From: Corythucha ciliata
Lineage: Eukaryota; Arthropoda; Insecta; Hemiptera; Tingidae
Assembly: GCA_038030265.1 (NCBI GenBank)
Contig: CM075942.1
Location: 38,716,751-38,780,750 of the forward strand
DNA: 64,000 bases
Direction: 5' to 3'
This document shows positions 1 through 64,000 of this stretch, piece after piece. A program made the position numbers and the translations under genes. Every line of letters starts with the position of its first letter. Position 1 is the first letter of the stretch. A model generated the notes under the pieces. The model was given only the letters and a program-made list of their open reading frames with translations, searched no databases and was not told where the DNA came from.

Positions 1-254
1 TATCATTTATTTGTTCTTGATTCACGGTTCCGGAAGCCTTGCCTTTGCTTTTTGAAGGGGTATGGCTTTTAGCTAATTATTTATTGTTTTATGTTTATAA
101 TGGTAAGTTTGAGGGGGGTTTTGTTTGTGATTTGTTTTATCAACTGACAGGTTCGTGAGGTAAAGTGTTCTTTCTTATAAGGTTGAAGATGGCTGGCAGC
201 AGCTGAAACCGGTCCCGTAATAAAGTGATCTTTACGCGACGTGAACGTCTCTCC

Positions 255-280
255 TTTTTTTTTTTTTTTTTTTTTTTTTT
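255..280. repeat. poly-T tract (26 T)
   Basis: An uninterrupted run of T lies just left of the recognisable part of a palindromic element. It could be the inverted poly-A tail of a retroposed fragment, but no flanking duplication was found. Confidence 0.9.
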
Positions 281-299
281 CTCTGTTCTTCAATAACGT

Positions 300-1364
300 G
301 TCCCTTTCGAAATTACTCATGAGCGTTTGTTTAATCAATTGGCGATTTTTTGGCAGAAATGACAATTTTTTAGACAAATTAGTGATTTTCCTATTCAAAA
401 TCGCTGGTTTTTACCTGTAAATACAAACAATCCTTGCGAATTTCAGCATGCTAAAAATCATTATACCTCAACTGAAGCGGTCCTTGGAATGGAACTGAAT
501 ATGAACGCTCACCAAAGCATCAAATTCGTCGAATGGAGTGCATTTCATTACTACGAATTTCAGTAAATTAGCGATTATTTGGCAGAAATTGCTAAATAAA
601 AGTAGCTATAGTCACACTAAGCAGTAATTGTTGTCGAATAATCGCAAATTAACTGAAAACGTCGAACTGCGTTGTAGTGAAATGCACTTTATTCGACGGC
701 AAGCTGCCGGAGCGACATTTTTTGATACTCTGGTAGGCGTTCACAGTTGGTTACGTTCAATGGACCACTTCAGGTGAAGTTTTCATGACGCTGAGAATGT
801 TGAAGTTCACAAGGATTGTTTGAATTTGGCAGGTAAAAGCAATTTATTGTTTTTGAATAGGAAAATCACTCTTTTTTCTAAAAAAAAATTGTAATTTCTG
901 CCGAGAAATCGCCAATAAATGAAACAAACGCTCATGAGTAATTTCGAAAGTAACACGTTGAAAAAGCTTTTCTGATCCATGAGAAGTCGATAGGTGCAGT
1001 TTTAGTACGGGCAAGTGGGGGTTCCCTTTTATTGAAAATCTCCGTTTCGCACGACTTGGAAGAGCTGCTGAGCTGAGGACACAGAAAATAGTTATTTTAG
1101 ACGAAAATAGCTAGGCCTGACAGAACAGAGTGTGCTCTTCCCGAATCCAGCGTCAAAAGTTGTAGAAAGTCAGCTGCAATAGCAGCCGGGAAGCGAGTTA
1201 CTCGCATTTAGTCAAGGAAAATGATGTTATCCTAAAAAGATGATTAAAAAATCATATCTCTAAGGGTTTTGATTTTCGGACCGTCGCTTATGGGGTGTTT
1301 TCGGTCGCAAATGAGGTCTACTTGTACCCAATTTTTTTCTTTACACTTATACGCATCCTCCCTG
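300..1364. mobile_element. Decayed palindromic (foldback) DNA element, CAGGGTGGA-terminus family
   Basis: The right end (1220-1364) matches, with divergence, the right arm of the element at 50871-52286. It carries the same subterminal blocks: an inverted GTGTGAC-like motif, a poly-T stretch, the TTTTGATTTTCGGACC block, and a CCCTG end followed by TA. The interior (305-960) is itself an inverted repeat: ATTACTCATGAGCGTTTG appears at 315-332 and its mirror near 930-947, and the CTGCCGGAGCGACA block recurs. The left end is lost near the poly-T tract. No transposase is encoded; the reading frames here are by-products of the inverted repeat. Confidence 0.7.
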
Positions 1365-1678
1365 TATTTTGGTTTTGTATTAGATTTTGAAATGTTGCTT
1401 TTGTTTTTCTTCATTTGGAAATAAACACGGTAAATCCGTCGCCTCATTGAGTGTTGAACTGCTTTAAAAAGTTAATGACTCGTTAGAGGAATCCTTAAAC
1501 GCGAACTACGTTTGACCGAATTATCTTTACTTACGACGCGATAAACGAACCATGTAAGGCCCTTTCACTCTAGGAACTGTGCATCTCTAGACTGCAGCAG
1601 ACAAAATAAATTGGAATACCTAGGGCAGAAAATGTCAGATAGTAGCGATGTCTTGATCCCCGAAGTGTCAATACCATT

Positions 1679-1834
1679 AAGGCCTCGCCATACCGAACGC
1701 GAACTGCCGCGCGGACTGGTCCGCTCGCCAAAAAACCATGACTACGTACGTGGGTGAGGTATACCCCGTTACCATAGTTTTTCCGCGTGCGGACCTGTCC
1801 GCGCGGCAGTTCGCGTTCGGTGTGGCGGGGCCTT
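1679..1834. mobile_element. Short palindromic MITE (156 bp)
   Basis: Inverted termini of about 45 bp begin AAGGCC(T/C)CGCCA(T/C)ACCGAAC and continue through GCGAACTGCCGCGCGGAC on both arms. The 60-bp centre contains no gene. Short reading frames on both strands across this stretch (about 67-90 codons) are consequences of the palindrome. The superfamily is unknown because I could not fix a target-site duplication. Confidence 0.8.
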
Positions 1835-2054
1835 CACACACAGTCACAGTGCCGTGCCCGGCACGCGATTTGTCTGGCAAAAATGAAAATATTATTCGCT
1901 CGATTGATCAATTGATACTAGACCGGCACGTGACAGTGATTCAGTGCTCCGATCGGCACCGTAACGTTACCACAGTGATTTTTAAAATTTCGAGGCAATT
2001 TAACATGTGAGAATTAAAAATAACAGTGAGCACATTTTTCTGAAAAGTCACTGT
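1835..2054. other. Short stretch without recognised features
   Basis: I see nothing identifiable between the MITE and the hAT-type element. Confidence 0.5.
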
Positions 2055-2199
2055 TTCATCAGCAGGGCCGTTTCTAGCTCTCGCGGGGCCCCGAGGCGAG
2101 AACTATCGGGGGGCCCCCTAGCAGCCGGTGGAGACGCGGATTCAGGTTTTGCTTAAAAGGCAGGGGTTTCAGAAATTGCATACTTTGCTCTACAAAAAA

Positions 2200-2740
2200 C
2201 TGGCTTGATAGCCACTTGCATCCTTCAAATAGCTAAACTAGCCCAAAACCCCACGAAAAACCGGATAAGCTGACTACTGTCGCACCAAAAAATGAAGATT
2301 TTCGCGCCTTAAAAATGGCTAAACTTACTATTTACGACCTAAAAATAGCAAAACTGGCGAATGTCGCTCTAACAGTAGCCAAACTGACTCGTGCCTTAAA
2401 AATTGCTAGATACGTTCGATTAGGGAGCCATGAAAATACCTGAAAAGTACATGATTCGCGCCCTAAAATGGCTAAATCGGCCATTCGCGCACGAAAAGTG
2501 GCCTTGGCTTTCTGGATACTTGGCGTCCGAAAAAACAGCTAAATTGGCTCCACGCACTCTAAAAATGGCTAAAAACTGACGATTCGCACCCTAAAAATGC
2601 CTGTACAGATGACTCCCGCCATGAAAATGGCAAAAGCGCGCCAAGAATGGCCAAAACTGAGCACTCCCGCCTTTACTTCACCCCCGAAAAATTGACTCTA
2701 TACGCCCTAAAAATAGATTGGTGCCCTAAAATTATCAACA
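2200..2740. repeat. Degenerate tandem repeat, ~48-bp unit
   Basis: Successive units share the pattern CGC-CCTAAAAATGGCTAAA-CTGAC with indels and substitutions, and lie wholly inside the hAT-type element. About ten units can be followed by eye. Confidence 0.65.
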
Positions 2741-3329
2741 CCAGTTGTGTTTTATCCGTTGACTCGTTTGAAAATGATGGCGTTGCTGAAACCGCGGTCA
2801 AGATAGTTCAAATAAAACAAGTAGGAGAAGATTTTTCATTTCTTTGCCTTCATTATGAAAATTCTACAACCCCAAGAAAGTTACAACATACAAAAAGTTC
2901 CAAAAAGCCCCCCAAAACAGACTATTTGTCAATAAAATTAATGATAATGGCGATTCAGTCATGAAACTGCGGGAGTTTTTTGCGATTAGTAGCAGATCAA
3001 ACCGAACAGTACCTATTTTGCACTTTTATGGAAAGGATATTTTGCTAGTACGGCCAATGAAATTACCTGTCTGTTCGGCTCTGTAGCCGTCCAAAGTGCA
3101 CCAAATAAGCGGCTGAAACGAAGGACTTGAACGGGGAATATTCACAAACTTGGCCGGACACAATCAATTTAATCGAAAATGGAAAATTGTCGAACTGCAG
3201 AGGCATTCTGCAAGCACAGTGGGTAAGAGTGGCCTCCATTGAGACACGTCGTTCCTGGGGCCGAAGTTGAAACACGTTCAAGTTTCGTACCGAGAGATCC
3301 TTCAAGATCCGAATTTATTGGACTTAGCT

Positions 3330-3900
3330 CTTTGGAATAGCAATTAGGGTGGGGGGGGGCCGTCTCAATTGAATAAACAAGTTCCGTGGGTTCGGCTCTT
3401 TCAAATATCAATTTCGAGGGTTTGGCTTAACCGACAAGCCAATTTCGTAATTATGTCTTCTTCAAAAGACAATTTCGCGAGGTTTCCCTCATTCGAAAAA
3501 GCAATTTCGCGAGATCTTTAAAAATCGAATTTCCAGGATTTGCCCCTTTGAAGCGTCAATTGGGCAGATTTCTCTTCTTTTAAAACCCACGGTTTGGTCC
3601 ACTTTAGCAACCAAATTTCTTAGATTTGGCTATTTAAAATGGACATTTCGTGTGTTTGGCTCAAATACGCCAATTTCACTTTCACATGTTTGGATCTTTC
3701 AAGACCCCTTTTTGTGGATAAGGCGCCTTCAAATCCAATTTCGCGGATTTTCATGGTTGGAAAATCCAATTTCGTGGGGCTGAATTCTTCAAAAACCGTA
3801 TTATTCGGATTTTTAGCTCTGTAAAACCCAAATTTCCCGGATTTTCTCTCCATTAAAAAACATTGTTTTCTAGGCTTAGGCATTTTAGAACACGATTTTT
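3330..3900. repeat. Degenerate tandem repeat, ~45-50-bp unit
   Basis: Repeated blocks of the form CAATTTCG-GGATTTGGCTC-TTCAAAA run through the right half of the hAT-type element. A similar unit, inverted, fills much of the unrelated hAT at 47108-48228. Confidence 0.65.
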
Positions 3901-4051
3901 AATCGTTTCAACAGAAGTGCCTCAAAATTGTAAAAATTTAGCCGAGTGTTGTAAGTATTTTTATTCCAAGCCGGGGCCCCCCCCCCCACGGGTCGGGGCC
4001 CCTAGACGGTCACTTACCCTGCCTACCCCCTAAAAACGGCCCTGTTCATCA

Positions 4052-4333
4052 GGGTCCTCCTAATTCGCAGACCAACACAACGAATTCTGCGGACCAGCCC
4101 ATAACTCGCCCAAAAGTGGTCCGACTGAGCTGATTTTCAGTATGTAGACTCTGCTCCGGTGGCAGTACAACCCATCAAAATTTGATGACGATCCGATAAT
4201 TTGCTGACCCCTTTCTCCGCACACCGGAACAGAGTCTAAACACAGAAAATTAGCCCATCCAGATTACTTTTTAGGGCGAGTTATGGGCTGGTCCACAGAA
4301 TTCGTTTTGTTGGTCCGCAAATTGGGAAGACCC
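4052..4333. mobile_element. Palindromic MITE abutting the hAT TSD
   Basis: Inverted arms of about 60 bp start GGGTC(C/T)TCC and share ACGAATTCTG-GGACCAGCCC and ATAACTCGCCC. There is no coding capacity. Its left end directly adjoins or overlaps by one base the right TSD of the hAT-type element, so one inserted at the edge of the other. Confidence 0.75.
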
Positions 4334-6080
4334 GTCTCATCATTGTTAAGTGTGAATTTACCTTGATTTGGACCACGGATTATCAATAAAATCAGACTTG
4401 AATTGGATCGGACTTGAATGTTTTGATTTTTATTGATGTTCAATCAAACAATTGTGTGACGTACCATGGAACTACCACCAAGGACCGTGGTCCATAGTGG
4501 TCTACCATGGGCTATTCGACGTATATTATTACCTTTATATTTCTAAAAATGTTGAACCAGAAGAACAATTTTATGAGTCATGGAGGATTGAGGCATTTCA
4601 AAAGAAAAGTACATTGAAAACTCGCTTTTACTAATTGACACTGTAAAGTATATTTTGGTAATTATGGGCATGGACGGTGGGTATAACAACTTGAGATTGG
4701 GTACCTAGTCTAGCATTTACGCCTGTAGTCATTGGCATGAAACATATACCAAGTTTCCGTTATGATCAACGATGACACGATTTTGGGTTTTAAGTCCCAA
4801 TCAAGTTTTCGGCACACTACAAGTATACGAATTTAATGAAAAACTATTCTTGAATACCAAGATGCTCAAATTGAATACCTTTCTTACGACTCATTATTCA
4901 GCTGTTGACCGATGTTTACCGGCATCAGGGGTGAAATAAAGGACATTTCATACTTGCCGTTAAATATACTGCAAAATTGCAATTACTGATTACGAAGGAA
5001 ATGTTTAAAAAACACGAAACGCGGTCAAAACTTGCAGGAAACTCGGAAAATAAATATAAATACCCTACTTATCAAGAAACCCGTGTGATAAATGATAATG
5101 ATATGAGGGACCAAATATGGCGCTGATTAGGCGTGTTGCAGTACTCGTGTTTTATAGTGCCTTAGTAAAGGTGGGTTTCTGAATACGGCCCATATCTCGC
5201 ATCACATTTTCTATTAATACACTCCCTCTATTATTTATCTGTGCTCGCTGATCTGGACGCCAACTTAGTTTACAATATTGAGAGTTGACAAGCAAGTTGA
5301 CTGTCTGTGGGAAGGTTGTCAACACTCGGGCGACTTACAAAAGTTACAAAGGCTCTAGCCGGATAAGGGGGACAAAAATGTCTTTTATGTTTTTTCCGAA
5401 GAAATTCCTACAGTAAGCTACCTTTCTTAAGTATAGTCTATCGCCAGAGTTTCAGGCCTGGATCTCGTTTTTAGGGCCCGGAATGGGTGAAACACTGAAA
5501 ATATGTTCCCTTTAAATCCTCCATTTTTCCGTTGCCGCAATATCGATGCTAGCCTCTTAAAATTCTCAGGATATCTTTCTTATGAAGTTGAGAAAGGCTG
5601 GTAATTTTTGTAGCCAGATCCGACCATATAAAACCGAGATAGAGCAATTTTTTTAAAGAAAGAGTCTTAAAAATAGCGTAAAATTGGCGAAAAAACAGGC
5701 ATAACTCCCGGGCGGTTCGAGCTGCACACAACAAACTTTCACAAAAGAAGTAGTTATTTGTCAGGATAACTTCCAATTTTTCGCCGATTTTTCGGTTTGG
5801 TGGCACATACATTTATGTTTGATCAAAATAGCACCATTTTTGGGAAAAACGCATTTTAGGCCATAAACAACATGACCCTCAGGGGAGCTACAGAAGACAT
5901 AATGGCCCTGTGAATAACTCTACATTGTAGAGTTAGGGTAGTGAAAGGGTTAAAAGCCCGTTCACAAGCTCATATGTTCGTGTTTTGTGAAAACGAGAAA
6001 GATAATTTCGAGAACTTGTATATTTTTAATAACAATCCAAATCCCCCTCCTTTAATTCCTCAAAATCAAATGTCCCCATT
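4334..6080. other. About 1.7 kb without a recognised gene
   Basis: No reading frame here resembles a known family. The longest (5549-5812, minus, 87 codons) has no recognisable motif. The right edge (from about 6083 leftwards) may be a remnant LTR of the adjacent Ty3/gypsy fragment, because the bases after its polypurine tract begin TGTAATGGGG on the minus strand. Confidence 0.5.
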
Positions 6081-6083
6081 ACA

Positions 6084-6095
6084 TCCTCCTTTCTG
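6084..6095 (-). other. Candidate polypurine tract of a Ty3/gypsy fragment
   Basis: Immediately downstream of the integrase stop, the minus strand reads AGAAAGGAGGA and is followed by TGTAATGGGG. This is the usual order of polypurine tract and LTR start in Ty3/gypsy elements, where the tract primes plus-strand DNA. No second LTR copy is present to prove it. Confidence 0.5.
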
Positions 6096-7690
6096 TCACG
6101 GACGATAGAAGTTCGTTGGCCTCACTAAGCGACCATATCTTGTCACGTAAGAAGAGTGATCTTTTCGACGTTCTGGTTCAACTATTGAGTCGGTTGACAG
6201 TTCATTTCGAGCTGAAATTCCACCACTGACTTCCCCCTCAGTAGCCTTTTCTTCTGAGGGACAATCGAAGTCATTCTGATATGGGACAAGCAGTTTTCTA
6301 TTCCTTCGAAATCTTTGAAACCTACATTCAACTGTGTAGTCTCTATCTGATGGGCCATTTGAGTTCGCCACAACAGTTCCATATTGCTTTCTGTCCCGAA
6401 TCCACACTTTCTCGCCCACATTTAAGTGCCGAAGGTGTCTGGCGTTGTGCCTTCTGTCGATATAAAATTTTTGTTGATCTTTAGTGTTCCTCATCTTCTT
6501 CTTATACATATCTAAATCCGGCCACTTGGGAGTTGATGGAGGTAATGGTAACGATGTACTGATTTTCCTACCGTACAACAGCTCCGCTGGATTAAAACCT
6601 GATTCGAGTGGGGAACTTCTGTAAGCTAACAGACCTTCGTAAAAATCACGATTCTTTTCCAATATGTCTTTTGCAGTCCGAACAGCTCTTTCCGCTTGAC
6701 CATTACATTGTGGATACCTGGGACTTGAGGTGACTAGAGTGAAATTGTACAACCGCAAGAATGAAAGAAATTCCGATGAAGAAAATTGAGGACCATTGTC
6801 TGTTCTAGTGTTATCGGAACACCGTGGCGAGAAAATATGCTTTTTAAAGCAACAATCACGTCCTGAGAAGATTGAGATTTCAGCTCAACAAGCTCAATAA
6901 ATTTCGAGAAGTAGTCCTGTACTACCAAATAGCTTTTACCTTTGAAAAATAACAAATCACCCCCAAGAACATCCTAAGGACCATCCGGCGGATCAGTTGG
7001 AAGCAGAGGTTCACATTTTTCTGGAGAATTTCTTAAACATACGGAACAGTTAGATACCATTCGCCTTACATCGACAGTGATCCCTGGCCACCAAACGCAG
7101 TTCCTCGCTCTCAACGTACATTTATGTACTCCCAAATGACCCTGATGGAGAAGGTTCAAGATTTCTCTTCTCATCTCTTTCGGAACAAAGTACCTCTGAC
7201 ATGCAAGATTAAGCCGTCAAAAACTGTTAAATTTCCTCTTTCCCTGTAGAAATCTGTGTTTTTGAATTTCTCCCATTCGCCGGATAAAATACACTCCTTT
7301 AAACGTAATGAAACTTCGTCCTTGGCCTGAGATTTTTTTAGAAGGTGTATCCGCCTGTCGCAAACAAGAATTGCCGAAACGACTGACGCCACGTGAAGCT
7401 CTGTTTCGTCAAGGGCATCTTTATGATCAACGCCATCTTCTACGGGAAAACTAGAAAGGGCATCAGGCAGGGCAAAATCTTTACCCTTAACGTGTTGAAT
7501 TTCGAAATCAAAGTTTAGAAGTCTCATTCTGAATCTTTGTAACCGAGCAGACAGTTCACCGATAGGTTTCTGACCCAAAATTTGAGCCTAACTGAGTTAA
7601 CGGCTTGTGATCGGTCAGTAAAAGAAAACTTTTACCCATAATGTAAGGCGAGAAACGCTCACAGGCCCATTGGCGCCAGGCGCATTGAAT
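6096..7690 (-). pseudogene. Ty3/gypsy pol fragment: RNase H end and integrase (element 2)
   Basis: Read right to left, this holds the end of an RNase H domain (TDHKPL near 7620, minus strand), an HHCC zinc region near 6990-7180 (HQGHLGVHK then CSVC), the integrase core and a C-terminal region. The catalytic triad can be traced: Asp in the DLLFFKGK segment, Asp in TDNGPQF in a shifted frame near 6800, and Glu in NGQAERAV near 6690. The reading frame is broken by a stop near 6972 and shifts near 6810 and 7170. It is a different gypsy lineage from the sequence to its right and lacks gag, protease and RT. It is a dead fragment. The family assignment is secure, the clade is not. Confidence 0.88.
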
Positions 7691-9954
7691 GCGTCAATGA
7701 CCAATAGGAAGTGAAGTCCGTCAACGGGGCCCGCGAAATCTATGTGTACCCGATTCATTGGGGCTTTGGCGTCACCCCAAGGTTGCACCGGCGCTTTGGG
7801 AGGAATTGCTTTGTTGTCAGCACAGGCTTTACAGCTTTTGACCATGAGTTCTATGTCATTGTTAATGCCAGGCCAATAGACGTGTGATCTGGCGAGCATC
7901 TTCAACTTCACCACTCCGAAGTGCTCTGAATGAAGTTCTGAGAGAACTAAGGTGCGCAACGACTCAGGAACGTATACACGGTCTCTGAGCAGGACGATTC
8001 CATCCAATAGCGAATACTCGGGATTGCACTCTTTGCCCGCTTCTAGACTGTGTGCCAACGACGCTAAGTCTTTGTCGCAAGATGTCGCAGCCCTGATTCG
8101 TTTATAGTCCAGTGAAGCCCCACTAGAAGTGATGCTATTGATGACTTCAGCTTGATATACAGAGGACTCATCCTCGTTTTCTTCGCCGTAGCTCAGAGGA
8201 GCTCTAGATAAGTAGTCCGCGTGCTTGTAGAGGTCAGCCTTCTGATGTTTAATGACGTAATCAAATGCCGATAAAAACGAGGCGTAACGAACAAGACGAG
8301 AAGCCGACATTACTGGTATTTTGGCGTGAGGGCTGAAAATGTGAGTCAGCGGTTTATTATCACTGACAAGCGTGAACTGTCGTCCGTAGAGATAGTTGTA
8401 TAATTTCTTCACTGACCAGAAAATCGCTGTTGCTTCCCGATCGAGTTGGGAGTAACGTTGTTCAACTTTTGTGAGCGCTCGGGAGATGAAGTACACTGGA
8501 CGTTCAACCCCATCGATAATATGTGACAGTATGCCCGAGATAACGTAAGGGCTGGCATCCGTAGCTAAAATTATTGGAAGTTCAGGGTTGAACGGAGTAA
8601 GCACCACCGGACTAGCGATACCTTCCTTGAGGCGCGTGAACGCTCTTTCACAATCGACAGTCCATTTAAATGGTTCCCTTTGTTTCTGGGCGTTTCGCAA
8701 AGCTGCTGTTAGAGTTGAGGCGTCTTTGATGAATTTACCGTAGTACATGATGAGCCCCAGAAAAGATGCAACTTCATCTGCATTATTTGGTCGCGGGGCA
8801 TAAATTATTGCTCTAATTTTGTCTTCCGTTTTCTCAAGCCCGTTTCGGGTTATTCTATGACCAAGAAAATCCACAGCAGGAACAAAAAATTTGCACTTAT
8901 TCCGATTAAGATGGAGGTGCATTTCCCGTAGCTTGGATAGACAGGTGAACAAGCGATCTCTGCATTGTTCCAAGGTTTTGCCCATGATGATGATGTCATC
9001 AAAATAGACAGCGATTCCTTCCATGTCACCAAAAGCATTGTCCATAATACGCTGAAATTCGTTAGGCGCAATTTTAATTCCGAACGCAAGCCTGTTCATT
9101 CTGTACGTGCCTTTTTGCGTTGAGATTGATTGAATTTTAGCACTTTCTTCCGTCATTTGGACATGAAGGTAGGCTTTGTAGACATCCAGTTTGCAGAAGA
9201 AACGGCCGCCCTGCATTTTATTGAAAAGGCTGTCCATTAAAGGCAAAGGATAGCGGTCACTGAAAAGCATTGGATTAACTGTACTTTTGAAATCCACGCA
9301 GAGACGAATTTGGTTTCCAGGTTTGGGAACAATAACAAGAGGTGATCCCCATTCACTTTGGTCTGCACGAGTGATGATACCTTGAGCTTCCATTTGCTCG
9401 AGCTCATGAGAAACCTGATCTTGTAGCTCATAGGGAACTGGACGAGCTTTGACGAACACAGGCGCTGCACCTGGTTTGAGGTTGAGGTTACACAAAACGT
9501 TGGGGATCGTACCTATTTTTTCAGTGAAGATATCAGCAAATGTTTCGAAAATTTTCTCCGGTGTATTCGGAACAGCAACGAGCTGCACATCGGAAACTTG
9601 TGTAATTTCAAGTCCTAGGGGACGCATCCACGAGCGGCCCATGATGGTCACCGCAGATGAAGTCACGATGAATAGATCGAGCATGCAACTCACCGAACCA
9701 CAAGTGACTCTCACGTGAGCGACGCCGAGAGGTCTGAAATACTCTCCCGTGTAAGTTTCGAAGACGACGTCCGATTTGATTAAGCGGCATGACAAATTCA
9801 ACGCCTTGAACGACTTCAAGCTCATGGTTGAAGCACCACTGCCCGAGTCAATCTCGAACTGTACTTTCTGGTGTTCCACGCCAACTGTCAGGTAATATTT
9901 ATTTCCTTTGTCTGGCTCCTGAGAGGCCTGAAAAACTTCGTTCGGGACGTCCAC
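7672..9954 (-). CDS. Ty3/gypsy pol: protease, RT, RNase H, truncated integrase (element 1)
   Basis: A 779-residue open frame. Domains in order: retropepsin-like aspartic protease (IDSGSGAS near residues 34-41); reverse transcriptase with KLDVYKAYLHV and the active-site box YFDD near residue 310; RNase H with TDAS, E and SDNKPL; integrase zinc region (HSEHFG then CKAC) and the first catalytic Asp in HIDFAGP. Family members normally continue through the Asp and Glu of the integrase core. Here the frame leaves homology after VIDAF, about 25 residues before its stop, because the sequence joins element 2 at about 7672-7690. YFDD in place of the commoner YVDD/YIDD is tolerated in some lineages. Gag lies just upstream (to the right). 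The product copied the element's RNA into DNA; this copy cannot integrate on its own. Confidence 0.92.
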
Positions 9955-9988
9955 AACCTGGAATACGTTGAAAACTTCGGCTTCAGAA

Positions 9989-10568
9989 TCATCGCTTGTT
10001 TCCTAAGTTAATTTTTTTATAGAGGGGCCTCGCGAGTCGCGACTGTGAAGACTTGGACGACAGAGTCTTAAGGCACACTTTAGCCACATGACCTGTTTTC
10101 TGGCAGGAGTTGCACCTCAATGTTTGAGGCGAGATGTGACATTCCGTTGAAATGTGGTTCTCGCGGCCACAACGGAGGCAAAGTCCCTCGATGCCTAGCT
10201 CGCGAAAATTATACCAGGAATTTCGTCTGTCCCGCCCTCCTGAGTACTTGAGGGAAAGCCCTGGCTGGCAAGAACAACCTCTATCTTGGCCACGAGTCGT
10301 AGTACTTGCTTGCTTCATAAAACGACTTGAAACTTTATGAACATCTGCATCTGCCCTCGAGTGTTCAATGATGCGGCTTCCGTCTTTCGCAGCTTCCGCG
10401 GTTAAGGCGATCTCGACCGACCGGGCGAACGTTAAGTATTTTTCTTGAAGCAAAGCTTCTCGGATTGAAGAGTCTCGAATGCCTCTTATGAATTGAATAC
10501 GTAAAAAAATATCAGCAATAGGCTGTTTGCACTCACTCAGAGGGCAGATAAAATCGCAATCAGCACTC
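9989..10568 (-). pseudogene. Ty3/gypsy gag C-terminal part with two CCHC knuckles (element 1)
   Basis: The frame contains two zinc knuckles, CLRCGRENHISTEC and CNSCQKTGHVAKVC, the nucleocapsid signature that binds genomic RNA. Upstream of them is a helical region with CPLSECKQPIADIF, continuing the capsid homology of the piece to the right. The basic tail ends 35 bases before the pol frame. It was once continuous with the reading frame at 10638-11057 but is now separated by a 70-bp insertion, which also supplies the spurious N-terminus of the open frame (the frame extends to 10648). Confidence 0.85.
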
Positions 10569-10638
10569 TGGGGCACAATAATCCACCTAGGATTCCGTGC
10601 CGGGGGGGCAACCCTCCTACCCGTGGGTGTTTGTTTTT
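10569..10638. mobile_element. 70-bp insertion flanked by a 12-bp duplication inside gag
   Basis: The 12-mer CAATCAGCACTC occurs at 10557-10568 and again at 10639-10650. The 70 bases between them have no gag homology and break the frame exactly where the two gag parts should join. One end is T-rich (GTTTGTTTTT on the plus strand). A duplication of this length suggests target-primed retroposition of a short fragment. The source element is unknown. Confidence 0.85.
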
Positions 10639-11057
10639 CAATCAGCACTCAACGATTTCAATTTAGCGACGAATTGGCCAACGTCTTCATTGTCGGCTTG
10701 GCTAGAACAGAAAAACCGATGCTGTTCAACGAGAATGTTTTTCTTTGGGGATACAGCTTGCTCTAGCAGCGTAACTAAAACCGTGTAAGTCTTGCTTGAG
10801 GGGGTGTCTTGGCCGCACAACGCACATAGTTTCGAGTACCATTTACCCCCGATTGAATTGATGAAGACTTTGGCCTTGGCCGATTCAGCCGCATCACCAA
10901 CAAGGTTCTTAATTGAGAAGAAATTTTCCAACCTTTGACGATATGACTTGAACGATTCGAGGCTCTCGTCGAACGGTTCGAATGAAACATTTTGAGAGGC
11001 AATAATTTCGTCAGGGGTCCGGGGTTGCACTGTTCCGGACGGCTGTAACCCATGCAC
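10639..11057 (-). pseudogene. Ty3/gypsy gag N-terminal (capsid) part (element 1)
   Basis: A 139-codon frame beginning MHGLQPSGTV. It carries the pattern common in insect gypsy gag proteins: a segment FEPFDESLESFKSYRQRLENFF followed by a helical region ending VAKLKSLSAD, which continues in the CCHC-bearing piece to the left. The product would have formed the particle shell. The stop is created by the 70-bp insertion. The start is the first in-frame ATG about 185 bases inside the presumed 5' LTR edge. Confidence 0.82.
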
Positions 11058-11221
11058 TAATTGAGTTAGAGCTTACACCAATCGTGTCATCTCCGGTTGG
11101 TCATTCATCGTAAAGGCGTATGGGAGAATGAATAATCCAAAGGCGATGTACAGAGCGTAAGGACGCGATCGATCACGTTAGGCGGCAGACCTTCAAAGGA
11201 CGCTTTTGTCCGACATTCCTT

Positions 11222-11240
11222 TCATCTCGTCGCCACTATT
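11222..11240 (-). other. Candidate primer-binding site of element 1
   Basis: On the minus strand, just inside the presumed LTR end CCTCGGACA, the sequence runs TAATAGTGGCGACGAGATGA. The TGGCGACG core resembles tRNA-derived primer-binding sites of insect gypsy elements. Position and composition support it; the tRNA is not established. Confidence 0.5.
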
Positions 11241-11241
11241 A

Positions 11242-11440
11242 TGTCCGAGGAATGGAATGAATGAACTGATTCAAAAGCACAAAACACCGTATATTCAATT
11301 AACACAACGCGTTCCTCAAAAGAAACAAAACTAAGAACAACATGCCTCAATGCTAGGTTACAAGCGATAAGATAAGCTTGAAGGCTTCCCGCTTAGGACT
11401 CAACAGCTGTGCGACTTTGTAGTCTACGCAACCACACAAA
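11242..11440 (-). repeat. Possible 5' LTR of element 1 (outer end not defined)
   Basis: A TGTCC start (plus strand) directly follows the candidate primer-binding site, consistent with an LTR ending CA on the minus strand. The partner LTR is missing because element 1 is truncated at 7.68 kb, so the outer boundary is a guess. Confidence 0.35.
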
Positions 11441-11750
11441 AATTAATTCAATTAAAAAATGAAGCATTTTCATGAGTTCATAGCCTCCACAGACGCATAA
11501 CATGGAGTTTGTGAACGTTACTGGGGCTTTGAACTATGAAAGGGGTTTTTCCAAGAAGAATTATCCTCATTCTGCAAGGTGTACAATAACGAGATGCTCA
11601 GAGAACCTGGGCTTCGGGGCGTCATTTGGGTTAATGCAACATGTTTAACATGATATTCGACAATTCATCATTTGAAATCCGACAAAGAAACCTGAAAATT
11701 GCATCCGAAAATGTCTCAAATGTTTGGAAAATGCAATTGACTCCTGATTA
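11441..11750. other. About 300 bp without recognised features
   Basis: I see no gene or repeat here. It separates the gypsy 5' end from the non-LTR RT fragment. Confidence 0.5.
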
Positions 11751-11751
11751 A

Positions 11752-12250
11752 GCTCCTTTTATGCCAAGTAAGTGCGATTTGATCATTAATGTGTCATGTA
11801 GGTGGGTCAGCGGATCTCTGGAGGTCTCGAAGGCGGGACTAAAATTTTTAAAGTTTGGTACATCTCTTGCCCAATCAAGACGATTAACGAGGCCACTTTC
11901 TCTGATCAAGAGGGCGTTAGCACCACCTTCCTCGGTCACCCCATTGGATTCCGTGCCTTTCCACATCAGGCCACCATTGAGACGATATGCGACACTGGTT
12001 TGAAGATCCTCCGCTCGAAATTAACACCATGGCAACGCCTTGACGCCTTCAAATCGTTCGTAATTCCGGCCATGAATTTTCCAATGCGTACCGGCACGTT
12101 CAACAAGACGGACTGGGAAAGACTGGACCGCATCTTCCGAGCCGAACTCAAAGCCACACTCAACCTGCCCCAGGAAGCGGCCAACGAATATATTTACGGC
12201 GCCCGCTCTGAAGGTCTGTGTGGAGTGCCGCTTCCCTCGGAAGAGAGTGT
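11752..12250 (+). pseudogene. Non-LTR retrotransposon copy 1: RT C-terminal and thumb region (RLE type)
   Basis: The start contains PSKCDL and a downstream FLGHPIGF segment, typical of the region after the catalytic FADD box of R2/NeSL-type reverse transcriptases, followed by a thumb-like stretch (LTPWQRLDAFKSFVIPAM) and SEGLCGVPLPSEES. Two frames overlap before 11820, so there is at least one shift. The sequence stops abruptly at 12250, where an LTR begins, and resumes at 17795 after the other copy of GAGTG with the expected next residues SDIALIDSGF. The 5' half, including the catalytic RT boxes, is absent. Copy 2 at 19.14-21.12 kb holds the N-terminal part of a related element. Confidence 0.85.
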
Positions 12251-12368
12251 GTTATAGGAAATTACCTTCAAAGAATTAGGCTTTATTCAGCAAAAACAAA
12301 TATCGAAATAAAAGTAAACTAATTTAAAAATGATGATCATGTGTCGGTCAACATATTATCCTACTACA
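12251..12368 (-). repeat. LTR (3' LTR of element 3), 118 bp
   Basis: It runs from TGTTATAGG to CTACTACA and is nearly identical to 17679-17794. On the minus strand it contains the polyadenylation signal AATAAA inside GCTGAATAAAGCC. The outer side is flanked by GAGTG (12246-12250), matching 17795-17799. On the inner side the minus strand shows the purine-rich AAGGAGAAAGAA, a fitting polypurine tract. Confidence 0.92.
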
Positions 12369-12616
12369 TTCTTTCTCCTTAGTCTAGAACGTAGTCTTCC
12401 AGGTACCTGGGTCTGCGAGGTGTTCGAGCAGAGCGTCGCAACTCAGAACCAGTTTCATGAGTCATTGGTGGCGAAGGGTTGTCGTGTTGTTCATGCGGCT
12501 GCGAAGTTGGTTCGACGAGTAGGTTATCTTCGACCGAAACTTCATTCGAACGCTCGTGACCTCCTGTCGGAGCCAGATGCTTCAGGGAGACAGTTGTTTC
12601 TCTTCCATCTGGCAGT

Positions 12617-13063
12617 CTAACGAAAGCGTCGGTACTCGGGGTTTGCTTCGATCAAGTCCACTTCGTCAACACATGGGTCATATTTACTGGCTCTGACGTT
12701 TCGCCTGAGGAGAACCTCTCCAGGTTTGCATAACCAATTTGGAAGAGATGATCCGTGCGTTGATTTCCTGATGTGCGTAAACATTCTGTCGTGAGGACTA
12801 CAATTTGTTGCTGTACACAATAAAGACCGTACACCGTTTAACACAATATCCCACTGACTAGGCTTCAAGTTACTAGTTTTCAAGGCTAGCTCGACGGTTT
12901 TCCAAATAGTGCCATTGTAACGTTCTACTTGACCGTTGCATTGTGGATTATACGCTGTAGTTCTGCTCGTGGCTACTCCACTTGAATGAAGGAATTCTTT
13001 GAGTTGTTCCGACATGAAATTTGATCCTCGGTCTGAGTGTATGTATGCTGGTAGGCCGAACAT
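12617..13063 (-). pseudogene. Ty3/gypsy integrase core, second part (element 3)
   Basis: This carries the second catalytic Asp in HSDRGSNF and the Glu in NGQVERYNGTIWK, at the spacing expected for a DD35E integrase, followed by a C-terminal tail. It joins the part at 13090-13476 across a small frame break near 13065-13100. Integrase would insert the DNA copy into the host chromosome. The DDE residues survive, but the element lacks RT and cannot move by itself. Confidence 0.88.
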
Positions 13064-13089
13064 CGAGAAAAGGCCAGTGAGATGCTTGA

Positions 13090-13476
13090 TTATTGTTGTA
13101 GCGGATAGGTCGGTACAAGGGTAGGCAAAAGGGAATCTAGATATTTATCTATTATCATAAGGATGTACCGTTTTCCGGTCGATGACGTCGGAACTGGTCC
13201 TTTGAAATCAATATTCAGGCGTTCGAAGGGCGCAATCGCCTTTATCAAAGTGCCAACTTCCTTTTTGTAAAATCGCGGCTTAAGTTCACAACAAACCTTG
13301 CAAGAGGAAGTTACTTGTCTGATTTCCTCTACCGAAAATGGCAAGTTTTTGCTTCGAATCCAGTGAGTCATCCGTGTGACTCCCGGGTGGCACATGTCTT
13401 CGTGAATTTTTCTGAGTTCAGATTTGATAGTAAGCGTCGAGGTAGGTAAACCGGTTGATAGTTTGTAAGTAGTCAA
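13090..13476 (-). pseudogene. Ty3/gypsy integrase zinc domain and first Asp (element 3)
   Basis: The HHCC zinc finger is seen as HEDMCHPGVTRMTH then CKVC, and the first catalytic Asp lies in NIDFKGPVP. The N-terminal residues up to about TLTIK derive from sequence at the edge of a deletion. A shifted frame just upstream shows VKNGKKRRMIVDY and TINRFT, the beginning of the RT domain, so RT and RNase H were removed by one internal deletion. Confidence 0.88.
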
Positions 13477-13580
13477 CTATCATCCTCCGTTTTTTGCCGT
13501 TTTTCACGACAAAGACTGCTCTTTTCAATTATGTTATTTTCGAGAAGTATATTTGTAAAGTCCTACTCCATAGAACTTTA
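13477..13580 (-). pseudogene. Stub of the reverse transcriptase N-terminus (element 3)
   Basis: Translated in a shifted frame this reads NIIEKS, VKNGKKRRMIVDY and INRFT, the usual start of a gypsy RT. Everything beyond, including the catalytic box, is missing. The stub runs straight into the integrase zinc region. Confidence 0.7.
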
Positions 13581-13654
13581 AAAGGCAGCACGGCGAATTC
13601 TATTTCATCGCCGTTGTCACAATTCTTTCTGTTTTCGTTATACTTTGACTTTTA

Positions 13655-16122
13655 GTTCGTGAGCTAGCGACAGTCCCATTCAACTGAAAGAACATAGTCA
13701 CTAAAGGTATGCAAAATGATGGCATTTGACCCCCTGTATACAAGTCCGGAAGTCTGCTATGCTGTATCTGGGGCCTAAGGATTTTATAGCTAATTAAAGT
13801 CCTTAATTTGGGACATGAATTTAACCAGAAGAACATAGTCCTGAAACTAGTCTCATTCGAAAGGTTTTATGGAGCTGATTACGAATATGATCGTCTGCCG
13901 CCGTCTACCTGGGGCATTTGCCCTCAGTGGCTCGCCAAACTCACGAAATTCAGTAAACTTTAATTAAACGGAAGAACATAGTCCTGAAACTGGTTTTATT
14001 CGGAAGGATCTATGGAGATTATTATAAATATAATCGTCTGCCTGGGGCACTCGCCCTCGGTGGCCAGTCAAACTCCCTGAATATTAGTTAACCGGAAAAA
14101 CTAAGTCCGGAATATTGTCTTATGCGACAGGTTTCATGTGGCTGAATACGAAAATGACCATCTGCCTGGGGCACTAGCTCTCAGTGACCCCTTAAACTAT
14201 ACAGAGGGAAAATGATTAACAGGAAGAATATAGTCGTGAAACTAGTCTCTTTCGAAAGGTTCAATAGAGCTGATTTCGAAAATGATCATCTGCTGGTGTC
14301 TGCCTGGGGCATCTGCCCTCTGTGGCTCGCTAAACTCACATAATTTGGGAAATTTTAATTAACCGGAAGAACATAGTCCTGAAACTGGTCTTATTCGATA
14401 GAATTTATGGGAATGATTACAAATATAATCGTCTGGCGACATCCAGACGATGCATTTGCCCTCGGTTGCTGGTCAAACTTCTTACATCAGGGATATTATT
14501 CTTAACCGAAAAAACTAGGTCCGGAAAATGGTCCTATGCAACAGGTTTTATGTGGCTGAATACGAAAATGACTGTCTGCCGGTGTCTGCCTGGGGCACTT
14601 TCCCTCAGTGACCAGTCAAACTGCACAGAGGGATAATAATTAACCGGAAGAGCATAGTCCTGAAACTAATCTCATTCGAAAGGTTTTATGTAGCTGATTT
14701 CGAATATGATAGTTTAGCGAGCCACAAAGGGCAAATGCCCCAAACACACGCCGCCAGACGATCATATTCGTAATATTCTCCAGCAAACCTTTCGAATGAG
14801 ATTAGTTTCAGGACTATGTTCTTCCGGTTAATCATTTTCCCTTTGTTCAGGTTGATCGGTCACTAAGGGCAAGTGCCCCTGGTGGACCCTGGCAGACGAT
14901 CATTTTCGTCGTATTCAGCCACATAAAAACCGTTGCAAAAGACTATTTTCCGGACTTAGTTATTCTGGTTAATTAATATCCCTGATTTAGGAAGTTTGAC
15001 TGGCCACTGAGGGCGAATGCTCCAGGCAGACGGCGGCAGACGATCATATTCGTAATCAGCTCTATTAAACATTTCGAATGAGACTAGTGTAACGGGGGGG
15101 GGGGGATTTTTGGGGCTTTTGGGACCGTTACAGAGGAGACAGGACAAAATAATGAAATCACGAGTTAACGCTCTAACTTTATTAACTTAACTAACAATCA
15201 AAAACCTCTTAGAACTTGTTAACTACCGGGGGGGGGGGGCACAATGACACTGAGGGAACTAACCGAGCGGCCGAGGCACACTCGAGCCGGCGGCTGGCGA
15301 TCGACTCCTTTATTTCGGCACTCCGTCCACCTGGAAAACTCAGGATTGGGTAAGAGGGGAATTGAAACTAGGTTGTCTATTGCGACACTTGCCGTGCCGT
15401 TCAATTGAACTTTGGACTCTTAGCTCAGCCCCCTGTCCCACACCGTAATGTCGTAGGCAACCTCGGGACCGGCAACCTTCGTCACCCTTGCGTAGCGCAC
15501 GTTACACTAGTTTCACGACTATGTTCTTCCGATTAGTCATATTCTCCCTGTGCAGTTTGACGGGTCACCGAGGGCAAATACCCTAGGCAGGCACCGGCAG
15601 ACGATCATTTCCGTATTCAGCCACATGAAAGCTGTCGCATAAGGCAGTATTCCGGATTTAGTTTTTCCGGTTAATTAATATCCCTGATTCAGGGAGTTTG
15701 GCAGGTCACTGAGGGCAAGTGCCCCAGACAGACGCCGGTAGACGTATATATATTTGTAATCATTTCCAAAAAACCTATCGAATAGGACCAGTTTCAGGAC
15801 TATGTTCTTTCGGTTAATTAAAATTTTCCAAATTTCGAGAGTTTGGCGAGCCACAAAAGGCAAATACCCCAGGCAGACGGCGTCAGACGATCATATTCGT
15901 AATCAGCTCCATAAAACCTTTCGAATGAGACTAGTTTCTGGACTATGTTCTTCTGGTTAAATTCATGTCCCAAATTAAGGACTTTAATTAGCTATAAAAT
16001 CCTTAGGCCCCAGATACAGCAAGGCAGACTTCCGGATTTGTATATAGGGGGTCAAATGCCATCATTTTGCATACCTTTCGTGACTATGTTCTTCCGGTTG
16101 GATGGAACTGTCGCCAGCTCTC
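13655..16122. mobile_element. Foldback element: 7 + 7 inverted ~140-bp units
   Basis: The two arms mirror each other from AGCTAGCGACAGTCCCATTCAA (left, first 20 bases shown only in part elsewhere) to the inverse near 16122. The same peptide-like frame reads outward on both sides (13600-13836 minus; 15945-16196 plus), a by-product of the inversion. Each arm holds about seven degenerate units containing CGGAAGAACATAGTCCTGAA and GGGCAAATGCCC; the symmetry centre is near 14710. No transposase gene is seen. It lies between the protease and RT stub of element 3, and its right arm is interrupted by a solo LTR. Confidence 0.85.
15088..15506 (-). mobile_element. Solo LTR (419 bp) with CTAG duplication
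   Basis: It begins TGTAAC and ends GTTACA, with CTAG on each side (15084-15087 and 15507-15510), a 4-bp TSD usual for Ty3/gypsy. Minus-strand AATAAA signals occur near 15179 and 15312, suggesting minus orientation. It interrupts one repeat unit of the foldback. Two runs of at least eleven G lie inside. No internal gypsy sequence remains, so it arose by LTR-LTR recombination. Confidence 0.85.
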
Positions 16123-16241
16123 GGTCTATTTGTCCTCAATTCTTTCATTGCAATGTAAATCTTCCTTCCCCCTTCTGTTCCCTCTCTAGTCTTTAGTTAT
16201 GTTTTGTACTCCGATGCGGAAGGATCATGTATTTTGATTTC

Positions 16242-16685
16242 TTATTTACAGGTACGAGTATTGTGCCAAATATTTTCATTTATTTTCAATGATGGCAATA
16301 ATACCTTATTTACAGCAATCAAAGCGTGATACCCTTCCGGGAAATAATCTTGCATATTGATTTCGTTTTGTATGAACTTGAAATCGTCTGGTGAATGCCG
16401 CCTTGATTTAGTGGCAATTGGTCGACAGTCGACCGAAAGATTTGAAAATAATGTCACCGGCTTGACTATTACTGAAACCACGTTACAAAAATGGAGGGAA
16501 GGGAGTGAACCTCCAAAAGAAAATTCTACAGAGGAGTGGTTTCGAAGTAGGTCGTGACCAATGATTACGTCGGTGCACAGATTGTTAAGAACGAAAACCT
16601 TTTGATTTTTGTAGTTGTTGCCTAATAGCTGAAGACTGATGATGCAGGATCCTACTATTGGCGTAGTTATGGTAGATGACGCCAT
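16242..16685 (-). pseudogene. Ty3/gypsy protease continuation and linker (element 3)
   Basis: The frame continues the protease fold with the typical C-terminal block DVIIGHDLLRNH, then a linker leading to RT. The active-site Asp lies in the neighbouring frame at about 16770 (DTGSS), so a frame break separates them near 16680. Sequence to the left is lost into the foldback. Confidence 0.82.
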
Positions 16686-17356
16686 TGAAACAGTTCTGCG
16701 TTCGATTTTTCGATTGATATTTTCAATTTTCTGGCTATCGCGTCACTGATGAAGCTCAAGGAGCTGCCCGTGTCGATTAGAGCGTTAATTTTTGACCCGT
16801 TAATGTGAACGTAAGTAATAGCCTTTTTTAAACATGTTGTCGGCATTGAACAAATTACGCTCGATAAATAATTGTCATTGATATAATTTTCATTTTCTTC
16901 GACGTTTAGAGCGGAACTTTGGTTAATGGTTTGTTTCCGGCTCAAACAAACTTTTGAAAAATGCCCCTTTTTTCCACAAGAGTTACAAAGTGACTCCCTA
17001 GCGGGGCACTGGCTTCTAAAATGTAAGTCTGCGCCACAGAAATAACATGTTGACTTTTGGTTCTTTGATTCTCGAGACGGCGTGAATCTTTCCTTCATCG
17101 CGGCGCTAGTGAAGTTAGGAGAATTTATTTGATAAATTTCAGACTGTTGTTGCGCCATTTCGAGCGATAGAGCTAATTGTTCTGCTTCGTCTAGACCGAG
17201 TTTTATATTTTCAAGCAAGCGTTGTCTAATTTGGTTTGAGGATAATCCTCGGATAAATGCGTCCCTAATACAGTCGTTCTTGTTTTTTTCCGCGGTGACA
17301 GCGTCGAAATTACACTCATTACTTAACTCTTTCAAAACTTGAACGTATTGATTCAA
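16667..17356 (-). pseudogene. Ty3/gypsy gag nucleocapsid and protease active site (element 3)
   Basis: The first half is helical gag sequence. Two zinc knuckles follow: CYFCGADLHFRSQC (Cys in place of the usual spacing residue set) and CNSCGKKGHFSKVC. The protease active site is LIDTGSSLSFI near residues 205-215. Its N-terminal neighbour at 17458-17661 is in another frame, so gag is broken near 17360-17470. Gag packs the RNA; the protease matures the particle. Confidence 0.85.
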
Positions 17357-17457
17357 CGATTCTCCCGGTTGTTGCGTTCTAAAAGCGAGCTTATGCCTCG
17401 CGAAAATTTCGTTGACAGGTTTGACGTACAGATTTTCCAGTCCACTTAACGCTTCTG

Positions 17458-17661
17458 TTATCGTTGTGATCGTTGTGAAATTACTGATGTGACGAAAGGA
17501 GATACGTAATTGACTAGTAGCCGAAACTTTTGATTTTCATCAGCGTCAGGCACTGAATCAAGGAAGTAAGAAAATGTCGTCTTCCAGTGAATCCAGTCTT
17601 GATTTGACGTAGCTGATGATGGATCGACGACGAATCGTTCAGGTCTCAAAAGTTTGTCCAT
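17458..17661 (-). pseudogene. Ty3/gypsy gag N-terminus (element 3)
   Basis: The frame begins MDKLLRPERFVVDPSS and includes DWIHWKTTFSYFL, a pattern seen at the start of gag in some insect gypsy lineages. The ATG overlaps the last bases of the putative primer-binding site. The frame ends after 67 codons by a shift; capsid homology resumes at 17356. Confidence 0.8.
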
Positions 17662-17677
17662 GTTTTTGCTGAATAAA
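17661..17677 (-). promoter_or_regulatory. Primer-binding site complementary to its own LTR (putative self-priming)
   Basis: One base inside the 5' LTR (17679 onward) lies a 17-mer, TTTATTCAGCAAAAACA on the minus strand. The identical 17-mer lies on the plus strand inside both LTRs (17711-17727 and about 12283-12299), so the element's RNA contains two perfectly complementary 17-mers, one at the primer-binding position. No tRNA-like match was recognised. Self-priming is known from the Tf1/sushi type of gypsy elements. Confidence 0.6.
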
Positions 17678-17678
17678 T

Positions 17679-17794
17679 TGTTATAGGAAATTACCTTCTA
17701 AGAATTAGGCTTTATTCAGCAAAAACAAATATCGAAATAAAACTAAACTAATTTAAAAATGATGATCATGTGTCGGTCAACATATCTCACTAGA
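17679..17794 (-). repeat. LTR (5' LTR of element 3), 116 bp
   Basis: It pairs with 12251-12368. The outer end has decayed (CACTAGA in place of CTACTACA) and is followed by the TSD GAGTG at 17795-17799. Internal differences from its partner are few, mostly single bases, which suggests the insertion is not ancient relative to the rest. Confidence 0.9.
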
Positions 17795-18973
17795 GAGTGA
17801 CATCGCACTCATTGATAGCGGGTTCAAACTTCTCACGAGCCGCGACGAGATTCTCGCACGAGACGCTCTCCAGCACCTCTCGGCGTGCCTGCCCCGACAT
17901 GTCCCTCCCGACGACGATCATCGCGCCATGTTCCTCTCCGGACAAGACCTAGGCAGAAGCTCTCTCCCCGGCAGCTGCTGGTCTCGCGCCCGTGCAGCCT
18001 CCCGCCGTCTGCCGATCTCCTGGACGTTCTCCTCCTCATTACCTACTGTACACGTAGGAGAACACACCCTGGGACCCGCGGACCGTCGAAGGATCTGCCG
18101 CTCAATCCGTCAGATGTGCCATCGAAAGCGTGGAGACACCCTACGACTCAAACCACAGCAGGCCGCGTAGCTAAATGCCTCACAAACGCCCCCGACAGCT
18201 GTCACTTCATGTATACCGGCCTTTATGTGGCCTTCGCCGACTCGCGTTTCGTCCATCGAGGCCAACTAGACATCTGTCCCCTCCGAGGCAATAACCATCG
18301 AGGGAATCCCCGCAATTGCCGTCGCTGTTCATGCCCGATAGAGTCCCTGGCACATGTTCTCGACCACTGCCTCCCTCAGTCATCATACTACCAACGTCGT
18401 CACAACACCATCGTCGACCGTCTCGAGCAGGCCGCGCTCGGCTCCCGATTCTCGGTCGTTGGGAAGAACACATCCGTCGATGGTTCTCGCCTTCGCCCGG
18501 ACCTTGTCCTCCGCCGAAACTCCGAGATTCTTATCATCGATGTGACAGTTCCATTCGAAAACGGTGAAACAGCCTTCACCGAAGCTCGCCAGCGAAAGCT
18601 TGAAAAATACGAGTCAGCGAAACAGAATCTGTCGGCGGATGGCTCGCGGGCGAAGATCATACCTGTCATCGTGGCTGCGCTGGGAACATGGGACCGAAAC
18701 AACGACGCAGACCTGAAGAAACTTTGCGCCCGCCGATACCACAAGACCATGAGTCGATTGATGTGTATCGACGCATTAGCGTGGTCGCGGAAAATCTACA
18801 TTCACCATCTCTCTGGCCAGCCGATCGCCCACGATATACCCGCCCCGGAGACTGGCAGCAGTCCGACCATCGCCGAGCGTGACGACGACCCCGACGACAA
18901 CCCCCCACACGAAGATGTCGCGGAGACGCAAGCCTCCAGCACTAGATTGACTATATGTATAATTACACCTTGA
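17795..18973 (+). pseudogene. Non-LTR retrotransposon copy 1: CCHC finger and restriction-like endonuclease
   Basis: The first frame (17795-18170) continues the RT thumb with SDIALIDSGF. A shift near 18150-18170 leads to the second frame, which ends at 18973. That frame has a CCHC finger CRRCSCPIESLAHVLDHC near residue 150 and a PD-(D/E)XK endonuclease: RPDLVLR, then IIDVTVPFE, then KLEKYE. This arrangement is the hallmark of R2/NeSL-type elements, whose endonuclease cuts a specific site to prime reverse transcription. Apart from the frameshift the endonuclease residues are intact. The U2 snRNA match at its 3' edge suggests the U2-targeting NeSL-type group named Utopia. Confidence 0.88.
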
Positions 18974-19119
18974 ACTTATAATTTCCCCTGACCACGTGAT
19001 TTATTCAACTTGTAACATGCCTATTTTGTAATCAAGCCTTCTTACCATACATACTGTACTCAAAACAAACACCTTCGCGTGGTATGTAACCATTAATGTG
19101 TAATTATGAAATCAATAAA
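18974..19119 (+). other. 3' untranslated region of non-LTR copy 1
   Basis: About 145 bases follow the stop and end in ATCAATAAA. There is no long poly-A tail. The next base starts a match to U2 snRNA, so 19119 is taken as the 3' end of the element. Confidence 0.7.
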
Positions 19120-19141
19120 ATCTGTTCTTATCAGCTTAATA
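19120..19141 (+). ncRNA. U2 snRNA fragment between two non-LTR copies (target remnant)
   Basis: The 22 bases starting ATCTGTTCTTATCAGCTT match, base for base as I recall it, the conserved segment of metazoan U2 snRNA just after the branch-site-pairing GUAGU, in the insect form (AGCTTAA). The match ends at 19141, where unrelated sequence starts. It is far too short to be a functional U2 gene. Confidence 0.78.
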
Positions 19142-19660
19142 AGAGTGTACACCCTCTTGGATTTCATCATCTACGACCTCCTGTGAGTAGTAATTCTCGT
19201 CAGGCCTTCAGCCCAGAGTTTTGCCTTTCACATTCAGTGGGAACACTCGGTTCTCCACATAGGACCCCTCAGCTCACCCTAACGGCATTTAGCCTACCTA
19301 GCAGGTTTCACTCTGAAACTTTGTTTGTAAGCCCTCAGCTGTTTGGACTGTTCACTTTCACTTTTCAAATCCGCTCTCCACCCTTGTTGTTCTATCATCC
19401 CTCTCCCTCAGGGCCCTTTCACTTTCGCTTTAGTCTCACCCTCCTCACTTCCTCATTCACCCCGACCCACTGCTCTTCTTTTCTCCCGGCCTTCAGCCCC
19501 GTTCCTTTTTGCCCCCGCCACCACAGTGCTATACTCTGATCTGAAGCGTTGTTATATGTCGCGAAAATGCCTCCAAGTTATTAAAATACGCGTGCTAACA
19601 ATTCAGTGAGTGTGTTAAACTACAAGCTATTTCTCGTCAAAGTCAGGACGCGCCGGTTCG
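19142..19660 (+). other. Pyrimidine-rich 5' region of non-LTR copy 2
   Basis: A C/T-rich stretch lies between the U2 fragment and the first coding homology. Long open frames on the plus strand (19096-19539, 19343-19609) are composed of Pro, Ser, Phe and Leu and reflect base composition. I take it as the 5' untranslated region of copy 2. Confidence 0.55.
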
Positions 19661-21118
19661 CCTCCTCATAAACCAGCTGTTCTCACTTGCCACCACCCAC
19701 TGCCGCAACTGCCTTCAGGACAAACGATTCTCGCGTGTCCGGTGTGGACTTCATGCCCCCTACAGGGGGTGGAGCCCCCTGTAGACATCAATAGCGTGTG
19801 ATCTTCGCCAAGGCTTCCCATCTCCTTGAACGACATGAGTCCGCTCGTCATACCACCCGCAACCCCTTCAAACGTTCCGGACAACCCCGAGACGGAGCCA
19901 TCCATATTCGACATCCCACAATCGCCGGCTCCATCTATCGCACTTGCGCCGCGTTCCCCTTTATAATTCGGCCAACGACGTAGGCCCCCAAATTCGCCGC
20001 AACACGACCACCAACCACGACAAGAGCCCCTCACCGGAAGTTTCGAACCCGCAGCTGACGGTGCCTTAGAATCGCCACTGTCGGCCTTCGGGCCACGATT
20101 GCGTCACATGAACGCCTCACCTCGTCTCGCATGGAGCATATTCGAAGACATTATTGCAGAGATCATCAAGGCTGCCCAACAACACCTTCGGCTCACCACT
20201 ATCGAGGGCCCCACATCCCCCCTCACGAGTCATCAATGTCGAAGACGCAAAGACGATTCAAGGTGTATACTGTCGTAATCGGCGAAAAGCCATCCGAGCT
20301 ATCGTAGGATCCCAGACAGCCCGCTGCATGGCCCCCGCCGAAGAAGTCACCGACCACTTCCACAATATCTGGGCGACTCGACGTGAGTTTGACGCTGCCG
20401 TCTTAGATAACATCATTCACGCGGATCGATCCATTAACATGACCCCCTTCACCCATGAAGAGGTCACCCGCCACTGATCTCGCTTCGAGACCACCGCCCG
20501 CGGCCCAGATCGCCTTGACTACAATGCCTGAAAAACATTGGACTCTGAGGCTCACGTGCTGACACAAATTTTCAATACCTGTCTCCTACGACACCGTATC
20601 CCCACCAGCTGGAAGAAATCGACCACAATTCTCATACCTGAAAATGAGAATCCTGAAACCCTGGCCGACTGGCGACCAATCGCCCTCTCTTCAACACTGT
20701 ACAAGATGTTCGCCGGACTCCTGGCTGACCGAGTCGCGTCATGGGTGCTCAGCGAACAACGTCCTCTCTCCGGCGCAAAAAGGATTTAAGGCCTACGATG
20801 GTGTCCTAGAGCACAACTATGCCCTACACACTTACTCCACCAGGCACGGACCCAGCGTGAAAATCTATACGTCGCCTGGATGGACATAACTAACGCCTTC
20901 GGTGCCCTGCCCCATGACGCCATCATCGCCACCTTCCGTCAACGTGGACCAGGTGACGCCTTTTGTGACATCCTCCGTGACGCTCTTACGGACCTCTCCA
21001 CCTCCGTTCGGTGCGGAGATACGACGACGCCTTCCATCCCCGTCCTATGTGGAGTCCGCAATGTCACGATCAACATTGCGCTTGAACACATCTACCATGA
21101 AGGAAGCCCCGCTAAGGG
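19660..21118 (+). pseudogene. Non-LTR retrotransposon copy 2: zinc fingers and N-terminal half of RT
   Basis: Degenerate C2H2-type fingers are visible near 19680-19740 (CRNC then H) and 19800-19850 (FAKASHLLERHESARH). RT homology starts near 20240: VEDAKTIQGVYCRNRRKAIR, then WRPIALSSTLYKMFAGLLADR (20660-20730), then the motif-A box DITNAFGALPHDAI (20882-20925), and stops after VLCGVRN near 21060. Several stops and shifts (near 20478, 20531, 20788) disable it. The RT middle, thumb and endonuclease are missing, with P-element-like sequence from about 21120. It lies head-to-tail behind copy 1. Confidence 0.82.
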
Positions 21119-21122
21119 ATAA

Positions 21123-21981
21123 AGCTGGGACATAAATTGACCAAGCACCATGTTCACTTCGGGAATGACAAGATGAAAGTCAAATACGCAGCTCAGCTAT
21201 GTATTAGGTCAGTTGCTGACGCTTTAAAATATTGCTTGGAAAATCTAGTGCTCGGGTTCGAGGATTGCGAAGCGACTATCACTTTTTAGTCGTGTTCAAA
21301 GACATTTTTGACATATTAAATGCAACAAGCCTGAATGATAAATATCTTAAGCAGGCCATGTACGAAAAAAAATCTGAACATCCTGAACCAAAAGATGGAT
21401 GCAGTTGGCCTTTATATTAAAGGCTAAAGAGTAACCCGTCAATCCGGAGATATCATCGTTCCGGAAAACCCTGTGTGTGACTGTCAAAGATAATAATAAT
21501 AATAATAATAATAAACCGATTTATTGTAGAGACCCAAACGGGCATTACAACGTGAAATTTAAAATCACAGAGACAAAGGCTTCCACGAGCAGAGAGCGTC
21601 CTTCACCTCATCCACGGAGTAGCAGGCAGATAAACGGGATTCCTAGGGTTTTTAATGGCAATCAACTCTACAACAAGTCTGTATACCTCTTTGGTGGAAA
21701 AGCGAAAGCTGAAGTGTTTAGCTATGTACAAAGCAAACCAGGACCACATTGAAAGACTTTTAGGGTACATTTGGGGGCGATCAGGCAGAAATGATAATCC
21801 ATCGGCCTTTGAATTTACTCATATATGGAAAAAAAGTACTGAAAACGCGGTTCCCTTGGACAAAATAACTTTTCTGGCGGTCAGTAACGCGAGGATTCGG
21901 GATCTTCTTAAGCCTGAAAGAAAAAAATTGAACTGCGTGCAACTGATAAATAGCACTCTACCGAATGAAGGCTTGAGTTAG
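21123..21981 (+). pseudogene. P-element-like (THAP9-type) transposase, central part
   Basis: The sequence starts with KLTKHHVHF and KMKVKYAAQL, typical of the region preceding the GTP-binding part of P-type transposases, and continues with VFKDIFDILNATSLN after a frame change near 21286. After a (TAA)n microsatellite it gives TGFLGFLMA, then ANQDHIERLLGYIWGRSGRNDNPS (first part only quoted here as landmarks: NQDHIE, GRNDNP), the strongly conserved C-terminal block of P transposases. Frame breaks are at 21286 and about 21430-21630. The gene would excise and reinsert the P element; this copy is dead. Confidence 0.85.
21490..21515. repeat. (TAA)n microsatellite
   Basis: About eight TAA units lie within the decayed P-element-like coding region. 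Confidence 0.95.
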
Positions 21982-21995
21982 TACTTTAAAATTTC

Positions 21996-22975
21996 GACGG
22001 TGGATCCGTATAAGTGTGACAAAAAAATATGGGTAAAACCATGTCAAAAGTTGAGTAAAATGGTACCTTCGATCCGTTCCGGAGCTATGATTTTGTTTGT
22101 ATTTAAAAATGTTACTGGTGTTTGCTTAGAAAAATCCGTGATGCCTCGGCTTACATTGTGCCAAATCCACAAAGTTATGCCATTTTCAGAAACTGCGGAA
22201 CATTTCCTGGGAGGAGATTTTATTGCACGAAAAAATCGCCATCACCCAGAAATGTGGCATTTTTGCCATAAATTCACTTTGATACCTTCTCCATCCTACG
22301 ATATCTTGTCCTCCCATTCCAAAACATTGATTTTACAGAAAAATATGAGCAGTTGCCTACGTACCAACAACATTAGTGAAAGGTGCATACAGATCGGCAT
22401 AAATGGAGGGGAGGGTCAAATTGAATGACGCTTGCCTACGATATCTTATCCAATAGCAAGATGTCCTGTTCTCACTTACTGCCGGTCTCCCCGCACCTTT
22501 CACGTAGGCAATTGCCCGGGCTCTGTAAAAACACAGTTATTCTGAATTCTCGTGAAATTTTCGGGAGAAACGTCAGTGGTAACATGAAATGTGAACACGC
22601 CAAAAGAAAGCTTAGAAGATGAAGAAGGTTTTAGGAAAACAGCGAGTTTTCGTAAAACGTACAAATTATGGGCCACGTGAATTTATGGCAAAATTGCCAG
22701 ATTTCTGGGCCTTGACGATTATTTCAAGCAATAAAATGGACACCATAATAAAGGAAATGTTCCGCATTTCCTGAGAATGGCATCACTTTTTGGATATGGT
22801 GCGATATAAGCCGAAAAATCGCGGATTTTTTGAAGCAAGCGCCGGTTATTTTTTAAATACAAAAAAAATCATAACTCAGGAACGGATCGACGTAGGACAC
22901 TTTTGAGTGTTCTAACATTTTACTCCACTTGTACGTAATTTTACCCAAAATGTTTTGTCACACGTACGCGTTTTG
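21996..22975. mobile_element. Foldback element inserted in the P-like transposase
   Basis: The left end reads GGTGGATCCGTATAAGTGTGAC and the right end is its diverged inverse (GTCACACGTACGCG). The arms mirror each other over several hundred bases (GATCCGTTCC, AAATGTTCCGC and the CGAAAAATC blocks), with the centre near 22490. Its terminus resembles those of the elements ending at 1364 and at 50871/52286. No transposase gene. It separates the P-like blocks at 21123-21981 and 23119-23721. Confidence 0.78.
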
Positions 22976-23071
22976 ACAACGTATAGCGTTATACGTATAG
23001 TCATGTTGTAATGGCTGTAAGTATCCACTGTGAGTAGTAAAAAGTAACTTGGAGAACCCACTTTTTATTAC

Positions 23072-23904
23072 AAGTACTTCTAAGGTAAACAGTTGGTAAT
23101 TGAAGTTATTGTATTTTCTTCCACAGAAATAGCGCTCGAGGCAATAGACCCAGAACATGACCATGACTATTGTATTTCGTCTGGCGGGGGGCCATCTGCT
23201 GTAGAATCAGATTTTATGGAAACTGAAGAGGAATCCCTGCGATTCAACTTTTCGGAGAGAGAAATGTCGGATAGGATCATACAAGATGACGTTGAATATA
23301 CTGCAGGCATTTTTTGCACGTTAGTAATCTCTTCCTGCTGACTGACTAACTTACTTCCTTCCCACCAACTTTCAAAGGATTTAGAGTGATGGAGTCGAGT
23401 AAACTGGTAAAGTGTGAACGCTGCATCGATGCCCTGCTGCAAAAAGAAAAGGCAAACGAAAGAATGACATTAATAGCAGCGAAAAACCGAGGGGGCTTGA
23501 TGAAGCCATCGCCCAGCGCTCTGAAACTTTGTAAGGTCGCGGAAATTTTTTTAAAGGAATTCGTCATAGAAAAGGAACAAATACCCTACTCAGAATATCT
23601 TACAACCGCTTTTCTGACGGTAGTTTCCTCTAATTTCATTATTTTCGAGGAACAAAGCCATTTCCTGATCGGTGAAGACAATCATAAGTACTGGTTGATC
23701 CAAGCAGTACTTCTAAGGTAAACAGTTGGTAATTGAAGTTATTGTATTTTCTTCTATAGAAATAGCGCTCGAGGCAATAGACCCAGAACATGACCATGAC
23801 TATTGTATTTCGTCTGGCGGGGGGCCATCTGCCGTAGAATTAGATTTGATAGAAACTGAAGAGGAATCCCTGCAATTCAACTTTTCAGAGAGAGAAATAT
23901 CGGA
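23072..23904 (+). repeat. Partial tandem duplication (636-bp period) of P-like exons
   Basis: The block starting ACTTCTAAGGTAAACAGTTG at 23072 recurs at 23708 and is nearly identical for about 195 bases: end of exon B, the following intron and most of exon A. The second copy then ends in unrelated sequence (GGGGTGACACATTACC). Copies differ at a handful of positions, so the duplication is much younger than the element's decay. Confidence 0.85.
23119..23721 (+). pseudogene. P-element-like transposase, C-terminal exons
   Basis: Exon A (23119-23327) follows a good acceptor (TTTTCTTCCACAG) and ends YTAGIFC before GTTAGT. Exon B (23380-23719) follows CAAAG and reads KCERCIDALL, then KNRGGLMKPSPSAL, matching the usual C-terminal Cys-x2-Cys and (K)NRGGL-PS block of P/THAP9 transposases, and ends at the donor AAG|GTAAAC. 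Both exons are open. Together with the upstream part this is one old P-like gene split by a foldback. The THAP domain was not found nearby. Confidence 0.75.
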
Positions 23905-24320
23905 TAGGGGTGACACATTACCTCGTTGACGTGGTGACAGGACAAAACTATAACTTGTTTCCTTGAGTGTAACCCTCTGAGTCTATATGCAGCGAACGGA
24001 CGACAACAGTACATAATGGTTCTAGTGATGTTTTTCTCTGATTATCTCGTTATTGTGCACCCTGTAGAGGCAGTGGAGAGGAGCCGAATGATCGTGGAGG
24101 CCTCATCTAGACCTTATAACTAAATATAACCAAAGCCCCATACACGTATTGGGAAAGGACACGGCAGGTTACGATCAAGTTGGCATTGCATTCTTATGTA
24201 TTTCTGGTTGCCCCGTTCATGTAAGTTCTACATTCTAAGCTTGCTGCAAATCGTTTTTCTTTTCAATAACTCAGTCTTCATGGCTTTGTAGGCATGAAAA
24301 TTACGTAAAATGGAACTTGA

Positions 24321-24689
24321 GTGACAACGGGATTATCGAAGGAAGGATCGCCGCTATCTAAAAAAATTAAAATAAATCGGTGCCGGTCCTTGCTCGTGAG
24401 TATCCAATCGCTAAACATTCGACATCTTGTCATCAATAAAAATCGGGCAACTTATTTTAATCATGGTACGTCCTTTCTTGTACAAAGATTCATTAGTGGC
24501 AATTCGACAGACGCCCGTCATTTCCCGGCGATGTCGAGCTTGGGTAATGTAAATTACCTCGTTGACGTGGTAAGTGCATTCAAACAAGAGGAATTTCGCG
24601 ATTTGAAATCACTTGAACCGCAACACGTCGACAGAAGTGGCTTAGTTAGTACTTCGGGAGTACGAAATGCAGAGGCAAGGGCTTTGTGA
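24321..24689 (+). CDS. Unrecognised open frame (122 codons)
   Basis: I recognise no family. The frame contains LLVSIQSLNIRHLVINKNRATYF and a polar C-terminus. It follows the duplicated P-like exon by about 400 bases and could be a chance frame or another remnant of the same element. Confidence 0.15.
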   Translation: MTTGLSKEGSPLSKKIKINRCRSLLVSIQSLNIRHLVINKNRATYFNHGTSFLVQRFISGNSTDARHFPAMSSLGNVNYLVDVVSAFKQEEFRDLKSLEPQHVDRSGLVSTSGVRNAEARAL

Positions 24690-26050
24690 TGACAAGAGTG
24701 AGTTTTCCGTTGTTAGTCAAGAAAAAAGGCCAGTTCACAATTTATTGTCGGTACGGAAACGTAAACGCGAATGGGTGACTGTAGTCGGACCATAGCAATC
24801 GTTTCATTTCAAACCCTTTCACGTTGCCATCCCGTCAATTTTGAACTGGCGTAACTTTTAACTAGCGCGTTAGGCTCGTTTCACATATACGAGGTTTCAA
24901 GCGGCGCGGTTTTGGGTTTTTGCTGCCGCGTTGTGACCATGTACACCTTTATACATGTGCGGTACGTATTACTTGGTTCGACGAGAAAGCGGCATTCACG
25001 CGGATTACACGCGGGGGCCTCTTGAAACCGCGTATGTGTGAAACGAGCGTTGGGAAATGTTTAACGCAGAATGTTCACGTACTCCTTCTATAGCGGCGCT
25101 GAAGAAGATTACCTCACCCTGATGCTTGGAAAAGAATCTAAAGAAGGATACACGGTCCTTTCCAGCCCTCGAGTAAGCACCCAATAAACGCGTAGTTCAC
25201 CGGCATTTCGTTCTTTTTGGATCGGTCAAATAAACGCCATTTGTGTATTATAGAATAAAAAGAACACGTTTTGATGATTCTCTAGTCAAAATTAATTTTC
25301 CAAGTGACATAGGAACAAGACTTCTTGGCCGCGCGATGTGGGGAATACGCATTCTGTTCTGCCTCAGTGACTGAAACCCGGAAGAAACTATCACCGTCTG
25401 TGGATCAATTGCTTACAATAGACCTAAATTTCAGCTCATAAAACATAAAACAACTTTTGGAACGTTAAAATTAAGTAAATACATAAATAAATCACTCTAT
25501 ATTGTATAATAAATTTGGGGTAACCAGGAAAGGTAATATAACCCAACTCTTATCTCGTGTCCGTTCCCGATAATAAAATATGGGTTGCATAATACATATA
25601 CATATTTTATATTGTGCAACCAATTTTCTTTTCGGACATCTAAAAAAAAATTGTACAAACAAAAAATTATTGTGTCGTTCAATGTCAGTATCGCGCATTA
25701 TCCAGTCACTCGTGCATTTGAAATTCAGCCAGAAGCTTATTTCGCCCAAGTCTAGTCTTATTTTCAGTGGGATCAGTAGGGAGCGAAAAACGCCAAAAAT
25801 TTAAGTCGGCGTACATAATTGAATAAGGCCGAGGCCACAATATGCGTTTTGTCTGGACGGATGGTCTAGGCAATAGGACTGATATTTGTTTTTTTTTTTC
25901 TTTATTTTGCCGTTTATGACAGTAATATGCCAACAGTACTTTGTGTTAGGAGCGGTAATTATGCGTAAAAAACTTGATTTCGAAGGTTATACTGCTACTG
26001 CTAATATGTATAATACTTGGTGGGTTCTATTGCAGCTGGTCCACATTGCA
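24690..26050. other. 1.3 kb mostly without genes, one MITE
   Basis: Apart from the MITE at 24873-25048 I see no repeats. A possible small exon lies at 25072-25168 (acceptor TTTAACGCAG, open frame including SGAEEDYLTLMLGKESK, donor GTAAGC), which I cannot assign to a family. Confidence 0.4.
24873..25048. mobile_element. MITE with GGCTCGTTTCACA termini (~176 bp)
   Basis: Left arm GGCTCGTTTCACATATACGA and the inverse of the right arm GCTCGTTTCACACATACGCG agree over about 30 bases including GGTTTCAAG. The centre is GC-rich and non-coding. Confidence 0.75.
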
Positions 26051-26288
26051 ACTGGGGGCCTGTTCTGTAACTTTTAGTTGAGTGTCACTATCACTGTCAC
26101 TGTTCCCTGTCCTTTCAACTGTTCCTTGTAACTGTCATTTGAACTGCTTCCTGTGATAATGACTGGAGTTCCGTAAAACCAGCCAAGTGTTCCTTGATAA
26201 CCTGAAAATTACCTTCCCCTACGCGTGTTTGTCAGCGCACATCAATTAACCGGTGTTCGGACTGTCATTTTCGAAAAAAACGTGAAAA

Positions 26289-27263
26289 ATGTAAGTATTA
26301 TGTAATTAATTCATCGTTCTGAGTACATTGTTTGGTACCAAAATATAGATTGCAGCCGAAATACAATTTGTTCGTCTTATTATTTTTTTTTTTACGTTAG
26401 GTCTGGTAATGCTACGGACGGTACTACGGTAGCGGCGTTTGTCGGGAGAATTTCAGAGGCCCAAAAAGAAGCAATGGTGGACTTCATTATGGAAAATATC
26501 ATGATGAATCAGGGACTTTCATTGACGGCTCGTGGAAAATCAACGTATAAAGAAAAATGGAATGAGTTAGCCTTAGTTTTGAATGGCATGAATGGGACAA
26601 TGAAAAGTTCTGAAAAATGGCAACGAGTAAGTATGAATTAATAACTTTGCCAATGCGAACTACTGTACAATTTTCCCGAAGACTTGGTCTCACATGAAGA
26701 GTGTGCTGAAAGCAAAGCTGGCAAAGCAAAAAAGATATATGTCGGGGACCGGAGGAGGACCCCCTTCATTAATTACTCTGACTCCTATTGAAGAGAAAAT
26801 TGCATCTCTCTTCAAGGACGAGAGTGTCGTCGGGTTGGATGTCCCCGGTTAGTAGCACTATATATACCCAATCGTTGGGACGTCAATAAAAGACATGAGA
26901 TAAAGGATATAGGTACCCAACATTGTCTTCTTTTTTTCAGAAAGCGCAGTTCAAACGCAACAATTATTAATTTCTGAAGTTGAGGACCCGGACGAGCCTC
27001 TTACTCTCTACCCAGCTTCAGAGAATTTAGCTCCACCCGCCTTCAGAGTAGAAGCAGAACTGGACGTGGTGGAGTCCATGCAGCCTGAATGTGATGAGCC
27101 TCCCGTTAAAAAGAGAAAATAAAAAAATAAAAAAGACAGTACACTAGAAGAACTCCTCAAAAAACAAATCGCGGTGCTGGGCGACCTGACAAAGGCAGTT
27201 GAAAACCTAAATAGGACCCACGAAAAAATAGCATTACTCTTGGAAAGACATTTAAATGAATAA
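26289..27263 (+). CDS. PIF/Harbinger Myb/SANT-like DNA-binding protein
   Basis: Four exons: the start codon is split (AT at 26289-26290, G at 26401), then 26401-26626, 26682-26847 and 26941 onward, all with GT-AG borders. The first exons encode a trihelix/Myb-like fold: KEAMVDFIMEN, then YKEKWNELALVLNGM and KWQRTWSHMK. A Gly/Pro linker, an acidic region and a basic cluster (PVKKRK) follow. The frame meets TAA at 27120-27122, but the same frame then continues for 46 codons of coiled-coil-like sequence (LEELLKKQIAVL) to TAA at 27261. The family usually ends in such a coiled coil, so the first stop may be a recent mutation. The protein would carry the transposase to the nucleus and the termini. 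Confidence 0.85.
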
Positions 27264-27626
27264 TTAGCGTTTCATTTTTTCGATTATAGTATTTAATTCC
27301 ATTTTTTGATCGATAAACATTTCTTTTGTTGATATAATTTTCATCCTGAAACATTAAAAAGTAGGTAATGATGTTAAAAAGTATGTCCGTTACGTTCGTC
27401 TCAGTTCAAGTTGATGGAAACTCATTGGCCAAAAAAAAGGGATGTTACGTGTAACGTTAGGACCCTCAGAATTATATTCGTTATTACATGAATTACTTAG
27501 TTCAAAAATAACTGTTTATGTACGCGGCTCTTGCGAGGTCACCTTCCGTCCTTGCAGACTCCGAAACAACGGATTCGTTTACTGGAATAATGGAGAAACA
27601 CGTATTGCTTTGATCAAAAAATGACG

Positions 27627-29990
27627 TCAATTCATGTCATTACTTCGTGAGTCGTAGTCTGAATCATCAAACATCAGAGGCACTTCTTCAACATCATGCC
27701 TCACACAAATATTGTGGAGTACAGCGCACGAAACGATAATCTTTCCTGATCTGATTGGCGAGTAATGGAGAACTCTGTGTTTCAGCAGACACCGGAATCT
27801 CCCTTTCAATAACCCGATAGTTCTCTCCACGATACTCCGAGCTCTGACTATCGCTTCTTGATATCGTGTATGCTGCGGATTATCCGAGATGCGGGTAAAA
27901 GGCGTGAGTAGCCAAGGCTGCGAAGGATAACCTGAGTCACCTATAGACGAATACAATAACAATAAAAATAAATGACATTCAGGAGAATGGGTTTGCCTAT
28001 GTTAGCGTTAGAGGGCCTACGCTCGTACCTTTGGGGGGTTTTTTTTTTCTACTATCAGTTCCTAACGAGAAAAATGTTTTACATTTATGGAGTATTCGTT
28101 GACTAGGGAAAAATTTGATAGGCACCAAAATTATAGGAAAGGTAGTTAATAAAATGTTCAAATAACGTCCACGAATAACGTTAAATGAACTTGGAAATTG
28201 AACACTTGCCCCCTTCCTCAGACCAGAAAGGTACACGAGGGTCATTCCGACAATTTCTATGACATTTTAAACGCTTCCATAAAAAGAGGCCAATACTTGT
28301 TCCTAGGCACACGTACGATTGCTTAGGCGGGGGGAACTATGAATCGTACAACACCCACCAAACGGTCGGCCCAGTTATACTGTTCCTCAACCACATCACC
28401 GGTATACATTTTGTTTTTCCAGGACCTTCCCTTCACGTCTCGACATCGTAGTAATTTGGCCCTATCCATTTGGACGAAAATGTCCGTCAGATGCTTCCCT
28501 CTGGCGTAGTTGGTGGGAATTAATTCATTTAGCGAAATAGGGGGAACCCTTCTGAGATCCTGCTTGTGCAACTATGCGGCCACACTTACTGACCGTTGGG
28601 CGATCACCCTGGAATTTCTGGATCTCTTGAAAACCTTAATTATTCCTGAAAAAACTGTTTTGTGTTCCGACGGGAAATTCATTGTCTGAACGGAGTCTGG
28701 AGTACGCGACGTTGGTTTCTAACGATCGCCCGAATTCACCGTGAACGGTTGACGCTGACCAAAGAGCTGAACTCTCACCCTGCCCAGGTAAAGCTTAATT
28801 GCGCCAATTGTCTTCAAATACTGCGTTTCTTAACGTAAATCAGGTGGTCCCCTATGCTAAATCTGCTGAAACTTTAATTACCCCCTCCCCGTCCGAAATT
28901 CTGTCTGCCGGTTAATGGCTTACTACCACCCATTATGTCCTGTCACACAAGGCAAGATGTTGCTACCGCTGACATTAGTGTCAACGAGTCATGTTGTGTA
29001 AATCTATCACACGACCATAATTCTATACTAACCAAGCAAGAAATCGTCATTGATTCCAGATTCGTGATTTTCCCGGAACAAGGCACATAGCTCACTATTA
29101 TTCCAAATGAATGAATCATGCGTTCTCCCCGGAAATTTGGCATTTATGTTGATGATTTCACGCCGGTAGTCACAAACCTGCAAAACTATAAGTTTATAAA
29201 CGAAGAAGCAATCGTTCATAGTACGCAGGACGCACAATTTGCACATTGATGCTATGATAATTCTTCCTGTTTATGTAAATGTCTTCGTCGACGTTGGGCC
29301 GAACGATTGCAACATGCGTTCCGTCAATGACACCAAGGACATCGCGCATTCCGAATTTTTGGTTAAAACTATAAATGAAGAGTAAATAAATGACGCATAC
29401 AGAAAATGGACTGCGTCACCACTGTGTTACGCACTTGGCCTTTAACTGGGTTTTTTCATCATTCCTCAACGGAAATTTGACGTAATGCCCCAAAAGCTCA
29501 GTTAAAAGATCACTTATCTCTGTAATGCATCGCGATACGACAGGTCTGAAAATGATAGGTAAAACAGCAAGGAATCACACATAATTATAATCAACGCATC
29601 AACATTTAACTCACCTTGACACGCTATTCAATACGCTGTTGCCAACGATTGCTTGATAACTGCCGTTGGCGAAAAAGCTGAGTGCCACCATAAACTGTAC
29701 ACATAATTTGTTGGGACTCATGACAATACTCAATCAACAGGAAAATGGGTAAAGGAACTCACCCTTAGATGCTCCGGTACCCTTGTACTTCGGGCGGGGT
29801 GAGCCATCCTGGGCTTCAACCGTTCAATTAAATCAACAACAAGAGCTGGAGGTAGACGGTAATAAGAAATGAAAATTTGTTCAGGAATTGCAAAGGGATT
29901 GAAATAGTCCCGCAACCGCCTTCTCTCCAAATTGAGCGATTGCTCTCGTTCTTCATTAGCCCTGCGATTTCCCGCTACGTGAAATGCCAT
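27627..29990 (-). CDS. PIF/Harbinger (HARBI1-type) DDE transposase, six exons, intact
   Basis: Exons on the minus strand: 29990-29763, 29694-29615, 29545-29435, 29368-29236, 29177-29033, 27940-27627. All borders are GT-AG and the phases agree, giving an uninterrupted 336-residue product. The N-terminus (MAFHVAGNRR) leads to FMVALSFFANGSYQ, typical of the HARBI1 helix-turn-helix region. The catalytic triad is present: Asp in VIDGTHV, Asp in GDSGYPSQPW, Glu in VERTIGLLK, with HDSFIW between them. The 1.1-kb last intron holds an unassigned open frame at 28323-28571 (82 codons). The enzyme cuts and pastes the element, working with the Myb-like partner encoded convergently. Full conservation of residues and splice sites suggests recent activity. 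Confidence 0.92.
28323..28571 (-). other. Unassigned open frame in a transposase intron
   Basis: 82 codons with a conserved-looking centre (NKMYTGDVVEEQYNWADRL) but no family I know. It lies inside the last intron of the Harbinger transposase on the same strand. Could be a fragment of another inserted element. Confidence 0.2.
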
Positions 29991-30329
29991 GACTAGAAAT
30001 TATTATTTTGTAATAAATATCACACTGTTAATAATTCAAAAATAAAGCAAACAAAAACTAAAAACACTTACTCAAAAAAAGGAATACACGCCGGAAAAGA
30101 AACTAACTGAAAATTTTAAAAAGCCGGTAAAAGGTTATAAACAAAACTCTTTAAGTGATCCTTGTAACACCACTTGGCTATCCCAAAGGATAGTGAGAGT
30201 GTTCCCCCAGTCGTGACGTCAGGGGAACAGCTACAAGAGAACACTGAGATACAGAACACCAAAACATGACGTCACAACTGGACCTGACTGTTCCTAGGAT
30301 CAGTCAAATTCTTACAGAACAAGCCCCCT

Positions 30330-30830
30330 GGTCTATGTAGGGAACGCGAGTTCCCTAGCAACGGGTGAGAGTGGAGGCGTCTTGTGAGAGATATAGAAGA
30401 AGAGAGTTTTCGTTTTTGCTAAAATATAGAACTTGATTTTGGTTTATTAAAATGACTTGAGTACCTTACAGTCTACAAGTCTTGATGTGGACCAGATGCT
30501 AGAGCTAGTACTAGTAAAAGTACTAGTACTTTTGAGTAACTATCGCGTAAAGTGCCATGAAAAGTTACTGGTATGGTATAGCAGTATTCGTGTCGATTTG
30601 CAGTTCTCTATCATCATTATTTTAACATATGGAATCAGCAAGCTTTTTGAGGATCCTCAAATTAGAAACTCCCAGTGATTATATTGACCACGAAACCGCA
30701 CTGAAAAACTTTTTCTGGCGACATTTACTGCGAGGATGTGGTACTCCGTGGACGAGAGAATTTTTCATTAAAATTTACGTTTTTCGTCCAAACAATCGTT
30801 CAGTTACCGTTTTCAATTAACACTTGTAGG
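30330..30830. other. 500 bp without recognised features
   Basis: Nothing identifiable. Short frames here match no family. Confidence 0.5.
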
Positions 30831-31085
30831 ATCAAATATTGAACACAGTAAAATTTGATAGTGGGCGCAGTAAATTTGCGTCGGTGGCCAAAGATTTTTC
30901 TCTACGACGTAACAGTTAATCTCACAAAGGGCGAGTGCACCACGTAGTAAGAACAGAAATTGGACGCAGTAAAATTTGCATTGAGAGCCAGCGATTATTT
31001 CTAACTCGTAACAGTTAATCCAACAAGGGACGAGAGCACCAGGTACTATAGGACCAGAAATTGAAGGCAGTGAAATTTGAGGGTA
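30830..31085. repeat. Degenerate tandem repeat, ~100-115-bp unit
   Basis: Two full units and a partial one share the order: AGAAATTG(A/G)A-GCAGTAAAATTTG, then AGCCA-GATT-TTTCT, CGTAACAGTTAATC, CAA-GG-CGAG-GCACCA. Confidence 0.75.
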
Positions 31086-31964
31086 AACGCTTTAACCTTT
31101 TTATTTTATTTATTAGGTACATTTTATTTACGGGTCTGAAACTGCAGATATTTTGGTGAAGTGCTTCGATGGGGCATCGACATTCCTTTTTCTTCCTTAA
31201 GGTTTTGTGTAAACGGATAAGATGACGAGAACAGTCATGACCGTTAGCCTTTGATTTTATATGTATTTCATTGGTCAAATCATGATCATTTACTCAGACT
31301 CCCACTTACATAGTTAATAACTTTCTGCTGCGCATTTCCTAGCAATTTTTATCGCTCAATTTATTATCTATCCGAAACTTAAATTAGCAACACTCTTGAT
31401 TTTTTGAATAAAGTACTTGCTACTCCTTCAGCAATGTGCAGAATAGTCCGTGCAAGAGCATAATTTATAGTTCCCATGACAGAGTTTATTGTTCAGCATT
31501 GTAAGGAGAACAGTTGGAAAAAATATTAAGTACTACTGTGAAAGGCAAAGCTCGCGTTCCTGTATGGACATGGAATATTACGCCGTTGTCCAGCAAACCA
31601 TTGATGTTGCCGTTGTAAAAAAGAAATGCCTCCCCTTAGTATCGGATGCTGAAATAAGAAGGGTAAAAAGTAATGCGTCCAAACATACGGCTAGTTGGGG
31701 GTTGCCTTTGTAAAAACTACTGGTCTCCCCAGTAAAAAGAACTAGGTTGACGTGATAAAAGTGAACTGTGTCCCCTTGATGTTTGTGTGCTTCTTCCTTC
31801 CGTTCCGTTGCTATAGGTAAAAGTAGAGGGATAATCTTCAGTGTGGTGACTTGTCCGGGCCTCATGCCTCAACAGCATTTAAGTTCTCAGTGTCAGTGCT
31901 CCCTCCCAGTTTCACGAGTCGAGTTTTTTCTTTCGTGATGAATTAATTTACTGGTGTAAACGCG
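31086..31964. other. About 880 bp without recognised genes
   Basis: Overlapping short frames on both strands near 31489-31865 show no known motif. I see no repeats apart from those listed. Confidence 0.5.
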
Positions 31965-33711
31965 TGTGAAGTTGGCCCCCTATTAGCCTCTTTACAGGGG
32001 CAGGATACTAACCCACATTAAAGAAATCGGCATCAGAGTCTAAAGCAAGCAAATAAAGACGCTAACAAAACCCAAGCATCTGTTTAATGCTTCTGCAGGG
32101 AGCAAAATCGCTCACAATAACGAATCAACACCCAATTCCGATCAGTCGCCGTTCTCGGGGGGCAGCGCTTCAACTATGAGTCGAGACGGAGGCGGAAGGA
32201 AAGAGTGGCCCACTTCAAAAGTGCCACTATCAAAAAATATGAAAAAGTTACACAAGGCCCCTCTCATGACTAGTAACGAAAGGGAACAAAGACCCAATTC
32301 CGACGTTATCATTTTATAGGTAAATTAGAGTATACAACTTTTTAGTTTTCTTTTATAAATTTTATTCAAACACTACTTGTTAATCATTCTCGGGGAGCCG
32401 CTCCGTAGCGGCTATTGTAGAAAAGTGGCCCCGTTGCGGCGACCTCGTCCGTGGTACGGCCGGTAATATGTGGGTGGATAATTTGGTTGAAGACAAAACT
32501 CTTGTTGTTGTTGGGTTGCGTTTTCAGGGGGTGGCCCATCTGCCCCGTCTTGTTGTTGCGGCACTTCTGCTGCCTGCGGCGGCTTCAATCTGGCCGGAGG
32601 CATTGCAGCCGCTTCGGCTGCGATGGTTGCCAGTACGGCCACCCCCTGTGCGCGGGTCCCGTTGTGACGATTAATTAATGACTGTAAATGTAAAAGAACA
32701 ACACATCGATATACTTGTGGTGAAGCAAAGACTAAGAAATAATACGGACTTGAATATCAATCTACTTACAGTGTTAATGTAATCTGCTATGTGAAGCAAT
32801 TCGTTGACTTTAAGCAGAGGAAGGCTGTTCAAAATACGCCTCTTTGTGAGTCTGTGAAAAATCAGCATAGTTGTTTGTAAGTTTTGTATGGTATCTAGTA
32901 GTAATATAAATATTTGCGCTGCCCCCCGAGAACGGCGACTGATCGGAATGGGGAACTTGCACATTTTTCAAAAGTTGGTGTTGCTTAAAGAGGGCTCTTC
33001 CGCAAGTCTATTGCTCACATTAAACTTTGAAATGAGTCAAGGATGTTTTTTTAGGGAATTTTTAAAAATTTTGAGTGGGGGTTCGATTACGTAAAAACGT
33101 ACTTATTGAAATGGATGATGCGGGGAAGAGGGGGTTAGACGAGTGTAATGGGGGGACATTTTTCATGTTATTTGTAAACAAACAATTTTAGAGTTCCCTC
33201 AAATGCTTCACAAGTAAGTATTTACGTCATTTCCCCTCGCACCATCCATCCTCTTCTGAAGAACTTTGAACCTTTTTTAAAAATCTTAAAACGCACCAAT
33301 CGGGTTGCAACTTCCGTTGTTATCCTTCAGTTCACGGGTCAAATCACGGGTATGCTTTTCTACCCAATCTGAGATTCATGCAAGTTCCCCATTGGGTCTT
33401 TGTTCCCTTTCGTTACTAGTCATGAGAGGTGCCTTGGGTAGTTGTTTCAGATTTTTTGATAGTGGCACTTTTGAGGGGGGATGGGCATTCTTTCCTTCCG
33501 CCTCTGCCTCGACTGATAGTTGAAGCGCTGCCTTGACTTGAATTGGGTGTTGGTTCGTTATTGTTAGCGATTTTGCTCCCCGCAGAAGCATTAAACAGAT
33601 GCTTGGGTGTTGTTAGCGTCTTTGTTTGCTTGCTTTAGACTCTGATGCCCATTCCTGTAATGTGGGTTAGTACCCCGCCCCTGTATAGAGGCTAATAGGG
33701 GGACAATGTCA
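31965..33711. mobile_element. Element with ~340-bp inverted arms and a spliced internal gene
   Basis: The left arm 31965-32310 and right arm 33376-33711 are inverted copies (CCCCCTATTAGCCTCT, ACTAACCCACATTA, GCATCTGTTTAATGCTTCTG, TCATGACTAGTAACGAAAG). A further inverted pair CCGATCAGTCGCCGTTCTCG lies at 32135-32154 and 32927-32946. Between the arms is a two-exon minus-strand frame. Superfamily unknown; both the arms and the internal exon structure suggest a transposon that duplicated part of its own gene in inverted orientation. Confidence 0.65.
32412..32964 (-). CDS. Unrecognised two-exon gene with low-complexity C-terminus
   Basis: Exon 1 ends at the donor INT|GTAAGT (about 32772) and exon 2 starts after TTTACAG (about 32690). 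The frame passes through without a stop: helical LTKRRILNSLPLLKVNELL, then VLATIAAEAAAMPP, then Pro/Gln-rich sequence ending HGRGRRNGATFLQ. Upstream exons are likely, since a good acceptor occurs near 32855. I know no matching family. Its peptide ISRRSRGAA recurs in the flanking inverted arms. Confidence 0.4.
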
Positions 33712-35960
33712 CACGTATCTGGTATAAGACTCAAGCAAAAGCGATAAAGCTAAAGGTAAGGATTAAAAATTGTCTATTGTGTTAAAATCCTGTTGTGTTA
33801 AGTCTTAAAAGGAATGATTTTCTGATAAGTATAGTGGAACCTCAATTAACCTGCTGAGGCATCATGGGCGGCGGTGGTGCGACCACAGCCATTTCTCGGC
33901 TCCCGAACATTCCGGCTTACGAACGGTTGGGAAAAAATGCCGCTAGCGGTATCTAAGGACGCCGAATAATAAATAACACTATCCCGCCATAGCAACCGCA
34001 TCTTGCGGCATTGTCACACGGGTTTTAATACGGCCCCAAGAGCCTTAGTACGAACGGTCGGGATAATGTAGAGGGATCCATCACCCACCGCCGCCAGAGA
34101 ATCACACCCGGCGGGAACGAATGGTAGAACGAAGTCGCGGGATACTCCCACGCCTTGCGAGTTGGATGCCAGATATCAAGAAATAAATTCTCAAAATCTC
34201 ACAGGAGTGAAAGGAAGTCGAGCAAAACAAACAGCTCATCAAGGACTCGCTGAATGTATGAAGGTGTCGAGGAAACAGAGCGAAAGGCAGGCGTTCTGAA
34301 AGAACACAAGACAGGAATTGGGACCCAAAGAAAATAGGCACAAGAAAATAAGGAAATCAGGAAAAATTGGAACACAGAAACACGAGCAACACAAGAAGCA
34401 TGAGAGAGAAGGTTATTATTAGGTTGCGTACTTGCCTCAAAGCAACTTTATAATAATAAGAGCTTGTGGCAATCGCTTGTGAAACATTAAAATTATTTTG
34501 CTGATTTACCCGAATAAAATCAATGCAAACGACGTCGAAAAGCATGTAAAGGTACTGGGTGTGACGGAACGGGTCGACGGAGGTGAAAAATGGGCCGTTG
34601 AACTCTCAGGGACTAAAGCCGTCATAATGGCTTTGCCCACTTCTATTTTACTTTTTAGAGAGTCGTCAATGTAGCTTTCCGCTACTGCTGACGATCGCCA
34701 TCAGCCGCATAGAGGTAAATAACTGGAGAAAGCCTGAATGGTCTGGGGGGTGGGTAGAAGGGTTGTCACAAATATGGCCCCCAAGTTCACCTTCAGAACC
34801 TTGAATTTACCTCTACATCGTCAAGTTATCAACAAAAATGCTCACCTCCCCCCTGAGATTAATGCAAAATTACAAAAAAAGCGCCCGAGTTAGAATGAAC
34901 AAGGGGTATTTCGGGGAATTTGTTCGGAAAAAACTGAATCAAACTCTCGTTCTCAAAGCGTGGACGACTTGATGTTCATACGATTTCATTGTAGATGTCA
35001 TCGTTCGTGGCACGTAGCCGTGTTTTCAAGTGTATTTTGGTGTTTATTTTCTAAAATAAGTGGCCCTGATCGCGTTCCATCAACATACTAGGAAAAATAT
35101 TACATGAGCGAGACAGTCACGAGTTCAGAATGAGCCGCTCCGTCTCTTGAGGACTGCGGAAACTAGGATTTGAACAAAATTCGCCACTCTCATGCAGTTC
35201 TCGCTGTGCTCGAACCACGGGTCTTCTCATTCACAGTGCTGGTACATATAATGTTTCTGAATTAGTTTGTTTCTTGCTTGCGAGCGATTTTTATGTGAAA
35301 TAAACGTTCGTGATTTCTCAGCCCTGTATTTCTCTTTGCTATCAGAGGATCGACCCCTGAAGAAACATTCCCAAAAATACACAACACATCAGTAAAAAAC
35401 AAGTTATCTTGAACTCAGAAACATGACGTATTCCATAAAAAACATGAGTCACGGATTTCCCGGTGGCTTCTGTCGTTATTCCCGGAAGAGGATTGGAGCT
35501 ACTTGCGCACGTTGAAATATCCGGAAAAGAAGTTCAAGAACTCGCGCATGGTCGACCGTTTAAATAAAGATTCTCCGGAGTATAGTTGTGGGTTATTCAC
35601 TTTATTAATGCCCTGTGAAACAATCTAGAAACTCACAGTGACAATATCTAGACATACTGGAGGAAAAAAGAACAAAACTAGAAATTCAAAGTGGACATGT
35701 GTAAATAAAATACAACTTGACTGGAGGTTACTTTGTGGTTCACAAGGTGCACCTCCCACCATAACTACGGTCAACAAATTTCAAGCCCAAGCTTTCTCTA
35801 TTCTATTCATTTTTATCTCTATGATCAGCCGTACCTCTTAAGATTAATGAGGTCTCTTGAAAAGAAGAAAAATTAAAATGGCTTCACGTGAACTGAAATT
35901 AGAACAAATTAATACCTTCGGCGTCCACAAAAATGGTCACAGATGAGCGCAGAAAACAAT
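33712..35960. other. 2.2 kb without recognised genes
   Basis: I find no convincing coding sequence. GTGGAACCTCAATTAACC at about 33836 resembles the start of a Tigger/pogo-type terminal repeat, but no partner was seen. A GC-rich block lies at 33860-34130. Confidence 0.45.
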
Positions 35961-35962
35961 GT

Positions 35963-36324
35963 CCAGTCAAAGTCATATGGAAAACCAAGTCCTCAGACTC
36001 GAGGAAAAAAATGTTTTTTATTTTGGGTTGGGATTTTTGCTCCCGTTAAGAATAAAAAAGGAGAAAACCCGCCAAATACAAAAATTATTATATTTATTTT
36101 CGGTTTGAAGTTGTAGCGTGATATCTATCTTGATACCATATGTTTTTTTCAACACTCAACTTTTGTATAATTTTTGAATTTAGCGGGTAGGTAATCTACT
36201 TTCATAGTAGAGCAGCGCAACGTATCGGGAGCGAAAATCCCAACCCACGAACCGCTTCATTTTTTTAACGTACAAATAATATAAAGTTTAATGACTTGGT
36301 TTTCCATATGACTTTGGTCCACTG
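35963..36324. mobile_element. MITE with AAAGTCATATGGAAAACC termini (~360 bp)
   Basis: The left arm CAGTCAAAGTCATATGGAAA and inverse of the right arm CAGTGGACCAAAGTCATATG agree through GGAAAACCAAGTC, with a further internal inverted pair GGGTTGGGATTTTTGCTCCC / GGGAGCGAAAATCCCAACCC. Right end CAGT is followed by TA in inverse. No gene. Confidence 0.75.
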
Positions 36325-36898
36325 TATAAATGCGGTTCAGAAAAGTAGCAACGGTGAAAGGTACCTTGCCTATTTTGTTAGTGCCGACGGGCTGACTCGT
36401 GCACTTTCCGTTTACATAATTTACAAAAAAGCGTACAAAGTCGAAAGTATTTTTTAAATACTTCATAAAATTCTCCTGTCATTGTGAAAGAGCGAGGCCT
36501 TTTTGTCTTCCAATTTTATGAGAACGGCTGACCCGACGTCTTCTATGTCAGCGACGGTCAATTGAAGTAATTCCTGTTTTCGACGTGCTCCGCTGATGCC
36601 CACCACTAAAAGCACCGATTGAAAAAGTAAAGAAAATTCTTAGGGCCGGTTTCACCAAAATACTCTAAACTCCTAGAGATCAATTCTAAACGAGATCACT
36701 AATCTCGATCAACGACAAATGGGTTTCACGACACTAAACTCGTTTCCGACGTGGCGAGTTTAGCGCTAAACGAGTTTACAGTCAATCGCAATCTAAACTC
36801 CGTTTTAACCGGTATCAAGAAGGTATTCGTCTCCAGTTATTTGTGATAACAATGATAACAGCTCATTCTTTGTGTGCAATTGTCTATCATTCGTATTA

Positions 36899-37243
36899 GG
36901 TCTGTTCGCGGAGAAAAAGTGTAGTGTAGTGTAGGGCAGGTTGGGGTAGCTGGTGTAGGCGAGGGCAGCGAGGATTTTTTTGTTACACAAACGCTTTCAG
37001 AGCAGCCAGTGTAAATTCATAGCAGTCGTGATATTTTCTCACTCATGTGCATGTTAGATAAGAGTTATCAATTTATAACAAAAAATTGGAGTAACTTCGG
37101 GCAGCCCGGAGTAGCTCTGAACTCATCGCGAACGCCCTACACTCGCTACACTAGCTACACTAACTACACTCGTCTGCTCGCGAACGCTTTTCGGGCGCCC
37201 GAGTGTACCCTCGGGCAACCCAGTGTAGCTTCGCGATCAGACC
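36899..37243. mobile_element. MITE of the GGTCTRTTCG family (345 bp), nested in Harbinger
   Basis: The left end GGTCTGTTCGCGGAG and inverse right end GGTCTGATCGCGAAG are bracketed by TA (36897-36898, 37244-37245). The left half repeats GTGTAG several times and the right half repeats CTACACT, so the interior folds back as well. The same terminus occurs in the MITE at 43432-43579. Confidence 0.8.
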
Positions 37244-37315
37244 TATTATTTTTTCCTTCTGGTTTTCGTTGGTGAAACTTTCCTTGTTTGTTAAACAATT
37301 ACATACGTTAAAATC

Positions 37316-37804
37316 ATGGCTGACAATGAAAGAAAACTGAAGTGAGATCCGGCATTCGAACCGCGTGAGCGAGAGCTTCTGGTTTCCCTTGTTAAAAAAA
37401 GTTTTCACATAGTAGAAAACAAGCGGACGGATTCCTTCACGTCAAAACAGAAAACCAATGAGTGGAAGTTAATAGCAGAAAAATTTAACGCGACGAGCAG
37501 CATAAGAGGAATTGGGAGGTGTTGAAGACCCTTTGGGAAAATCTTTAAAAAAGGGCGAAGACCATTGTTAGCCTACAAAAAGAGAACATCTTTCCTTACC
37601 TTGACTAACGCGACAAAAGAAGCCAGCGACCATCATGCCCTGCAAATGTCAATTCTGCGACTACAGGAACAACAAGAAATTCAGCGTTTGTTGCAGGAAA
37701 AAATAAAAACAGCTATTCTTCGCAGTCAGTTACAACGTGAGACTGGTTCAAGTATACTGGATGATGAAGTAGTATACAATCTGGGGAATGTTTGCACAGA
37801 TGAG
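37316..37804 (+). pseudogene. Harbinger Myb/SANT-like protein, broken
   Basis: From the ATG the frame reads ELLVSLVKKSF, WKLIAEKFNA, a trihelix/Myb-like beginning, but has a stop after nine codons. A frame change near 37505 is needed to continue with RNWEVLKTLWENL. The tail shows a Gln/Leu-rich coiled coil (LRLQEQQEIQRLLQEKIK) and an acidic end, as in the family. Confidence 0.7.
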
Positions 37805-37809
37805 TGAAA

Positions 37810-38880
37810 CCTATAGGTTGTGACTAGTGATAATCTCGTAAATAATATTGTCGTTGAACTAGGTTCGTATGTACCACGTTTATTTACGTTCTGCAGTTAC
37901 CTGCCAATCTAGTCCAGTTTTGTTCACTTTTTCTAGTTTGATTATAGGTATTATTATTTTGACCCGACTGCGGGCTACGCTGCCTACTGCTTGTTCTTTG
38001 GTTAAAGCTCTTATTTTTCTGTAAATGATATACGTAGTTTTGTATTTGGTTCCTGCCTAGACCCAAGTTACCAAGAGAACAGTGAAAAGTACCTCGTGAT
38101 GTTAACTATTAAGTACCTAGCTTGAATTTGATGTGGTTAGGTTCATCAAGATTCAACTCCTGAAAATATAAGACTGATACTGATCGATGGTAGGGAGTTT
38201 TTCTATTTTCAATTGTAATGTGGCCAAGTTTAGTTATTTATCTTGTCATTTTCCTCTAGTTTGACTAACCTACCGTTCGGTGGTTGCTTTTTTTTGAAAA
38301 TTGTCAATTAAATTGCGAGGAGTTTTGATATACAGTATTTTTTTATTGTAATTTGTTTTTTGCTCCTAGTTGTATGCTATTTAATAATAATTAATTAGAT
38401 TTGTCCAAGCTGAAAACGATTTTATTTTCCAACATGGATGAACACATTTTAAATTAAGAAGAAAATAATTAATTGTAGCTATTCTCAGCTTCCAATGAAA
38501 AAACAAATCGGGAAACTTTAATAAGCAGCTTCAAGTTTCTTGCTCTTCAATCGCCAATCTGAAAGAAAAATAATGCTGCTACAACATAGGCAATTTTTTT
38601 TTTCTTTTTATTCTTTGAAAAGGGTGAACATTTCAGATTTTGGTTTATTATTAATTCTGAATAATAGAGTAATACACCTACATAATTATGTTTACAATCC
38701 ATCAACCTTTCTCATTTTACGTTTTTGCATGTCTAGAATTTTCAGCGTTTTTGTCTCTGATGAGGTGAACTCTGAACATGGTTTCTTCGGTCTTTTCCGT
38801 TTTCAGCCGAGACTTATATGTAGTTTCTAGTGCTAGAGGTTAGGTACGTACATTACTAACGTGAATTCAAAAACTAGAAA
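37810..38880. other. Spacer within the decayed Harbinger element
   Basis: AT-rich sequence between the two convergent pseudogenes. No further gene identified. Confidence 0.5.
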
Positions 38881-38881
38881 C

Positions 38882-40273
38882 CTACCTTCCATAGTAGTTG
38901 GAAATTATTTCATCTCTCTCTCGGTTGTCAGCTGTTATCGCTCTCTCAGCATCAGCGGCGACTGAAATGTCGCCCAGTGCTATCATTTCTTCCCATGGAG
39001 CAGGCAAAGTTAATTCTGGAAGAGACGGGACCTCTTCTCCTGCTCTCCTCGCAATATTATGTAACACGGCGGTCGCAGTTATGATAGCAAAGGTTTGAGG
39101 AAGTCGCACCCTCAAACCCAGTGCCAAGACTGGAAATCGTCTTTTCCAAACCCCGAATAATCTTTCTGTCGGGTTTCTCGTACGTATCTGCACCTCATTG
39201 TACAGTTGTTCTGCTCTGGTATTACACTGATCTAGAGGAGTCATCATGTATCGACGTGATCCATTCCCACTATCTCCAACGAGAAGGGCATCTCCATAAA
39301 TTCCCTCTTCGAAACGCGCTCTCCTACGACACTGACGAAATATTCGTGAATCATGGGCGCCAGGATATCTCGAGACCAGATCACAGATTTCCAAATCGGC
39401 GTTGCCAGTGACTTGAACATTCAGGGAGAAGTAACCTTTCCTGTTGCGAAAAACTTCCGCCTTGGCCCACCTGAAATGAAAGGCCGTGTGGCTTCAAATA
39501 TCTGTGACTGTCAACGGCAACCAATCTACGCTGATACCTGCATTTTACTTACAGAGGTAGCAACTTGGTCGTAACTACATAGAAATAATAGGAATGTAGA
39601 ATACCTGGTGACTGTAGGAGCTCAATGAGTGCAGTCGATTGCTCCTATCACTCTTGGAAATTTGGCCTTCCTATAAAAATCTAGCTGGGTTCGCCTTATT
39701 TCCTCAGGAGCCTCAGGAAAATATATGAATTGCCTCCTTAGATCGGCTATGGCAGCGCTCACTGCTCAGTGTAAAATTCGGTGGGCTGTAGCCTTACTGA
39801 AACCACCTAGATCGCCAGCAGTGGTTTGGAAACACCCAGTTGCGAAAAATCGTAGGGCGCATAGTAATTGGTTGATCGGAGATACGCTGTTGTTTCTGGA
39901 AAAGAAAAACAGTAGAAATATGGGCGGGTAATGATAAGTGCCCTATTATCTCTCTTTCGCCTTTGTGTTCCTCCCTTAAATAATTATAGCAAAGCAAGGT
40001 AGCTAGCATCTCGATTCAAAAGTAAAAAAACAACATTTGAACTTACCTGTCAGTGGTGTACTCGAGTTTCTCTTCTATTAGCTGCAGGACGGACATGACG
40101 GACGATTTTGACAAACGATACCGACAAGAAAAGTCAGTTTCATCGAGGACATCAAAGTCTTCCGTCCTCTCCCTGATCCATCGCGAGCGGCGCACCGTAA
40201 ATTCCTGCTCCTCACCTTCATCTACTTCATCAAATGCTAGGGAGAGAGCTCTCATCAAACCCCTTGCACTCAT
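38882..40273 (-). pseudogene. PIF/Harbinger (HARBI1-type) transposase with two stops
   Basis: Three exons: 40273-40047, 39895-39605 and 39469-38882, with GT-AG borders and compatible phases. Exon 2 has LLCALRFFATGCFQ and the first catalytic Asp in GAIDCTH, but also two in-frame TGA codons (after RILH and after DCTH). Exon 3 keeps HDSRIFRQ, the second catalytic Asp in VGDSGNGSRRY and Glu in NPTERLFGVWK. Apart from the two stops the gene reads through, so inactivation looks recent. Confidence 0.9.
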
Positions 40274-40522
40274 TTTATAGCAGACAAAAGTGAACAAAAA
40301 TGCCAAAAAGGAAGTTTCAACAAGAGGTCTATAGGTAAACAAACTGATTAATCTCGATTAGACCCTCCTGAACCCTCAAAAATGGGCGATCAGTTTTTAA
40401 ACGCGTTTAGGTGGCGTTTTAGCTTAACGAGTTTCGTGAAACCCAACAGCGGCGCTTTGTGAGCGTTTTACGCTTGAACTCGTTTAAGCACCGTTTTAAA
40501 ACGTTGGTGAAACGGGCCCTTA

Positions 40523-40815
40523 GAGATATGAATATGATTAAGGCTGAATTTTGTTACCGGACGGTAATTATCTTACTCAAAATTATGAACGTCCTAAATC
40601 TTTTTTCTTTCTTTCTACATCTTTATCCTTTTACTTCACTTACTGAATTCTCTCGCTCTCTAGCTGCTTTCTTTCAGACGACGGAAGGGCGCCAAAAATC
40701 TTGCTGACTTGACAAAACATCTTTTTTAACTTTTCACTATGCGAGCCTATCAGATCTCTTCATTTCTTTCGTTTTCTTTTCAAGAGCCGATCACCAGCGG
40801 CCTCCTTCATATAAA
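40523..40815. other. Spacer between Harbinger and Tigger elements
   Basis: About 290 bp without recognised features. Confidence 0.5.
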
Positions 40816-41148
40816 TACAGTGGAACCCCGTTATACCGACTTTGGTGGGACCGAGCACTAGGTCGGTCCCTCGAGAAGGTCGGATTAAGCGGAGCACGCA
40901 TTATCTTCCCTCAAGTTTTTAATTCAGAAGGAAAACTCCTAAGCCGGGATAAGAATTAATTTATTGATTGTTATAATTATGGTTTTTTAAAATTATGTAC
41001 AATTAATTGTGGTCAAAATAGTTGGTAATTTTATTTTGCCGTTGCGCCGACTGCCTCTTTGATGTGGCGTAATCCCTCCATTTCTGAACTAACATTATGT
41101 CTGCCGGTTGTGATGTTGGTTGCTGTTCGATGTAGTTGAGCACGACAC

Positions 41149-42060
41149 CTAACGCTTCCACTGCATCAGTGTGAAGTATTTTTTTTCGCTATCATTTAGA
41201 GATGATTCTTCATCTTCTTGGTTGAAGTCCTCCTCTGCATTACCATCGGTACCGTCGGTTACTTGTTTGACGATTTCCTCATCTGTTAGTTCGCAGAAGG
41301 GAGGCTCGTCAGAATCCAACCATTGCGACACGTCCTGCTCATCTGGAGCTTCGAAAGGGGTGATCCGACGAAGTTGGTTCCAATCACGCATGAAATCCAC
41401 GAGAATATTCCGCTCTTCAGGTGTCTCATCATTTTTGTCATCGGAAGGGATCAATTTACGCCAAGATTTTGTGATGGTTGATGCTGGTAGATCGTCCCAA
41501 GCAGCGGCTATCATGTAGATGACGTCTTTTATGTTTATGCTTTTAACTGCATCCATAAGACTGTGACCAGTGGCCGTTTTCTCAATGAGAGTCCCCATTA
41601 ATTTCAGGCGGTATCGCCTCTTGACACTCTCGATTACTCCCTGATCCATGGGCTGAATCAGCGACGTTACATTAGGAGGCAAAAACACACAACGAATACC
41701 GTCTTTTTCTATGTCAAGAGGGTGTGACGGAGCATTGTCTAACACGAGAACAGCTTTAGCGACGAGATTTCTTTCTTTTAAATGCTTGCCAACCTCCGGA
41801 ACAAAAAAATTGTAAAACCAGTCTTGAAATAATTCGCGATCCATCCACGCTGATTTCTGAGCCCGGTAGTACACTGGCAAAGACGACAAGTTGAGGTTTT
41901 TAAAAGCGCGTGGTTTGCGAGATTTTCCAACAACGAAAAGGGGTAATTTATGGGTTCCGGATGCGTTGCTACACAGCCCCACCGTAATCCTTTCTTTCGC
42001 CATTTTATAGCCTGTAATTTTGTTGTCATTTTTTGTAGCCAGTGTTTTTTTAGGCAACAT
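41149..42060 (-). pseudogene. Tigger-type transposase, DDE half
   Basis: Begins in the segment that should hold the first catalytic Asp (NADETG in the family); here the codons read HETGLNFKML in this frame, so that Asp is gone. The other two are present: Asp in LVLDNAPSH and Asp in QPMDQGVIES. An acidic C-terminal tail follows. The frame differs from that of the DNA-binding half (42069-42581), and about 20-25 residues usually found between the two are missing, pointing to one small deletion near 42065-42090. Confidence 0.9.
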
Positions 42061-42068
42061 CTTGAAGT

Positions 42069-42581
42069 TTAAGCCCGTCTCGTGGAGAGCAACTCTTCCA
42101 GAACACCAATAAATTTCTTTGATGACTCTTCATCGGCAGATAACCTTTCCCCACAAATGGAGAACTGTTGGACCCCGTGCCTCTTCTTCCACCGATGAAG
42201 CCAGCCTTCACTCGCGCAAAAATCACCCTCAATACCAAGCGCAGCATGGAAAGACCTTGCTTTACCTTTTATCAGGGGGCCAGAAATTGGCGTACCTTTT
42301 TCACGTTCCTGACAAAACCAAATCCAAACCGCGTCGTCGAGAATCTCTGAGGGAGGTTTTCGAAGTCTTTTACGGTCCTGTAAATTGCCGTCCGCGGATG
42401 CACTGAAAGCCACCAACTGTTCCCGACTTTTCCTCCAATCTTTAACGGTGGTAACACCGACCCCTAAATCTTTCGCCACATTAACCACACTTTCACCTCT
42501 GTCCAGCCTTTCGAGTGCGCGAAGTTTCTCGGCAACCGAGCACGACTTTCTTTTCGAAGCCATCGAAACAAGAATGTACAC
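42069..42581 (-). pseudogene. Tigger-type transposase, CENP-B-like DNA-binding half
   Basis: Starts MASKRKSCSVAEKLRALERL, an N-terminal helix-turn-helix of the pogo/CENP-B type, with GVGVTTVKDWRK, and a second helix-turn-helix region with WLHRWKKRHGV near residue 120. The preferred start is MASKRK (two or more upstream in-frame codons exist). The frame ends prematurely at the deletion that separates it from the DDE half. Confidence 0.9.
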
Positions 42582-43358
42582 TGGGAATTAAATTTACGTA
42601 CGTACACTGAATGAAATCGAAACACAGGAAGAGCAAAACACAAATAATGCAAGTAAAAAGGGGAAATTCGCCCTACCCTGATCATCGCATCACAAAGGCC
42701 ACTAGTAAGGGAGAAAAAAATGCATCAGCAAAAATACGGCTTTTGACGGAGAAATAACTACACCGACAGAAATTAGCAAGCAACATTTTGTTTTCTTCTT
42801 TTCTAGGGAAGGTCGGATTAAGCGAGGAAAGGCCGAGCGATAGGTCGTTTTAACGAGGGTGTTTCTGACCAAAAAGCAGGTCGGATTATGCGGAGAGTCG
42901 GAATAACGGGGGTCGTTATAACGGGGTTCCACTGTACGAACAACGTTACTTTTAACCTTCATCCGGGCGCGCTCCCTTTTGTAACGCTATCGGGCGCGGG
43001 GCGGTAACCTACCGCCTTCTCATGTTTTACTTGTTTTTCTCCACAAATTGCTCTAAATCATTTTAATTAGGGTTAAAGGGTGTTTGGGGGGGGGGGTTTG
43101 GACGGTAGGGGGCGATTAGGTTGGTTGTTTGGAAGATTGGTACCAACATTTGGCTCCTGTAGTGAACAAAATATAGTTACACTTCTGGGCGCGCAAGGGC
43201 GGTAAATTACCGCCGGCCACGTCTTTATGAGCTTTAACGACAAATAAAATGGAATGAAGTCAATCGCTAGGACGAAATGCCCCTTCTCCTAGTGCAACAG
43301 AGTATCAACGAGGAATACATGACCTCTTGGGCATTTTGCTGTCAATCACACCAATGGT

Positions 43359-44447
43359 CAGGGGCGGCTCGCCAGATGAGGCTGAGCCTCACATGAATAA
43401 TCTGCACTAAGATTTTTTAAAAAAAATATTAGGTCTATTCGTTTGTCGTCCGGAGCTGCACTATTAGCACTGAAAGTACTAACCTTCCATTAGTTTTTCG
43501 CGTTATTTCACATGATAACCCGCGAGGTTACAAAATTTCGTGCTGCTCGGAGTAGTCCGGGACGACAAACGAATAGACCTAGTGTGTAATGGCATATCAT
43601 GAAATTTAAAAAAATAATAATTATGATAATTAAAACGAGTTTTCTTGCTAAGCACAGAGGAGGAAAAGTATTAAGGCCATTTGTTGAACAATTCCTGCGT
43701 TGTTTTTACTCACGCTACTTGTTTACAACGGAGAGGCTCAGCAATACCGAGCTTATCTGTTCCGACAAGGTGCGGGGCTGAAGTTTGTGTTAGGGGAACA
43801 GGGAGGGAATGGAGAAACGCCCGGGTCTCATGACGTCCGCGGAGGCTCGAATACGTTGAGCTTATTCCTAAACTCACTTGATTGGGGATTCCCCCCTTTC
43901 CTGCCGCTTCCAGGTCTCACCGCGGCATTCTTATCTTATCTTCACGCTTTTCTCAGCTCGCGAATAAAACGGTGATTATTCATTTTTGTTTTAATTGATT
44001 AAATGAGATTTTTGTATTTAATTGAGAGTTTTTTCGAGTGCTTTTTTTAGTAGTGCGTAGTGTGTCCGTGTGTGGATGATTTTGTGCGGGGTTTTCTGGT
44101 TTTCAAATTCAAAATTGTGCCCGAATTATTTTTTTCAGAATGGGTGGTGAATATCCCTGTCGTGATATTGCCCCTATTTTGAGTGAAAAACCGTTGAGTT
44201 TGTGGAGTGAATCGGACAAAATAGACGTGATTAAGTTGGGAAAACCAACTCCACCGATAGACAAGTTTAAAACCGACAGAATAACAGGTAGAACTTTCAC
44301 TAGAACTTTCCAAGTACCATTTCTTGCTCTGGAAGCTGCTTGCTAAGAACTGCTGAAATAATATTATACTAGAATCTAATACACCCCCCACCCCCACCCT
44401 CCCTATAGGGCAGCCTCACCCGAAATAAAGGGCCAGAGCCGCCACTG
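43359..44447. mobile_element. hAT-type element (1,089 bp) nested in the piggyBac element
   Basis: Ends CAGGGGCGGCTC and inverse GAGCCGCC(A)CTG carry the 8-bp duplication CCAATGGT (43351-43358 and 44448-44455), the hAT hallmark. No hAT transposase is visible; the frames at 43700-43975 and 44047-44397 have no family motif. Confidence 0.9.
43432..43579. mobile_element. MITE of the GGTCTRTTCG family (148 bp), nested in hAT
   Basis: Perfect 20-bp inverted ends GGTCTATTCGTTTGTCGTCC, TA on both sides. It shares its terminus with the MITE at 36899-37243. Confidence 0.9.
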
Positions 44448-44514
44448 CCAATGGTATCACTCGTTGAAGCACTTGGGCGGTAGTTTACCGCCCGCGCGCC
44501 CGCATGAAGGTTAA

Positions 44515-44623
44515 AGAAACAGAGATTCTATTCGGCACTCGACTCGCATTCGCAGACGGCATTCATTCCTCTCTCTCTACTCTTCGCTTCGACCTGAAGA
44601 CTGAAGCCTTCGAGCTGGCTGAA
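44515..44623. other. Short spacer between piggyBac and hAT elements
   Basis: About 110 bp, no recognised feature. It continues, without the hAT insertion, at 49040. Confidence 0.5.
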
Positions 44624-45779
44624 GTTGAGACTAGAGGTGGGTAAAAAAGTATCTACTTGATACTTTGTCACTGATACTTCAATGTACCTAGTAGTATCAA
44701 CTGATACTGCCCGATTGAACCGAGTACTTTTAGTATCAAGTATCAATATCAACTAAGAGTTCTCCTCTCCCCACGAGCCCACGACTGACTTTATTCCCAA
44801 GCGGAAAGCGGAGGTATTTCGCAGTCAATTGTTGTTTCGCTATCCACCGAATGATGGCACCAACAAACGGGTACTTTTTAGCCAATGAGAGAGCATGAAG
44901 TTAGTTGACTGGGTACTTTCCAACCAATAGCAAAGCAAGATGAGTATCTGATACAATTGTACTCGCTTGTACTTGGATTTGTTTCCTTTCAGTCACTGTC
45001 ACTAGTGCCTCGGCTCGGACTTCCAGTGACGATTGAGTAGATAACCGAGTGGGTACATATTAATCATGAGTGACGGGGGTAGAAATAACGGGCATATCAG
45101 CGTTAAAACGTAACATTTCTCCTTTTAATCAACCCTTAGGGCCGGTGCACACGAGCGATAAGTGTCGCGTGGTCGTCGCGACAATTATCGCTGCGACCAT
45201 TTATTTTTCGATGCACACGAGCGATAAGTGTCGTAGTGACCGGCGATATTTACCGCCGCGACAGTTTCATAAGTATGTTTACGTAGCAACGGCGCATACA
45301 CCTTACACCCAATACCCGGACAGTTTTTCGCTAGGCATCGTTCGCAATGGACCACCGAACAACGCAAAAAGAAAGTTATATCTTCAATTTTAGCTTACAA
45401 GTACCTCAATAGGAAACTAGAATCAAAAAGAAAGTACTGGGTTCATCCGTACAACCTTGAAAGATCCTTGAAGGAGGCTTTCAATTCATGCTTTAATGGA
45501 CCTCAGACAAGACAATGAAAACATTTTCAATTACTTTCGGATAATATTTATTGATATAATATATTAATATTTATTGATATTAATATTTATTGAGAAGTAA
45601 CATACAAATAACATCCGCCAGTGAAACCCAAATGTATCGGGCTTTCGACAGCTATAATTTTCTCTGCTATGGTGATTGTGGAAGTCACCGTTGAGTTTGG
45701 GCTATCGAAGTACCGTGTATAGTCACTGAAAGCCCTCTTGGGCTTGGAGAAAGGATCCCTCATACAAGCATGTAATATC

Positions 45780-45860
45780 ATGCACATGGGTCACGAATAA
45801 ATTATAGCCGAATTTAGTGGGTCGCGAGCGGCAAAAGGTTGAAAACCACTGCTCTAGTGC
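45780..45860 (-). mobile_element. Single hAT-like terminus remnant
   Basis: On the minus strand: CAGTGGTTTTCAACCTTTTG followed by CCGCTCGCGACCCAC, a form common at the ends of hAT-type elements. The partner end was not found. Confidence 0.4.
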
Positions 45861-46290
45861 GTACAGGCTGTTATATTGTTGATTCATAACAAGAAACATT
45901 ACCGGCGAAACCAGCCGAAACATTTTTTTTCGTGTAATGACATACCACGATAGTCTGGAGCCGCCTTTAGGTTAAGAATGACTCCTAGGCGGAACACAGC
46001 GTAAGCTAATTCGCCACTCCGCCAGGGCCACAACTGACGATAATTGTGCTTCACGGGCTGTATAAGTTGAACGTGAAGAAACAATAAAAAAATTTAAAAA
46101 AACACTCCTCCGCTTAAGCCATTTAGAGTCTTGTCACTCATACGGTACCTCAAATCGCGGCAGAGATACCCAGGAAAAGGAAAAAGCTCTCTCAGACGTA
46201 ATCGACAGCCGTCAGAGGGACAGTCGATATAAATACTCATAGAACGACGTGAGGTATTTCTCTGTCACATCAGCCATCAAGAGGTGCCAA

Positions 46291-46590
46291 AGGCGGCTCC
46301 ACACATGCGGTATTCGCCGAGCACCGAGCAGATGCTCGTCGATTTCCTAGCGGTGTGGAGGGGTGCTCGGTACTTGGCGAAGGCCGAATACTCGTGCTCG
46401 GGGATGCTCCGGCCAGTGTCGGTTTTCTGCCCCCTTCAAAGTAGACGAATATAGGGGGCTAGCGATGCGCGGAACGAACTCCGAATGTGTGGATCAACGA
46501 GCTCGCCACTCGCCGATTACCTAGACGAGTATCTCGGCATTCGCCGAGTTGCTCGGTGCTCGGCGAATACCGCATGTGTGGAGTCACCTC
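46291..46590. mobile_element. MITE with CTCCACACATGCGG ends (~300 bp)
   Basis: Inverted arms share CTCCACACATGCGGTATTCG and CCGAGCACCGAGCA, followed by further GCTCGG-rich repeats. CAA may be its 3-bp TSD. No gene. Confidence 0.82.
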
Positions 46591-46689
46591 AACATTGTGG
46601 AATTACTAGGAATTGAAGCGCTTTTTATATGCTATCTGGTAAGATTTTGTAGGAAGTTTTTTCAACTAGGGGGGCCGATAGTGCGCCCG

Positions 46690-46895
46690 ATATGCCAGTA
46701 CAGTTGTTCTGCATTGGGCTCAGCTATACCAAAACGCAAATAAAGAGGGACCAGACCTCGCAGAATAGAGCGCTTCGCCTCATAACGGGTGCACCAAGGT
46801 TCGCCAAAAACATTGTTCTCCACAACTACCTTGAAATTCCCACAGTTGAATAAGTCAGCAAAACAACCATCTAACACTTGCACGCCAGAGGGAGC
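46690..46895 (+). pseudogene. Jockey-type non-LTR RT fragment
   Basis: One frame reads QNRALRLITGAPRFAKNIVL then LEIPTVE before a stop, the conserved C-terminal block after the RT of Jockey-clade elements (QN-ALR-I-GAP-FVRN). Only about 60 residues remain. The minus-strand frame at the same place is a shadow. Confidence 0.75.
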
Positions 46896-47107
46896 CGGAC
46901 CTGCTCAACTGAACGGTGATCTCACTTACTGTATGATTAACTGTTAAATTAACAACTTGGAAGTGTTATTGGACAGAAACCCTCCCTCAAGTTCCATTAT
47001 AGTACCCCTGCACAAAATTAAGACCACCAATCCCTAGTAAGCCCATCATATAGTATTGTAATACTGCAAGAATTTAAAAAATAAATAAATACAAAAGTAG
47101 AAAGGTA

Positions 47108-48228
47108 CAGGGGCGTAGCCAGCCGTGATCTTGGGGTGGGCAGCCACACGCGGAACGTGAGGGGGAGGGGAGCGTTCGCTCACGGGGGAGAAATTTAGAA
47201 AATCACATTTTGCGGCAAACAAGATTGAGGAAAAGCGCCCATTCACGGCTAACGGAAATAGCTCTGATTCACGGGTAAACTTGAGAAATAAATCTCATTG
47301 AAAACACCAATTTGCGATTTCTCTGTGTACGTTCCGGGCCAAAATTACGAAAAGACGCTAATTCATGGTTTATAGAGCTCGTTTTACGGCTAAAAGTGAC
47401 AAAATAAAGTGATCGTAGAAATGAGAAGGACCACTCATTTTGTGGCTGAAATTGAGGCAAAACCCAATTGATGGCTAAAATTGAGAAATAGCACCTAACC
47501 ACGGCTAAAAAAGAAATAGCGCTCGCTCGATTTGGTGCTGATATTGAGAAAAGGCGCCAGTTCGAGGTTTAACGATTGAGAATAAGCAATAGTTTGCGGC
47601 TAAAATTGGGGAAAAACGCCAATTCGAGGCTAGAATTGAAAAAAAACGTTCATACATGGCTCAAATTGAGGAAGATGTTTTTTTGCGAGAAAAATACCTA
47701 CAAAATTTGGTTTTTTAGAAAGTGAAATCGGAGAAATTGATTTCTTGGTGAGTCAAACCCGCGAAAATGAGGTTTTAGTGCGAAAAATCAGTAAAATTGG
47801 TTTCTAAATTATTAAGCCACCCCACGAAATTGGTTGATCAGTCACAAACATCTGCGAAATTGATTTTTTGGTAAAACCAATACGCGAAAAAGGTTTTTTT
47901 TAGGTAAGAAAAATTAGGAAAATTGATGGCTGATCGAAATCTGAGATATTGGGTCTTCAGTGAGGAAGAGCTGCGATAATGTTTTTTTAGTTTGTAAAAG
48001 ACACGAAAGTGGGTGGGGTCTTGCCACAAAAAACCCGCGATATTGGTGTAGTAGTGAGTGAAATTCGAGAAATTGGTTCCATTGCTGAGCAAGACCAGCG
48101 AAAGTATTAAAGATACAAAACGTTTTGGTGGAATCCGGTAGGTGGGCATTTGCACCACTAAATCTGCGATTTCGATTCTAGGGGAGGGCAACTGCCCACC
48201 TCTGGTGCCCCCCACTGGCTACCCCATG
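47108..48228. mobile_element. hAT-type element (1,121 bp) built of degenerate ~50-bp repeats
   Basis: The ends CAGGGGCGTAGCCAGCC and inverse GGCTACCCCATG are flanked by GAAAGGTA (47100-47107 and 48229-48236), an 8-bp duplication. The interior is repeats such as AAATTGAGGAAAA-GCGCCAATTC-CGGCTA (left) and CGCGAAAATGG-TTTTTAGTG (right). No transposase. The interior resembles, inverted, that of the hAT at 2063-4044 in style and unit length. Confidence 0.88.
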
Positions 48229-49039
48229 GAAAGGTATACATATATTTTCACCCCCCAGCATTCGGAACTGAAAAAGATTGCGAGATCCCACGGACCAGCA
48301 ATGCCAATGAGAGATTGCGAACCCCAGTAGAGTAGTAGAGATACAATAAGCCTTTGGAGAATACAGATAATATCCCCTAGTAGATAGGGCCTATTTGTAC
48401 CCCCAGAATGGTGTTGCGTTCACCTGGTATAAAAGGTAGGTTTTCAAGTGGTGAAAATAAAGTCGCGCGACCCACAGGAACTTGCGACAGCATTTCGAGT
48501 GTCGCCAGCGATCATTGGTCGCCGCGACACGTGTGCATTACTCATTGAATTATATGTTTCTGTATGGTCGCGGCGATAAGTGTCGCAATGACCGCGCGAC
48601 AGTGGTCGCCGCGGCACGTGTGCATTGCCCCATTGAATTATATGTTTCTCTGCGGTCGCGGCGATAATTGTCGCAGCGACCGCGCGATACTTATCGCTCG
48701 TGTGCACCGGGCCTTAGACTTACTTATTTAAAAAATTGTATGTTTACGTTTGCCATTCGTTCTTTTTCTTTCGAAAATTATTTTATAAATATACCTACCT
48801 AATGAAGATATTTGATATCAACCCAAGATGTGAAACCGTTGTACTCAAAACTAAATAATCTAGAAATCTAGAGTACCTGCAGCAGTTGGATTTTATTTTC
48901 AAAACTTTTTGACTCCCCCCTTCCCCCAATGTACCTGATACTAAAAGTTCCCGGTAAAAGTATGTGATATTTTAAAGTATCATTATCAAGTAGTACCTGA
49001 TACCGAAAAAAGCTGTCACTACCCACCTCTAGTTGAGAC

Positions 49040-49740
49040 AAGGGATAAGACCTGGAAAAAAGGCCCCCCAACCGAACCCTCGTCGTGCTGATGTCTGAAG
49101 TCTGAGGAAGGATAAGACCTGAAAAGGCCCCCAACCCTCGTCGCCACGCTTTTCTCTCAACGTTCTTGGCTCTCTTCACTCCTTTTTTTTAAAACTCTTC
49201 ATTTTTTCTCATACCCTTGCCGGGGTGCTTTCTAAAAGGTTTTTTTTTTTTTTTTTTTTTTCTCTCCGTAGGGAACTAGCTCGCTCCTATTAAAAAATAG
49301 TCGAGCATTCGAGCTTATTTTAAAAACCTTCTTCACTTTTTTTTTTCAAAACCCGAGTTGGTGAAGAACGGTCCGCCTCCCCCTTCGATTGGCTAAGCCA
49401 ACAAGGCCTCCACTTCCTTTGAACCTGTTCCGCCCAGCGTTCAGGTTCCCTTCCTGTAAACGTCTCGATAAGGCGTACTGGCCCAGCCAGCCTCCGGAGC
49501 GGAAGAACGTTTGTTTCACGGCCTTAAGACAGTCCGTCTTGGCTCATACGTTTTCCTTCCCCAAAGCGTCGTTCTCTTCACACTCCTTCTCCGGGAGTCG
49601 ACTGCATTGTTTTTTCCCGTCTTCAGCCGCCTCTTCCGTAGAGTATTTTGCCTCAGCCAAACTCGCCCCCCCTTTTTTTATCTTCAACAACATGTCTAGT
49701 CCCCTCTACGGACAAACCTCCGTTGCAAGAGTGTCCTCTT
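49040..49740. other. C/T-rich spacer with a short direct repeat
   Basis: The block GGATAAGACCTG-AAAA-GGCCCCC-AACC...CCCTCGTCG occurs twice (49043-49085 and 49112-49143). A run of 22 T lies near 49240-49261. Open frames (49389-49763) are Ser/Pro/Phe-rich and reflect composition. Confidence 0.5.
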
Positions 49741-50180
49741 TTTCTACCCCTGTAACAAGTTAAACTTGCTTTTGTCAACAAATGTTTATCGTCTGGGGCA
49801 TTCTCAAAAGATTCGCGGATTTGAAGCGACGTGAGGGTACATGACTTCTTTGGCTTATATCCGTGGGACTGCCTTTTTAAAAATGCGTTGAGTTGGCCGT
49901 AGTTGGAAATGTTTACATTCTAAAAGGCATTTAAAGTTGTCTTCAACATTGAAAATTGTGTCCAAAGAGTATTTGGGGACATCTTTTTACGGAGCTCGCC
50001 GAAGAACGCCAGAATAACACGTTCGCTGAACGAATTTACTTCATTATCCGAGTGCCACTTCATGAATTGTTTATACGCATTTTTATATCTATCCGCAGAT
50101 TTCGGTGGCAGGGAATTGAGAGTAATTGTTTTGGCTGCCTCTGTAATGTGTGGAGGCGTGCAAAACAGATCCTCATCTTC
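49740..50180 (-). pseudogene. Tyrosine recombinase N-terminal region (Crypton-like)
   Basis: Starting at MSSTGEDEDLF (about 50195), the frame has SLPPKSADRYKNAYKQFMKW, then SERVILAFFGEL and PNTLWTQFSML, an N-terminal core-binding region of the kind found in tyrosine recombinases of Crypton and DIRS elements. A single TAG after LNAF (about 49919) interrupts, after which the same frame gives LNAFLKRQSHGYKPKKS and NAPDDKHLLTKASL, leading to where the catalytic domain should begin. It breaks off near 49740; the catalytic Arg-His-Arg-Tyr are absent. Dead fragment. Confidence 0.6.
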
Positions 50181-50460
50181 ACCTGTCGAACTCATTCTAC
50201 CGTAGAGTGGAAAAATAATAATTTTTAATGAATAAAGTAACAAAATGTAGCATTAATTCTTCTTAAAAATCATCTTACCTGATCTTCTGTCCTGTTTCCA
50301 CGGCCGGAATAACGGAAGGTTTGAGAGTGAGTGACCGATTCTTTATGAGAAGGAGACTAGCAAGGTAGTAAGCGTGTCACAGCCTGTTGAGAACAGCAGA
50401 CGACCTAAACCCCAGACGACCTAAACGCCAGACGAGCTAAACGATCGACTCGAGTGTAAA

Positions 50461-50866
50461 AAATTTCGCTCCGGCAGCTGGCGGTCGGAAAGAGTGCATT
50501 TCATTCCGTATGTGGATACCCTAAGCCGTTCCAGAAGTAATAGTTTTGATACCATAATTTGTTTCATTAAGCCGAACTTCTTCCTCTATTTTCACCACCC
50601 TCTCTTCAAAAATGTCGAAAAGTTTCGGTAGTTTTCCTAGGCTTTGTTATATTCAATTTTTGTGCCGTATTTTATAATACCTAAACGTGTGAATTTAAGC
50701 GATTTTTTAAAAATTTCATCCCCCATTTCGCCCCCCCCCCCTATCAAAGTTTTCGATAAATCTCAATGGAACCCAGGGCTTTTGTTAAATTAAATTATTG
50801 AGTCGAATTTTAGAGCGCTAAGATGAACTAGTGAAGTTCAACGCTATTTTTAAACTTCCACCCATA
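50461..50866. repeat. Left member of a ~400-bp inverted pair (partner 62033-62436)
   Basis: It begins TTTCGCTCCGGCAGCTGGCG and ends AAGTTCAACGCTATTTTTAAA, and is the inverse of 62033-62436 with moderate divergence. The element at 50871 sits at its inner edge. Family unknown; its outer motif CTCCGGCAGCTGG also occurs in the centres of the elements at 300-1364 and 50871-52286. Confidence 0.8.
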
Positions 50867-50870
50867 TATA

Positions 50871-52286
50871 CAGGGTGGAACAGGATAAGTGTGACAAAAA
50901 AAATTGGGTGAAATGGTCCGAAAATCAAAATCCTACGAGATATGATTTTTTAAACGTTTTTTGAGGCTTGCATCACTTTTCTCAACTAAATGCGAATAGA
51001 TTAGTTTACAGCTGACATTTTCAACTTTGGACGATGGATTTGGAAAGAGCACACTTTTTTCTGACAGGAATAGCCATTTTCGATAAAATTCAACTATTTT
51101 CTGTGGGCTTGAGAGATGCTCAAAGTTTTGCCAATCGTGGATCTCTAATTTTTCAAAAAATTCAGCCTCCACTTCTCTACACTAAATCTAAGCGTATCGA
51201 CATCCCATGGGTCGGAAAAACTTCTTCAATTTGTCCTTTTTAAAATTACTCATGAACGTTTTTTTTAGTTCTTCAGCGAGTTTTCGGCAGAAAGGCCATT
51301 TCTTGGAAAAAAAAGAATGATTTTTCTCTTAAAAATCGCTTGTTTTGACCAACCCAATTTGAACGAGCTTTGTGATTCAAAACATGCTAAAACTCATTAA
51401 AGCCTTATCCAAAGTTTTCCTTCGAACCGAATGGAATGCGCACTCCTACCAAAATATCAAAAACTGTCGCTCCGGCAGCTGGCTGTCGGCAAGGGTGCAT
51501 TTCACTACTGCGAATTTCGGCGTGTTTAGCTGTTATTCGACGAAATTAGTGCACTTAATGACTCTACTTGTTGTTACCAATTTCCGATTCGAATACGAAT
51601 TCGAAATTCGCAGTAGAGAAATGCACTCTATCCGACAGCTAGCTGCGGGAGCGACATTTTTTGAACTTTGACAGGCGTACACAGTCCGCCCCGTTCAAGG
51701 GAAAACTTTGGATGATGCTTTAATGACGTCAATCATGCTAAAAAACACAAAGCTCGTTCAAATGTTGTAGGTCGAAACAAGCGATTTTGAAGAGAAAAAC
51801 CATTCTTTTTTCTAAGAAATGGTCATTTCTGCCGAAAAACCACTGATTAACTAAAAAAACGTTCATGAGTAATTTCAAAAAGGACACATTGGGGAAGTTT
51901 GTCCGACCCATGGGATGTCGGTGCGCTCAAATTTCTAAAAGAAAAGCGGGGGTTGACTTTTTTGAAAAATTAGAAATCCTCGATTTGCAAAACTTTGAGC
52001 AGCTCAAGAGCCCCCAGAAAATGGTTGAATTTTATCGTAAATGGCTAATCCTGACAGAAAAAAATGTGCTGTTTCCGAATCTGTCATCAAAAGTTGCAAA
52101 ATGTCAGTTGGAAACTGAGTTATTCCCATTTAGTTAAGAAAAGTGACGTGAGTCATGATAAACGTTAGAAAAATCATATCTCGCAGGGTTTTGATTTTCG
52201 GACCATGGTACAAAGGGTGTTTTCGATCACAAATGAGGCCTACTTTCACCCAATTTTTTTTGTCACACTTATCCTGTTCCACCCTG
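50871..52286. mobile_element. Palindromic element, CAGGGTGGAACAGG ends (1,416 bp)
   Basis: Both arms start CAGGGTGGAACAGGATAAGT and remain similar inwards (GTGTGACAAAAAAAATTGGG, TCAAAATCCTACGAGATATG) through about 700 bases, including ATTACTCATGAACGTTTTTT and GCTCCGGCAGCTGGCTGTCG with their inverses. TA flanks the ends (in TATATA). No transposase; the frames on both strands are mirror shadows. It adjoins the next element with only eight bases of TATATATA between them. Confidence 0.88.
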
Positions 52287-52294
52287 TATATATA

Positions 52295-53799
52295 CAGGGT
52301 GGTCGGTTTTGAGTAGCAAAAAAAAAATTGGGTAATAGTACACCAAAAATGGGATAAAAAAGTCCTATTCGGATAGTGACCTATCTCTTTTTGTTTTCGA
52401 GTAATAATTTTTTTAGTGATTTTTAGCCGCAACTGAATTTTTCGCCGAAAAGCTGTTATTTCTCAGCTTCTACTTCACTTTTTTCCAAAAGTGATGGCAG
52501 TTTCGTAATCTACGGAAAATTTTCTACGGGATGAACGCAAAATCAATATTCTAAATCGTCAAAAACGCCTAAAAACGTAACGTATTCGTTGCGTTAATGC
52601 AAAAAAACCAATAATTTGACTTCACAAAACAATTTACTGTGTCACCAAAAATAGCTTCACACGTTGTCAAACGACGTAAAAACTTCTCTGTTTTTCCAGC
52701 TTTCCAACGGTGTACTCGAAAGTAGAATTATCTCCCTCCTTTGACGAGAAATTTCGAAAAGAAGCGAAAAAGTCATACATTTTGGGCTAAAAATGTGAGT
52801 AATAACAGGTGCGAAAATTCATTTGTTTGGCTCTCTTTCTTGAGAAATCCAAGCGCTGGCACAGTAAAAATTAAAATGTATTGCATTTGAAGAATAAACA
52901 ACAAACAAACAAATTAATTAATAAACTGGACGACGAGGTGTGCGAATTTAGGGCGTCTGCTGGTTTTTTATTTTTTTATTTTGTTTTTATGTGTTGGACA
53001 TGGTCCATGAACACCCTCACATTAGCAACGCCGAAGATGTCGACGGAACTTGCAATTCCACGATGGAAACTCAAGTTCCGTCGACATCTTCGGCTGCTAA
53101 TGTGAGGGTATAAAAGAGGATAAAAATAAAAAACCAGCAGACGCCCTAAATTCGCACACCTCTTCGTCCATTTTATTAAATTTTTTATTAGTTGTTTATT
53201 CTTCAAATGCAATATTATTTTAATTTTTCTTGTGCCAGAGCTTGGTTTTCTCAAGAAAGAGAGCAAAACAAATGAATTTACGCACCTGTTATTATTCACA
53301 TTTTTAGCCCAAAATGTATCACTTTTTCGCTTCTTTTCGAATTTTCTCGTCAAAGGAGGGAGATAATTCAACTTTCGAGTACACCGTTGGAAAGCTGGGA
53401 AAACGGAGAAGTTTTTATGACGTTTGACAACGTGTGAAGCAATTTTTGGTGACACAGTAAATTGTTTTATGAAGTCAAATTTTTGGTTTTTTTTGCATTA
53501 ACGCAACGAAACGTTACGTTTTTAGGCGTTTTTGACCGATTTAGAATATTGATTTTGCTATTTTCCCATAGCAAATTTTCCGTAGATTACGAAACTGTCA
53601 TTACTTTTGAAAAAAAGTGAAGTAGAAGCTGAGAAATAACTGTTTTTCGTTGAAAAATACAGTTGCGCCTAAAAATCACTAAAAAAATTATTACTCAAAA
53701 ACAAAAAGAGATAGGCCACTATCCGAATAGGACTTTTTTATCCCATTTTTGGTGTACTATTACCCATTTTTTTTTTGCTACTCAAAACAGACCACCCTG
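52295..53799. mobile_element. Near-perfect palindromic element, CAGGGTGGTCGG ends (1,505 bp)
   Basis: The whole element is an inverted repeat with arms of about 740 bp: CAGGGTGGTCGGTTTTGAGT at the left mirrors CAGGGTGGTCTGTTTTGAGT at the right, and the mirror continues to the centre at 53040-53070 (GAACTTGCAATTCCACGATG...). TA/TATATA flanks. It holds no gene. Arms differ only slightly, implying recent formation or gene conversion. Confidence 0.9.
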
Positions 53800-53800
53800 T

Positions 53801-53908
53801 ATATGAATTCCGGAGACTACTCAATTCGTGTTCTAGAGGTCCTGAAACATGAAAAAAACATGCCATGACCCATGTTCGCCACCATCACGACGAGACCACC
53901 GACGGGCC
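53801..53908. repeat. Left arm of an inverted repeat flanking the DDE element
   Basis: GAATTCCGGAGACTACTCAA through TGTTCTAGAGGT, CCATGACCCATG and CACGACGAGACCA is mirrored at 56637-56744. Its inner 43 bases (53857-53899) also occur directly at 56388-56430. Confidence 0.8.
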
Positions 53909-53909
53909 A

Positions 53910-53937
53910 TATATATATATATATATATCTTCATATA
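53910..53937. repeat. (AT)n microsatellite at the element boundary
   Basis: TATATATATA tract immediately left of the CAGGGTG end at 53938. Confidence 0.85.
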
Positions 53938-56385
53938 CAGGGTGTTTCAAAACTTAATGGCAATATTTTTCTGGCTTATTCCTGACCTAAAAATAATACG
54001 ATTTGACGAAATAATCGTGGGTCGAAACTGATTTCCCACTGAGATACGGCCAATTTAGTTTTTTCCGATTTTATGGTGTTTTTTGTTCAAAATGTTCGAT
54101 TTCTGGACCTTTCCCTTGTTCAAAATGCATTTATGAGCACATTTTCGGAAAGCCCATGAAATTTCCTACAGAATGCAACCATTTTTATTCGACAAAATGT
54201 GCTGTAAGATTTAAAGTAGCCTATCTAAGCGTGCGGCAATTATCTGGTCTCACAATCTGCCCCCTAAACGATTCATGATTTCACCCCTCTTGTTTTCGTC
54301 TATGGATCTCCCATTTTACCAAAAGTTGCCCCATTTAATAAGCTTCAAAATCGTGTGTTTGAATTTGTAGATCGCCACCTTAGAATTAGAGATAATCCAC
54401 TTTCAATCAATAAAGTCATGCATACGAAATAGGAAACAAAGATTTACTTGACCAATTTGTGAATGAAAAAAATAACGAAAAGTAATAAAGAATTCAAGAA
54501 TTTCTTGAATTTCAAGAATCAAATTCATTGTGGCAAAATTGGCTCGAAATGGCCTCCATTTACTCGGCGGCATGTCTCCACTCGGAGGACGAAACTTTTG
54601 GAGACGCGTCTTAACACATGTCGATTTCTACGAATAGTTTCGAAACCATCTATTATCCTTTGTCTTAACTCATCAACATTTTCTATTGAGCCTCCTCCGT
54701 ACACTAGAGCCTTTAAATGACCCCAAACATAAAAGTCCATTGGGGTCAAGTCGGGCGATCTGGGAGGCCATTGCGTCGGACCACCGCGGCCTATCCACCG
54801 GTGTTCGAAAACGTTGTCCAGCTCCCTTCTTGCATCGCGGCTGAAATGGGGGGGTGCGCCATCGTGCATGAACCACATGTTTCTTCTGATATTCAGAGGT
54901 ACATTTTCCAAGAGTGGAGATGGATCATTTCGTAAGAAATCGGTGTAATTCTGCCCATTCAAGTGTCCAGTTATAAAAAACGGACCAATTAAAAAATCAC
55001 CGACTAAGCCGCCCCAGACGTTCAAACTGAACTGCCTCTGATGGCTTCGTTCTACAGTTGCATGTGGATTTCGCACATCCCAGAAATGGTTATTTTTGAA
55101 ATTGAATGTACCATTTCTAGAAAACCCAGCTTCGTCCGTAAACAGAATGTTCCGTTCGAAATTATAAATGTCTCTGCGAGTTCTTAGGAGAAAATCACAA
55201 AACTGCATCCGTTGCGCGGGATCCTGTTCCTCCAAAGCCTGGACCTTCTGGATATGGAACGGGTACAGATTATGGTCGTGCAAAATTCTCCAAACCGTTG
55301 AATGCGACAAATTTTGTTGTTGTCCAATCACTCTTGTACTTAACGTCGGATCTTCTACAACTCGAGCTAAAATGTGTTCTTCCGCTGCGGCCGTTCTCAC
55401 TCTTCTTGGTCGTCCACCTTGGTTTCGACTTTGGAAACTCCCTTTAAAAAACGCGCTGTCATTATTATTGAACTAACTGCGCTATTAAAATACTTCACGA
55501 ACACCTACCTCTTTCCCTCAAAGTTCGATCTACACGCAGAAACACAAATCGGTGCGGTAACCGTCGATTAGGAAACGCTTCCTGGTACATACGGCTTGCA
55601 AGAGCACAATTACCAAAAGCTCTGGCGTACATAATGTGTATGTCAGCTTGCTCTTCAAAAGAATAATTTACCATTTTTGTTGGGCAGCGATTCGAATAAC
55701 ACAAATGGCAAGACTAATGTACAACGAAAGAAAAAATGATCTGCTCTTTATTCTTCCAGTTCATTATTTTCTCTTTTGTCTATGACGACAACACAAACAA
55801 CTGACAACAAAAAGTAAAACAAACAAAATATTGGGGCCAGTTTTGACCGGCTGAAACTTCGACAATGAAGCATCGTGAAATGTCACTTGTCAGACATGTA
55901 TGCATGACTTTATTGATTGAAAGTGGATTATCTCTAATTCTAAGGTGGCGATCTACAAATTCAAACACACGATTTTGAAGCTTATTAAATGGGGCAACTT
56001 TTGGTAAAATGGGAGATCCATAGACGAAAACAAGAGGGGTGAAATCATGAATCGTTTAGGGGGCAGATTGTGAGACCAGATAATTGCCGCACGCTTAGAT
56101 AGGCTACTTTAAATCTTACAGCACATTTTGTCGAATAAAAACGGTTGCATTCTGTAGGAAATTTCATGGGCTTTCCGAAAATGTGCTCATAAATGCATTT
56201 TGAACAAGGGAAAGGTCCAGAAATCGAACATTTTGAACAAAAAACACCATAAAATCGGAAAAAACTAAATTGGCCGTATCTCAGTGGGAAATCAGTTTCG
56301 ACCCACGATTATTTCGTCAAATCGTATTATTTTTAGGTCAGGAATAAGCCAGAAAAATATTGCCATTAAGTTTTGAAACACCCTG
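53938..56385. mobile_element. Tc1/mariner-like element with ~487-bp inverted repeats and intact transposase
   Basis: The ends CAGGGTGTTTCAAAACTTAA are exact inverses. The arms (53938-54424 and 55899-56385) are nearly identical, sharing CTAAAAATAATACGATTTGA, GTGGGTCGAAACTGATTTCC and further. Between them lies a two-exon transposase on the minus strand. The left flank is TA; the right flank is AA, so the TA duplication is not preserved on the right. This is the only one of the three CAGGGTG elements here with a gene. Confidence 0.92.
54525..55704 (-). CDS. DDE transposase of the IS630-Tc1-mariner superfamily, two exons, intact
   Basis: Exon 1 (55674 or 55704 down to 55509) encodes an N-terminal helix-turn-helix-like domain (MVNYSFEEQADIHIMYARAF), of the type annotated DUF4817 in insects. 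A 67-bp intron (55508-55442; GTAGGT...TTTAAAG) joins to exon 2 (55441-54525): GGRPRRVR, a second helix-turn-helix (HSTVWRILHDHN), then the catalytic residues Asp in LFTDEAGFS, Asp in HDGAPPHFS and Asp in SPDLTPMDF. From MVNYSF the product is about 360 residues, without stop or shift. MVNYSF is the preferred start because the ten residues before it are not part of the family pattern. It would mobilise its own element and perhaps the palindromes next door. Confidence 0.92.
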
Positions 56386-56762
56386 AAAACATGCCATGAC
56401 CCATGTTCGCCACCATCACGACGAGACCAATAGTGCATTTTGACATAATTGAAATGCAGTGCACTAAAAAATGGAAAATATCGAAAATCAGCTGTTCTAT
56501 CACACGGGTTCAGGTCACTTGTGTGATAAATTTTCATATCGCACTACCTAGCACGCTTGTCAGCTCATGAATTCATATCGCACAGGTGTGCGTTAGGAGA
56601 ACAGCTGATTACACCAATTAGTGCATTTCATTCTGAAAATGCACTATTGGTCTCGTCGTGATGGTGGCAAACATGGGTCATGTCATGTTTTTTTCACGTT
56701 TCAGAACCTCTAGAACACGAATTCAGTGGTCTCCGGAATTCATATATATATATATTTCTTCA
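56386..56762. mobile_element. Palindromic element remnant with duplicated 43-bp arm
   Basis: 56388-56430 (AACATGCCATGACCCATGTT through GACGAGACCA) is mirrored at 56637-56690, and the outer arm to 56744 mirrors 53801-53908. The loop contains AGTGCATTT-type inverted repeats and CAGCTGTTCT mirrored. An AT microsatellite follows. Confidence 0.75.
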
Positions 56763-56768
56763 TATATA

Positions 56769-57063
56769 TGTAAGACTGGGGAATTTTGAACACAAACCGA
56801 ATAACACCAAGATTCGATGCTCAAGCTTTTATTGAGAATCGAAAACTAAGTCGATTCCAATATAACGAACGCTTAACTTTTAGCTATAAAATATTGTTTT
56901 CCGTGAGAACACGAGAAGTGGAGTCCACAGAGTATAGAACGCGACTGCCTCGCAGGACAGTTTACAAAAAAAGATTTAAACAGAGATGAGAAATAAATTA
57001 GAAGAAAGAAGTAAAAGGATCAAAGTCCAACAATAAGGTTCGAAGACTGGCGAGAAACTTACA
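56769..57063 (-). repeat. 3' LTR of Ty3/gypsy element 4 (295 bp)
   Basis: On the minus strand it starts TGTAAGTTTCTCG and ends CCAGTCTTACA, with AATAAA about 65 bases from the end. It lies directly after the polypurine tract. The other side abuts TATATATA, a preferred gypsy target. No matching 5' LTR exists in the window. Confidence 0.85.
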
Positions 57064-57076
57064 TCCCCCCAACCAA
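57064..57076 (-). other. Polypurine tract of element 4
   Basis: The minus strand reads TTTGGTTGGGGGGA directly before the LTR start TGTAAG. Confidence 0.75.
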
Positions 57077-57309
57077 AGAGGTGTGAGACAGTGAAGCTAA
57101 TTTTCCGCAGAGTAATAGGTGATAAGTTGATATGTACACGTATAGCGTTAGTTAGTTAGTATAAGATTAATCGGTACAACATTGGTGAATAAAGGCTAGA
57201 CTATGAACTGAGAGTGATTTACAAATGCCCTAGTAATAAGGTAGTATTGTAGACAATTTCTACGATACCTTTGATTTCTTTCGTATGCCGAAATCACGAA
57301 CACCAATCA

Positions 57310-60300
57310 TGATCGAAATTTGGATTAGCTGTGGTTGTTGGGTGTGTTCGACCCTTGATTGTTTACCCTGATGATCTTACTTATGTGGTACAAGCGTTTG
57401 TCGTCGGTACCGTTGTAGCCTACGTTGACCTGGTACACCGAGTTGGATAACTTGTTCACGATGGGAAACGGACCCGTATTTCGTCTAGCTTTTTACGGTT
57501 CAGTCTGTTCCCGTTCTTTACGTACACGTTGTCTCCTATTGTGAGTGAAACGTTTTTTCTTTTGGAGTCGTATCGTCTCTTGTTTTCGTCGTGGGCTTTT
57601 ACCGAATTTTGGAAGGCTAATTTTGCGTCCCGCTGGTAATTTGGGATTTCGAGAAACTCTTTAGGTGCTGCATGTGGTGGAACACCGTTCATTAAATAAT
57701 TTGGGGTGTATTGGGTGACGCTGTGTATTGTATTGTTATATTCCTCAGCTACTGAGGTCCATGCAATTTTTCGTTTTGTTTCGTTTATTCTGCATCTTAT
57801 TCTATTGACAAGCGTTTGATTCAGCCTTTCGTTCAGTCCGTTGGAGGCTGGGTGATCGATGGCCGTGTAGACATGACTTATATTGTTTTCTTGAAGATAT
57901 CTCGTGAAGTCTTTCGAGCTCAGGCCTGCATACTGGTCTGTGAGCAACGTGCCGATTTGATGGTCGCTCTGCACTTTTTTAATTAGTCTTATGAATTCGT
58001 TAGCAGTTTGGTTTGGTGACGTTGATATAAATGCGAAGCGAGTGAAGTGGTCTACTAGGAGGTGGAGATACCTTTTTGTTGATTTGTTTCCTCCAAATCC
58101 CCCTATCATGTCGATGGACATTATTTGAAAGGGTTCACTTGCTGGACCCAAGTGGCCTAAGAAACCTGTGGGTTTAGTGCGTCTATATTTATTTTTGAGG
58201 CAAATTGTGCATGTGGAACAGAAGTGTTGAATTTCTTTGTACAAATTGTGGAAGTAGTAATAATTTTTGATTGTATTTATAATGTGTTTCGGCCCTACGT
58301 GGCCGTATTTTAGGTGTACTTTTTGAACGAGTTGTAAGCCGTATTCCTTATCGATTATTATTTGTTCTCTAGCCCTAGTTTTCCGCAAGATTATTCCGTG
58401 TTTTAAAATATCGCGTTTTCCCTTAGTGATGTTCTTCTGGCTATCCCGAATTTCCTCTAACTCGAGCAGATTAGCTGTGCGTAGTGGTTCGTGGTCATCT
58501 GTGTTGTAGTCACTTGCGAGTACTGGGTTTCTCGATAGGCAGTCCGCTTCTGCATTTGCGGATCCCGATCTGTAGATTATGTCGAAATCATACTGTAAGA
58601 GATAGTTTGCGAGATCGCCTAGCTCCTCATCTGTCCTTGCTTTCAATTTGAGATTTTCCAGAGGTTTATGATCGGTAATAATTTTAAATTGGCGGCCTAT
58701 CAACCAGTACCGCCAGTATTTCACGGCTTCTTTAATCGCTAAACTCTCCAAGTAGATAGCTTTTTGTCTCTTTTGGCTCTCGTTGAGCTTCTTGGAGAAG
58801 TAAGCAACGGGTTTTTCAACTCCGTCTGGTTGAGGCTGCTTAAGGATCGCTCCGATACCTTCTATGCTCGCATCAGTATAAATTACGATCGGGAAGTTTC
58901 GGTCAAAAATGGCTAGCACGGGGGAGGATGTTAGGTAAGTTTTGATTCGCTCAAAAGCTTCCTGGCATTGTTGCGTCCATGCGAATTTGACGTCTTTTCG
59001 AAGAAGATTGTGAAAAATGTCAAGTGTTTTTGCTGCGTTTTGGATGTATTTATGGTAGAAGTTTATTTTACCCAGAAACTGACGAATATTTTTTTGATGT
59101 TTTGGCGTAGGGAAGTTTTTAATAGCTATTAAATTATCGTTGACAGGTCTGACTGCGTTGTTTTCTATGACGTGACCCAAATATTGGATGGAGTTAGTGG
59201 CAAAATTGCATTTGATGAACTTTAGTTTGAATCCCTCCTTTTTGATTGCCTCCATTAGAGCCTCGAGATGTCGGATGTGTTGTTCAAAAGTTTTAGAGAA
59301 GATGAGTATGTCGTCTATGTAGTTACAACAGAAGTCACCTAGCCCATTCCGTCGGATGATACCCGAGATTATTCTTTGGAAAATTGCGGGTGATGTTTTT
59401 AAGCCAAACGGCATGGCGACCCACTGCCAGTGGCCGTGTTGGGTAATAAATCCCGTTTTATATCGATCTTTGGTACGTATAGGTATGGTCCAGAAGGCCA
59501 TGTTAATATCTAAGGCGGAAAACCATCTGCAATCTCGGGTTTTGGCTATAATGTCATCAATGAGCGGAAACGGCTGGCTCTCAGGAACCAGAAGTTTGTT
59601 TAGTTCCCTGAAGTCCACGCATAATCTTGTTTTTTCTTTTTTATTACTTTCACCTGTTTTTTTGTACGCCAGCGTGACCGGTGCGGCAAATGGTGAACAT
59701 GATTCCTCTATGATGCCGTGGTTTAAAAGCTCACCAATCTGTTTTTCAATTTCCTTCTGGTCATCATAAGAGCACCTATAGGGTTTTTTCGCTATGTATT
59801 TGTCTTCCACCAGTTTTATATGTGCTTCGTGTTTTTGCACTGTGCCTATATCCTTTTGGTTTTTTGCCAATAGCGTGCCGTGTTTGTCAATTAAGTCATA
59901 AATATGTTGTTTTTTTTCAGTATCTAAATGAGCCGTTTTTATTTCAAACTGCTCGATAGGAATATGTTCGTTCCAATTTATTTGAATGTGTTCACCGTTG
60001 TGGTTGGTGTACTTTTTTTGTTCCGTGTTAGCCTGGGTGATTTTTAATTCATGATTTTGGCGTAACTTGTAATCTTTTATAGTATCTAGGCCAATTAGGA
60101 TGTCGTATTTAAAGTCCGTATTGTCTATTACAAAAACTCGTGTTTTTTTTTCTATATTGAATATTTTTATTTTTACGTATGCTACACCTTTAATTTTATC
60201 TACTCCACTCATCGTTCTGAAAGTCAAGGGTTTCGTGGTATACATGTTAGTATTTAACGTTTTGAAAAAGTGTAGGGGTAACATTGTAATGTTTGCCCCG

Positions 60301-60350
60301 GGGTCATAAAGGCCCGTGGCGAGTGTGTCTTCTACATTGACTTTCAGCAT
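57310..60350 (-). CDS. Ty3/gypsy pol: protease, RT, RNase H, integrase (element 4)
   Basis: The open frame covers 60350-57456 (964 residues). Protease: LYDPGANITML near residue 17, with Pro-Gly where DTG/DSG is usual. RT: CVDFRELNKLL, ALDINMAFW, active site YIDD near residue 342. RNase H: YTDASIEGIGA, LESLAIKEA, TDHKPLE. Integrase: zinc region (HLKYGHVG then CTICLKN), Asp in MSIDMIGG, Asp in LLTDQYAG, Glu in NGLNERLN. At about 57478 a single-base loss ends the frame; the next frame reads GPFPIVNKLSNSVYQV, the GPY/F domain, and continues to about 57310. It overlaps nothing; gag is 17 bases upstream. Nearly complete; only the C-terminal integrase tail is broken. Confidence 0.93.
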
Positions 60351-60367
60351 GATGAGAGGAGGTAAAT

Positions 60368-61306
60368 TTAGTTTTTTGATTCTACTTCGCTGTTCATCAG
60401 TTCTTCGAGTTCGGTGTTGTTGGCTATTTTAAAATTTTTTTCGCTAGTACTGTTAGAAGGGTTACTGGAGAATTTCTTCGTACGGCACACCGACTCAGGG
60501 TGCATTCTACCGGGTTTGCCTATTTTCTCGCAATAAGAGCAGGGTTTTCGTTCAGTGAAGCCAGGTTTTGAGAAAAATGAATTTTTATTATTGCTAATTG
60601 TAATATTATTATGTGGTTTTGGTAGAACAGCTCTATCTAGTTGATTTAGTTTTATCATTAATTTGTTAACGGTTGTTATTTCTTCCCTGTTCAAACTACT
60701 CTGAATAGACAGCGGGAGCCCCACTACAATGAAGCACACGCGAGTAATTTCACTCAATGTAGGGTCAACATCGACCAGCAAACTAAGTTTCTTTAACGCG
60801 TACTCAGAAATGGAACCCTTAATGAATTTAAAATTATAAGCATAATTTACATTTGACCAACCTTTGTTGGAGAAATTGTCGAGAAACGATTGTTTCCAGG
60901 TTGTCCAGGGCGCGTCTCCTAGGAGTACCCGATTTGCGGTGTACCAGTCGTTTACAGGTCCTTCGATGAACAGGCGTATGACTTCGCAATAGCGTTCCTT
61001 AGGGATGTCAAGGCGTACGCACTCCATCTCCAGCGTTGTGATCCAGGTTGTAGCGTTCAGGTTTTTCCCGTTGAATTTGCTCAGAACGAGGTCCTTTGTT
61101 ACCGATTGTAATGATTTACGTTCAGTTGGCGACTCGTTTTTCTGTGTTTGGTGGGTGGATTCCGTTGATGTCATTTCAAGTTTCAAATTGTCTGATAGTT
61201 CTTCAAGGTACTCTTCTTCGAAACGGGGATTTCCTTCCTCGTCAAGATAGGTTGATTGGAGGTCTCCTGAAAGCGTTATGGTCAGGTTTCGGAATTGTCC
61301 TCTCAT
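60368..61306 (-). CDS. Ty3/gypsy gag (element 4)
   Basis: 312 residues starting MRGQFRNLTITL. An acidic N-terminal part is followed by a capsid-like helical domain (LSKFNGKNLNATTWI, VNDWYTANRVLL, WKQSFLDNF) and one zinc knuckle of the form CSYCEKIGKPGRMHPESVC near residue 265. Gag forms the particle and binds the RNA. Pol starts 17 bases after the gag stop in a different frame, consistent with frameshift or reinitiation. The start ATG has about 140 bases of leader before the element is cut off near 61446. Confidence 0.9.
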   Translation of the reverse strand: MRGQFRNLTITLSGDLQSTYLDEEGNPRFEEEYLEELSDNLKLEMTSTESTHQTQKNESPTERKSLQSVTKDLVLSKFNGKNLNATTWITTLEMECVRLDIPKERYCEVIRLFIEGPVNDWYTANRVLLGDAPWTTWKQSFLDNFSNKGWSNVNYAYNFKFIKGSISEYALKKLSLLVDVDPTLSEITRVCFIVVGLPLSIQSSLNREEITTVNKLMIKLNQLDRAVLPKPHNNITISNNKNSFFSKPGFTERKPCSYCEKIGKPGRMHPESVCRTKKFSSNPSNSTSEKNFKIANNTELEELMNSEVESKN

Positions 61307-61446
61307 TTTGATTGATTTAAATGCGCTCTTGATGATCGGATGTTTTGCGAGTTGTTGGTGTTTTCCGATGGCCTGCTTGTCTGGCGGAAATACGTAGACC
61401 GTTTGACCGCCGAGAAGTTGAAATCGTTTTATGCAAAAGACGGGGC
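61307..61446 (-). other. 5' leader of element 4, LTR missing
   Basis: Non-coding leader upstream of gag. At 61447 the sequence changes to a tandem repeat, so the 5' LTR and primer-binding site are lost. Confidence 0.6.
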
Positions 61447-62035
61447 GTGTGGTCTTGTTAGCACGATAACTCTCAAAGAAATCAACTTAGCGGAACGCGC
61501 TTTGGCACAAAAATCAGTAGTCATAAGACCCCGGTCGGTATTGCATTTGGGCCAAATCGGTCAAGGTGGTGGGGGGAAAAATACGGCTTGAAATGATCAA
61601 AAAATCACTACAAGTCACCAGTTGATTCTAGAAGCATCATATTCAGTACGTATACTACATGTTAACGTAGCCTTTGATTCCAATTTTAATTTTTTGAAAA
61701 AGTCGAGGGGGAGGGGGTGTTGCCCCCGGAGTGGAAGTAAGTGTGTGGTCTTGTTAGCAAGATAACTCTCGAAGAAATCAATTTAGCGGAACGCGCTTTG
61801 GCACAAAAATCAGTAGTCATAAGACCCCGGTCGGTATTGCATTTGGGCCAAATCGGTCAAGGTGGAGGGGGGGAATAGTGGTTAAATGGTCAAAAAATCA
61901 CTACAATTCACCAGTTGATTCTAGATGCATCATATTCAGTACGAATACTCCATGTTAGAGTAGCCTTTGATTCCCATTTTAATTTTTCGAAAAAGTCAAG
62001 GTGGTGGGGGTGGTCGTTCCGGTGTGGAAGTGTAA
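61447..62035. repeat. Two tandem copies of a ~296-bp unit
   Basis: GTGTGGTCTTGTTAGCA(C/A)GA begins at 61447 and 61743. The units are about 90% alike, sharing CGCTTTGGCACAAAAATCAG, GGTCGGTATTGCATTTGGGC and CACCAGTTGATTCTAGA, with poly-G/GA indels. The short frame at 61340-61591 extends into the first copy and has no family. Confidence 0.9.
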
Positions 62036-62436
62036 AAATACCGTTGAACTTCACTAGTTCATCTTAGCGCTCTAAAATTCGACTCAATAATTTAATGTAA
62101 CGAAAGCCCTGGGTTCCATTGAGATTTATCGAAAACTTTGATGGGGTGGGGGGGTTGAAATGGGGGATGAAATTTTTAAAAAATCGCTTTGATTCACACG
62201 TTTAGGTATTATAAAATACGGCACAAAAATTTAAAATAACAAAGCCCTTGGAAAACTACAGAAACTTTTCGACATTTTTGAAGGATGGTGGTGAAAATAG
62301 AGGAAGAAGTTCGGCTTAATGAATAAATTATGGTATCAAAATTATTACTTCTGGGACGGCTTAGGGTATCCGTATACGTAATGAAATGCACTCTTTCCGA
62401 CCGCCAGCTGCCGGAGCGAAATTTTTTTTGACCTGT
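62033..62436. repeat. Right member of a ~400-bp inverted pair (partner 50461-50866)
   Basis: Inverse of 50461-50866. It continues directly from the tandem repeat, so the tandem unit may belong to the same unknown repeat family. Confidence 0.8.
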
Positions 62437-62790
62437 TTTTGTTAGCACTAAACGATTTTTGCGAATAAAACTTAGTGCGCTGAGCGCCCTGTAGAAGATA
62501 AATATGTAATCGCTTCTCGCCTAATTGAGGAGAATTCTATTAATGACCTTCGAAGAAATTATGTGTGGTGCACGGGAGTGAAACTTACACGTAAGAAAAT
62601 AGCGGAACGAATTTTAGTTTGGTCGCCATTCACTGGAAGCGCTAAAGGTTTTTTGAATTACATTTTAAAGATACCCCGCGGTCAGTTGGGCGAATAAATT
62701 TGTGAAACTTTGCATATCCACTCCATTCACTCCAAGCTGACGCTGTCGCTGTCACTTTTGAGACGTGTGCGAAATTGAGCGAATTCGATT
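62437..62790. other. 350 bp without recognised features
   Basis: Nothing identifiable here. Confidence 0.5.
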
Positions 62791-62794
62791 ATAC

Positions 62795-63273
62795 ATATAT
62801 GTCGCATCCACTTGGCGAAATTGTCCACTTCATGAAATGAATGTCCATTTTACGAAGTGGCACCACTTGCCGTAATTTTAGAAAATTACGACATCTGGAC
62901 AAAAAAATATCCATTTCTTGAAAAGGAAATCGCGTTTGTCCAGTTGCTGAAATTAAGCTTCCCTACTACAAGTGGGTGCACAACGTCATTTTTTAGCGGG
63001 TTTTTGAGTGCTCAATAAAATAACTTTTTTAAATAAAACAAAACTTGTTTAAGCATCAGAGATTCCTCACTCATCCATTTCACGAAAAGGATAAAATTGT
63101 GCATCCACTTGCAGCAAGGAAGCTTGATTTCAGCAATTGGACAAACATGAATTCCTTTTCAAGAAATGGACTATTTTTTTGTCCAGATGTCGTAATTGGC
63201 AAGTGGAGCCACTTCGTGAAATGGACATCCATTTCGTGAAGTGGACAATTACTCGACATGGATGCGACATATA
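62795..63273. mobile_element. Foldback MITE (~480 bp) abutting a THAP exon
   Basis: The left arm ATGTCGCATCCA...TTGTCCACTTCATGAAATG and right arm are inverse over about 190 bases, with motifs TTTTGTCCAGATGTCG and AAGCTT-CTGCAA mirrored. Spacer about 100 bases. No gene. Confidence 0.82.
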
Positions 63274-63282
63274 ATATTAATT

Positions 63283-63373
63283 ATTTTTTGCCACGAAAAA
63301 TGTATCGTTCCTGGATGTTCGTCGATGTATGAAGCTGGTGGCCTGATCGGTTTTTTTCGAATTCCAAAGGATG
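63283..63373 (+). CDS. THAP zinc-finger start, partial exon
   Basis: The frame reads KCIVPGCSSM followed by GGLIGFFRIPKDG, the beginning of the THAP C2CH finger: Cys-x-Val-Pro-Gly-Cys and Phe-Phe-x-x-Pro-Lys-Asp. A possible donor follows near 63375 (GCAG|GTTCGC). The remaining His and Cys would lie in a later exon, not found in the window. THAP fingers bind DNA in host regulators and in P-type transposases. The foldback directly upstream may have displaced the original start; the frame reads back into the foldback without a clear initiator. Confidence 0.6.
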
Positions 63374-63469
63374 GCAGGTTCGCTGATTTTATTTTTCTAA
63401 AATTTAGACGACAAGTTTGTGGTTTTATTAACGCATACATTTGTGTCTCTGAGGAAGTCAAGTTTTAAA

Positions 63470-64000
63470 GAAATAAATGGGTATTCAAGCAAAACTTTGG
63501 TTTTTCAATTATCTGTTTCTGTGAATATTCAAGGCTGGACTGGAAAATGTTCATCTCATACATTTTATTAGTGCATTTCCTCATTTTTTAAAGAAAAATT
63601 CCTCGTTTTTCAGAAAAAAAAAATTGGATGGTTTAATTTGAACTTGAAACTACGAAAGTGAAAAATAAAGGGAAACGGAAAAAGGGAATGTAGAAGGGGA
63701 AGGGGGTTCAGAAGATCCCCCCCGTACGTCGCATGGTCCATCGAAGGTTCGGTCGCTATTCACTTGGATCGTCACCGTCGCTCGAAATCGGCCTCACTTT
63801 TTTCCTATTCAGATTCTTCTCTATAGAGTATTAAACCGCTCCCAGGTGTGGTGGGACCGGTGGGGAAACTTAATTTTTTTCGAAGTCTGCGCCCCACTAC
63901 TGATTCTTGCGAATCAAACTATGACACCCTTTATGAGACAAATATAACATAATTGCTTCTCGGCAAAGTTTTAACCCTTAGACGCATAGTGTCGCACCGG
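63470..64000. other. 530 bp without recognised genes
   Basis: AT-rich, then a purine-rich stretch (63650-63710). No coding homology or repeat noticed. A second THAP exon was looked for and not found. Confidence 0.45.

Follow-up and report, generated by a model that had tools for sequence, protein, structure and literature searches.

A probable tandem of two Utopia-like elements of different families joined across one U2 snRNA target site duplication

Organization of the locus

The window, meaning the whole stretch of 64,000 nucleotides that was analysed, contains two incomplete Utopia-like non-LTR elements. They lie head to tail, in the order copy 1 3' half, a single stretch of U2 nt 39-59 and copy 2 5' half (Table 1). 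The first-pass annotation had described two copies joined head to tail, and this was confirmed by the 3' end of copy 1, the 21-mer and the 5' end of copy 2. The extent that it gave to copy 1 was too short, and the frame runs upstream from 12249 to approximately 11802. The left edge of copy 1 is uncertain, with relatives matching from 11802 and the protein of an element with an open frame on contig C5 matching from 11910 (its residue 720).

Table 1. Features around the U2 junction in the window.
Feature	Position	Strand	Basis
Copy 1, first piece: RT-thumb region of a Utopia-like protein	11802..12249	+	tblastn, C5 protein and relatives
Gypsy-like LTR element inside copy 1	12250..17792 (ends approximate)	-	terminal repeats, domain matches
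Copy 1, second piece: CCHC and PD..D RLE region, 3' UTR ending ATCAATAAA	17793..19119	+	tblastn, C5 protein 831-1175
U2 39-59, the target site duplication (TSD)	19120..19140	+	100% to host U2; both flanks of the C5 element
Copy 2: 5' UTR, zinc-finger and RT N-terminal coding region, C5 family	19141..21114	+	blastn, tblastn
Repeat fragment joined to copy 2, neither Utopia nor U2	21115..21758	+	93% and 96% over two stretches, L042:186-687

Copy 1 is split by a Gypsy-like element whose terminal repeats (12250-12356 and 17679-17785) are 98% identical. Among the minus-strand frames of this element there are matches to aspartyl-protease and zinc-knuckle domains, and a match to an integrase core that falls under the Pfam cut-off. 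A Gypsy-like pol frame is found at 7615-9954, and its best named matches are from a firefly, two psyllids, a fruit fly and a mealybug. Past the Gypsy-like element, the frame of copy 1 restarts at approximately 17793 (tblastn). The CCHC and PD..D motifs of this second piece, which encodes the restriction-like endonuclease (RLE), were identified by eye. It is 91% identical by BLAST to a Utopia copy on contig C2. The C2 copy starts (L002:442) within approximately 20 bases of the Gypsy-like entry point in copy 1 (window 17812), and no common cause was found. The RLE frame of copy 1 (17885-18973) also matches Pfam L_protein_N (PF15518) under the cut-off (E 1.7e-4), and the relative P0002 carries the same precomputed label.

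Copy 2 corresponds to the 5' half of the C5 element, with 84-91% identity by blastn, and to residues 1-649 of the C5 protein by tblastn. At 19746/19770, approximately 410 bp present in the C5 element are missing from copy 2. Its 3' half is absent, and it contains frameshifts and stops. It breaks off just before the YADD motif, and the alignment of the adjoining repeat begins where copy 2 breaks. This repeat is presumably THAP/P-element-like, as judged by eye. Elsewhere in the window, a long near-perfect hairpin at 53009-53113 (minus strand) matched three miRNA models, all below their cut-offs, and is probably a small inverted-repeat element.

The U2 junction

When the host U2 snRNA gene was compared with the window by BLAST, nt 39-59 were matched at 19120-19140 with 100% identity over 21 nt. 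Six further matches were listed, of 11-16 bp and with E values of 1.4 or worse. The terminus of copy 1, ATCAATAAA, is followed by ATCTGTTCTTATCAGCTTAAT and then by the start of copy 2, AAGAGTGTACACC. In longer context, the sequence reads GAAATCAATAAA at the end of copy 1, then ATCTGTTCTTATCAGCTTAAT, then AAGAGTGTACACCC in copy 2. An uninterrupted U2 gene on C5 (L004:1294-1487; Rfam RF00004, 180.6 bits) reads ATCGC...GTGTAGT, ATCTGTTCTTATCAGCTTAAT and CTCTGG....

A U2 fragment of 22 nt had been reported between the copies. The match to U2 is perfect, but its length is 21 nt. Past nt 59 the host U2 reads AATCTCTGG, with C at position 60, and thus only 21 nt of the junction are U2 and the 22-nt reading is ruled out. 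The 22nd base (A) is the 5' end of the element, which begins AAGAGTG on C5 as well.

No U2 1-38 was found upstream of copy 1, and no U2 60-192 downstream of copy 2, when the window was searched by BLAST. In the surroundings (L040-L042, L009, L043, and L044), the only U2 is a separate gene in L040. Because the outer U2 parts are missing, it is from the junction alone that we infer the insertion of the pair in a U2 gene. The window lies on the 71.5-Mb contig C6 (38716751-38780750), and the junction is 41.5 kb from the U2 gene at C6:38694318. This gene (L016) has four differences, and its upstream region is unlike that of the other U2 genes. It may be a divergent U2 gene or a retrocopy, and it may not be the donor.

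The filled U2 gene on contig C5

On the minus strand of C5, a U2 gene is interrupted by a 4292-bp element whose single open frame spans 1223 codons without a stop. The layout is U2 1-59, element, U2 39-end, and therefore the element is flanked by a 21-bp TSD of U2 39-59. Both flanks are 100% identical to U2 and, when joined with the 21-mer counted once, give an uninterrupted U2 sequence. An uninterrupted U2 gene lies approximately 5 kb away in the opposite orientation, and a U5 gene lies approximately 9.5 kb away.

The C5 protein has the architecture of Utopia, which is an N-terminal zinc finger, a central reverse transcriptase (RT), a C-terminal zinc finger and a PD..D-type RLE in one ORF. 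The RT was identified by Pfam RVT_1 (E 1.8e-26). The C2H2 finger scored 22.4 bits, under the Pfam cut-off of 25.2, and the CCHC and PD..D motifs were read by eye. Both the RT and the C-terminal stretch align to R2 proteins in the PDB. No APE-type endonuclease was found among the Pfam matches (E up to 0.1). These results support the earlier assignment to RLE-type, Utopia-like, U2-specific non-LTR elements. A ribozyme at the 5' end of the element was also considered and was rejected on an Rfam scan of the U2/5'-end stretch, where no ribozyme family was found (E up to 10) and the matches were U2 and two weak snoRNA only.

The spacing of the window copies is exactly one TSD, and the 21-mer between them is identical to the TSD on C5. 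Therefore, the window can be read as a Utopia copy 1, one TSD and a Utopia copy 2. The copies are separated by the TSD in its full length of 21 nt, and thus both would have used the identical cut site. Copy 2 had been placed just downstream of copy 1 in the same target. The shared U2 target stands, but the site was not further downstream, and either copy was possibly first.

U2 sites and Utopia copies in the assembly

With at most three mismatches allowed, the 21-mer occurs at 38 places in the assembly, and a reversed control pattern occurs at 8. This census covers U2 stretches with up to three changes, and divergent U2 genes or more changed copies would escape it. Eight of the sites are exact and 30 have two or three mismatches; 30 of the 38 were inspected. 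All 8 exact sites are at U2 genes or Utopia junctions. They are four uninterrupted U2 genes, the pair of TSDs on C5, the 3' junction of the C2 copy and the junction in the window. The uninterrupted genes, two on C1, one on C5 and the one on C6, all score as U2. Thus, the exact matches lay out a whole low-copy target setting, with four uninterrupted genes, one filled gene whose element has no stops, and a decayed tandem.

The two C1 genes (C1:52793414 and C1:52803690; L010, L011, L045, and L046) are near-identical and form an inverted pair, with a U5 gene approximately 0.9 kb from each. At the 22 mismatch sites that were inspected, no Utopia DNA was found. One of them (L023) has an RT of another kind, 27% identical. 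Fourteen of the 22 (L020-L029, L031-L033, and L038) belong, as judged by eye, to an inverted-repeat family with GTTCTTATCAG(T/C)TTAATAAGA, which is near U2 41-59 plus the first Utopia bases. This likeness is taken as coincidence. A stretch in L034 has a many-changed likeness to U2 around the branch-site region (ATCTGTTCCTATCAGTTTAAC) and is not called U2 at the Rfam cut-off. It is perhaps a U2 pseudogene.

The first-pass annotation had proposed that other 3' ends be compared and that the host U2 be searched for the fragment. All three readable 3' ends (C5, C2, and the window) are joined to U2 39, and the 21-mer is present in the host U2 genes. At both readable 5' ends, the element is preceded by U2 59. 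On C2, the copy is truncated at its 5' end, has one stop in the aligned frame and is followed by U2 39-99 at 95% identity. Pieces of 28S rRNA lie around it (L005:6861-7416), together with seven RT frames at C2:30388950-30594641 whose identity to Utopia is 26-30%. These surroundings may be an rDNA region that carries R2-like elements.

When the C5 frame was used as a protein query, 39 matches were obtained. Utopia-like matches (at least 43% identity) were found at at least five places, which are C5, C1, C2, and the two window copies; the number is a lower bound since 38 of the 5271 candidates were scored, and the fragment in L009 described below was not among them. The remaining matches are 26-30% identical and were taken as other LINE families. 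The C1 copy, 97-98% identical to C5 and truncated at either end, is located approximately 3.5 kb from a U2 gene. Neither it nor the L009 fragment has a 3' end that could be scored for a U2 39 junction. Relatives were also sought in viral contigs with the pea-aphid protein P0019 as the query, and in bacterial genome contigs with the C5 protein as the query, and none were found in either.

One family or two

The RT of copy 2 is 84% identical to C5 (292 columns). Copy 1 is 66% identical to C5 in the thumb (114 columns) and 63% in the RLE (219 columns). Among the relatives, the RT is 78-88% identical in 18 of 4654 pairs, and in none of the 18 is the thumb below 67% or the RLE below 66%; proteins are common to several pairs, and hence the pairs are not independent. 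It therefore appears that the copies belong to different families. Most simply, copy 1 and the C2 copy would form family A, and copy 2 would belong with C5 and C1 to another family. This divergence of the proteins favours two insertions at one site.

Changes specific to copy 2 number 22, 16, and 38 at codon positions 1, 2, and 3, and changes between copy 1 and C2 number 15, 16, and 36. The surplus at the third position suggests that selection acted during part of the divergence of both pairs, with decay of the window copies coming afterwards. An RT tree with R2 as the root places C5 and copy 2 together with Apolygus (SH-aLRT 99), and copy 2 fills 32% of the columns. The tree has 30 rows (25 of the 120 listed matches, three R2, C5, and copy 2) and is without NeSL or R5 references. 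The nearest neighbour of the RLE element in it is the plant bug Apolygus lucorum. Since transposon proteins of the window are closest to ones from insects and other arthropods, the host is probably an insect.

A short Utopia fragment was found by BLAST of the neighbouring DNA, approximately 4 kb past the end of the window (L009:4012-4231, or C6:38784712-38784931, minus strand). It has 178 bp of family A RLE, 91% identical to copy 1 and 90% to C2. Twelve bases after the RLE, there are 33 bp of 5' UTR, 91% identical to copy 2. In this fragment, as in the window, a 3' part adjoins a 5' part, but the junction itself is deleted.

Origin of the tandem

The locus is probably a tandem of two Utopia-like, U2-targeted RLE elements of different families, which inserted at the same U2 site at different times. 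The endonuclease would nick the bottom strand at U2 38/39, and reverse transcription would be primed at the nick, beginning from the 3' end of the element. A cut of the top strand after nt 59 would then leave 21 bp on each side. The second element would use one of the duplicated sites, probably the 5' one, which would still have U2 1-38. The resulting order would be U2 1-59, copy 1, U2 39-59, copy 2, U2 39-end. Afterwards, deletion and rearrangement would have stripped away the outer U2 parts together with the far half of each copy, and the Gypsy-like element would have split copy 1. We favour copy 2 arriving first and copy 1 second, into the TSD 5' of copy 2, by analogy with R1 tandems, which are explained by insertion into the 5' TSD of a resident element. 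The reverse order of arrival would leave the same sequence.

Two observations count against two insertions. One is the L009 adjacency of family A RLE and 5' UTR. The other is that the break points nearly coincide, at C5 residue ~694-720 in copy 1 and 649 in copy 2, because independent decay does not predict this. An unlikely alternative, in which one mosaic element passed through a circle, would accommodate both. Recombination between the TSDs would free the element with one 21-mer and heal the U2 gene, and the circle would reopen in the RT region and be rejoined elsewhere. The window does hold approximately one unit length in permuted order, from the copy 1 break to the end of the protein, the 3' UTR, the 21-mer, the 5' UTR, and residues 1-649, with only ~44-70 residues missing at the opening. 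Non-Utopia sequence is present at both outer edges, and the outer U2 is gone. However, the halves differ like separate families relative to C5, and so a mosaic element must be assumed. Such an element is possible since the family A copies found all lack a 5' half. By rough estimate, chance would also bring the breaks this close together a few percent of the time. If the circle were true, it would be a route that clears a U2-specific parasite from a scarce essential gene and leaves a permuted relic near by.

The RT of R2 is capable of end-to-end template jumping. Both copies could thus come from one integration, in which the RT jumped from a copy 2 RNA, co-transcribed with U2 39-59 at its 5' end, to the 3' end of a copy 1 RNA. 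The 21-mer could then be the RNA's own 5' leader, but the length of the leader would need to equal the TSD exactly, and the Rfam scan of the C5 5' end gave no ribozyme. We consider this improbable. About equally improbable is an exchange within the 21 bp, by recombination or gene conversion, between two U2 genes that each carried a single Utopia copy. Exchange between U2 genes is plausible, given the inverted pair on C1 that is identical over 190 bp, but only 21 bp are shared at the exchange point. A chance match or an assembly misjoin is highly improbable, and chance is ruled out for the 21-mer itself, with approximately 0.0002 exact copies expected in 401 Mb of random sequence versus the 8 found; each half-junction occurs independently on C5 or C2, copy 2 is decayed, and copy 1 holds the Gypsy-like element with its similar terminal repeats.

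Comparison with known systems

Utopia is an RLE-type non-LTR element followed downstream by U2 sequence that begins at nt 39 (Kojima and Jurka, 2015; PMC4640811). Its proteins have an N-terminal zinc finger, an RT, a C-terminal zinc finger, and an RLE, and the strict families have few copies (PMC4640811). Utopia-1_NVit is described as forming tandem insertions, and of 117 3' junctions from Nasonia, 28 lead into another Utopia (Table 4 of PMC4640811). The element described here shares with Utopia the U2 39 junction, the RLE, the order of domains, the low copy number, and the tandem. Thus, both a Utopia-type element and the stacking of its copies are already known. Two points differ. In that paper, the TSD is given as none in arthropod Utopia families and as 20 bp in reptile families, whereas a 21-bp TSD is present on C5. 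This would be new for a Utopia of the arthropod lineage and supplies its cleavage offset (21 bp); if the host is an arthropod, the published generalisation is corrected to that extent. The tandem also joins two different families, and this mix within one tandem appears to be new. It would mean that two families use one site. The genome could help to test how elements persist on a handful of essential target genes.

R1 elements have an APE-type endonuclease. Their tandems in Drosophila have copies one TSD apart (14 bp of 28S), an arrangement ascribed to new copies entering the TSD on the 5' side of an element already in place (Stage and Eickbush, 2009; PMC2718515). The likeness lies in successive copies at one site that are separated by exactly one TSD. 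The clade, the target, and the endonuclease are different. In addition, R1-type arrays sit in the target gene, whereas the window pair is without U2 1-38 or 60-192. Keno uses the same U2 site with an APE-type endonuclease (described in PMC4640811). The element described here differs from it in having an RLE and a C-terminal region that aligns to R2.
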